Of a stretch of 36,014 nucleotides of DNA, positions 1 to 36,014 are shown piece by piece (positions within the stretch are counted from its first letter, which is position 1; every line of letters begins with the position of its first letter). This DNA comes from a virus. The stretch spans positions 1 to 36,014 of IMG/VR virus record IMGVR_UViG_3300035438_000036. The stretch is one strand, 5' to 3'. The notes beneath the pieces were generated by a model that searched no databases, had not been told where the DNA came from, and saw only the letters and a program-made list of their open reading frames with translations. The position numbers were made by a program, and so were the translations under genes.

Positions 1-109
1 ACTGAGGTTACTGAGTCAGTATTGTCTATTTTTTGCCAAATAGTGCCGTTGTATACCGCCCAATCGCCAACCAGCCAATCAGTAGTCCCATTAAGGTTAG
101 TATTGCCAG
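1..109. repeat. Terminal direct repeat, left copy (assembly overlap)
   Basis: These 109 bases recur at 35906..36014 with one difference (T at 103, C at 36008). The fibre reading frame continues across the join when the copies are merged, so the contig closes into a circle. The length suits a k-mer overlap left by an assembler. The mismatch suggests two variants in the sampled population (Asn versus Ser in the fibre). Confidence 0.93.
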
Positions 110-605
110 CGACACTAACCACATAATAATAACCCTTAGTACCAACAGAGGAAGTAAGAGTAGGAGTATTAGTATTTGCATCCCAAGTTCCTTGATAGTT
201 TAGCGCACCAATAACAGCGTCAGGTATTTGACTAATAGGTACTTTGGTAGATGAATCGAGTGTAGCTACACCTAATGCAGCAGCCTTTTGCGTGGTAGGA
301 ATGTAGTCGCTAATCGTAACGCCAGACATTGAACCACCAGTAACATTTATGTTATTACTGTTCTGCGTGGACATTGTGCCAAGCCCAGTTATATCGGTGC
401 TAGGTACAGTAGCAGAAGCAGTCATTGTGCTAGTGCCGTTACCTTTGACATAACCAGTTAAGGTAGCTGCGCCTGTACCACCGTTAGCTACAGGTACAGT
501 ACCAACTAGCACATGGTCATCATTCCAATCACTTGGGCGCACTAGCGATGTATCTACATCATCAGGTATTGTGCTGACTTTATTGTGCTTGACTGTTATA
601 GCCAT
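1..605 (-). CDS. Tail fibre protein, N-terminal part (gene continues at the other end of the window)
   Basis: Starts with ATG at 605, overlapping the portal stop as TAATG, so translation is probably coupled to portal. The 201 codons here run off the window at position 1 and continue in frame at 35905 down to 34462, giving one 682-aa protein. The sequence is rich in Gly, Thr, Asn and Ser with short beta-repeats typical of phage fibres, and contains the common fibre motif VANGGTGA near residue 42. The role, receptor contact or virion appendage, is inferred from composition and from its place in a fibre cassette. No portion in this part identifies a ligand. Confidence 0.85.
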   Translation of the reverse strand, partial: MAITVKHNKVSTIPDDVDTSLVRPSDWNDDHVLVGTVPVANGGTGAATLTGYVKGNGTSTMTASATVPSTDITGLGTMSTQNSNNINVTGGSMSGVTISDYIPTTQKAAALGVATLDSSTKVPISQIPDAVIGALNYQGTWDANTNTPTLTSSVGTKGYYYVVSVAGNTNLNGTTDWLVGDWAVYNGTIWQKIDNTDSVTS

Positions 606-2881
606 TATTGGACACCTATAATTTTGCCGTCTTGACCTCTAACTACAGTCTTAGGTCTACTTTGCTGTGCATTGATTGTATCAACAAGGGCTGTAATAGC
701 TTGTGCCATTTGTTCATTTCCTTGACCAATAGCGTTAGCAATAGGTTGCATTGGGTGTTCCATAGCGTGTGCCATTGTTTCTTCAGTCATATAGGCTTGT
801 GCGCCATCTGATTCATCAGCGCCAATGCGGGCTACTTCAATCTTTGCACCGTTGTTAATATGGGCCAACAATACTTGAGTATTTCTCTCAGTCATAGACT
901 TCATTTGGGCGACTTTCATCTCCATATCCATCTGCATCTGATTACGCTGTTCTTCAAGTTGGAATTTAAGTTGGTTTTCTTGCGCCTGATATTCTTGTTT
1001 AGCCTTTTCCAACTCCATTTGGGCAGCCATCTTCTGCTGTTCAAGCTGTGATTGCATCTGTAGCTTCTGCATATCGGCTTGTTGTTGCATTTGCATCTTC
1101 TGGACTTCAACAGAAGGTGGTTTAGGCTGACCTTCAGCTTGTTTAGCTTGGTCACGGAATTTATCAGCAGTTTCGTCAATAATTCCTTCTAATTGTTTAC
1201 CTGCTTTAAACGCTGTTACGCCAAACTTTAGCATTTCCATCAGCATTGGCACTAATTCAGGTGCTTGTGCTGCTGCTGGTAACGCCATCTGTGTAAATTG
1301 ACCAATAGCAGCTAAGAAAGCGGTTCTATCTGCCTTTTCTTGCTGTTCATCTTGGTAAATCATTGAATCAGAAGTGACTTCTATGCGGAAATTCTTGCTT
1401 GCATCATTGCGTAGTAGTTCAATGGCTTGCGGAATCATCTGTTGGTCTTGCGGTGACAACTGCATAGCACCACTAATCTGTACCAATGTTTCGTCTGTAA
1501 AGTGATTACAGATAATCTGGGCTTTAATACGCAATATTTCAGTAGCAAAGTCTACAACTGAGTGTTGCATAGTCTTTAAGCGACCAGCAGCGTTGTTTGA
1601 CTTAATGATTTGTGCGCCCAATGTTTCATTAGGGTCAGTTTGACCACGCTGAATATCGGCAATACCCATTAATTCATAGATTTGACCTTTAACTTGTTCC
1701 ATTGCTTGATAACAAGACATTAATGCGTTAGCAAATGGGGTAATGTCAACTAGGTCAATAGCGCCTTTCATACCTTGCTTTTCGGCAAATGCCATCCAGT
1801 TATGTACTGGAATCAAGGTGTTGTTCTCGCCTTCAGAGAATAAACGCTGTAGTTCAGAAGATGATGCGTCATACACACCACGCACTTTCAATGCGTTAAT
1901 CAGTCCGTCAATGCGGTCTGCTAATGTGTCTAATTCTCTTGCTTGGTCTTGGTAAATAGTAAAGTCAGGGATTGGTTCAAGACTGTCTGTAGTTAATGTA
2001 GAGTACAAAGGCTTTGGACAAGGCCAAAAGTTTTCTAACTGTAGTGGGTCATCCCGTTCATCAAGGATTTTGCCTAATGATTTAGATAACCAATATACCT
2101 TGCCTGTTTCTTTGTCCCAAATTTCATAAATAACAGCTTCATATACACCGTCATTAGACTTATAAGATTGCTTTAAGTCGTCAGGCTTGGTATCTAATGG
2201 GATTTTGTAGCCTAAATCTTCGCCAAAGCGTTCAACCAATGCTGGGCGTGTCATATAAACCTTACGCCATACAGAAGTAACTTCTTCCCAGGTGCGTGCA
2301 ACAGTATGTCCAAAGTCTTTCCAATGCACATAGTCTACTGGGGCGCACTCATACTCTATGCGTTCTTGATTCTCATTCTCCATACCTTCTGGAGTTTCAG
2401 CTTCATCTGTATCTTCGGTAACTTGGTAGCCATCATCAGGCGCACCGTCAGCTTCGCCACCCATTTCACCAACAATGTGCGGTTCATAGCGAACCCAACT
2501 AACGCCACGACCACCTAATAAGCGGTCTAATACAGCGTTGTTCATTGCTGACTTGTAGTCACCATAGTGTTCAATCTCAAACTCTAATGCCCGTTCTAGC
2601 ATCATTGACGCTACTCGACCTATAGGGTCGTTATCTCTAAATCTACGGCTTACATCGGGGCGTGGCAATCTAGCAAATATAGCTGGTTGGATTGTTTGGA
2701 CATTTGACCAAAGAATATTGAACCTGGCATTAGGATTACGGTCATAACGGCTATCGTCTTTGTACTTCTTAACAATGCGGTCAGCCCGTGACTCCCATTT
2801 TTTGTAAGACCTTTCATACCCTAAGATACAGTTGTACCAATCTTCGTATGTACGGTTTACCGTTGCCTTGTCATTCGCCAT
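605..2881 (-). CDS. Portal protein (P22-like)
   Basis: Forms the dodecameric ring at the capsid vertex through which DNA is packaged and ejected. The 758-aa length suits P22-type portals. The gene directly follows the large terminase with an ATGA overlap. I chose ATG 2881 (shoulder GGGAG seven bases upstream) rather than a TTG one codon earlier. The N-terminal half has the wing/stem-like segments with many Trp and Tyr. Residues from about 590 to 680 are an unbroken Gln/Met/Glu-rich coiled coil, matching the C-terminal barrel or extension of long portals. The family call rests on size, context and this helical tail. I see no single diagnostic motif. Confidence 0.85.
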   Translation of the reverse strand: MANDKATVNRTYEDWYNCILGYERSYKKWESRADRIVKKYKDDSRYDRNPNARFNILWSNVQTIQPAIFARLPRPDVSRRFRDNDPIGRVASMMLERALEFEIEHYGDYKSAMNNAVLDRLLGGRGVSWVRYEPHIVGEMGGEADGAPDDGYQVTEDTDEAETPEGMENENQERIEYECAPVDYVHWKDFGHTVARTWEEVTSVWRKVYMTRPALVERFGEDLGYKIPLDTKPDDLKQSYKSNDGVYEAVIYEIWDKETGKVYWLSKSLGKILDERDDPLQLENFWPCPKPLYSTLTTDSLEPIPDFTIYQDQARELDTLADRIDGLINALKVRGVYDASSSELQRLFSEGENNTLIPVHNWMAFAEKQGMKGAIDLVDITPFANALMSCYQAMEQVKGQIYELMGIADIQRGQTDPNETLGAQIIKSNNAAGRLKTMQHSVVDFATEILRIKAQIICNHFTDETLVQISGAMQLSPQDQQMIPQAIELLRNDASKNFRIEVTSDSMIYQDEQQEKADRTAFLAAIGQFTQMALPAAAQAPELVPMLMEMLKFGVTAFKAGKQLEGIIDETADKFRDQAKQAEGQPKPPSVEVQKMQMQQQADMQKLQMQSQLEQQKMAAQMELEKAKQEYQAQENQLKFQLEEQRNQMQMDMEMKVAQMKSMTERNTQVLLAHINNGAKIEVARIGADESDGAQAYMTEETMAHAMEHPMQPIANAIGQGNEQMAQAITALVDTINAQQSRPKTVVRGQDGKIIGVQ

Positions 2882-4224
2882 CAAATTCTCCCTGTTGTTG
2901 GCTTTGGATTAGTTTTCCATAAGTCATTCAACGAAACATCTGTTTGTCCTACAAAAACCCCAGTAATCGAGTCGTCTTTATGGGGAAGTCTTGCCTGTTC
3001 TTTCCAAGCTACTGCTGCCATGCGTGCTGCATCACTACCATGCGATGCCCAGTCATGCCTAGGCTTATCTCTAAAAACTTTCTTATCCTCGTCATACTCA
3101 CGCTGATACTGTCTTAAACATTCAATACCTTCTTCGCACTTAGGGTCAAACCAGCTACGCAATAGCATCATGCGTGTTGCTTGAATTCCGTCTTGAAGTG
3201 ACAAATTTGGCACAATCTTCATAGATTTTAACGGAATTTTCAAAGAAAGTTGTTCAATTATTGACTTTCCTCCACTTGCTAGTGTTTTTGCCCTAGCGTC
3301 ATGGGGCAGCCAATGTGTGTCATATTTGCAGTTGTACTCTAATTCTTTCTGTGCAATGTAACCTGTGTAGTAGGGAATACTCTTACCATTGCTAGTGTGA
3401 TAGTCAAGGAATCGTACCTCTCCATGCACCACTTGAAAAGTCCAGCAGGTAGTATCGTCTGAATAGCCTAAGTCCCAGGCACTCTCTAATGGGAATAGTG
3501 GGTCATACTCTATTGGGGTTATGTGGCCCAAATCAGTAACAGACCTCATTTCTTGACCATAGTAAGCACCAAGTATGGCAGCTTCAAAGCTACACAGAAA
3601 CTCTTGTTCGTATTGGTCAGGAGTCATAGCCTTTCTTGCGTCTGCCAGTTCCTCATCGCCAATCAAGTCAGTTTGGTCAGCCCTGAGTGTCTTTACATAC
3701 CAATCTTTATCTTTGGTGGCGCTGTTGTATACATCCCAAAAAGCATTATGGCCCTTGGGTGTACCAATAAACACAGCCCAACCCCTTCTATCTGCTAATA
3801 ATGGGCGAATAATCTCACCCCATATTCTAGGGCGCATATCAGCATATTCATCTAAAACTACACCATCAAGGTACAGACCACGCAAACTGTCAGCGTTATC
3901 AGCACCAAACAAACGAATCCTTGCGCCATTTATTAGTTCTACCCATAGTTCTGATTGATTAGCCTTATTTAGCACGGGCTGACTAAATCTTAGTAAGTAG
4001 TCCCATGCCACATTCTTAGCTTGGCTATAGTACGGTGCTATATACGCATACCTAGCGTCATCTTTACCCTCTACTAGGGCTTTATAAATTAGTTCATTAA
4101 TGCAGCTAACAGTCTTGCCACAGCGTCTATGGGCAACAATGACAGCCCAGCGTTGTTCTCTATCGTGAAAATCAATAAATACATCCCTAGGCTTGTAGTC
4201 TAGTTCAATCTCTATTTCTTCCAA
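2881..4224 (-). CDS. terL: Terminase large subunit
   Basis: ATP-driven DNA packaging motor with a nuclease domain. The 447 aa show a Walker A motif AHRRCGKT at 31-38, a Walker B GVVLDEYAD at 121-129 (D125, E126), a motif III-like IGTPKG at 153-158, and the first RNase H-fold nuclease Asp in WDLGYSDD at about 250-257. A late Asp in HGSDAARM lies near the C terminus. It overlaps the small subunit gene by 13 bases and the portal gene by ATGA, the usual packaging gene order. All expected motor and nuclease residues are present, so it should be active. Confidence 0.97.
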   Translation of the reverse strand: MEEIEIELDYKPRDVFIDFHDREQRWAVIVAHRRCGKTVSCINELIYKALVEGKDDARYAYIAPYYSQAKNVAWDYLLRFSQPVLNKANQSELWVELINGARIRLFGADNADSLRGLYLDGVVLDEYADMRPRIWGEIIRPLLADRRGWAVFIGTPKGHNAFWDVYNSATKDKDWYVKTLRADQTDLIGDEELADARKAMTPDQYEQEFLCSFEAAILGAYYGQEMRSVTDLGHITPIEYDPLFPLESAWDLGYSDDTTCWTFQVVHGEVRFLDYHTSNGKSIPYYTGYIAQKELEYNCKYDTHWLPHDARAKTLASGGKSIIEQLSLKIPLKSMKIVPNLSLQDGIQATRMMLLRSWFDPKCEEGIECLRQYQREYDEDKKVFRDKPRHDWASHGSDAARMAAVAWKEQARLPHKDDSITGVFVGQTDVSLNDLWKTNPKPTTGRI

Positions 4225-4541
4225 GAGATAACCATCCTTTGTGGGGCTTTAGCATCACCTACAACTTCAGTCCTAGCTAACTTAGGTACAGAGTATTCAA
4301 CTAGGTTCTGTACTATCTCACAGGCTTTAGCAGGGTTGGGTTGCACAATCCACTTACCAGCAAGGTCATCATAGATGCCTTCTGCGGTGCTTTGTATCCA
4401 CGATTGAATATAAGGTAGGTTACTATCAAGTAACGCTTTAATCGCTTCACGGGCTTCTGTAGTGGCTTTATTAGGCACTCCAGCCTTACGACCAGCCCTA
4501 TTTAAGTTGTTTTCAACAGACTTCGACAGTTTTTTATCCAT
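4212..4541 (-). CDS. terS: Terminase small subunit (probable)
   Basis: Predicted DNA-recognition subunit of the packaging machine. It is 109 aa and opens with a basic stretch and GVPNKATTEAREAIK, a pattern seen in many short phage TerS proteins, and ends with the VPKLARTEVVGD stretch that is also common there. Position directly upstream of terL, with a 13-base overlap, supports the role. An N-terminal helix-turn-helix is likely but not provable by eye. Preceded by a 48-bp gap. Confidence 0.75.
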   Translation of the reverse strand: MDKKLSKSVENNLNRAGRKAGVPNKATTEAREAIKALLDSNLPYIQSWIQSTAEGIYDDLAGKWIVQPNPAKACEIVQNLVEYSVPKLARTEVVGDAKAPQRMVISWKK

Positions 4542-4589
4542 ACATTCTCAAGTAATTGATTTGTAAGGGTTTTATTTTACTACAAATAT

Positions 4590-4817
4590 TTAAGCAATGT
4601 CAGGGTCGTGAATCTTGTTCATAGCGTCAGCTAATGCTTGTTTACGCTTCATTCTAGCGTTCTCTTTAGGGTTAAGCATTTCGCCTTTACCGCCTACTGC
4701 TAGTAGTGGTGGCTTCTTCTTATTTCTACGCATACGCTGTTGTTTTTCTAATGTTGACTCATGTTCTGGGCGCAACATAGCATCTTCTTTTTTATAGGTT
4801 CTTGTCATGTGTTCCAT
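4590..4817 (-). CDS. Small basic phage protein, function unknown
   Basis: Predicted 75 aa, very basic (Lys/Arg-rich centre around RMRRNKKKPPLLAVGGKGEM), otherwise unrecognised. A longer frame opens at 4874 but ATG 4817 is preferred: AAAGGATATGTA lies just upstream and the previous gene ends at 4828. It sits between conserved small packaging-region genes and terS, so a role in assembly or DNA binding is possible but only inferred. The leader repeats that of the next gene upstream (see the repeated ribosome-binding-site finding). Confidence 0.7.
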   Translation of the reverse strand: MEHMTRTYKKEDAMLRPEHESTLEKQQRMRRNKKKPPLLAVGGKGEMLNPKENARMKRKQALADAMNKIHDPDIA

Positions 4818-4827
4818 TACATATCCT

Positions 4828-5148
4828 TTATTTGTTTGGGAAACCTGGTGGTACTGAGAAATAACGGTCACCAAACTTTATTACTTGGTATCCCCTATCT
4901 TGTTCACCTTGTACGCCCATTTGAAATGTCGGGTGTCCTGCACCTTTTAACATCATGTAGGTATCTTCGGGCAAATTGTAATTCATACGATATTGCAAAG
5001 GAGTAGGGGCTACTGAACCCCAATGGCCCTTGTTTTCACCACCTTCTTGTTGGGGCTGCATCCCAGCACCAATAGCAGTTGTGTAATCATAATCAGCGCC
5101 TGATGGGTCAAATAGACGCAACATATCAGCTAATTTCTGATTAACCAT
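4828..5148 (-). CDS. Conserved phage protein with GENKGHWGSV motif
   Basis: 106 aa; unknown function. It has the pattern DYDYTTAIGAGM, then NKGHWGSVAP, then a HPTF segment and a final RGYQVIKFGDRYFSVPPG. From memory this order recurs in small proteins next to terminase or head genes of several phage groups, which suggests a conserved virion or morphogenesis role. The start ATG overlaps the upstream gene's stop by one base (TAATG), with AAGGA nearby. No transmembrane or signal segment. Confidence 0.75.
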   Translation of the reverse strand: MVNQKLADMLRLFDPSGADYDYTTAIGAGMQPQQEGGENKGHWGSVAPTPLQYRMNYNLPEDTYMMLKGAGHPTFQMGVQGEQDRGYQVIKFGDRYFSVPPGFPNK

Positions 5149-5330
5149 TACATATCCTTCATCTTTAAGGCAATCATTTCTTTTCTTGTGGGCTTGGCAG
5201 TCTTAGCAGCTTCTTTAAAGTCTTTAGCGCTTGGGGCATCTTTGCTACCAACTTTGTTCATTTTTTCGCCCGAACCTTTTGCAATCCTAGCCCTTTTACG
5301 GTGAATATTAGCGTATAGTCCGTCTTTCAT
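5148..5330 (-). CDS. Small Lys/Ala-rich conserved phage protein
   Basis: 60 aa, strongly basic. It begins MKDGLYANIHRKRARIAKGSGEK-like and continues with an Ala/Lys-rich helix (KDFKEAAKTAKPT). Short proteins with this opening are common beside structural genes of tailed phages; the function is not known to me. The ATG overlaps the upstream Dps-like gene by ATGA and the stop overlaps the next gene as TAATG, so it lies in a tightly coupled operon. Confidence 0.72.
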   Translation of the reverse strand: MKDGLYANIHRKRARIAKGSGEKMNKVGSKDAPSAKDFKEAAKTAKPTRKEMIALKMKDM

Positions 5331-5686
5331 TTTAAGAATTTCAATTTGTAAAGGGTTGAGTCAATAAGTTGTGCAATCTCATCAACTATATTCTGAATTT
5401 GGCTTTCTTCGGGCAAATCTTTACGGGCATCCACTACAAATTTCTTCAATGATTCCAAGTACTTAACCGCTTCTTTAGGTTGATGATATACGTTTGGAAA
5501 AGTTGTAATTTTGGTGTAACAACCCATGTAAGCCTCAAGCAAATCGTCTGTAAGGTCAACAATACTGTTATAGTAAGTTCCCAAAGCCATATGCTTGCTG
5601 AAACTATCAGTAGACCAATGAAAGAAATGGGTATTAGTAGCGCTATGCAGCATCGTAGCAGCAAATAAAGCCATGTTGTCATTCAT
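5327..5686 (-). CDS. Dps/ferritin-like helical bundle protein
   Basis: 119 aa from ATG 5686, chosen for an AGGA five bases upstream; a TTG at 5707 would lengthen it. The stretch HFFHWSTDSFSKHMALGTYY followed by DLTDDLLE resembles the helix of Dps and related ferritin-like proteins that carries His, Asp and Glu metal ligands (HW, then H, then D and E at helical spacing). The rest is predicted all-helical. Similar proteins occur in aquatic phages. It overlaps the nuclease gene upstream and the 60-aa gene downstream. The metal or DNA-binding role is inferred; the ligand set is partial, so it may be only a fold relative. Confidence 0.6.
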   Translation of the reverse strand: MNDNMALFAATMLHSATNTHFFHWSTDSFSKHMALGTYYNSIVDLTDDLLEAYMGCYTKITTFPNVYHQPKEAVKYLESLKKFVVDARKDLPEESQIQNIVDEIAQLIDSTLYKLKFLK

Positions 5687-5978
5687 AAGAGTCCTCATCA
5701 ATTTCAAGCCATTTTAACAGTTCTTCAGCTTCTTGCACACAATTTACCCTAGCTAATTGACCACCTTTCCAATTAGCAAATAATGTTAGTTGCTGTGGGG
5801 TCAATTTCTTATCTTCACCGTCTTTAACTTCGATTAGAATAGTGTGTCCTGCGTAGGCAACCATTAGGTCTGGTATCCCTCCGCCAACCATGTGAAGCAG
5901 AAACACATCTGCCCCCATTTTTCGTAGTGCTTTTACCACATCACCTTGATTTTTATCAACTTTTTTAGCGTATGCCAT
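5679..5978 (-). CDS. VRR-NUC-type PD-(D/E)XK nuclease
   Basis: 99-aa stand-alone nuclease domain. The catalytic pattern is clear: GGGIPDL with D37, then ILIEVKDG with E50 and K52, then LTPQQ and a downstream W. These match the compact VRR-NUC branch of the PD-(D/E)XK fold, which in phages is thought to cut structured or branched DNA. It is the first gene of the leftward late block, divergent from the phosphoesterase with only 45 bases between them. A role in resolving DNA before packaging fits its place just upstream of the terminase genes but is an inference. Confidence 0.85.
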   Translation of the reverse strand: MAYAKKVDKNQGDVVKALRKMGADVFLLHMVGGGIPDLMVAYAGHTILIEVKDGEDKKLTPQQLTLFANWKGGQLARVNCVQEAEELLKWLEIDEDSYE

Positions 5979-6023
5979 ATTATTTGTTAGTATTGGTTTA
6001 CTTATAGATTATAGGGGTTCTGA
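5979..6023. promoter_or_regulatory. Divergent promoter gap between late block and phosphoesterase unit
   Basis: On the minus strand a perfect -10 hexamer TATAAT occupies 6013-6008, but I see no good -35 at the usual spacing, so an activator may be needed. On the plus strand TTGTTA with 17 bases to GATTAT is a weak sigma-70-like match. AGGGG precedes the GTG start at 6024. No other gap precedes the late block, so a late promoter here is likely. Confidence 0.45.
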
Positions 6024-7013
6024 GTGAACAAATATCATTTGACTGACGACCAGTTTATAGCGGAATGGAATAACCTTGGTTCGGCAATGAAGTTTGCCCA
6101 GAAACATGGAATGGCTGAAAGGGCGGTATACAACCGCAGAAGGTCAATAGAACAAAGACTTAACATTGTACTTACAGCTTTTAATGACCAAAGACTAGAC
6201 CAAACAAAAAGAATATTTGAAACTGCTGGACACGCAAGGCGTGGTTCAGAATTGCAAAAAGGGCATATTGTAGCGTTTGGCGATTGTCATTTTTGGCCCG
6301 ATATATCCTACACCACAGCTTATAAAGCCTTATTAGAAACAATTAAAGAGTTTAAACCTAAGGTTGTAATGTGCATAGGCGATGCTTTTGATGGAAGCCA
6401 GGCCAGCAGACATCCTAGAATTGGCTGGTCTAACACCCCCACAGTAAAAGAAGAATTAGAGTGCTGTCAAGAAATGATGTCTGGCATTGAAGCAGTATCT
6501 AAAGGTGCTGAGTTAATTTGGACTCTTGGAAACCATGACGCTAGGTTTGAAACATTTTTATCTAACGGTGGCGCACATTCTTATCAAGGTGTACAAGGGT
6601 TTACCCTTAAAGACCACTTTCCTATGTGGAAAGGGTGTTGGACATATTGGATAGAAAACGCTGGCACAATGAATACCGTGTTTAGGCACAAGTGGAAAGG
6701 GTCTTGGTCAGGAGGTAGAAACAATACTCTAGCTGCTGGTACTCATGTAATTAGTGGTCATACCCACCATTTAAGCGCTATTCAATACAATGATTACAAC
6801 AGTCATGGGCGTTGGGGCGTGCAGACAGGTTGTCTGGCTGACCCAAGAGGTGAACAATTTGTGCATTACACAGAAGATGCACCAACTGATTGGACAAGTG
6901 GTTTAGCATTATTAACCTACGAACAAGGCCATTTATTGCAACCTGAGTTAATTCGGGTATTTGATGAAGGTAAAGGTCTTGTAGACTTTAGAGGAAAGTT
7001 ACACCATTACTAA
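6024..7013 (+). CDS. Calcineurin-like metallophosphoesterase
   Basis: 329 aa, GTG start with AGGGG upstream. The metallophosphatase signature is complete: GDCHFW (86-91), GDAFDG (119-124), GNHD (169-172) and GHTHH (245-249), which bind two metal ions. The first 50 residues form a separate region with a helix-turn-helix look (LGSAMKFAQKHGMAERAVYNRR), so it may bind nucleic acid. Substrate is unknown; phage relatives range from DNA phosphatases to nucleases. It forms a two-gene rightward unit with the next gene (stop and start overlap), isolated between two leftward blocks. Confidence 0.9.
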   Translation: MNKYHLTDDQFIAEWNNLGSAMKFAQKHGMAERAVYNRRRSIEQRLNIVLTAFNDQRLDQTKRIFETAGHARRGSELQKGHIVAFGDCHFWPDISYTTAYKALLETIKEFKPKVVMCIGDAFDGSQASRHPRIGWSNTPTVKEELECCQEMMSGIEAVSKGAELIWTLGNHDARFETFLSNGGAHSYQGVQGFTLKDHFPMWKGCWTYWIENAGTMNTVFRHKWKGSWSGGRNNTLAAGTHVISGHTHHLSAIQYNDYNSHGRWGVQTGCLADPRGEQFVHYTEDAPTDWTSGLALLTYEQGHLLQPELIRVFDEGKGLVDFRGKLHHY

Positions 7014-7366
7014 TGCACCTAAGTCCATCTATTCTTAAAAATCTATACAGCGCTATTTACTGTATGAAGCCATTTTGCAACTGGCGTGGTATGCCATTGC
7101 CAGATGAAATTGAATTTATTGTAGATAAAGGTGATGACATGGGTACTTATTTATATGACCCATCTAATGACAAATACGAACACATTATTACTATTTCTGA
7201 GGTTCGTTGTGGAACTCTAGACACGGTGTTAAAGGTGTTGCTGCATGAAGCAATCCATATGTCCCGTCATCGGACAAATAAATGGACACACCACGACAAG
7301 GAGTTTCGTAAAAAAGCCTACCGTATTTGGTCTGAAATTGGGTTTGTTGACCCTCTTGAACTTTAA
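7013..7366 (+). CDS. SprT-like zinc metalloprotease
   Basis: 117 aa. A zincin motif HEAIH sits at 78-82, followed by a conserved HHDKEF around 93-98 that can supply the third ligand, as in SprT/WLM-type small proteases. Length matches phage SprT-like proteins rather than cellular Spartan. It overlaps the phosphoesterase stop (TAATG), so the two are co-translated. SprT relatives cut DNA-bound or stress-related proteins; in a phage the target is unknown. No signal peptide, so it should act in the cytoplasm. Confidence 0.82.
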   Translation: MHLSPSILKNLYSAIYCMKPFCNWRGMPLPDEIEFIVDKGDDMGTYLYDPSNDKYEHIITISEVRCGTLDTVLKVLLHEAIHMSRHRTNKWTHHDKEFRKKAYRIWSEIGFVDPLEL

Positions 7367-7381
7367 GTGGGTCTGCCATAT

Positions 7382-7681
7382 TTAACCCTTTTCTTCATAA
7401 AACTCTTTTCCAAGTTTTTTATCTTGTAATTCCAATAACGCCTCGCAGGTAATTCCGTGTTTAGTTTCAAAACCGTGGATACCCAATCTGTGAAGGCTAT
7501 CATTTCCGTTCCGATGGTGTTCTGGGCATAGTCCAAGCACAGGGGATGCAGACCGAACATTTCCATGCCGCCGCACATGATGGAGTTCTGACGGAGTGCC
7601 TTCAAACCCATAGACTTCGGAACAGAGGATACATCCAAGTTCTGCAATCTTGTTGAGCTTATTTTCATTTTTTGTAGCCAT
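7382..7681 (-). CDS. HNH endonuclease, zinc-bound
   Basis: 99 aa from ATG 7681, which overlaps the end of the upstream nuclease gene; a longer frame to 7735 has no support. Zinc ligands C17/C20 and C52/H55 flank the catalytic pair H34-H35 (in ELHHVRRHG), followed by HHRNGNDSLHRLG. This layout resembles the Ref/DUF968-like HNH nucleases of phage recombination regions. It is the last gene of the early leftward operon, 15 bases from the convergent SprT-like gene. A recombination or DNA-degradation role is likely. Confidence 0.82.
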   Translation of the reverse strand: MATKNENKLNKIAELGCILCSEVYGFEGTPSELHHVRRHGNVRSASPVLGLCPEHHRNGNDSLHRLGIHGFETKHGITCEALLELQDKKLGKEFYEEKG

Positions 7682-8069
7682 CAGCCAATTCATACCATTG
7701 TTGATAAAACTTTTTAAACATCTGTGTGCCAGCACCTAGTTGAATACATGGGCCTTTTGGTTGTACTCTAAAAAACTTATCTATCTTCATTTCATTGTCG
7801 GTATGACCGTAAACAATAACAACAATAAATCCCTCTTTTGCAGCTAAAGCCTGTAATAGCCTTTGCTGACCATAGCTTATCTTCTCACCTTCATAACTGT
7901 CATTTTTTGGGCGCTTCCATTCCATTATTAAAAATTGCCCATTGCGTTCACATATACCGTCTATATCGCTAGGGGAAAACTTTTCATTACTAGGTATTAA
8001 CCCTATAAGTTCACCATAATCTACTATTTTGGGAAATAAGGTACGCATTGACCTCATTATTTCAGCCAT
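7665..8069 (-). CDS. PD-(D/E)XK nuclease-like protein
   Basis: 134 aa. The core pattern is SPSDIDGI (D35/D37) followed by FLIMEWKRPK (E50, K52) and a downstream ISYGQQRLLQAL helix, matching small phage endonucleases of the VRR-NUC/Holliday-resolvase-like class. It overlaps a 58-aa gene upstream and the HNH gene downstream, so three genes are translated as a chain. It is a second small PD-(D/E)XK enzyme besides that at 5679-5978 and may act as a resolvase. Confidence 0.75.
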   Translation of the reverse strand: MAEIMRSMRTLFPKIVDYGELIGLIPSNEKFSPSDIDGICERNGQFLIMEWKRPKNDSYEGEKISYGQQRLLQALAAKEGFIVVIVYGHTDNEMKIDKFFRVQPKGPCIQLGAGTQMFKKFYQQWYELADGYKK

Positions 8070-8233
8070 TGTTTTCTTACTTGGTCATAGGTAGCAAATT
8101 CTAACTGTATTGTTTCTTCGGCAATTTCACAAGCAATTTGAGTGGCTTTTTCATAATTGTTTTTAAGTGTAGCTTCATGGTATTTTCTTAAAAGTCTTTG
8201 AATTTTAAGGTAATTTTCTGAGTAATCACTCAT
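8057..8233 (-). CDS. Small helical protein, unknown
   Basis: 58 codons, not obvious because of its size. Reads MSDYSENYLKIQRLLRKY then a Lys/Glu-rich helix with CEIAEETIQLEFATYDQV. The ATG overlaps the upstream stop as ATGA, and the last 13 bases overlap the next gene, exactly the coupling seen elsewhere in this operon, so I regard it as real. It fills what would otherwise be a 160-bp hole. No function recognised. Confidence 0.72.
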   Translation of the reverse strand: MSDYSENYLKIQRLLRKYHEATLKNNYEKATQIACEIAEETIQLEFATYDQVRKQWLK

Positions 8234-8559
8234 TTGGTTAGTCTTTCAATATTACGGTTGTTAGCTTGTTCTGTGCGCCAGGCTTCAAATCTCATTTTGG
8301 CAGCTTCTAATTGCCATCTGTACGCTTCTGTAGATTCAGTCGCCAATCCAATCGCCTTGCACAAATCTTGATACTCTTGGCTTCTATAAGCCTCTCGTTC
8401 TTGTGCGCCCAGACTTTGTTCGTCTGTCTGTGCCATTTTAATCGCCTTAAGAGAACTTTTAAACGCCTCAAGCTGGGCCAATTCACCCTTCGCTTTGGCA
8501 TACGCTGGCGCTGTTTTGAAGATAAAGTCAATAGCATCGTTAGGGTCGTAATCTTTCAT
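8230..8559 (-). CDS. Hypothetical early protein, helical
   Basis: 109 aa from ATG 8559, which overlaps the stop of the upstream small membrane protein (ATGA); a longer frame to 8607 lies wholly inside that gene. Starts MKDYDPNDAIDFIFKTAP and is rich in Ala, Glu and Lys with a likely long helical region (AKGELAQLEAFKSSLKAIK then AYRWQLEAAKMRFEAWR). Proteins with a similar Y..AKAxRxxLxExxKSxKA pattern are common unknowns in early regions of temperate-like phages. Cytoplasmic; function unknown. Confidence 0.72.
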   Translation of the reverse strand: MKDYDPNDAIDFIFKTAPAYAKAKGELAQLEAFKSSLKAIKMAQTDEQSLGAQEREAYRSQEYQDLCKAIGLATESTEAYRWQLEAAKMRFEAWRTEQANNRNIERLTK

Positions 8560-8702
8560 TTGAGGGCCATCCACAATCCAACCTGGGCAAAGGCATAGCC
8601 ACCCCAAATCATAGCGTTAGATGTAGCGCCTTTATTAAATTGGGCTATACAGACTATAAGGTAGCCTAACCCAGTTGCGCCTACTATTATTTTTTCCAAC
8701 AT
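8556..8702 (-). CDS. Tiny membrane protein with two hydrophobic segments
   Basis: 48 aa. ATG 8702 has GGGGAG seven bases upstream and the stop overlaps the next ATG as ATGA. Residues 4-20 (KIIVGATGLGYLIVCIA) and about 32-46 (MIWGGYAFAQVGLWM) are hydrophobic with a short polar loop between. Such two-span miniproteins are frequent in phage early operons; roles include host takeover or superinfection effects, but nothing here specifies one. Its 5' end overlaps the preceding gene by 16 bases. Confidence 0.72.
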   Translation of the reverse strand: MLEKIIVGATGLGYLIVCIAQFNKGATSNAMIWGGYAFAQVGLWMALK

Positions 8703-8926
8703 TCCCATTCTCCCCTATTTCCTTTTGCATACTGGTCTTGAAAGTCTGCAAAGTATTGATGTAAAACAACTTTTTCACTAATGTATATACGAAACTTGGT
8801 TAGCCCCATGTCTTTACGGAATTTACACAGTTGCCTGACGGCTGATTTGTGTTGAAATTCTTTGTCGTAATTGGGCGTATGACTCTCCTGCGTAGGGAGT
8901 AATTCCAAGTTCAAATGCTTTAGCAA
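8687..8926 (-). CDS. Hypothetical early phage protein
   Basis: Up to 79 aa. The recognisable part is HKSAVRQLCKFRKDMGLTKF followed by QYAKGNRGEW, a pattern I associate with short unknown phage proteins next to replication genes. The open frame begins at a TTG (8926) inside the previous gene, giving a 104-base out-of-phase overlap; the first ATG is at 8809 and would leave only 41 codons and remove VRQLC. The start is therefore uncertain, but the downstream frame is coupled to the small membrane-protein gene. Confidence 0.6.
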   Translation of the reverse strand: MLKHLNLELLPTQESHTPNYDKEFQHKSAVRQLCKFRKDMGLTKFRIYISEKVVLHQYFADFQDQYAKGNRGEWECWKK

Positions 8927-9194
8927 GTGTCAATTCTTCCGATGAATACCAAGGTAATGCTGGCTTTTTGGGCGGTTCAAAGTCTAATTCATCAAGCCAA
9001 CGCATTTGATTAAGCCAGGAAGCTGGGTAAGGAATAAACTCCTTATCCGTTCCTTTGACCCTCCAGTATTTTATATGACTTGCAAGGGCCTCAATCACTT
9101 CTCGGTGTTCTTCTGGTTTTAATTTTACCCACGCTTTTATCGCTGCCCCCTTTGCTACTTTTTTTGGGTAAAGTCCCCAGAATGTCGCAAACAT
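8823..9194 (-). CDS. Replication-protein-like domain (DnaT/phage O C-terminal type)
   Basis: 123 aa from ATG 9194, preceded by GGGGAG. The opening MFATFWGLYPKKVAKGAA, followed by FIPYPASWLNQMRWLDEL at about 53-70, matches the C-terminal domain of many phage replication initiators, in which FW..YPKK and P..WL...RW.DE recur. The usual N-terminal winged helix is absent, so this is a domain-only form. It is the only replication-linked protein I can identify. It might recruit host helicase or DNA. It overlaps its neighbours on both sides by 104 bases. Confidence 0.62.
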   Translation of the reverse strand: MFATFWGLYPKKVAKGAAIKAWVKLKPEEHREVIEALASHIKYWRVKGTDKEFIPYPASWLNQMRWLDELDFEPPKKPALPWYSSEELTLAKAFELGITPYAGESYAQLRQRISTQISRQATV

Positions 9195-9351
9195 TGTATT
9201 TCTCCCCTGTTTGATATTGGACAATAGCTTCTACCATTGTTGCTGTTAAGCCTTGCTGAACCAAAAATTCTAAACCTTTTTTGTCATAGCGTACATTGAC
9301 ATCAGCAGACCCATCAGGGTTTTCTTTAACTTTTATTATCTTTATTAGCAT
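9091..9351 (-). CDS. Hypothetical early protein
   Basis: 86 aa. The first 40 residues, MLIKIIKVKENPDGSADVNV and a KGLEFLVQQGL segment, resemble small conserved phage proteins that begin MLI..I.V.EN.DGSA and precede replication or endonuclease genes. The last 34 residues become Lys/Gly/Ser-rich and basic where the gene overlaps the replication-like gene in another frame. The start overlaps the previous gene by 26 bases. Function unknown. Confidence 0.68.
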   Translation of the reverse strand: MLIKIIKVKENPDGSADVNVRYDKKGLEFLVQQGLTATMVEAIVQYQTGEKYNVCDILGTLPKKSSKGGSDKSVGKIKTRRTPRSD

Positions 9352-9517
9352 TTTTAACCTCGTTGTCCATCATAGAAACAATTAGATTAGCAATAAACAA
9401 AGCCTGTCCCTCACCTTCTGTATGGACATCTATTTCATTACCTTTGGCGGTAATTATAATATTAGCTTGCGTTAGCTTTTCAGCGTCAATTCTATCTTCA
9501 GTTGTAAAAGTAGTCAT
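9326..9517 (-). CDS. Hypothetical early protein
   Basis: 63 aa. The ATG overlaps the upstream stop (TAATG). It starts MTTFTTEDRIDAEKLTQANI and ends in a polar Asn/Lys tail; the middle (HTEGEGQALFIANLIVSMMD) suggests a small alpha/beta unit. Not recognised. Codon use and coupling are the same as its neighbours, so it looks genuine. Confidence 0.65.
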   Translation of the reverse strand: MTTFTTEDRIDAEKLTQANIIITAKGNEIDVHTEGEGQALFIANLIVSMMDNEVKNANKDNKS

Positions 9518-9846
9518 TAATATCCCCTAGGCATTTGTGGCTGTAAAGGTTGTTGTGGTATGTATGGTGCGTATGGTGTGTAGTTTGGCTGCACCTGGTT
9601 TTGATAAGTACCTTGGTAAGCACCGTTAGCACCGTAAAAGTTTGTCTGACCATTGTTAGTGGTAGCGCTGCCTTGGTATTGACCTTGTGGGCCATAGTAG
9701 TTGGCAGTATTGCCAGACTGTTGAATGTTGCCTAAATATTGACCTTGTGGGCCATATAAAGCCTGTGCTTTTATTTCCATTGTATGAAAACATAACAAAA
9801 AGCCAGCAGCAATACTTAATACGATTTTTAAGAAATTTGATTCCAT
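9517..9846 (-). CDS. Exported Tyr/Gly/Gln repeat protein
   Basis: 109 aa with a clear secretory signal: a lysine at 7, hydrophobic 8-20, and a likely signal-peptidase site after AQA (27-29). The mature part has three units at exact 20-residue spacing, YGPQGQYLG (31), YGPQGQYQG (51) and YGANGAYQG (71), then a Pro/Gln/Tyr-rich tail. No lipobox, so it should be periplasmic or released. It is first in the promoter-proximal half of the early operon with leader TTAAAGGGGAAA. Function unknown; envelope change or superinfection block are inferences from its location. Confidence 0.75.
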   Translation of the reverse strand: MESNFLKIVLSIAAGFLLCFHTMEIKAQALYGPQGQYLGNIQQSGNTANYYGPQGQYQGSATTNNGQTNFYGANGAYQGTYQNQVQPNYTPYAPYIPQQPLQPQMPRGY

Positions 9847-9936
9847 TAAAGTTTCCCCTTTAAATGATTACTTGTTATTGAGTCATTCTAATTTATTGCT
9901 AACTTCCCCTATTGTCACTAAATATTTACTTCAAGT

Positions 9937-10030
9937 TGCCAAAATACGACAAGGCTGTATTTAGCAGTTGCTACCCGTTAGGTGGAAAGACACAAAAACC
10001 CTAACTTACTGCATCCTACAATGGTGTCTT
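9937..10030. ncRNA. Structured gene-free stretch, candidate RNA or leader
   Basis: Part of a 257-bp gap (9847-10103). Three inverted repeats lie close together: TGC..AAATAC (9937-9947) with GTATTT.GCA (9957-9966); GTTAGG (9977-9982) with CCTAAC (10000-10005); and AAGACAC (9987-9993) with GTGTCTT (10024-10030). The last two cannot form together, so alternative folds are possible. The strand is not determined; on the minus strand it would lie between exonuclease and exported-protein genes. No reading frame of note. Confidence 0.35.
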
Positions 10031-10039
10031 AACGCCTTG

Positions 10040-10099
10040 AAAAAGGTGGGGTGGCCTCGTGTGAAGGAGTAATGGAAGGGGAAACCATAAACCACCCCA
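10040..10099 (-). terminator. Large stem-loop terminator after the exonuclease gene
   Basis: On the minus strand TGGGGTGG (10099-10092) pairs with CCACCCCA (10054-10047), enclosing a smaller ATGG/CCAT hairpin (10088-10085 with 10075-10072), and is followed after CC by TTTTT (10044-10040 region). It begins five bases after the exonuclease stop. The long loop makes it an atypical intrinsic terminator; it may instead be part of the structured region next to it. Confidence 0.5.
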
Positions 10100-10103
10100 T
10101 AAT

Positions 10104-10844
10104 CTAGTTTAGCTTATTTTTAAGTTTAAATACTTTCAATAAAGATAGGAAAGCCTCATACCCATCTTTAAGTTCTTGTTCTTTATGGATTTTTACCGCA
10201 ACCTCACCTGTTTCCCCATTTATAAACACATTAGCGCATATTGCATCAGGCACTAAGGCCTCTCTATAGGCTGCTAGCTGCAATGTATACTCATAGTAGG
10301 GTGTTAGTTCACCAGGGGATTTCTCCGTGGTCTTGAAGTCAATTACTACGCCAGGCAGGTTATTGTCGGCTTTACAGTACAAATCGACTTTGCCACCATA
10401 ACCTTCGGGGTGTTTAAAAGACTGTTCTGACACCCATTGGCGTTTTCCAAAGGTGCTGTCAAGATGAGTTTGAACCCTAGCGATATAAATAGGCCACTCA
10501 GGTAAATAAACATTAGAGAAGTAACTATCCAAAATGTCGTGGATATTAGTACCCCTTTGTGCAGCTTCCCTGCTTTTTCCTTTTGCAAGGTCAAGTATTC
10601 TTGATACCCATTCTTTTTCATCTTCATTTTCCCATCTTGGATATTCAACAGCAGCGTATAGCACTTGGGTTTGTTTCCAAGTATCTAAGCCCGATTTAGA
10701 CAACATAGAATTAATTGTAGTGACACTAGGTACTAACCCTAACTCTCTAGCGTCTTTTATATTGGTGTTGCGTTCTTTACCGTTTTTACCAATAATTGTA
10801 TAGCGTGGTTCGCCTGTGTTTCCACAATACCAATGGTCAGCCAT
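10104..10844 (-). CDS. PD-(D/E)XK exonuclease (RecB/Cas4-like) of the recombination module
   Basis: 246 aa. Shows the nuclease order RGTNIHDILDSYF (98-110), E140, GKVDLY with D154, VIDFKTT with D169 and K171, and QLAAY at 189-193, typical of phage exonucleases of the PDDEXK_1/Cas4-like group. It should resect DNA ends to give single strands for the ERF annealing protein encoded two to three genes upstream in the same operon. The start ATG follows TTAAAGGGGAAAC. Catalytic residues look intact. Confidence 0.87.
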   Translation of the reverse strand: MADHWYCGNTGEPRYTIIGKNGKERNTNIKDARELGLVPSVTTINSMLSKSGLDTWKQTQVLYAAVEYPRWENEDEKEWVSRILDLAKGKSREAAQRGTNIHDILDSYFSNVYLPEWPIYIARVQTHLDSTFGKRQWVSEQSFKHPEGYGGKVDLYCKADNNLPGVVIDFKTTEKSPGELTPYYEYTLQLAAYREALVPDAICANVFINGETGEVAVKIHKEQELKDGYEAFLSLLKVFKLKNKLN

Positions 10845-10863
10845 TTGTTTCCCCTTTAATTTA

Positions 10864-11064
10864 CTACTTAATTTGCAACTGTAAGATTTTCATTCTATCA
10901 GTTTCATCTTGTACCATGTCTGCTGCCAATTGAAATGCTGTATTTAAAACGCTTTCAAGACCACCTAGCGTCATTGAAATAAGCTGTCTTTCTTCATCCA
11001 CATGGTATTCCTCTGTGTGAATGGTTGCCTGTTCTCTAATAATGCAATTCAATTGGGTATTCAT
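10864..11064 (-). CDS. Small hypothetical protein of the recombination operon
   Basis: 66 aa, acidic, probably helical (HTEEYHVDEERQLIS then LESVLNTAFQLAADMVQDE). No motif recognised. Lies between the SSB-tail-like protein and the exonuclease with nine and nineteen-base gaps, so it is expressed with the recombination proteins and might be an accessory factor. Confidence 0.65.
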   Translation of the reverse strand: MNTQLNCIIREQATIHTEEYHVDEERQLISMTLGGLESVLNTAFQLAADMVQDETDRMKILQLQIK

Positions 11065-11073
11065 ATTTAACTC

Positions 11074-11328
11074 CTAAAATGGTACATCATCTTCAATGGT
11101 GTTTTTAGGTAATTCATCAGCGCCAGCTTCTTTAAATCCCATTGGTAACTTTTCTTTACCAATAGAAACGCTAAAGTATTTACCGTTCTTACCTTCTTTA
11201 ACCCATGCAGACAACCAATGTTCTTTGCCATTGTTCATAATTGAACCTGTGTAGTCTGGGTGGGTTTGGCTTGTTTTGCGGGTATTTTTGAAAAGGTTAC
11301 CGCTACCTTCTTTAGGTTGAAAAGCCAT
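11074..11328 (-). CDS. Small protein with SSB-like acidic tip
   Basis: 84 aa. Central WLSAWVKEGKNGKYFSVSIG segment looks like a beta-rich unit, and the C terminus ends in EDDVPF, closely resembling the DDDIPF tip by which SSB recruits recombination and replication partners. Its place directly after the ERF gene (start abuts that stop) supports a single-strand-DNA or partner-recruiting role. No complete OB fold can be proved by eye; conserved phage proteins of this kind are usually left unnamed. Confidence 0.6.
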   Translation of the reverse strand: MAFQPKEGSGNLFKNTRKTSQTHPDYTGSIMNNGKEHWLSAWVKEGKNGKYFSVSIGKEKLPMGFKEAGADELPKNTIEDDVPF

Positions 11329-11802
11329 TTATTCCATCTCCACAGGTTTTGCTACAGATTTTAAAATTGGTTTAATTGGTTCTTTAACGCCAACGGCTGT
11401 GTTGCCATCATCGTCTGATTGCACAACGCCTACAAACGCTGCTAAAGCACCTCTACGCATATAAGTAATTGCAGCCATGCAACTATGGGCATCTGTTTTT
11501 ACAACGCCTTGTGCGTCTGGTTTTCCAACTGGAAATGACATTTCTTGTTCAATCCATTCGCCAGAATTGTGGCATAGGCGTGTTACCAACCACATACGCC
11601 CTTCAAAGTAGTTGCCAGGCATCTGGATAACACTAAGACCGTTTGCAGCCATAAGACTGCGACAAGCATCCCAAACAGACTCCAAATCAGCATACCGAGA
11701 TTTGAAGAAAGGATTAGCTGAATCTTTTTTAGCATAAGTGAGTTCCCCTTGAACTTTAGACAATGCGGTTGCGAGTTCTTTAATAGAATCAGATTGAGGC
11801 AT
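11329..11802 (-). CDS. erf: ERF-family single-strand annealing protein
   Basis: 157 aa from ATG 11802, chosen for GGAGG six bases upstream; frames starting at 11889 or 11820 overlap the previous gene and lack a site. The ERF pattern is present: KKDSANPFFKSRYADLESVW (about 26-44), then GVVKTDAHSCMAAITYMRRGAL (residues 99-120) and a DDDGN end to the domain near 130. ERF proteins form rings that anneal complementary strands, and in P22 they circularise the terminally redundant genome, which fits a headful-packaging phage. Partner exonuclease is at 10104-10844. Confidence 0.9.
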   Translation of the reverse strand: MPQSDSIKELATALSKVQGELTYAKKDSANPFFKSRYADLESVWDACRSLMAANGLSVIQMPGNYFEGRMWLVTRLCHNSGEWIEQEMSFPVGKPDAQGVVKTDAHSCMAAITYMRRGALAAFVGVVQSDDDGNTAVGVKEPIKPILKSVAKPVEME

Positions 11803-12007
11803 TTTTACCTCCAAAGACATTACCAAAATCATTAAACACTTCTTGCAACAAAACATTGCGTTTGTTGTTGGGTTTGCCACACGCTGCACGGATTACATCA
11901 ACATCGTCTTGCGACAATTCTGTGCCGTATTCCATGTTGTCTAACGCTATTTCTAAACGTTCTTCTACTTCCATCATTACCTGTGCCATTTCGTCTTGAT
12001 AATTCAT
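11789..12007 (-). CDS. Small acidic early protein
   Basis: 72 aa from ATG 12007 with AAAAGGGGAAATT upstream. An upstream ATG at 12034 would place its codons inside a terminator hairpin and is rejected. Sequence MNYQDEMAQVMMEVEERLEI is a likely acidic helix, followed by ELSQDDVDVIRAACG, which looks like the short DUF-type helical unit seen near ERF genes. Its 3' end overlaps the ERF start by 14 bases, so translation is coupled. Function unknown. Confidence 0.68.
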   Translation of the reverse strand: MNYQDEMAQVMMEVEERLEIALDNMEYGTELSQDDVDVIRAACGKPNNKRNVLLQEVFNDFGNVFGGKNASI

Positions 12008-12020
12008 AATTTCCCCTTTT

Positions 12021-12044
12021 AAAAATGCCCCCAATTAAGGGGGC
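12021..12044 (-). terminator. Intrinsic terminator between first and second early genes
   Basis: On the minus strand GCCCCC-TTAATT-GGGGGC is a perfect six-pair GC hairpin followed by ATTTTT. It lies seven bases after the stop of the first early gene and just before the ribosome site of the second, so it likely attenuates the early operon, possibly under antitermination. Confidence 0.85.
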
Positions 12045-12050
12045 TGTTAA

Positions 12051-12233
12051 TTAAGCTACTAACTTTTCTCTTTCCAAAGTTTTAAAAACATCTACAATCC
12101 GCAAAATATCAGACGGGCTAACTTCTAATTGGATTTCCTCTTGAAAAAACTTTTGAAGTTGTTGAACGGTTAGGTCACTTACTACATAACCATCATTAGT
12201 TCTAAAGCCCATTGGCATAAAATTTGATTTCAT
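12051..12233 (-). CDS. First gene of the leftward early operon, unknown
   Basis: 60 aa, MKSNFMPMGFRTNDGYVVSD then a helical LTVQQLQKFFQEEIQLEV segment and a basic/hydrophobic end. Unrecognised. It is promoter-proximal to the early switch and followed at once by a strong terminator, so it should be the most highly transcribed early gene; in many phages this slot holds an antiterminator or host-takeover protein, but nothing in the sequence proves that. Leader is TTAAGGGGATTTAA. Confidence 0.68.
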   Translation of the reverse strand: MKSNFMPMGFRTNDGYVVSDLTVQQLQKFFQEEIQLEVSPSDILRIVDVFKTLEREKLVA

Positions 12234-12251
12234 TTAAATCCCCTTAAATGT

Positions 12252-12269
12252 CATAGCAAAAGTGCTATG
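12252..12269. promoter_or_regulatory. Palindromic operator in the early divergent region
   Basis: CATAGCA-AAAG-TGCTATG is a perfect inverted repeat of seven bases with a four-base centre, typical of a dimeric repressor site. It covers the expected start point of the leftward promoter, so binding should repress the early operon. The best candidate ligand is the DicC/YdaS-like protein encoded 85 bases away on the other strand. A weaker repeat ATTTG-CAAA-CAAAT lies at 12294-12307. Confidence 0.6.
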
Positions 12270-12274
12270 TATAA

Positions 12275-12302
12275 ATATTACCATATATTTTTCATTTGCA
12301 AA
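12275..12302 (-). promoter_or_regulatory. Leftward early promoter
   Basis: On the minus strand TTTGCA (12302-12297), a 16-base spacer, and TAATAT (12280-12275) make a moderate sigma-70 match. The expected start near 12268 falls in the palindromic operator. It would drive the operon from 12233 leftward. Confidence 0.45.
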
Positions 12303-12354
12303 CAAATATTTTTAAATCTATGTAATTAAACAACATTTAAGTTAAACTGTGCAA

Positions 12355-12627
12355 ATGGAAAAGTTAAAAATATCTGAATCAACAATGATTGACATACTAG
12401 GTGGTACAGCAAAAGTAGCCAAAATGTGTAAATGTGATGATGCAACTGTGTCTACCTGGCGCAAAAGAGGCATACCTAGTGGGCCTTTAATGTTTTTGGC
12501 AGCTAGAATAGAAAAAGAAAGTCATGGTTTGATAACTCGCCAAGACTTGTTTCCTACTAGCTTTTGGCTTATATGGCCTGAGTTGCTTAAAAACAACGCA
12601 TTTGGCACTCAAAATGAAACTGAGTAA
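12355..12627 (+). CDS. DicC/YdaS-like Cro-type DNA-binding regulator
   Basis: 90 aa from ATG 12355 (a GTG at 12349 is also in frame). Residues 14-44, ILGGTAKVAKMCKCDDATVS then WRKRGIP, are a helix-turn-helix with the W-x-x-RG-I-P signature of the YdaS/DicC Cro-like family, and the C-terminal DLFPTSFWLIWPEL stretch also fits. No Shine-Dalgarno is visible; TAAACT at 12343-12348 lies twelve bases before the ATG, so the transcript could be leaderless. It faces the early operon across a palindromic operator and is probably the switch repressor. Confidence 0.85.
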   Translation: MEKLKISESTMIDILGGTAKVAKMCKCDDATVSTWRKRGIPSGPLMFLAARIEKESHGLITRQDLFPTSFWLIWPELLKNNAFGTQNETE

Positions 12628-13168
12628 TGTAACCATTTGTGCTATAGACTCGATACAACCAGAGTTGGCATTAAAAGCTATGGAAAGAAGCAAGCGCCAT
12701 ATTCAGTTTGGTGATGACTTATTTATAAATCATGCCAGCATTAACAGCAGACAAGCATATAGCAAATTTGTGCTTCAAGAACTGTATAAATACATCAAGA
12801 CGGACTTTGTTTTAATTGTCCAATGGGATGGGTGGGTAATCAATGCAAACGCTTGGCAACCTCAATTTTTAGATTACGATTACATAGGTGCAGTATGGCC
12901 TTGGCATCCTGAAGGATTGCGTGTAGGTAATGGGGGTTTCTCCCTACGCAGTAAGCGTCTTTTAGGGTTAACATCAAGCCCTAAATTTGTTTATAAAGAA
13001 AAAAATGAAGATGACCTTATTTGCCATTTAAATAGGGATTACCTTGTAAGCAATGGAATTAAGTTTGCGCCAGAAGAATTAGCAAGGTATTTTTCTTTTG
13101 AAAGAGAGTTGTCTAATTTGCAAACCTTTGGTTTTCATGGGGAATTTCATAGAGATAAATATTTGTAG
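12614..13168 (+). CDS. DUF5672-type glycosyltransferase-like protein
   Basis: 184 aa from ATG 12614, overlapping the regulator by 14 bases; a TTG at 12602 is less likely. Features are an N-terminal beta strand (NVTICAID), FVLIVQWDGWV around 65-75 with an acidic sugar-nucleotide/metal site candidate (D72), YIGAVWPW at 90-97, and VGNGGFSLRS at 104-113, the hallmark of this GT-A-like family. The substrate is unknown. Placement right after the repressor suggests expression together with it, as seen for envelope-modifying genes in lysogens, but no integrase was found. Confidence 0.8.
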   Translation: MKLSNVTICAIDSIQPELALKAMERSKRHIQFGDDLFINHASINSRQAYSKFVLQELYKYIKTDFVLIVQWDGWVINANAWQPQFLDYDYIGAVWPWHPEGLRVGNGGFSLRSKRLLGLTSSPKFVYKEKNEDDLICHLNRDYLVSNGIKFAPEELARYFSFERELSNLQTFGFHGEFHRDKYL

Positions 13169-13199
13169 TAAGATTGCAGTCCGCACCCCAAGCGTATTA

Positions 13200-13400
13200 A
13201 GTGGTTAAATCGCCAGCGTGGGAGAAAAGATAGGCTAATGTGAACCCCATTGCAAGCCTCGTAGCGTTAAATGGCGACTACACAAGAAGGAAAGGACTTG
13301 GGTGATACAAACTTTCCATCGAATGACCATTATCTTCGCGAAGGACTAGATGTCATAGACATTGGGTCGGCTGATAGTTCCCTATCACCCTTGGTCAAGT
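13200..13400 (+). ncRNA. Candidate structured non-coding RNA
   Basis: This part of a 600-bp gap is visibly richer in G and C than the AT-rich sequence after it and holds many hairpins: TCGCCA (13210-13215) with TGGCGA (13272-13277) enclosing AGGCTAATG (13232-13240) with CATT..AGCCT (13248-13259); GGAAAG (13289-13294) with CTTTCC (13312-13317); ATGAC (13323-13327) with GTCAT (13352-13356) around CTTCGCGAAG; and GGG.TGATAG-TTCC-CTATCA-CCC (13364-13390). I know no family that matches. The strand is assumed from the flanking genes. Confidence 0.45.
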
Positions 13401-13684
13401 TATGTCTAAACCATATACATATTGATGTCTATGTGTACATTAATTGGCAAAAAGTATACACATTACTAAACCTTACAAAATGCCCTTATCGGGAATTTTT
13501 GTGTAATATACGCTACTTTTTCTTACATTATTCCCGTTTAGGAAATAAAAAAGTGCATGAAATTTCAATAAAAAATCATGCAAAAATGTGACATCAATGT
13601 CCTATGTTTGTAAAGTTTGGCAAAATACAACACTTAGGGAAAATACTTATATAAAGCTATTGCATTTAGAATAAACTTCTTTAC
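13401..13684. other. AT-rich gene-free stretch
   Basis: Very AT-rich and without a convincing gene. A 106-codon open frame crosses its first half but has no ribosome site. It contains the inverted repeat TGCATGA (13554-13560) / TCATGCA (13576-13582) and the TATATAAAG run near 13650, which could be promoter-like for the small genes downstream. An origin of replication is possible in such a region, but no iterated sites were seen. Confidence 0.4.
13554..13582. repeat. Seven-base inverted repeat, hairpin or binding site
   Basis: TGCATGA and TCATGCA are exact reverse complements separated by 15 bases. Followed by AAAAA on the plus strand, so on the plus strand it is not a normal terminator; it could be a protein-binding site or the end of a processed RNA. 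Confidence 0.4.
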
Positions 13685-13751
13685 ATCAGGTCATTGACAC
13701 TATTCAGCTTAAGTACTCGTAGACGAACGACTAAAAAGACTTTGACCTGAT
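13685..13751 (+). promoter_or_regulatory. Stem-loop in the leader of the small-gene operon
   Basis: ATCAGGTCA (13685-13693) and TGACCTGAT (13743-13751) form a perfect nine-base stem enclosing 49 bases, inside which CGT/ACG and AGT/ACT can pair around 13712-13732. It ends 17 bases before the ATG at 13769, whose ribosome site AAAAAGGG is just outside the stem. It may control translation of the next gene or be a small RNA of its own. Confidence 0.45.
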
Positions 13752-13768
13752 ATTTCTAAAAAGGGTTT

Positions 13769-14008
13769 ATGAATTTTACCGAAATATGCCCTTGTGATGG
13801 TTGCGAGTTAGCTTACAAATGTGGTGAAGATGAGTTAGCTTGTAGGGCGTTTTCTAGTTTTGTATTGCGTGGTGTATTTGATGAAAATAGAGTTAGGATG
13901 CCATCTAGTCAGCTATTCCATAAAATATTTAAGGAAGATGACAAGGCCCTTAAAAATTACCTAAAAGCATTACAAGCAAAAACGGGACAAAATGACTTGT
14001 TTGAATAA
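13769..14008 (+). CDS. Small Cys-rich, probably zinc-binding protein
   Basis: 79 aa, with AAGGG before the ATG. The N terminus holds C8, C11, C18 and C25 in CPCDGCELAYKCGEDELAC, followed by an AFSSFVLRG segment; this four-cysteine pattern is likely to bind one zinc ion and is common in small phage proteins of unknown role. The remainder is Lys-rich and helical. First gene of a rightward four-gene set; the end overlaps the next gene by 17 bases. Confidence 0.72.
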   Translation: MNFTEICPCDGCELAYKCGEDELACRAFSSFVLRGVFDENRVRMPSSQLFHKIFKEDDKALKNYLKALQAKTGQNDLFE

Positions 14009-14240
14009 CCAAATTATTGAAGAAGTAGATGGTTCTTATACCATTAATGTAATAGGGGGTAGCATAAAAATGAACGCAAAAGAATTAGCTGATGAATTAG
14101 AAAAATCACCTGACTTGTGGTTTAAAGACAAAATTGCTGGGGAATGGATAATAGCTACATTACGCAAACAAGAAGAAGAAAACGCAGAAATGCAGCGTTT
14201 ATTTGATAAAGCCATAGATGAATGGGTTAAAGATAGATGA
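13992..14240 (+). CDS. Hypothetical small acidic protein
   Basis: 82 aa from ATG 13992, or 56 aa from ATG 14070, which has GGGGG eleven bases upstream and begins MNAKELADELEKSPDLWFKD. The latter part, a helical LADELE unit followed by a long charged helix, is similar to short phage proteins that begin MT..ELAD.LE. The overlap with the preceding gene supports translation through the first ATG. Function unknown. Confidence 0.65.
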   Translation: MTCLNNQIIEEVDGSYTINVIGGSIKMNAKELADELEKSPDLWFKDKIAGEWIIATLRKQEEENAEMQRLFDKAIDEWVKDR

Positions 14241-14359
14241 GTTTTACCATCTATACGCATGATGGCATGAAAGTTATTCAATGGTTCTTTAATATAGATG
14301 ACCTTATTAAATCTATGCTTAACAACCCTAACGACAAATATCACAGGAATAAACCATGA
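14237..14359 (+). CDS. 40-aa small protein, unknown
   Basis: A very short gene, MSFTIYTHDGMKVIQWFFNI then a polar end, joined on both sides by ATGA overlaps: its ATG overlaps the stop of the previous gene and its TGA overlaps the ATG of the next. That double coupling is the main evidence that it is translated. It fills a 115-bp space with no other candidate. No motif recognised. Confidence 0.62.
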   Translation: MSFTIYTHDGMKVIQWFFNIDDLIKSMLNNPNDKYHRNKP

Positions 14360-14586
14360 CAAAAAACGACAAGAATTTATTGAAACAAATGATTGAAGCT
14401 GGGCGCTTTAGCTACCCAATGTATGAGTTGCTAATAGCCCAAAATGAAGCCAATTCTAAGGCCATGATTAAGCGTATGGGTAATAAGTGGGTGTGTCACC
14501 CCGACAATCGTGTAAAACGCCTAGAAACGCCTTTAGGACAGATTACAAAGGGGTCAAGAATTCTTAGCCATATTAAGGGCTTCTGA
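14356..14586 (+). CDS. Hypothetical basic small protein
   Basis: 76 aa, basic. MTKNDKNLLKQMIEAGRFSY and a Lys/Arg-rich second half (MIKRMGNKWVCHPDNRVKR). Unrecognised. The last gene of the rightward set, it runs 33 bases into the 3' end of the convergent endolysin gene, so transcripts from the two blocks collide here. No strong terminator is visible at the junction. Confidence 0.62.
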   Translation: MTKNDKNLLKQMIEAGRFSYPMYELLIAQNEANSKAMIKRMGNKWVCHPDNRVKRLETPLGQITKGSRILSHIKGF

Positions 14587-15066
14587 TTCTTCTTTGTCTA
14601 CTCTAGCAAGCCAGCCTTTTCCAAATATGGGGAAGGTTTTTAATGACTTGTAATATTCTCGTCTAGCTTCAGAGAATTGAGAGATAAGAGTTGCAGTATT
14701 GGAGTCACAAATAAGTCCTCTTGTTTTTGGGCCAATAACTCCGTCAGGTACACATCCAATAGCTGATTGAAGCAATTTAACTGACCTACCTGGCCCTGCG
14801 TTAACTCCCATTGAAAAGACAATAAGGTCGAGTCCCCTAGGCAATACTTCTCCATAGCAAGGCCTCCAGTATCTTTGTTCATATAAGGGTGCTACTTGGT
14901 CTTTTGTGAGGTTTTTAAGGGACTCCACAGGGTGACCTACCCATTCTTCCCAAACACGCTTAGTAACGCCTAAATTTGTTTCACCACCTGGGTCGCTAGG
15001 ATGATTAACCCAACCACCTTCTGACTTCAATACTAACTCAAGACATTCTTTAAAATTACCTTGCAT
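14554..15066 (-). CDS. GH108-type endolysin
   Basis: 170-aa muramidase that cuts cell-wall glycan at the end of infection. The GH108 signature EGGWVNHPSDPGGETNLGVT begins at E16, the expected catalytic Glu, and the C-terminal GCVPDGVIGPKTRG around 104-117 is the peptidoglycan-binding part found in this family. No signal peptide, so release needs the holin encoded upstream. Start overlaps Rz by 11 bases. Last gene of the late block. Confidence 0.93.
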   Translation of the reverse strand: MQGNFKECLELVLKSEGGWVNHPSDPGGETNLGVTKRVWEEWVGHPVESLKNLTKDQVAPLYEQRYWRPCYGEVLPRGLDLIVFSMGVNAGPGRSVKLLQSAIGCVPDGVIGPKTRGLICDSNTATLISQFSEARREYYKSLKTFPIFGKGWLARVDKEESEALNMAKNS

Positions 15067-15475
15067 TAAATATGCCTATTTGTTCATTTAACCATGCTTG
15101 CAACGAAACAAGCTGTAATGTCGTTATGGCGCACTTTTCAATAAATTGAGGGTCGGAGGCTGTGCCATCAGTTGCGCTGGCGGTGTTGGAAATAACGCCT
15201 GTTTGTTGGGGATTGGTGAAGCGCACCCCACTATAAGTACGCTTAATAATAGACAGCTTATTTTCATAATCATTTTTTACCTTTTCGTTTACTTGGGCAG
15301 CTTCTTTAGCCTTATAAAGATTAATCATATCTTGTTCTTTAGCAATAGCTTCAGCTTTTGACACATAGGCATCGTACTTAACAGATTGATATTTGCCGTA
15401 GCCAATACCACCAACAGCAGCCAAAGACAATGCTGCGTATATATAAAACTGAAATGGGATTGTTAAGCCAAACAT
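15056..15475 (-). CDS. Rz-like inner-membrane spanin
   Basis: 139 aa. An N-terminal membrane segment (about 8-25) is followed by a periplasmic Lys/Glu/Ala coiled coil and a C-terminal CAITTLQLVSLQAWLNEQ, the pattern of Rz proteins. With Rz1 it forms the envelope-spanning complex that fuses inner and outer membranes in the last lysis step. The outer-membrane partner gene is nested inside it in another frame. The start overlaps the holin stop. Confidence 0.85.
   Translation of the reverse strand: MFGLTIPFQFYIYAALSLAAVGGIGYGKYQSVKYDAYVSKAEAIAKEQDMINLYKAKEAAQVNEKVKNDYENKLSIIKRTYSGVRFTNPQQTGVISNTASATDGTASDPQFIEKCAITTLQLVSLQAWLNEQIGIFNAR
15124..15273 (-). CDS. Rz1-like outer-membrane spanin lipoprotein, nested inside Rz
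   Basis: A 49-aa gene lying wholly within Rz in another reading frame. It encodes MIMKISCLLLSVLIVGC, a lipoprotein signal with lipobox I-V-G-C at C17, then a short Pro-rich chain (P20, P22, P29, P31, P32, P39, P40), just as in lambda Rz1. AAAGG lies upstream of the ATG at 15273. Lipidation would place it in the outer membrane facing Rz across the periplasm. The lipobox, size, proline content and nesting leave little doubt. Confidence 0.9.
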   Translation of the reverse strand: MIMKISCLLLSVLIVGCASPIPNKQALFPTPPAQLMAQPPTLNLLKSAP

Positions 15476-15678
15476 TATTTATCCTCCAAAGGCATTGTGG
15501 TTACAAATCTAAGCACAGCAACAACAATACCAATAAAAATAAGGCATATGCCATACAAACGAGGGTCAATAAGATTTTCAATATAGCTAAAATTATCATA
15601 GACTACCCCCAATACAACTAACGCAAAAGAAAACCACATAGTCTTAGAGTGCATAGCACCCTTAGTTTTGCGCCTCAT
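15475..15678 (-). CDS. Holin, class II type with possible dual start
   Basis: 67 aa with two membrane spans (about 15-28 and 41-59) and the end VLRFVTTMPLEDK, similar to short class II holins placed before Rz in many phages. The first ATG overlaps the previous stop (ATGA). A second in-frame ATG at codon 9 (15654) has AAGGG five bases upstream; the longer form carries four extra basic residues (R2, R3, K5, K7) before the first span, the arrangement by which an antiholin can be made. It would permeabilise the inner membrane for the endolysin. Confidence 0.8.
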   Translation of the reverse strand: MRRKTKGAMHSKTMWFSFALVVLGVVYDNFSYIENLIDPRLYGICLIFIGIVVAVLRFVTTMPLEDK

Positions 15679-15908
15679 TTGTCAGCTTTAGTATCTAACT
15701 TGTCTAAAATGCGTTGTAATGTATTTTCTAATTTGTCAAACTTAGTTTCAATATCTTCTTTAAGAACATATTTAGTGGGCAATATCACTTCAATGTTTTG
15801 TACATCCTTTTTAAGGGTTTGTACTGAGTCCCAAATTTGTCTGCACCACCAGCCAACAGCAGTTAAAAGTCCAGCGCCTAGGAAGTTAAATACATATTGC
15901 CATTCCAT
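15675..15908 (-). CDS. Small membrane protein with coiled coil, lysis-region
   Basis: 77 aa. One N-terminal membrane segment (about 5-22, YVFNFLGAGLLTAVGWW) is followed by a Lys/Asp/Glu coiled coil to the end. Such proteins are frequent just upstream of holins and are sometimes called hemolysin XhlA-like or antiholin-like. Linked to the holin by an ATGA overlap, it is probably a lysis regulator or second holin; the role is inferred from topology and place. Confidence 0.7.
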   Translation of the reverse strand: MEWQYVFNFLGAGLLTAVGWWCRQIWDSVQTLKKDVQNIEVILPTKYVLKEDIETKFDKLENTLQRILDKLDTKADK

Positions 15909-15910
15909 AG

Positions 15911-16081
15911 TTATGCTTTCTTTTTGCGTGCAGTAGTTTTCTTAACTGTTGTTTTTTTAGCAACAGGCGTAGCTTTTGGGGCAATTTTATTAGGCGTAGG
16001 AAAAGACCATGCAGTATCTACGGTAATTTTAGGCATATAGCCCATTTTGTCAAATAACCAAGTAACAATAAACATATTCAT
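15911..16081 (-). CDS. Small Lys-rich protein between fibre and lysis genes
   Basis: 56 aa from ATG 16081, or 54 aa from ATG 16075, which has AAGGG at a better distance. Starts MFIVTWLFDKMGYMPKITVD and ends in a strongly basic Thr/Lys/Arg tail. Stop is two bases before the next start. The neat packing between two genes supports it. No function recognised; the basic tail might bind nucleic acid or membranes. Confidence 0.65.
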   Translation of the reverse strand: MNMFIVTWLFDKMGYMPKITVDTAWSFPTPNKIAPKATPVAKKTTVKKTTARKKKA

Positions 16082-16084
16082 CCC

Positions 16085-17398
16085 TTAGGCAGTATACGAA
16101 CCAGATATAGTGAACTTGACAATAGTGTTTCCACCGCTTGTAGTCACGGTAGGCAAACCAGTTACAGTACCAGAGTAGTTGCCAGTAGGCATAGACAAAA
16201 TTACAACGCCTGAACCACCGTTACCGCCAGCTTGTCCAGAAGCGCCACCTCCACCACCACCACCTGTATTAACAGTACCGTTACCGCCAGGGCTTGCACT
16301 ACCACCTCCAGCAACACCTCCACCTGCACCACCACCGCCAGAACCAGCCGCACCGCCTGAAGCAGGAGAATTTCCAGAACCACCACCACCACCTCCAGCA
16401 TAAGTAACAGAAATGCCTGTAATTGCATTTGCAGTACCATTACCACCTGCGCCACCAGCGCCACCACTAGCACCAGTACCTGCGCTAGTTGAACCGCCAC
16501 CACCGCCACCGCCACCATAGCTGTAGCTACCGCCACCACCAGCAGGTGCGCCAGCACCACCATTGCTACCTTGGCTTGCTGTACCTCCAGGGCCACCAGG
16601 CGTTGTGTCTGAACCAGAACTATTAAATCCACCACCACCGCCACCACCTGAACCACCAGCAGAACCAGAACCACCTGGAACTGCAATAGCGCCACCAGTA
16701 CCACCACCTATACCAGTAGCAATACCAGTAATAGAGGATGGAGAACCATTAGAGTTTGCTGCGCCTCCAGCACCTACTGTTACAGTAAATGCTGTGCTTG
16801 GGATAGCAGTAAATGAATTAGAAATATAACCACCAGCACCACCACCACCGTTAGTTGCACCGCCACCGCCACCAGAAATAATAAGGTAAGCAATGCTGTA
16901 AGAACCTTGGTTTATGGTAGTAAACTTTTGCCATGAAGTACCGTTATAACCTTCATAAAAGCCACCACCGTCAGTATTCCAACGCATTAAACCAGCAATA
17001 GGACTAGCAGTACGCAATGCAGTAGGGCCAACAGGCAAATACAATTCATCTGTCATTAAATGCAAATCAATGCTAACGCTATCAATAGTGCCACCAGTAA
17101 TAGCCACAGCATTAGCGTCTTGGTACGCCATAGTACCTAAAGTACCAATAATTTGGTCTATGTAGTATTTAGTAGCGCCATCTTGGGCATTGGTAGGGTC
17201 AGCAAGGTTAATAATCTTGTTTGTACCCATGTTAAGGTTGCCAGAAGCGGTTGTTTGACCGTCAGCAGCTAATGAACCTGTCAATGCGTTAGCAATGTCT
17301 GTAAGGGTGTTATTAGCCCATGTAGAACTAATAGTTGTGCCTGTTACTACAGGGTTGCCTATTGGCAGCGAGTATGTACCTGAACCGTTGCGTGACAT
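16085..17398 (-). CDS. Tail fibre/adhesin with polyglycine domain
   Basis: 437 aa. Residues 1-85 have a fibre N-terminal domain (MSRNGSGTYSLPIGNPVVTG, then TLTDIANALTGSLAADGQTT), followed by a short beta part and, from about residue 172 to 405, long Gly-rich runs with Ser, Ala and Asn loops, ending in a small beta C terminus. Polyglycine sandwiches of this kind form receptor-binding tips in phage adhesins such as gp38 of T-even relatives. The variable loops between glycine runs probably set host range. Placed last among virion genes, before lysis. Confidence 0.82.
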   Translation of the reverse strand: MSRNGSGTYSLPIGNPVVTGTTISSTWANNTLTDIANALTGSLAADGQTTASGNLNMGTNKIINLADPTNAQDGATKYYIDQIIGTLGTMAYQDANAVAITGGTIDSVSIDLHLMTDELYLPVGPTALRTASPIAGLMRWNTDGGGFYEGYNGTSWQKFTTINQGSYSIAYLIISGGGGGATNGGGGAGGYISNSFTAIPSTAFTVTVGAGGAANSNGSPSSITGIATGIGGGTGGAIAVPGGSGSAGGSGGGGGGGFNSSGSDTTPGGPGGTASQGSNGGAGAPAGGGGSYSYGGGGGGGGSTSAGTGASGGAGGAGGNGTANAITGISVTYAGGGGGGSGNSPASGGAAGSGGGGAGGGVAGGGSASPGGNGTVNTGGGGGGGASGQAGGNGGSGVVILSMPTGNYSGTVTGLPTVTTSGGNTIVKFTISGSYTA

Positions 17399-19260
17399 TA
17401 TTTATTTCCTTTTCTTAACTCATCTGCCATATTTTCTGGCGCATAATTAATGGATTCGCTTACTTTTTTCTTTAATTCTCTTTCAGCGCCTTTTTTAGCA
17501 CCATATTCTATTGCTGTACCAAGAACAGGTATTTTACCAATTGGAGAAAGAGAAATTTTGTCTAAAGCCCTAATTAAAGCACTTGAAGTATTTGAATAGT
17601 TTGCAGCGCCTTTTAATGGGGCATTAACAGCAATAGTAGTTTCAAGCAAATCACGAATTTCTTGTGCGCCAGATTTACCAAAGATGTAATCAAGTTTGCC
17701 ATCTTGGTCAATTTCACGAATAGCAGATTTAAATTTAGCTGGAGAAACTACAGGGTTTCCAAATGAGTCAACATCAACAGATTGAGTAACTTTGTCTTTT
17801 AAGTGTTGAATAGTTTGACCCTGTAATTCTTTCCATGCTTGTTGGCCTTCTATGCCACCTTTTTTAAGGGTTAACCCTAAAGCAGCAACATCATCTCTAG
17901 AACCATCAAGAATAGAATGTTTAAATACATCTTCAAATGCTACTGCACGGTCATCTGTGCCTTTTTTAGTACGCAAAAGTTTATCAATAGCGCCAATGTT
18001 TTCAAATTCACGCCCAAATTTGGCACGCAAAGCACGGGCTGTTTGATAATTTTCACCACCAACACCTTCAGTCATTTGATTAATAATGCTTTTCATTTGT
18101 CTTACATGGGTGTTAGCTACTGCATCTGTTGGGTCATAATTTTTATTAATAAATTGGTATACATCTTCAAGATTATTAAGAGAAATTTGACCAGTACCAC
18201 CAACATCGTTTACTTTGACTTGTTCATCTACAGCATCAAGAATTGGTGCTAATTTTGTTCTAACTGTAGGAGTTTGTTTTTCAATATAAGCAGTTAATGG
18301 GGTGTAATCAACTGGTTGTTGAGTTTCACCACTTTTTCTAGCTTTTGTATAAGCTGCATTAATTTTGTCTTTAGCTACTTTAGCTTGATTTACTAATGCT
18401 GCATCAACTACTTTGCCAGTTTCACGCAAACCATAGGTTTCTTTGCCAGTAGCGTCTACATAAGCATCAAAGTTTTGCAAAATAGCATCATTGCGTTTTG
18501 CTTGTGCTTCAATTAGTGGTTTTCCAATAGTTTCAGGAAAATTCTTAGCAGTTTCTATTTCAAACTGTTGTTGTGCTAAATCTTTTGTTGCTTGACCTTT
18601 ACTCATTTGCACAGGTACACGCAACTGGTTTGCCATTCCAACCCTTGTTACTGGGGCGCTAACTTCTGCTGCACCAACGCCAGCCATTGTAGGTTCTGTT
18701 TTACGCAACAAAGCTGGCAAAGAAGGTTTAATTTCTTGAATGGCTTGTTGTGCCATAGGCCTAACATTTTGTGCTGCTTGTGCAAAAGATGGAATAGCGC
18801 CAATATTACCCATGTATGGAGGTAACTTAGAGGCTTCAACAGCACTACCAATTCCTTGTAAAACATCTTGGCTTACAGGTGAAGTTGGTTGAAATTGTAG
18901 TTTTTGCGCTAATTCAGCGCCAGCTTGACGACCTTGTTCAACGCCTTGTTGTGTGCCGTATTGTGGGCTGGTAATGCCCTTATACACACCGTATGCAGCG
19001 CCTACTGGTTGTGCAACCATACCACTAGCTACAGTAGCAGGAACTTCATATAGGGCTTTTACATAATCAGCCATTGTGCGCTTTGGTTCTTGTATAGGCG
19101 CAGGATTTGGCACTTCACCAACAACAGTAGGCACATCAGTATTAATAATATTGCCACCTTGAGGTGCAGAAACGCCCGACAACTTAGCCTGTAATTGGGC
19201 TTTAGTTGTCCCTTCTGGTACATCTTTAACAAGAGTGCCATCTGGCATTAAAACATCCAT
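17398..19260 (-). CDS. Large DNA-ejection (internal virion) protein
   Basis: 620 aa. The opening MDVLMPDGTLVKDVPEGTTK is a small N-terminal module shared by many phage internal virion proteins, followed by a Pro/Gln/Ala-rich stretch and a long, Ala- and Lys-rich helical body. Third of three ejection-type genes after the tail hub, the position of gp16 in P22. It is expected to leave the capsid with the DNA and help cross the envelope. No enzymatic motif was seen. The start and stop overlap or abut neighbours. Confidence 0.72.
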   Translation of the reverse strand: MDVLMPDGTLVKDVPEGTTKAQLQAKLSGVSAPQGGNIINTDVPTVVGEVPNPAPIQEPKRTMADYVKALYEVPATVASGMVAQPVGAAYGVYKGITSPQYGTQQGVEQGRQAGAELAQKLQFQPTSPVSQDVLQGIGSAVEASKLPPYMGNIGAIPSFAQAAQNVRPMAQQAIQEIKPSLPALLRKTEPTMAGVGAAEVSAPVTRVGMANQLRVPVQMSKGQATKDLAQQQFEIETAKNFPETIGKPLIEAQAKRNDAILQNFDAYVDATGKETYGLRETGKVVDAALVNQAKVAKDKINAAYTKARKSGETQQPVDYTPLTAYIEKQTPTVRTKLAPILDAVDEQVKVNDVGGTGQISLNNLEDVYQFINKNYDPTDAVANTHVRQMKSIINQMTEGVGGENYQTARALRAKFGREFENIGAIDKLLRTKKGTDDRAVAFEDVFKHSILDGSRDDVAALGLTLKKGGIEGQQAWKELQGQTIQHLKDKVTQSVDVDSFGNPVVSPAKFKSAIREIDQDGKLDYIFGKSGAQEIRDLLETTIAVNAPLKGAANYSNTSSALIRALDKISLSPIGKIPVLGTAIEYGAKKGAERELKKKVSESINYAPENMADELRKGNK

Positions 19261-19269
19261 GTCTTGTCC

Positions 19270-20514
19270 TTATGGCAAATCGTTAAAATTGACTACTTTT
19301 TTAGGGGCAGTAGGTTCTTTAATATATTTAGCGCCAGGCCCAGCTTGAATTTCTAATGCTTTAATTGCTAATTCTCTAGCTTCTTGTTTTTGTTTAATAA
19401 CTTTTGTAGTATCTCCTGGTTGAGGGAAGTATTTTTGTGCTTCGCCAGCAAATTCAGAGGCACTAATTACAGCGCCAGATTCTTTACGCAATACAGCAGT
19501 TACAAAGTTTCTTCTAGCTTGGTCTGTAGCTTGTTGCGCTTCATTAGGGCCACCCATAAAGGTAGGAAGCACATTCATTGCACTAGAAACACCTTGTTCA
19601 AGTTTTTCACCTATAAATGGTGTCATTCCAACTGTGCTACTAATTGCACTTCTAGTAACGCCTGTATCTTTTGTGCCAGATTTTTCTAATTGATTTAATA
19701 ACTCATTAGACTGTTTAGCCCTCATACCAAATGCGGTTGCGTTTCCTTGGGCTTCTGTTAATGGTTTTCCACCAACAACAGGTTGACCATTAGCCATAAT
19801 TGGCTGTGCTTGTCCTGTGCGTGTATTAACTAGCATAGGCCCGTTTTCTGTTTCTAATACTTGACCAGCAGTAGGCGCTTGTGCTTTAGGTACTCTTTGT
19901 AATACTTTAGTAGGGTCTAATGGGTCACGCAATTCAATAGCTGTACCTGTGTCAATTTGAATAGGCGCACGATATTTAGCAGCGCCTTGACCTACTGTTT
20001 CAGTTTTGCCTGTAGCTGGGTTGTAACGTTGGAAAACTTCACCTTCGCCTAACTTTTGTCCTTTAAGCATTTCTGCTAATTGTGACCTTACTAATGGATT
20101 TGTTGATTGCAAACCAAGTTGAAAAGCAGCCATTGGATTAGGTTCTTGACCTTGTACCATTTGCGGTGAAATATTTCCACCATCCATCATTGGCCCAGCT
20201 TGTTGTACCATTTGGTCAGGAGTACCATATTGTAATTCTGCAAATCTATTTAAATCAGCAATTTCTTTTTGGCGCAATGCCTGTGCCATTGACAGTTCTT
20301 TTTTGTCAATATCTTCAAGGCTTTTTTGACCAGAATATTGTTGAAATAAATTTCCAATAAATTGCAAAGGATTTGCTGGCACATATCTGTCGCCAACCAT
20401 CTGCCCTTGAGGTGTTTGCAACCCTTGTTGTACAAGCATTTGCGCCATTTTTCTTTGGCGGTCAAATCCAGCAAGTTCTGGATTAGCAATTAATTGTGTT
20501 AAATCAGTAGCCAT
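19270..20514 (-). CDS. DNA-ejection/internal virion protein
   Basis: 414 aa, Gln/Ala/Pro-rich with probable coiled coils. The C-terminal part, ARRNFVTAVLRKESGAVISA followed by FPQPGD and a Lys/Gln-rich helix, matches a segment that recurs in internal virion proteins of P22-like and other podoviruses. Position corresponds to gp20. It lacks membrane spans and enzymatic motifs. The ATG is preceded by a short gap after the 367-aa gene. Confidence 0.75.
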   Translation of the reverse strand: MATDLTQLIANPELAGFDRQRKMAQMLVQQGLQTPQGQMVGDRYVPANPLQFIGNLFQQYSGQKSLEDIDKKELSMAQALRQKEIADLNRFAELQYGTPDQMVQQAGPMMDGGNISPQMVQGQEPNPMAAFQLGLQSTNPLVRSQLAEMLKGQKLGEGEVFQRYNPATGKTETVGQGAAKYRAPIQIDTGTAIELRDPLDPTKVLQRVPKAQAPTAGQVLETENGPMLVNTRTGQAQPIMANGQPVVGGKPLTEAQGNATAFGMRAKQSNELLNQLEKSGTKDTGVTRSAISSTVGMTPFIGEKLEQGVSSAMNVLPTFMGGPNEAQQATDQARRNFVTAVLRKESGAVISASEFAGEAQKYFPQPGDTTKVIKQKQEARELAIKALEIQAGPGAKYIKEPTAPKKVVNFNDLP

Positions 20515-20522
20515 GTTAATTC

Positions 20523-21626
20523 CTAACCAAACTTAAATAAATTACTAATAGTTCCTTTTGGGGAAGCAATAGAACCAGCGCCTAATGTAAACAAGCCTTG
20601 CATCATTGCGTTGTTGTAAGCATTGTTGGCGTTTGCACTTGCAACATTTCCTTGGTTTGTAAGCCCCATAGAAGTTAAATAGTCTGTGCCTGGAACTGAT
20701 GTTGTTGGCGCATAAGTAGGTGTAGAAAGATTTTTTAACCCTTGTGCAACTTGCAAAGGAGTCATGTACTTCATCATTTCTTGCGTAAACGCTTGGTTTT
20801 GCGCTTGCATACCAAGGCCTTGGTTTCTATATTGCTGATTATATGCAAGTTCGTTAGCAGACATATTTTGCACATTGGTGCGTAATGGCTGGTTAAATGA
20901 TTGTTCTTGACCTTGTAAATTAAGACCAATTTGACCTGCTTGTTGACCGTATGCTTGTTGATTAGCACGCAATCCTGTATCCATGCCACCAACAATAGCG
21001 CTAGTTCTTGCGTCATTTTGTTGTTGTGCTAATAGCTGTTTGGCTGTTTCATAAGCCCTAGTGCCAGGCACAATACCTTGGTTGGCTAACTGGGCATCTG
21101 AAGCTTGTGATTGACGCTGTAATGAAGGGTCAAGCCTACGCATAATGGCAGCTTCATAAGTTTCGCCAGGGTTAATACCATAAGAAGGTAAAGCAGCTTG
21201 ATTGACTTGTGTGTTTACATTGTATTTAGGCAAATCAATTAATTGTGTAGCAGGGTTAAATTGTTGCTGATTTAAGCGTGAACCGTAATAATTCATTGCT
21301 GGCATATCGCCAGCGCTATTAAATGTAGGTGATTGAAATGGTCTACCGTATGTAGAGGCTAATTGACCGCCTTGTGCATTAATAGCATTTTGTACAAACG
21401 GTGCAGCCGTTGTATTCATGGTATAGGTAGGGTTACCATACTGGTCAGTACCAGTTTGTTGGTAAGTCGAGTTACCATAAGGAGTAACTTGATTAATACG
21501 GTTATTAGCCGCATTAGCCGCAGCAGTTTGTTGCGCTGCACCTGTATAGTCTGGCGTGTCTACAGTTTGGGGTTTACCAAACAATGCACCTGTTACATCA
21601 CCTAATAATCCGTTACTGCCACCCAT
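20523..21626 (-). CDS. Gln/Asn-rich virion protein, probable ejection protein
   Basis: 367 aa from ATG 21626 with AAGGAG upstream; a longer frame to 21677 overlaps the acetyltransferase and is rejected. Starts MGGSNGLLGDVTGALFGK and is very rich in Gln, Asn, Ala and Tyr with likely long helices (for example RQSQASDAQLANQG). First of three such genes after the hub, matching gp7 position in P22. A similar N terminus occurs in many podovirus proteins of unknown role. Inferred internal virion protein. Confidence 0.68.
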   Translation of the reverse strand: MGGSNGLLGDVTGALFGKPQTVDTPDYTGAAQQTAAANAANNRINQVTPYGNSTYQQTGTDQYGNPTYTMNTTAAPFVQNAINAQGGQLASTYGRPFQSPTFNSAGDMPAMNYYGSRLNQQQFNPATQLIDLPKYNVNTQVNQAALPSYGINPGETYEAAIMRRLDPSLQRQSQASDAQLANQGIVPGTRAYETAKQLLAQQQNDARTSAIVGGMDTGLRANQQAYGQQAGQIGLNLQGQEQSFNQPLRTNVQNMSANELAYNQQYRNQGLGMQAQNQAFTQEMMKYMTPLQVAQGLKNLSTPTYAPTTSVPGTDYLTSMGLTNQGNVASANANNAYNNAMMQGLFTLGAGSIASPKGTISNLFKFG

Positions 21627-21627
21627 A

Positions 21628-22059
21628 TTAAACTCCTTGTAGGGGCGCTTTAATGTCGAGATAACGACAATTTTCACGCCTCATTGCTAATATCACTAAA
21701 TCCCCATCATCGTGGGCATTCTCAATATACGCTTTATCAACAAAACCAAGGTGTCGGTTAAACTTTAACGAATCCTCATTATTAGAAGAAACTGTTGCAA
21801 GTATAACGCTAACTCCTAGTTTATTAAAGGGATAATCAAAAGCTGCCCATAACAGGTCTTTACTAATCCAATTTTCATCTATGGCTGCCACATGAATTAC
21901 GCATGATTTAGCCCTAAAACCACAATAACCTATTACTGCTACTAAATTACCGTCTTTTTGCTGCCCAATACAAGTGGTATTCTCTGGCAATTTCTCGCCC
22001 AATTTATTACCCAACCAAGCACGCATATAGTCTTGGTCAGCAGTAACAACTTGCCTCAC
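21628..22059 (-). CDS. GNAT-family N-acetyltransferase-like protein
   Basis: 143 aa. Has the fold order of short GNAT proteins: NLVAVIGYCGF strands, CVIHVAAID, then a helix and ILATVSSNNEDSLKFNRHLG followed by F, where the N...S..F...LGF pattern marks motif B near the acetyl-CoA site. The classic Q/R-x-x-G-x-G/A motif A is not evident, so activity is uncertain. It lies within the tail operon, starts on an ATGA overlap with the HNH gene and ends two bases before the next start. Similar GNAT-like proteins are common beside head or tail genes of phages. Confidence 0.72.
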   Translation of the reverse strand: MRQVVTADQDYMRAWLGNKLGEKLPENTTCIGQQKDGNLVAVIGYCGFRAKSCVIHVAAIDENWISKDLLWAAFDYPFNKLGVSVILATVSSNNEDSLKFNRHLGFVDKAYIENAHDDGDLVILAMRRENCRYLDIKAPLQGV

Positions 22060-22547
22060 TTGCTACACCTTCTGTTGGCTGATTGTTCTTTTGGAGTTGC
22101 CCATCTGCAATTTTCCTTTGAATAACCAGCGTTGTTATCAATTCTGTCAATTTGCGCTTCTTTAAACGGTGGAAAACCCATATCTTCAATGTAGTTTTCA
22201 ACCGAGTCTAGCCATCTTTGACAAACCTTAATGCCTCTACCACCATAATTCTTATACTCAGGGTTGTCAGGTATGTAACACCTTTGAACCATGTGTTTGT
22301 AACGATAATACATAGTGGTTTTACTAAACCCATGCTTTTTTCTTCTTTCGCTGGTTTTTTCATCTTTCCAGCAACCGCATGAAGTTGATAAACCACTTCG
22401 TAAATTACCTACAACAACTTCTCTTTCAGTACCACAATCACATTTACATAAAACCATTTGCTTCATAGCTTTTGTGCGTTTGTCGCTTTTAGCTATGACC
22501 AAATACCTACCAAATCTTTGTCCTACTACATCTATGGGTTGTGTCAT
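22056..22547 (-). CDS. HNH-type mobile endonuclease
   Basis: 163 aa. N-terminal strand VVGQRFGRYLVI is followed by a zinc ribbon (C34, C36, C38, C57, C59), a NYGGRGIKVCQRW segment and a C-terminal IDRIDNNAGYSKENCRWATP plus KEQSANRR, the active end of this group of intron-type HNH endonucleases. AGGAG precedes the ATG. It sits between two tail genes as a free-standing insertion, so it is probably a homing-type mobile gene. Confidence 0.83.
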   Translation of the reverse strand: MTQPIDVVGQRFGRYLVIAKSDKRTKAMKQMVLCKCDCGTEREVVVGNLRSGLSTSCGCWKDEKTSERRKKHGFSKTTMYYRYKHMVQRCYIPDNPEYKNYGGRGIKVCQRWLDSVENYIEDMGFPPFKEAQIDRIDNNAGYSKENCRWATPKEQSANRRCSK

Positions 22548-22572
22548 TTGTAATCTCCTATAACAGATTACA

Positions 22573-25254
22573 TTATAACACTCCTCCCCTCTCCATTACA
22601 TAGTCAGTAGAAGCCCAATGCACATCAATACCTTGGGAAGCTATCTTCATAGCTACACCGCCTGAATAGCCAATACCTGTTACACCTTGCCATGACTTAG
22701 TAATACTTAATGTGCCACCCCATTGGGACTCATCCCAAATAGCGTTGTCCCATGAACCAATAGAAGCGTTTTGGGCATTAAATGACACAGTTCCTAAATC
22801 GTTTTGGGTGGCAAAGTCCACATTTATACCTACTAATACGCCAGGTGTTCCATTATCTGTTTGGAATATAGGGCGAATCATGGTAAAGCGCTTTAATTGG
22901 CCTCTAGCGTCAAAGTAACTATATGCTTGTTGGGCTTCAGCATTAATGTTGCTACCATTGTCTGAATAGGCGTTCCAAAAATTACCTACAAAGCCTGTAG
23001 AACCAAAATACATTTGTTCGTTAGACAATTCCCAACAATTAGCATTAATGTCGCTAAAACTTGCCCATGCTTTAGAAATGGTATTCATTACAAATTGCTG
23101 TGTACCATAGTTAAATGGCACATTAATAATCAGCATATTTTGGCTGGCATAGTAGTTAATCTGCCAACCAAAGTTAATACCGTATAGCGTAGCAGCTTGA
23201 GAAATAGCGTAGTAAATCTTGTCAGTAAGATTAACCCTAGGGTCTAGGCGACTAGACTGTAATGCAGAAGCTAAAGGCACTAAACCATCTTGGGTTAATA
23301 ATAGAATATCGCCAGAAAACTTATAAAAGCAGCGTCTTGCAAATACATAGCCTAATTGCCATACGCCTTTTAGCGCCCATGTTGTAGAACTATCAGGGTC
23401 AGTACCGTTAAAGACGATTATTTCGCCCATACTGGTTACAAACACAGCATAGTCATCAGCACCTTGTCCAGCGTCAATAGTCCAAGTAGCCATAGCTTGA
23501 ATAAAGCCACCGTTGCGTGCAATTCCACCAAATTCAAGGGGTTCTGCTACACCAGCAATAGAGTTAACTGGTAAATACCAGACCCTCATGCTATTTTCTT
23601 CGGTGAAATATAGGCGGTTTTTAAACAAATTGACACTAACAAATTTGTTACTATTTACACCAGTTATGGCGTAATTAATGCTGTATGTGCCTTGAAAAGT
23701 AGCGTAAGTGCCTACTGTTGTAGCACCTGTAATTGGCGCAGAAGCCATTATGTAGCTAAATTGCGTAGCACTAATAACAATTACATTGTATGTGCCGTTA
23801 TAGGCAACAGGTACGCATCCTGAAACTGTGACTACATCACCTGTTACTAAATCATGGTTTACAGGGGTTGTAACTTTGGCAATAATGCCTGTTTGCACAT
23901 TGGTGCTAATGGTTTGGGCAACTACTATATAAGTACCAATAACGGTAGCGTCTGTAGCTGGGGTTGTAGCCATTACATAACTAAACTGGGTATCACTTAG
24001 TCTAGTAATAATAAAAGTACCGTTGTAATCTGCTGGGGTAGACCCTGATACAGCAATTTGGTTACCAGTAATTAAACCATGCGTTGTAGCCGTAGTTACA
24101 TTGGCGGTAGTCCCATTATGGAATAACTCACTAATAGTGACTGCTGTAACGCTATAAGTACCAACTACGGTGGCATCACCGCCTGGGTTAGTCGTTAAAG
24201 CATAAGTAAAGGTTGTAGCACTTTGGCGTGTAATAGCGTAAGTGCCGTTATATGCAGCAGGAGTAGCGCCTGTAACCACAACAATATTGCCTGTATACAG
24301 GTTATGGGCAGCAGCAGTAGTAACTAAAGCGCCTGTACCAGTATTGGTAATAGATGTCATTGCATACGCTGTACCGTTAGCGGTTGCATTAGAAGCTGGC
24401 GTAGAAGCCATGACATAGGTAAATTGAGTAGCGTTTAATACGGTAACTTTAAATGTACCGTTATAAGCTGCTGGTGTAACCCCTACTATTACAATTTGGT
24501 TGCCTGTTACAAGACCATGTGCAGAAGCAGTAGTAACGGTTGCCAATGTACCTACATTGGTAATGGTTTGCATTACTTGTGGCGTTTCGGTAGAAGCGTT
24601 ATTAATCCATTCTGTACCGTTATAAAAGGTAGTAGCGTCTTGACCATTACAAGCTACTAGGAAATGCCCACCACCAGTTGTAATGTTAATGTGCTGCAAT
24701 TTGTCATTAGAAATGGTATGTGAGGCTATGGCAACAGGGCCAGAAACATCATAAATAGTTGTACCAGCAGCAGCAAATAGGTCTTGAGTGCTTGTACCAG
24801 CGTAATTCATTAAAGAATTAATTGGGGTTGTTATTCCTATTGCATAAACACCGACTACAGTAGCGTTACCTGCGGGGACAGCAATAGGTTTATAAGTAAA
24901 AACAGTTGCACTTGTAACGGTTATTGTATAAACGCCATTAAACCCAGAAGGGGTAGCCCCAGTAATTGAAACTGTAGCACCAGTAGACAAGCCATGTGCT
25001 ACTGCGGTAGTAAGGGTTGCAGTAATTCCAGAAACAGTAATACTAGAAATGGTTTGCACACCAGTTGTTGTGGTTAATACACTAGCCTTGGTATAACCTA
25101 GGCGTAATTGCACATCAGTAGGGGTAGGGTACATATTGTCTAATACCACAGCATCTAGCGGTGGCATTTCAGCAATAGAATCCCTAGCATTCCAACCACC
25201 AATAGGGCTAGAAACTGAGGCTGTTACAGCACTTCTTTGTTTAGGCTGCGCCAT
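22573..25254 (-). CDS. Tail hub/stabilisation protein (gp10-like) with repeat insertions
   Basis: 893 aa. The opening SPIGGWNARDSIAEMPPLDAV and a C-terminal half with a beta-propeller-like pattern resemble tail stabilisation proteins that follow the gp4-like adaptor in podoviruses. The normal body (about 141-227 and 521-893) is broken by five 70-75 residue beta modules (68-140, 228-299, 300-371, 372-446, 448-520), each with HGL.TG, a TP..YNGTY-like turn and an FTY segment. The modules resemble the E1-FCCH/Ig-like decoration domains of phage proteins. Stop is followed after 25 bases by the HNH gene. Confidence 0.75.
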   Translation of the reverse strand: MAQPKQRSAVTASVSSPIGGWNARDSIAEMPPLDAVVLDNMYPTPTDVQLRLGYTKASVLTTTTGVQTISSITVSGITATLTTAVAHGLSTGATVSITGATPSGFNGVYTITVTSATVFTYKPIAVPAGNATVVGVYAIGITTPINSLMNYAGTSTQDLFAAAGTTIYDVSGPVAIASHTISNDKLQHINITTGGGHFLVACNGQDATTFYNGTEWINNASTETPQVMQTITNVGTLATVTTASAHGLVTGNQIVIVGVTPAAYNGTFKVTVLNATQFTYVMASTPASNATANGTAYAMTSITNTGTGALVTTAAAHNLYTGNIVVVTGATPAAYNGTYAITRQSATTFTYALTTNPGGDATVVGTYSVTAVTISELFHNGTTANVTTATTHGLITGNQIAVSGSTPADYNGTFIITRLSDTQFSYVMATTPATDATVIGTYIVVAQTISTNVQTGIIAKVTTPVNHDLVTGDVVTVSGCVPVAYNGTYNVIVISATQFSYIMASAPITGATTVGTYATFQGTYSINYAITGVNSNKFVSVNLFKNRLYFTEENSMRVWYLPVNSIAGVAEPLEFGGIARNGGFIQAMATWTIDAGQGADDYAVFVTSMGEIIVFNGTDPDSSTTWALKGVWQLGYVFARRCFYKFSGDILLLTQDGLVPLASALQSSRLDPRVNLTDKIYYAISQAATLYGINFGWQINYYASQNMLIINVPFNYGTQQFVMNTISKAWASFSDINANCWELSNEQMYFGSTGFVGNFWNAYSDNGSNINAEAQQAYSYFDARGQLKRFTMIRPIFQTDNGTPGVLVGINVDFATQNDLGTVSFNAQNASIGSWDNAIWDESQWGGTLSITKSWQGVTGIGYSGGVAMKIASQGIDVHWASTDYVMERGGVL
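23695..24573 (-). repeat. Four tandem protein-coding repeats in the hub gene
   Basis: Four consecutive modules of about 72-75 codons (hub residues 228-520) with the common pattern VTT..HGL.TGN, TPA.YNGT(F/Y), and (F)TY(V/A)M. Similarity is clear in protein; the DNA has diverged, so this is old amplification, though recombination between copies remains possible. Confidence 0.85.
24835..25053 (-). repeat. Fifth, separate copy of the hub beta-module
   Basis: Hub residues 68-140 carry the same module (AHGLSTG, TPSGFNGVYTI, FTY), split from the four tandem copies by 88 residues of unrelated hub sequence. Two insertion points in one protein suggest independent placement on two surface loops. Confidence 0.75.
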
Positions 25255-25256
25255 AA

Positions 25257-26168
25257 TTAGCTTCCATAACCAGTATCAGGAATATTGGCATAACCAATAA
25301 GCACTTTGCTTGGGTATGGTGCAAACGATAGGTTTGGCGCACCTTTGTCGTTAGCTTTTACAACGCTTAAATAGCGCATATAGTCTTGATTTAACGCAGT
25401 AGTGTCAAAAGACTTTACTTGGAAATATTTGAGTTTGGTATAAATCACCATTAAACGGTCATCGTATACAGTTGTATCAGAATCAACAGTAAAGCTATTC
25501 TTTATAGCGCCATTAGCTGCCCTTGCCCAACCTTTACTGCGGTATTCCCACCCTAAATACTCATTAGTATTCATAGGAGGCCATATTTGGAATTGATTGT
25601 CCAAAATACGCCATCTAATGCGTGGCCCAGTAGAGATGTAACCAGACTTTAACCATTGCCATTGTTGGGCAGTTTCAGGCCCTAATGCTTCCCAATGCTT
25701 AGTTTTATCCCATTGAGTACGGTCTGTAATGGTTTCAAAGTCAGCAGGTAATGAATAAGCGGTTTGGGCTAAAACAATCTCCCCTGAACCTGTACCTGAA
25801 GCCATTTGGCTTAAAACAATTTGTTTTGTAGTGTTGTTTACTGACACAACATTGGTATCTTGGTTGATGTTTGTGCCAGTTACTTGCCATTGCGTAGTAA
25901 CACCACTTAAATCAATCGCTTCGTTAATCTGCAATACAGTAGAACCATTTACAGTAGCGCCAGTTGTATTAATTGCCTGTGTGTAGAAACGATATTGCAC
26001 CTGAAGGGCTTGCCAGTTGTATTCCTTAACTAAATCATAGCCAGCGCCATTCATTAGTGCCAAGATTTGCTGTACATCTTGTGATTGATTACCAGCTACA
26101 AAGGTAGGTACGGCTAAGTTAAGTTCTGCTGTGACTTGCTGAACCAGTTGCAACATCGTTTGGGACAT
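25257..26168 (-). CDS. Head-to-tail adaptor, P22 gp4-like
   Basis: 303 aa. The first 55 residues (MLQLVQQVTAELNLA to YDLVKEYNWQALQ) are a helical bundle typical of gp4-like head-completion proteins, followed by a beta domain with TAYSLPADFETITDRTQWDK, and the conserved R-W-R-I and QIWPPM segments. This protein binds below the portal and holds packaged DNA. It stands two bases upstream of the hub gene, the P22 order. Family call rests on pattern and context. Confidence 0.8.
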   Translation of the reverse strand: MSQTMLQLVQQVTAELNLAVPTFVAGNQSQDVQQILALMNGAGYDLVKEYNWQALQVQYRFYTQAINTTGATVNGSTVLQINEAIDLSGVTTQWQVTGTNINQDTNVVSVNNTTKQIVLSQMASGTGSGEIVLAQTAYSLPADFETITDRTQWDKTKHWEALGPETAQQWQWLKSGYISTGPRIRWRILDNQFQIWPPMNTNEYLGWEYRSKGWARAANGAIKNSFTVDSDTTVYDDRLMVIYTKLKYFQVKSFDTTALNQDYMRYLSVVKANDKGAPNLSFAPYPSKVLIGYANIPDTGYGS

Positions 26169-26169
26169 A

Positions 26170-26793
26170 TTAGGCCTCTACTACTTTCGGTTTGCGTGAT
26201 TTTGGAGTTTTTTCCGCAACAGCAGCAAGTAGGGCTTCCATTTGTTCCTGCATTTTGGATAGCTTCGCATCTGTTTCAGCCTTAATTTTAGCATTTTCTT
26301 CTTTTAATGCTTGCAATTCTGCTTCTCTTTGTGCTACTTCGGCTGAATCTGTAGCCAAATTAAGGAAAGCCTTGGCTTTTTCACGGAAAGAATGGGGTGA
26401 CATCCCTGCAATCATGCCAATACGCTGTAATTGTTGGTCTGAACAGTTAGCTACTGACTCAACGGTAGGAAACTTAATTCCTCTTAATTCATCGGCTTGA
26501 CTACGGCTTACTTGAGGCCATTGTTCAATAGGTGTACCTTCAAAGTTTTGGTTTGTGCCTTCTTGGTTTTGGTAATGCGCCCAATGGCGTGGAAAACGCT
26601 GTTTATGGGACTCTTGGGCATAAGTGTCAATTTCACTTAAATTATCGCCAGGAACCATAATTCTTATAAAATCAAATTCCTTAAAAATCGGTCTGCCAGC
26701 TTCTTCAGAAGCCATGTCTTGCTTTACTGACCGTTTATAGAATGTGACTGCTAGGTTTGCGTCTGCGTTTTTAACATCTGACTCGATAGCCAT
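26170..26793 (-). CDS. Conserved virion-region protein with C-terminal coiled coil
   Basis: 207 aa. The centre has EFDFIRIMVPGD, RFPRHWAHY and GTPIEQWP, motifs found together in unnamed proteins of many short-tailed phages next to the capsid gene. Residues 140-195 are a Glu/Lys/Ala coiled coil followed by a basic tail (PKSRKPKVV). Located after an internal terminator and before gp4-like. Function not known; head or connector assembly is likely. Confidence 0.72.
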   Translation of the reverse strand: MAIESDVKNADANLAVTFYKRSVKQDMASEEAGRPIFKEFDFIRIMVPGDNLSEIDTYAQESHKQRFPRHWAHYQNQEGTNQNFEGTPIEQWPQVSRSQADELRGIKFPTVESVANCSDQQLQRIGMIAGMSPHSFREKAKAFLNLATDSAEVAQREAELQALKEENAKIKAETDAKLSKMQEQMEALLAAVAEKTPKSRKPKVVEA

Positions 26794-26820
26794 TTAAATC
26801 TCCTAAGTGGTTAGGGTTAT

Positions 26821-26856
26821 TAAAAGAAAAAGGGACTCCCCTTGTGAGGAAGTCCC
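26821..26856 (-). terminator. Intrinsic terminator inside the structural operon
   Basis: On the minus strand GGGACT (26856-26851) pairs with AGTCCC (26837-26832), with inner CC/GG pairs, followed by TTTTTCTTTT. It follows the decoration-like gene and precedes the next gene's ribosome site, so it should lower expression of connector and tail genes relative to capsid. Confidence 0.88.
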
Positions 26857-26882
26857 TAGGTTACTACTAATTCTTCAATTTT

Positions 26883-27179
26883 TTAGACTGAAGCCTTGCT
26901 AAACCAACCATAATCGCCAGAAGCCATTGCGGTTGTAGGTGAAGTGTAAGTACCAGCAGAAGCGGTAGCTACAAAGGTTGAAGCGTTAATAGAACAAGTT
27001 GTTGTTGAAGCTGTAATAGCTGCACCAGCAGTAGCCCAAACATAACGCAAACCATCATTTGCAAAAGTTTGTACACCTAATGGGCCAAAACTAGCAGAAG
27101 TGCCTTGTGCAGTTAATTCTGTTGCGGTTTGAGTACCAACAAGGTCTACACCTGCGATGGGGAGAGTTGTAAATGCCAT
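26883..27179 (-). CDS. Small capsid-associated (decoration-like) protein
   Basis: 98 aa, poor in charged residues, rich in Ala, Thr, Ser and Gly, all-beta look (TLPIAGVDLVGTQTATELTA; TFANDGLRYVWATAGAA). A gene of this size and composition directly after the major capsid gene is usually a head decoration or fibre protein. Framed by a weak terminator before it and a strong one after it, which isolates the capsid pair as an expression unit. Identity is inferred from context. Confidence 0.62.
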   Translation of the reverse strand: MAFTTLPIAGVDLVGTQTATELTAQGTSASFGPLGVQTFANDGLRYVWATAGAAITASTTTCSINASTFVATASAGTYTSPTTAMASGDYGWFSKASV

Positions 27180-27211
27180 GATATTTCCTTTTCTTTATAA
27201 ATTAGACAGTT

Positions 27212-27232
27212 AATTAGAAAGGGGTTTCCCCC
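27212..27232 (-). terminator. Weak terminator-like hairpin after the capsid gene
   Basis: On the minus strand GGGG-GAAA-CCCC, a short GC stem with a stable GNRA loop, followed by TTTCT. It starts seven bases after the capsid stop. The stem is only four pairs, so it may be partial attenuation or an RNA-stabilising end. Confidence 0.45.
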
Positions 27233-27238
27233 AATCTA

Positions 27239-28213
27239 TTAGGTTGTCAGTAAACCTTGTAGGAAGCGGTTGGAAGTAGTTAAATTTCCAGCAAATCCAT
27301 AGAGTTTTACAATCGCATCTTGGTTAATCGCTTGGCGTTCGCCACCGATAGGTACAAAGTTGCGGTCTTTGTGTGGGCGGAAGAAAATGTAGTTAGTGTT
27401 CAAAAAATACATATATGTAGCTGTTTCTTGTGAACCATAACCACCACCTAGTACCACATCTGCGCTAGTACCACCACCGTAGAACTTCAATGAAGCAAAT
27501 CCAGCAGCACCAGATTCTTCAGAAGCGATACGCTGAATAGCTTGCAATGCGCCAACATAATATTGGTACATTGTGTTACCAGCTACGATAAGGTCAGCTT
27601 TGTCTGTGCCACGAATCTGCTTGATAGCAGCAGTAGTCATAGAAGCCAACATTGTGTTAGCAGTAGCGCCAGTAGTGATTTGGTTACGCCAGAAAGTCCA
27701 GTTAGCAGCATTAATACCACCGTATGTGCCAGTTGTAGGAGTTGCTGAAACAGCAGCGCCTAGACCATCCAAGTTCTTACCACCATTACCTGTACCGTCA
27801 AGGTATAAGTCACCAGAAATGCGGTTTAACAAGCGTGCTTCGGAAACTTGCATACGACCATCTAAAAGGTCAATGATTGCTTCTTTGCTGCTGTTTTGCA
27901 ACATTTCTAAACCAGACATTGTTACTGAATCTGCGTACTGTGCAATTTTAAATTGTGCAGCAGAGATAGGGCTATCTGGGGCAATGTTCAATACTTCGTA
28001 ACCGCTATAAGAATTAGCGTTATTAGTATTTGGGTCGTTGTACATGATTTCTTCCAAAATCACATTACCACCTGAGAATGGGCGTACATTACCCTTGCTG
28101 TTCAGGCGTTGCAGAATTGCATTGTTTTCTGTTAAGTTGTCTGCCAATTCACCGCTACGGCTTTGAATAGTCGTTGCGATAATATCGGTAATCGCTGAGT
28201 TAGCGTATGTCAT
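27239..28213 (-). CDS. Major capsid protein
   Basis: 324 aa. Starts MTYANSAITDIIATTIQSRS and has the features of a group of HK97-fold coat proteins in podoviruses: an N-terminal helix with TENNAILQRL, a GGNVILEEI strand, AAQFKIAQYADSVTMSGLEM, a Gly/Asn-rich loop near 145-160, and the C-terminal NRFLQGLLTT. Directly follows the scaffold gene and has its own downstream terminator. Size, composition and place make it the coat protein. Confidence 0.88.
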   Translation of the reverse strand: MTYANSAITDIIATTIQSRSGELADNLTENNAILQRLNSKGNVRPFSGGNVILEEIMYNDPNTNNANSYSGYEVLNIAPDSPISAAQFKIAQYADSVTMSGLEMLQNSSKEAIIDLLDGRMQVSEARLLNRISGDLYLDGTGNGGKNLDGLGAAVSATPTTGTYGGINAANWTFWRNQITTGATANTMLASMTTAAIKQIRGTDKADLIVAGNTMYQYYVGALQAIQRIASEESGAAGFASLKFYGGGTSADVVLGGGYGSQETATYMYFLNTNYIFFRPHKDRNFVPIGGERQAINQDAIVKLYGFAGNLTTSNRFLQGLLTT

Positions 28214-28238
28214 GATATTCCTTTAATAAATTGTTAAG

Positions 28239-29291
28239 TTAAACCCTACGGGCCATTGCCTCACCTAATTGTTCTGACAATAATGCCCGTCTATCCTTTT
28301 TATCCGTTGTAGCTACCGTGCCTCTAGGAGTAGAGGACTTCGGACTGACTGCAACAGTCTTAGCCTTCGCTACTTGCTGTGCTTTGCTTGATGCTTGTTT
28401 GGCGCTTGTCAGGAGTCTTTCCTGTTCTAACGCCCATACATCATCATTCATTCGCACGGCTTTCTTGTAGGCCGTTTCTAGGTCTTGGGCTTTCCCTAAC
28501 TCAAGTAGTTGAGCCATTTCTTCCCGAACCACATCAAAATGCGGAAACTTCTCCACATCACTTCTTACTCGTTCAATCTCAGACATTAATCGAGATTGTT
28601 CTTCTTGCTGAAACCTGTTTTTAATCGAATAAACCTCTTGGTTTACTTGATTTAACTGGTTCATTAATTGCTGGGTGTATGCGTCTGTTTGAGGTACGCT
28701 TACACCATCTTCACCTAATTGTATTCCATAATCTTGTGCAAGTCTTTGAAACATTTGCACTTTTTCGCTATACGGTGCTTTTGACAAAACCATATGCGCC
28801 CGACCAAGGTTATTAATCCATGCAGCAGGGCTAATATTTTGCGCTTGTAACTCTGGAATGAATGGGGCAATAGCTTCTTCGTAGCCTCTAGCACGGTCAG
28901 CTTCAGCCTTATAAGTGCTTACGCCTTTCTTATATTCAGACTCACGCTGGTTAGCATATTCAGCAAACTTAGTAAAATCTTCCTTGCTAATCTGTTGCCC
29001 AGCTTCCATTTTGTCCCAAATTTGGACATATTCTTTCTTCCAGGTGCTTGGGCGTGTTACAGGCTTTACTTCCTCCGCATCTTCATGCGCTGCCTCAAAT
29101 TCAAGTTCTTCAGAAACTTCGGCAGGTTCTTCGTTATCTGCCTCGCTAGTTTTAGCTTCAACGGACTCCTCGGCAATATCGTCTTGGACAACATCAAGTT
29201 CTTTATCGGCTGGTGCTTCAAGTGTACCTTCCTCCGCAGCTTCCATTGCTTGCATTAGGGCATCTCTGCGGTTTAGTTGTTCTTCAGACAT
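28239..29291 (-). CDS. Scaffolding protein
   Basis: 350 aa. Residues 1-85 are very acidic and Glu/Ala-rich (ESVEAKTSEADNEEPAEVSE), then TRPSTWKKEYVQIWDKM, a helix-rich middle with QQLMNQLNQVNQEVYSIKNR, and a basic C-terminal end near PRGTVATTDKKDRRALLSEQ. This acidic N terminus, coiled-coil middle and basic C terminus are typical of capsid scaffolds, and the gene is immediately upstream of the coat gene. No protease motif seen, so it may leave intact. Confidence 0.85.
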   Translation of the reverse strand: MSEEQLNRRDALMQAMEAAEEGTLEAPADKELDVVQDDIAEESVEAKTSEADNEEPAEVSEELEFEAAHEDAEEVKPVTRPSTWKKEYVQIWDKMEAGQQISKEDFTKFAEYANQRESEYKKGVSTYKAEADRARGYEEAIAPFIPELQAQNISPAAWINNLGRAHMVLSKAPYSEKVQMFQRLAQDYGIQLGEDGVSVPQTDAYTQQLMNQLNQVNQEVYSIKNRFQQEEQSRLMSEIERVRSDVEKFPHFDVVREEMAQLLELGKAQDLETAYKKAVRMNDDVWALEQERLLTSAKQASSKAQQVAKAKTVAVSPKSSTPRGTVATTDKKDRRALLSEQLGEAMARRV

Positions 29292-29303
29292 ATATTCTCC
29301 AAG

Positions 29304-29681
29304 TTATCGGTAGTTAAGTTTTGCGTAGGTTAATTCTGCTATTTGGCGCTTGCGTGCCTCTTGTGATTTCCTGTCTATTTCTACAGGTTTATGTTGAGTA
29401 GGCACATCATTGCCCAATTCAATCATTCGGTGCTGTTTTAGGTGGTCACGGTGCATAGATTTAGATTTAATCCATGTGCCATCTACCTGACTAACATAGC
29501 CTTCTATATCAGAAATAATGGTAGGTGCTTCCCTAGCAGTCATATTTTGCTTTTCTATCCAAGCCTTTTCTGCTTCAGGGCTACCTAGGGTAAACCCCCA
29601 GAATTCAAGGTAATGGTCTTTGTCAGACTGTTTAGCTTTTACATGGTTACCTTCTGTGTAACCGCATTGTGGGCAAATCAT
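29304..29681 (-). CDS. Small zinc-finger protein upstream of scaffold
   Basis: 125 aa. N-terminal CPQCGY (C3, C6) with H13 suggests a one-sided zinc finger; a later SMHRDHLKQHRMIELGND segment supplies more His. The second motif is common in short proteins placed between portal and scaffold of podoviruses. It ends basic. Start overlaps the glycosyltransferase stop by one base. Function unknown, perhaps morphogenesis. Confidence 0.68.
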   Translation of the reverse strand: MICPQCGYTEGNHVKAKQSDKDHYLEFWGFTLGSPEAEKAWIEKQNMTAREAPTIISDIEGYVSQVDGTWIKSKSMHRDHLKQHRMIELGNDVPTQHKPVEIDRKSQEARKRQIAELTYAKLNYR

Positions 29682-30589
29682 TACATTCTCCTTATGATGT
29701 CTGGTATTTTGTGTAATTCATCTTCTTCTACTGTGACTACAGAGTCGTACCAAGTGCCATGCTTCCAGCGCCAGCACTTAAAGTCTTTTCTAGGCATGAT
29801 GCAAACAGTCTTTACACCTAATGCGCCAGCAAGGTGGGCTATGCCTGTGTCTACAGTTACCAAACCTTTCATTGCTTTAAGGTGGCTTGCTGTTTTATTC
29901 CAATCTTGCTTCCAACCGTCATTAGGTAAGGGTGTCCAAAACCTATCTTCTTCAGGATTAAACGAATAAGCGTCAGGGCCAATGACTTCTAGCATCTTTT
30001 CTGGGTGAATTGTGCGGACATAATGCAATAAACCTTTAGAGGTAGACCAGTTAATGCCTATCTTCTTAGGAATGTTGCTTGGCAAGGCATCTAAATAACC
30101 CTCAGAACCGATTATTTTGTCAGTTGATAGGGGGAATAAGGCTTTGGCATAAGAGGGCGCTAAAGAGATATAGTAAGGCAGGGAAATAATGCCAATCCAA
30201 TAGTCAGACTCAGTAGCAATGCCTTCTTCTGGCATATTACTAAAGGTGTCAACGCAATCCATTTGACCAAATAGCGTATGTAATGAACCATGTTGCAATA
30301 AAACAACACGACTAGCACCCATAACCTTTAAAAATGGCAAAAACCTCGCATATTGAATAATGTCGCCAAAGCCTTGTTCAGCCATGACAGTAATGGTTTT
30401 CCCTAATAGGCTTTCACCTCTCCATACTGGCATTTTTAATGGCTGAGTATATGGCTGTGCTTGATTAGCCATTACATCAGGATGCCAACGGTATTCAAAT
30501 AATCTGAAACCAGCGTCTAATCGCCCTGCGTGCAAATGTTCGTATGCCAGTTTGTATTGCTGGTGTGGGTTTAAAGTATTAGTGCTAAT
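29681..30589 (-). CDS. GT-B glycosyltransferase with N-terminal TPR-like unit
   Basis: The enzyme part shows WRGESLLGK, EQGFGDIIQYARFLP and a late DTGIAHLAGALGVKT, the pattern of TPR-linked and heptosyltransferase (GT9-like) enzymes. The first conventional start is TTG at 30535 (284 aa), which cuts into a TPR-type helix. The frame stays open to 30589, where an ATT preceded by GAGGA gives 302 aa and restores NPHQQYKLAYEHLHAGRLDA plus GF. I list the longer form; the start is uncertain. It may glycosylate virion fibres or envelope sugars. Confidence 0.8.
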   Translation of the reverse strand: MSTNTLNPHQQYKLAYEHLHAGRLDAGFRLFEYRWHPDVMANQAQPYTQPLKMPVWRGESLLGKTITVMAEQGFGDIIQYARFLPFLKVMGASRVVLLQHGSLHTLFGQMDCVDTFSNMPEEGIATESDYWIGIISLPYYISLAPSYAKALFPLSTDKIIGSEGYLDALPSNIPKKIGINWSTSKGLLHYVRTIHPEKMLEVIGPDAYSFNPEEDRFWTPLPNDGWKQDWNKTASHLKAMKGLVTVDTGIAHLAGALGVKTVCIMPRKDFKCWRWKHGTWYDSVVTVEEDELHKIPDIIRRM

Positions 30590-31047
30590 AACGCTTCCTC
30601 ATCGTCTAATTCTGCTAACCGTATGGCTTCAAGTATTGCAATCTCCTGTTCTAGGCGGAGTTTTGCTTCTCTCATTGCTACTGCGGTTCGCAAGTCTTGT
30701 TGTTGCTTCTCAAGATTAGCGATGTATCGGTCAATATTTGCTAGGTTTGACGGTGTATCAACGCTAACTACTTGATTAGATTGTAATTCTTTTTGTTTGC
30801 GTTTGCTTACTTTTGGTGGGTCAATTAAGTCAGCAATGCTTTGTTTACGGCTTTCTTTGTCTGCTTTTAATGCAGCTAGGCGTTTAGCTTCTGCTTTACG
30901 CTTCTTTTTATCTAGTTCTTGGTAGTACTTCCATTCTTCTTTAGTCCAACCATCACCACCGCTAGGGCCAGAAGGCGTAGGGGGTGTAATGTTTATCTGA
31001 AACGCATTGTTTTGAAATGCGGTTGGTTGGAAAGCAGTTTGAAACAT
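30571..31047 (-). CDS. Charged coiled-coil protein of the appendage cassette
   Basis: 158 aa. Begins MFQTAFQPTAFQNNAFQINI, an FQ.(T/N)AFQ repeat seen at the start of several phage appendage proteins, then a Gly/Pro linker, a WTKEEWKYYQELDKKKRKAE helix and a long charged coiled coil to the end. The start shares a base with the upstream stop and the end overlaps the glycosyltransferase frame. Structural or chaperone role inferred. Confidence 0.68.
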   Translation of the reverse strand: MFQTAFQPTAFQNNAFQINITPPTPSGPSGGDGWTKEEWKYYQELDKKKRKAEAKRLAALKADKESRKQSIADLIDPPKVSKRKQKELQSNQVVSVDTPSNLANIDRYIANLEKQQQDLRTAVAMREAKLRLEQEIAILEAIRLAELDDEEALLALIL

Positions 31048-31388
31048 TAACTAGACCATTGTTCCGTAGGCTGTGTAGGCCATACAGGGTCAACTACAGG
31101 ATTAACTGCATAACCTCTAACTGTGCTTCTGTAAGCAATAAACTCAGCTTGGTTTACAAGGTATGGGTTTGATTTGGTTGGGTCGCCTACATCGGCAATA
31201 GATGTCCAATCGGTTGCAGAAAGAATAGCTTTAGCTTGGTCAGCACATGACAACCTGTCAGCTTCTTCTTGCACCGCAACAGGGTCATATTCAACAGGGT
31301 TTCCGTCAGCGTCAAATGCTTCTTGATTTATTGTTGTAACGACTTGCGGATAAAGCACATATATAGCTTGAATAAAATATTGGTTCAC
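31047..31388 (-). CDS. Tail-fibre-associated/assembly-like protein
   Basis: 113 aa. N-terminal strand YFIQAIYVLYPQVVT, then acidic VEYDPVAVQEEADRLSCADQ and a C-terminal LSATDWTSIADVGDPTKSNP followed by YLVNQAEFIAYRSTVRGYAV. Proteins with the DWT...NP...EF..YR pattern accompany tail fibres in many phages (XkdW/tail-fibre-assembly-like). Coupled to neighbours by short overlaps. A fibre assembly or attachment role is inferred. Confidence 0.7.
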   Translation of the reverse strand: MNQYFIQAIYVLYPQVVTTINQEAFDADGNPVEYDPVAVQEEADRLSCADQAKAILSATDWTSIADVGDPTKSNPYLVNQAEFIAYRSTVRGYAVNPVVDPVWPTQPTEQWSS

Positions 31389-31861
31389 GCTGCAATCTCC
31401 ATTAAAACAATTGACATTATTCCTGTAGAACTATTTAATGTAACAGTTCCATTATTATTTTGATTGCGAAAATAAAGTGTATAAGTTGTTGAAGATGTAG
31501 TTGCTGGGCTATCTAAATAAACTCCAGAACCAGCACCAGTTGTAGTGCTTGAACCAGTTTGTGCGTAAACTTGTGCAAATCCAGTTGTGTCTAATGAAGT
31601 TCCACCCCTATATATAGTTATAGCAGCAGCCATATTTCCACCTTGTACCATATTAAATACTGAAAACTGTACCAATACTTTGCTAGTACTAAATTTTGGT
31701 GTAATGGAAGCAGAAAATCCTGTAGTTACAAAAGAACCACTACTTGTAGAAAAGGATGAGGTAGATGTAGCGCTGACAACTTGCAATACATTCCCAGCAC
31801 TAGCTTGTACTGTGCTATTAGGAAAGGTTAAACCATTAGTGCCGTCAACAATAAATGTCAT
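31385..31861 (-). CDS. Fibre/appendage protein with beta-sandwich C terminus
   Basis: 158 aa. Starts MTFIVDGTNGLTFPNSTVQA, a common N-terminal anchor in aquatic phage appendage proteins, followed by a Ser/Thr-rich beta domain (TPKFSTSKVLVQFSVFNM, ITIYRGGTSLDTTGF). The anchor probably docks to the tail or capsid and the sandwich faces out. ATGA overlap with the next gene. Confidence 0.72.
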   Translation of the reverse strand: MTFIVDGTNGLTFPNSTVQASAGNVLQVVSATSTSSFSTSSGSFVTTGFSASITPKFSTSKVLVQFSVFNMVQGGNMAAAITIYRGGTSLDTTGFAQVYAQTGSSTTTGAGSGVYLDSPATTSSTTYTLYFRNQNNNGTVTLNSSTGIMSIVLMEIAA

Positions 31862-31862
31862 A

Positions 31863-32201
31863 TTAAGCCTCTGGTGGGGTTGTATCTTCCCATAGCCATG
31901 TAGAAGTATTTAATACCCATGTGCCAGGTGATGTAGGCATAGGTGCATAAAACACATCATTACCAGCGTCATAAGTAAAACCAATACCAGCGTAGTTACC
32001 ACGAATAGGTATACCACCGTCAGGTGTATGAGGTTCAGCAGGAGGGCTTGGTGCGTAATGTACATTACCGTAGGTGTTGTAGTCAGTTAATACCCAAAAG
32101 CCAGGTAAACCGTCTACAAAATCTTGTTCAGCACGAATTACATCAACTACTTCAAGTTTTCCTGCGGTTGGCGTTTGTACGCATTTAGCAAAATAAGTCA
32201 T
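31863..32201 (-). CDS. Appendage protein with YAG.G.TYD...F motif
   Basis: 112 aa. The C-terminal half has GNYAGIGFTYDAGNDVFYAP followed by WVLNTSTWLWE; this YAGIGYTYD..ND.F.PP..Y.SW.L...... W pattern occurs in proteins near tail fibres of marine and freshwater phages. The rest contains a compact FVDGLPGFWVLTDYNTYG unit. Function unknown but virion association is likely. Confidence 0.7.
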   Translation of the reverse strand: MTYFAKCVQTPTAGKLEVVDVIRAEQDFVDGLPGFWVLTDYNTYGNVHYAPSPPAEPHTPDGGIPIRGNYAGIGFTYDAGNDVFYAPMPTSPGTWVLNTSTWLWEDTTPPEA

Positions 32202-32202
32202 A

Positions 32203-32382
32203 TTAGTTTCCTTCTGGTGGTAATGGGGTATTGCCTTCGGCTAACCATGCAAGGTAGGCTTGCCAATCTGTGTTTTCAATATCATTTGGAATACATTTAA
32301 ATTCAGGAGAAATCATGTTAATTACACTATTATTAATTTGTCCTGATAAATAATCAAATGCCTGTTGATATTGAGTTTCCAT
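32203..32382 (-). CDS. 59-aa tail-fibre-associated small protein
   Basis: A short gene filling the space between two fibre genes: [20 protein letters not shown], then a C-terminal [20 protein letters not shown]. The [13 protein letters not shown] motif is widely found at the ends of small tail-fibre-linked proteins, which makes the call credible despite the size. Its stop is one base before the next start and its ATG directly follows the upstream stop. Confidence 0.75.
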
Positions 32383-33408
32383 TTATAACTCCGCAGAAAA
32401 GGTTGCGCTGATTTGTTGTCTGCCGTTGGTTGAACCACCAGTAAAGGTAATAACAGAAGAATCAGCAGTAGAATCAGCTAAAGCATTAAATGTTCCGTTA
32501 CCCATTGTTACGCTAGAAGCTGTTGGGGCGGTTCTCATTGTTGTTGGGTAAGTAACAACGGAAGAATAACCATCTGTTGTATTTAAATTAACACCAATAC
32601 CTTTTGATGTACATTTAAAACAATATCTTTGGCACATAGATAATTGAGTACTGTAATCAACATACTCAAATCCAGTAGCAGAACTACCTACTTCTAGTTG
32701 TACGCCTGTTATGTAGAATGTTGCGCCTGATGTACCTACTACGCTAACTGTTCCTGTTGGTTGCAAATAAACGCTTGATGCCCAAACTCCTGATGTACCG
32801 CTATAAGTAGAACCAGCACCCAAACCAAAATTAACTTGAACTCCATATCCGTTTGTTGCGCCCACCCAAGTTCCTGAAGTGTCGCCAGCTATAGTTACTG
32901 TAGCTAGTGTCCAAGTGTTTGCGGAAGATACTGTATAACTAAATGGGTAATAACGATTGCCAGCACTATTGTTTAAAGAACCGCCAAAAGTGCCTGTAAG
33001 ACTTGAATATACATAAAAAGACAAAGTTACTGTTTTTGCATTAGCAGTTCCCCATGCCATGTCTGCAAAATTAAAACCTTCAATTCTTTGGTCAAAATAA
33101 AATACATCAGAAGCTACAACGCTATAAGCTGAACTAGAAGTAAATCCTAAATAATTAGAAAAACCCGTTGGTGGTGTTACAGAACCAGCATTTTGTTGCC
33201 ATGTTCCTTTAGATGCTTGAGTTGCGGCATAAGCCCATCTATCAACTGTATATGCAGTTGCAGTTCCACTAGCACCAGCATTACGCTGGTCAATACGCAT
33301 ATCACCGTTAATAATACGGTTCTTAAAGCGTGTAGCATTACCAGCACCAAGGTTTGAATTGGCTACGCTAGTGCCTATTACATCTGCGTTTACTGTACCG
33401 TATGGCAT
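32383..33408 (-). CDS. Fibre/appendage protein with carbohydrate-binding-like domain
   Basis: 341 aa. Opens MPYGTVNADVIGTSVANSN, then FKNRIINGDMRIDQRNAG and YTVDRWAYA, a segment shared by many phage appendage proteins (NRIINGDM.I.QR..G....Y..DRW). A beta-rich, Thr/Ser/Gly-rich domain follows with QRIEGFNFADMAWG and FYITGVQLEVGSSATGFEY, a carbohydrate-binding-module-like jelly-roll pattern. Probably binds surface sugars. Overlaps the upstream stop by one base. Confidence 0.77.
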   Translation of the reverse strand: MPYGTVNADVIGTSVANSNLGAGNATRFKNRIINGDMRIDQRNAGASGTATAYTVDRWAYAATQASKGTWQQNAGSVTPPTGFSNYLGFTSSSAYSVVASDVFYFDQRIEGFNFADMAWGTANAKTVTLSFYVYSSLTGTFGGSLNNSAGNRYYPFSYTVSSANTWTLATVTIAGDTSGTWVGATNGYGVQVNFGLGAGSTYSGTSGVWASSVYLQPTGTVSVVGTSGATFYITGVQLEVGSSATGFEYVDYSTQLSMCQRYCFKCTSKGIGVNLNTTDGYSSVVTYPTTMRTAPTASSVTMGNGTFNALADSTADSSVITFTGGSTNGRQQISATFSAEL

Positions 33409-33935
33409 TATGCGCCCCTTACCAAATAGCCACTTAAAAATGTATTTGTTGTGCTATTAATTTGTGGTGAAACATTATCACTATAAGCAAATAATTCAAA
33501 ATAATCAGTAGAACCATTTGCGGAAACAAGGCTAGATATATTCAATACTGAACCAGCGCCATATATTGCAGCCACACCTTGCGCCTGTGCTTGTGAACCA
33601 TTTTTATATATTGCTATAAACAATACTGTTGACGCTGTATTGAATTGCACTTGACCATTTAATTGGTAATAACCAGCTACAGTAGGTGTAAATCTATAAT
33701 TTGTTGTTGAATCAAAATTACTATTTGTATCAAAAGATTCAGTATTTAATTGAACTTTTGTATAAGTGTTTTGGGTAATATTTTGATTTGTATTTCTATA
33801 AGCGCTAAAAGCTGGTCCAGCAGCATTAAGCGTACCAGTTTGCGCTGCAATAGTTACTGTATTAGTACCAGCTACAGCAGGTACAGCAACGGTAACTGTA
33901 CCGCTTGTGTCACCAGATAGGACTATTGAACTCAT
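33408..33935 (-). CDS. Fibre/appendage protein with C1q-like jelly roll
   Basis: 175 aa. N-terminal VLSGDTSGTVTVAVPAVAGT is a frequent virion-anchor repeat. From residue 42, AFSAYRNTNQNITQNTYTKV then FTPTVAGYYQLNGQVQF, IAIYKNGS and a final FLSGYLVR follow the C1q/TNF-like trimeric jelly-roll order. Such domains cap phage fibres and contact receptors. Start shares a base with the end of the GIY-YIG gene. Confidence 0.78.
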   Translation of the reverse strand: MSSIVLSGDTSGTVTVAVPAVAGTNTVTIAAQTGTLNAAGPAFSAYRNTNQNITQNTYTKVQLNTESFDTNSNFDSTTNYRFTPTVAGYYQLNGQVQFNTASTVLFIAIYKNGSQAQAQGVAAIYGAGSVLNISSLVSANGSTDYFELFAYSDNVSPQINSTTNTFLSGYLVRGA

Positions 33936-34477
33936 TAGAGAACCACCTTTGCTTTTGCAATTTTTATAGCGTTATTGACTTCTTCCTGCGTCAAAAAACT
34001 ACCTAAATAAACTTTTTTTCCATTTATATAAGTTTTTGCTTTAATTTTTTTTCCACCTGTGCATTTATCAAAATGCCATCTTTTCATTGATGTTTGACCA
34101 CCTATTGTATTGCAATGAGGACAAGTTATTTTCTTGTGTACATATCCAGTTAGCTTTTCTGTTACTTTTGCCCTTTGTTCAGGCGATTGCAAATAACCTT
34201 TTACAGACTTTCCACCAATAGTTTCATTTACCAAATTAGCGCCCATAGAAATAAAACAATCAATAAGCAATTCTTCATGTGAATATGCTTCTTCTTCTGT
34301 ATCCCAATCAGCCAAAATTTCTATTGAAATTCCTCTAGCTTTTTTTACAACTTCACGCCATTTATAGCTTCTATCATGCCTAGTAAAAGCACGGTCATCT
34401 TTTCCTTTTCCAATATAGAAAATATCGCCTTTTGGAGTGTAATGTGCGTATGTATAAAACACTATAAAACTACCCAT
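33935..34477 (-). CDS. GIY-YIG mobile endonuclease with zinc finger and AP2-like domain
   Basis: 180 aa. The GIY-YIG core is YTYAHY (8-13) and FYIGKG (20-25) with R29 and a Glu in the EEEAYSHEE helix (61-69). A zinc finger follows (C119, C122, H135, C139), then an AP2-like module (AKTYINGKKVYLGSFLTQEE) that probably binds DNA. This nuclease-plus-DNA-binding layout is that of homing endonucleases. It sits between two fibre genes and overlaps the fibre stop by 16 bases, so it spreads without breaking either. Confidence 0.83.
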   Translation of the reverse strand: MGSFIVFYTYAHYTPKGDIFYIGKGKDDRAFTRHDRSYKWREVVKKARGISIEILADWDTEEEAYSHEELLIDCFISMGANLVNETIGGKSVKGYLQSPEQRAKVTEKLTGYVHKKITCPHCNTIGGQTSMKRWHFDKCTGGKKIKAKTYINGKKVYLGSFLTQEEVNNAIKIAKAKVVL

Positions 34478-36014
34478 CTATTACCAGAAGCAACAGAAAC
34501 TGTCTGTCCACTCGCCACAGTTACAGGGCCTACAGACATTGCGTTGCTTCCGCTTGGAATTGAGAAACTTGCACTAACAGTTGCGCTGTTAACTACAAGA
34601 CCATTTGACGCTGAAACTACTGGGGCTGTAAGGGTTGAACTAGCAAAAGTAAAGCTAGAAGAAGCACCAAACGCACCAGCATTATTATATTGCACTTGGG
34701 TGGTAGAACCAGCAGGAGTTCCTGTTACTGTTAAATCTCCAGACCCTAAAACGCTACTTCCATTAATGGTTTTTATGTTTGTGCCACTTACTAATGTGGC
34801 TTGTTTACCATTAAATGTAGTCCAATCTGTGCTTGTCAAATAGCCACTTACTGCGGTTGTGGCTGCTGGCATATCTAGGTTAGGGGTAGCCCCACCAGAA
34901 CTTATCAATGGCGCTGTGGCGCTTACAGAGGTAACCGTGCCAGTACCTTTGTTATTAAAAGTATTCCAATCGGTAGAGGTTAAATAGCCATCTACAGAGG
35001 TGGTAGCTGCTGGCATAGAAATAGCTGGCGTATTGCCTCCGCTACTTACTACTGGTGCTGTGCCTGTAACTGAAGTAACCGTACCACCGCTTGAAGGGCT
35101 GGTATTGGTAACGCTAAAATTAGGGTAAGTACCAGTAACACTTATTCCTGTACCAGCAGTAATAGCTACTGTTTGGTCTGGTGCTGTATTAGTTACTGTA
35201 ACTGCGCCAGTTGCACCGCTTACGCTAATGCCTGTGCTTGCAGCTAATGAATTAACCACATTGGTAAGACTTGCGCCAGAACCTACAAAGCTAGTTGCAG
35301 TAATGGTTGTGCCTGTAATAGCTAAAGGTGTTGTGCCACCAATAACCATGTTATTCATTGTTCCAGCGCTTGTAGGTGCAATTTCAACAGAATTAGTGCC
35401 ACTAGGTTTAATGTGTACATGGCCTGTACCAGTAGGGCTAATGTCTATTTGGGCGTTTGTACCATTTATATTGGTAGAAACATTAATAGACATATTGTCA
35501 CCACCGCCAGCACCCACACTCATTTGGGTTATTCCGCCTGAGTTTTTAAGGGCTAAACCGCCAGAGTTAGTTGCCTGGACAATAGGAGTTGTAACGCTTG
35601 TAGTGGCAGCCAAGGTTGTAACACCTGAAACTGCACCTGTGTCATCAATAGTGGTTACGCTGTTTTGTATTAACTTGCCTGTAGTTGTGTCATATCGTGC
35701 TACTGCATTATCTGTTGCGCTTGCTGGGCCAACTACATCACCACCCAAAGATGGGCTAGAGTTAGTAATTACGCCTGTTGTGCTGTTATAGCTAATGCCT
35801 GTACCAGCGCTGACTGAAGCCCTAGCCCTAGCGTCTGTGTAATAAAGGTTTGTGCCTTCGTTTACATTGGTAGTGGTTAACACTACTGCGCCAGTAAGAC
35901 CGTTAACTGAGGTTACTGAGTCAGTATTGTCTATTTTTTGCCAAATAGTGCCGTTGTATACCGCCCAATCGCCAACCAGCCAATCAGTAGTCCCATTAAG
36001 GTTAGTACTGCCAG
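34462..36014 (-). CDS. Tail fibre protein, C-terminal part (gene begins at 605)
   Basis: The continuation of the fibre gene from position 605. Joined through the terminal repeat it makes a single 682-aa frame. It is Thr/Ser/Gly-rich and beta-repetitive, with NLYYTDARARASVSAGTGI, a motif common in aquatic phage fibres, and two adjacent units carrying SSGG.TP, MPAATT and GYLTSTDW.TFN in this order. The C terminus ends GQTVSVASGNRWVVL. The last 109 bases duplicate the start of the window. Probably a trimeric fibre. Confidence 0.85.
   Translation of the reverse strand, partial: GSTNLNGTTDWLVGDWAVYNGTIWQKIDNTDSVTSVNGLTGAVVLTTTNVNEGTNLYYTDARARASVSAGTGISYNSTTGVITNSSPSLGGDVVGPASATDNAVARYDTTTGKLIQNSVTTIDDTGAVSGVTTLAATTSVTTPIVQATNSGGLALKNSGGITQMSVGAGGGDNMSINVSTNINGTNAQIDISPTGTGHVHIKPSGTNSVEIAPTSAGTMNNMVIGGTTPLAITGTTITATSFVGSGASLTNVVNSLAASTGISVSGATGAVTVTNTAPDQTVAITAGTGISVTGTYPNFSVTNTSPSSGGTVTSVTGTAPVVSSGGNTPAISMPAATTSVDGYLTSTDWNTFNNKGTGTVTSVSATAPLISSGGATPNLDMPAATTAVSGYLTSTDWTTFNGKQATLVSGTNIKTINGSSVLGSGDLTVTGTPAGSTTQVQYNNAGAFGASSSFTFASSTLTAPVVSASNGLVVNSATVSASFSIPSGSNAMSVGPVTVASGQTVSVASGNRWVVL
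34800..35090 (-). repeat. Two tandem fibre repeats of about 43 codons
   Basis: Two consecutive units encode TSV..TAP..SSGG.TP, MPAATT..GYLTSTDW and TFN.K. DNA copies are related but diverged (for example the pairs beginning near 34810 and 34945). Likely stacked segments of the fibre shaft, able to gain or lose units. Confidence 0.7.
35906..36014. repeat. Terminal direct repeat, right copy
   Basis: Same 109 bases as 1..109, with C at 36008 where the left copy has T. See the left copy. Confidence 0.93.

Follow-up and report, generated by a model that had tools for sequence, protein, structure and literature searches.

The put RNA of phage HK022, which is approximately 70 nt long and formed by two stem-loops, acts on RNA polymerase and occurs twice per genome, with putL located just after PL and putR some 270 nt into PR (PMC9378689). 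Other bacterial or phage-associated RNAs, such as GOLLD, ROOL and OLE, have complex structures and, according to two reports, no settled biochemical function (PMC12286853, PMC12054373).

The locus described here belongs to an IMG/VR virus record of 36,014 bases, taken whole (the window), in which genes for the portal, terminase, capsid and endolysin can be recognised. Its annotated relatives are podovirus-like phages, including MW202674.1 from a freshwater spring. The gap at 13169-13768, studied on both strands, contains a segment of about 225 nt (module A, Table 1) which, judging from its homologues, is almost certainly a conserved structured RNA. Module A resembles put in being a putative early-transcript phage RNA: it lies past a Cro-like gene as putR lies past PR, and thus occupies the put location, near or downstream of PR and Cro. 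Moreover, putL adjoins its promoter, as is probable for module A. However, the two stem-loops of the 70-nt put RNA contrast with the eight helical domains and four pseudoknots of module A, and put is present in both early transcripts whereas there is a single copy of module A per genome. The complex fold and unsettled function are shared with GOLLD, ROOL and OLE, but Rfam gives module A no match, and those three are much larger RNAs. With its strong covariation, its presence in many genomes of freshwater phages and its absence from Rfam 15, module A represents a new RNA family, although of a kind already known, that of conserved structured phage RNAs of unassigned function.

Protein-anchored searches with two flanking genes identified 74 and 68 related viral loci, and BLASTN comparison of these loci reveals that the gap is composed of separable parts. 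The region 13173-13405 accompanies the DUF5672 gene, including where this gene is inverted relative to a 79-aa gene, whereas a large part of 13406-13768 is upstream sequence of the latter. The nhmmer profile of the conserved module (13173-13405) has sharp ends, which coincide almost exactly with the segment picked out in the preliminary description of this DNA. Three IMG/VR pattern scans enlarged the family to at least 122 distinct homologues, complete or nearly so, all fitting one template; this set is a lower bound and the family is larger. Membership of the working set was defined by a match to at least two thirds of the nhmmer profile, and 103 distinct sequences aligned earlier show a mean pairwise identity of 71% (minimum 50%). 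Module A is single-copy in all 16 matching records and in the window, where the sole match of covariance model R1 is module A itself (106 bits, E 5e-24). No copy was found in the cellular genomes scanned: among 84,980 species genomes of bacteria and archaea, a pattern scan returned 14 chance matches, none fitting the nhmmer profile, and a model of the 5' half found nothing in 369 Gammaproteobacteria genomes, a weak result since this group may not be that of the host. BLASTN searches with the gap against annotated phages and with one homologue against plasmids gave no match.

The preliminary description had proposed that the gap holds no credible gene and that its first part, richer in GC than what follows, is a structured non-coding RNA of no recognised class. 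Indeed, no conserved gene is present in the gap, and GC content is 0.42-0.49 (120-nt windows) in the first part compared with 0.26-0.31 past 13400. A 106-aa open reading frame (13271-13591) matched no Pfam or PHROGs family. Stops interrupt the reading frames of module A in almost every one of 66 homologues, whose lengths are spread over all three classes modulo 3; conservation of a protein frame, which had been named as one observation that would speak against an RNA, is absent from this set. A coding interpretation was dropped because stops and indels break the frames in nearly all homologues. In MW202674.1 (locus L286), two small minus-strand GenBank CDS, probably spurious, cover the RNA module at 5130-5377. 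Comparison of the window and 17 module-bearing loci with Rfam 15 (4227 families, gathering cut-off) returned no family, as the suggestion of a new class had anticipated, and the gap matched nothing even at E 5. A literature search found no earlier description of such RNAs, although the limited library makes this weak evidence.

Single-sequence folding of the gap is at chance level (z -0.39 on the + strand and -0.66 on the - strand) and a sliding fold-energy scan across the window shows nothing special; both being uninformative, the case was decided by the homologues alone. All 66 non-redundant sequences parse into a template of eight helical domains and four pseudoknots (Table 1). In two MAFFT alignments made without reference to structure, standard pairs fill 99.3% of the cells in A1 (66 sequences, 31 pairs) and 99.4% in A2 (38 sequences, 25 pairs). 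Double changes affect 16 of 31 and 14 of 25 pairs, respectively, and both partners are changed in 277 and 145 cells. When partners are slid by 1-3 columns, pairing falls to 30-50%, and the covariation score of 0.39-0.45 compares with 0.03-0.07 in these slid controls. A further measure on the MAFFT alignments, that of further pair types, shows no excess over shuffles. A tree-based test, similar to but distinct from R-scape (G-test with APC, substitutions re-placed on a FastTree tree, 40 nulls), retained 15 of 25,200 column pairs at E<0.03, each of which belongs to the model or agrees with it; the 23 top-ranked column pairs are nearly all standard-paired and in the model or compatible. In this test the support for P5 and P8 is somewhat optimistic, their alignment being partly guided by pairing; P1-P4, PK1-PK3 and P7 are unaffected.

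Table 1. Features of the locus and pairings of the module A template (window coordinates).
Feature	Position or pairing	Strand	Evidence or remark
Cro/YdaS-like HTH gene	12349..12627	+	phrog_35 2e-10; YdaS_toxin 7e-6
DUF5672 gene, directly 5' of module A	12602..13168	+	PF18922 5.6e-21
TAAGAT, -10-like hexamer	13169..13174	+	just past DUF5672 stop codon; TANNNT at -12
Module A core	13180..13405	+	nhmmer family; template fit 66/66; covariation; CM R1 match
P1 hairpin	CGC 13182-13184 with GCG 13192-13194	+	third pair U-A, C-G, G-C; 66/66 paired
PK1	CCCA 13187-13190 (P1 loop) with UGGG 13219-13222 (strand after P2)	+	66/66 paired
P2 hairpin	UGGU 13202-13205 with GCCA 13212-13215	+	38/38 paired; E<0.025
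PK2	AUC 13209-13211 (P2 loop) with GAU 13229-13231 (before P3)	+	E<0.025
P3	AGGC 13232-13235 with GCCU 13256-13259	+	first pair E<0.025
P3b	AAUG 13237-13240 with CAUU 13248-13251	+	
P4 hairpin	GUAG 13261-13264 with CUAC 13278-13281; CGU 13265-13267 with GCG 13274-13276	+	
PK3	AAUG 13270-13273 (P4 loop) with CAUU 13328-13331 (before P7)	+	E<0.025
P5	GGAAAG 13289-13294 with CUUUCC 13312-13317	+	four pairs E<0.025
P6 pseudoknot	GGGUGAUA 13300-13307 (P5 loop) with UAUCACCC 13383-13390 (3' end)	+	core 66/66
P7	UC 13333-13334 with GA 13340-13341	+	UNMG-type loop; strongest covarying pair of set
P8 basal	GAC-UAG 13344-13349 with UGG-GUC 13363-13368	+	66/66 fit; basal pair E 0.58
P8 apical	AUGUC 13350-13354 with GACAU 13358-13362	+	one pair E<0.025

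Pairing is maintained through different base combinations in most elements of the template. PK1 occurs as UCCA/UGGA, UUCC/GGAA or CCCA/UGGG, one pair of P2 as C-G, A-U, U-A or G-C, and the first pair of P3 as A-U, G-C or C-G (33, 25 and 8 rows, respectively). Exchanges of G-C for C-G in PK2 (23/66) and of A-U for G-C in PK3 (17/66) are frequent, and P4 shows double changes in five of its seven pairs, several of them at E<0.025. The core of P6 exists as GGUGA/UCACC and GGUGG/CCACC, distant members (L309, L327, L310) show additional compensated versions, and the covarying pair of P7 exists as C-G (29), U-A (19) or A-U (18). P8 is found as GAC/GUC, CAU/AUG, GAA/UUC and AGU/ACU, with an invariant UAG or UGG facing UGG. 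The tree-based test points to an additional contact between 13191 and 13197 (E<0.025); another appears to join the second base of the P7 loop to the middle base of the UAG/UGG element (66/66 paired, E 1.6). The unpaired nucleotides of module A are very conserved.

This template differs from the fold drawn in the preliminary description. The stem AGGCTAATG/CATT..AGCCT is real and corresponds to helix P3/P3b, and the outer TCGCCA/TGGCGA stem around it, found in one of 66 homologues, is a chance match. The GTAG/CTAC pairing had been offered as an alternative to this outer stem, hence as a possible switching element; the pairing itself exists, as the conserved helix P4, and is not an alternative fold. 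Since the outer stem occurs in only one of 66 homologues, the idea of a switch falls. The TGATAG-TTCC-CTATCA hairpin is present in 25 of 66 homologues; its 3' arm is used by P6 in all 66, pairing, in DNA letters, GGGTGATA (13300-13307) with TATCACCC (13383-13390). Taken as a whole, the description was right about the gene-free gap, its GC content and the presence of a discrete module, and wrong about the fold as drawn and some of the named stems. Its central proposal of a structured non-coding RNA clearly passes the test of covariation among homologues without a protein frame.

Module A heads a rightward early operon with replication-type genes, and on its other side lies a divergent leftward operon; the arrangement is the same in MW202674.1, where the leftward genes include SSB and Erf. 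Of the 83 members of the Cro/YdaS-like gene cluster, 82 lie upstream of module A and share its strand. The genes downstream differ between phages, and even the first one is not constant. In all 22 loci in which module A directly follows a gene, without the domain B described below, a TANNNT box lies 12 bases before the module, and the genes preceding it vary (HTH, DUF5672 and others). This constancy despite differing upstream genes suggests that module A is probably a 5' leader transcribed from its own promoter, with a predicted start near 13181. In distant families, promoter-like boxes are found 25-170 nt upstream. The predicted -35 boxes are weak, and a promoter scan did not call the predicted promoter before module A. 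A leader role is also consistent with the presence of a ribosome binding site and ATG within about 20-40 nt 3' of module A in four loci (L238, L248, L302 and L305), and with the lack of a conserved terminator after it (27 of 109 loci, compared with 56 of 314 random windows). The operon that follows module A shows no enrichment of intrinsic terminators (44 sense versus 76 antisense), so that nothing calls for antitermination.

A separate element, domain B, is found about 150 nt 5' of module A in L189, L202, L226, L252, L196 and other loci. It forms a long terminator-like hairpin and starts near a -10 box with GCAGAnTGA. The loop of this hairpin varies in sequence and can pair with the 6-8 nt that immediately precede the hairpin: matches of at least 6 nt occur in 59% of 39 loci, as opposed to 14% when loops are swapped between loci. 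Domain B thus resembles, in its sequence, a pseudoknot under diversifying change. It precedes module A or, judged by eye, the alternative RNAs.

Sister phages that carry the DUF5672 gene but not module A have other sequences at this site. One is the RNA of family RF02932 (Betaproteobacteria-1), at 80-96 bits. It lies behind the same DUF5672 gene and -10-like box as module A and is of similar size (about 213 nt as extended), but shows no detectable sequence or model similarity to it, and the module A model has no match at these type C loci. Alignment of RF02932 in L115 (4566-4777), L104, L141, L009 and some 40 other distinct sequences covers about 213 nt, well past the 120 positions of the Rfam model. 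The RF02932 cut-off of 49.4 bits is not reached in the window, and none of the 16 records bearing module A matches. A relative of EGFOA (RF02955) shares the site in L129, a locus without module A, at 29.1 bits, below the cut-off of 37.7 bits, a value not reached in the window region either; module A has no match to EGFOA. Both families reportedly originate from a 2017 paper in NAR, and a literature search on RF02932 and EGFOA found no relevant paper. A conserved RNA-like sequence without Rfam match (type E) is found at the site in L138 (4743-4907), L128, L056, L062, L072, L007, L103 and L125.

These RNAs appear to be mutually exclusive. Among 25 records tested by both models, 16 carry module A, 6 carry RF02932 and none carries both; by our own arithmetic, which ignores relatedness, the chance of zero overlap is about 5e-4. 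RF02932, present in 9 of 29 records searched, never occurs with module A in the records tested, and at the locus level the profiles of the alternative RNAs never overlap it. The module A model detects no trace of distant homology in the alternative RNAs. By eye, module A, type C and type E seem to share a 3' pattern, ACC.yUUGG..CUAU. Several relatives, among them L066, L068 and L069, carry no RNA in this position, and the RNA there is therefore dispensable. In these three and in L058, which have the Cro-like gene and no RNA, the palindrome TTGACCTAGGTCAAG is found shortly after the gene. The unusual feature of the locus is this site at which unrelated RNAs replace one another. The odds are roughly even that, in the freshwater phages of this group, a single conserved promoter is followed by a site for RNA cassettes, at which module A, Betaproteobacteria-1, an EGFOA-like RNA and type E, structurally unrelated to one another, would perform the same job early in infection; module A would in that case be one of several answers to one and the same RNA function. 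The site provides a phage context for the orphan family RF02932 and, more weakly, for RF02955. If these families and module A were interchangeable, one experiment on any of them would inform all.

Comparative sequence analysis thus points firmly to a folded, single-copy RNA on the early-gene strand, at a site shared with other structured RNAs. To our knowledge, conserved RNAs of such tertiary complexity are rare. Most such RNAs that have been solved proved to be ribozymes or riboswitches, or else machines that hold on to polymerase or the ribosome. A riboswitch was rejected because the downstream genes vary between phages and no consistent class is found among them, and a self-splicing intron because module A lies between complete, unrelated genes, with no split gene in the contexts seen.

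The most probable role for module A is as the 5' leader of an early phage transcript engaging the machinery of the host. It would be transcribed from a sigma70-type promoter with a -10 box that adjoins the preceding gene's stop codon or overlaps it, and would thus stand at the 5' end of an early transcript continuing into the replication operon. The nascent leader may fold behind RNA polymerase, as does the HK022 put RNA, bind conserved host machinery and influence, in cis, either transcription or what becomes of the early transcript as a whole. Binding of conserved host machinery would allow several unrelated folds to fill the same place. The complete reading (own promoter, put-like action in cis through host machinery) is given a probability of about 0.45. 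Action in cis, taken by itself, has roughly even odds, and a specific anti-pausing or antitermination function, by analogy with put, which makes RNA polymerase disregard terminators, seems doubtful: the single copy, the larger size and the lack of an excess of sense terminators downstream argue against put-like action. The presence of the terminator-like domain B before module A in many relatives, the filing of RF02932 in Rfam as an sRNA, the relatives without RNA at the site and the weak -35 boxes also count against the complete reading.

Action in trans is nearly as likely as action in cis. Module A could be the precursor of a trans-acting sRNA or RNA-protein complex, processed from the early transcript and acting, at an early stage of infection, on a factor of the host or of the phage, for instance as a mimic or decoy. 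This possibility, which deserves serious though lesser credence, would agree with the conservation of the single-stranded nucleotides, with the alternation with an RNA that Rfam treats as an sRNA gene and with the inconstant first gene downstream; the lack of a conserved terminator at the 3' end, and the L238/L248 group in which module A runs straight into a ribosome binding site and ATG, do not favour it. A catalytic RNA, self-cleaving or otherwise, that cuts or protects the early transcript is unlikely. The compact multi-pseudoknot fold and invariant unpaired bases would suit one, but no Rfam ribozyme model matches, module A is larger than typical self-cleaving RNAs, and several unrelated folds fill the same place. 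Slighter still is the prospect that the segment serves the early replication operon as an origin of replication or as a primer RNA: although it heads an operon with replication-type genes and is followed by AT-rich sequence, covariation at the RNA level and UNMG-type loops mark an RNA function, and some relatives have no RNA there. That the segment is no RNA at all, being chance hairpins or a coding region as its ordinary single-sequence fold energy and the overlapping 106-aa frame might suggest, is extremely improbable, since the strong covariation seen among 66 and among 38 diverse homologues, on alignments built without structure, and frames broken by stops and indels refute it unless the alignments are wrong.

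Two further observations concern the window outside module A. An inverted repeat, ATCAGGTCA/TGACCTGAT, precedes the 79-aa gene at 13688-13752 and may be an operator or a hairpin. The ends of the record (1-105 and 35910-36014) repeat about 105 bases with one mismatch, which suggests a circular or terminally redundant genome with a tail gene split across the ends.
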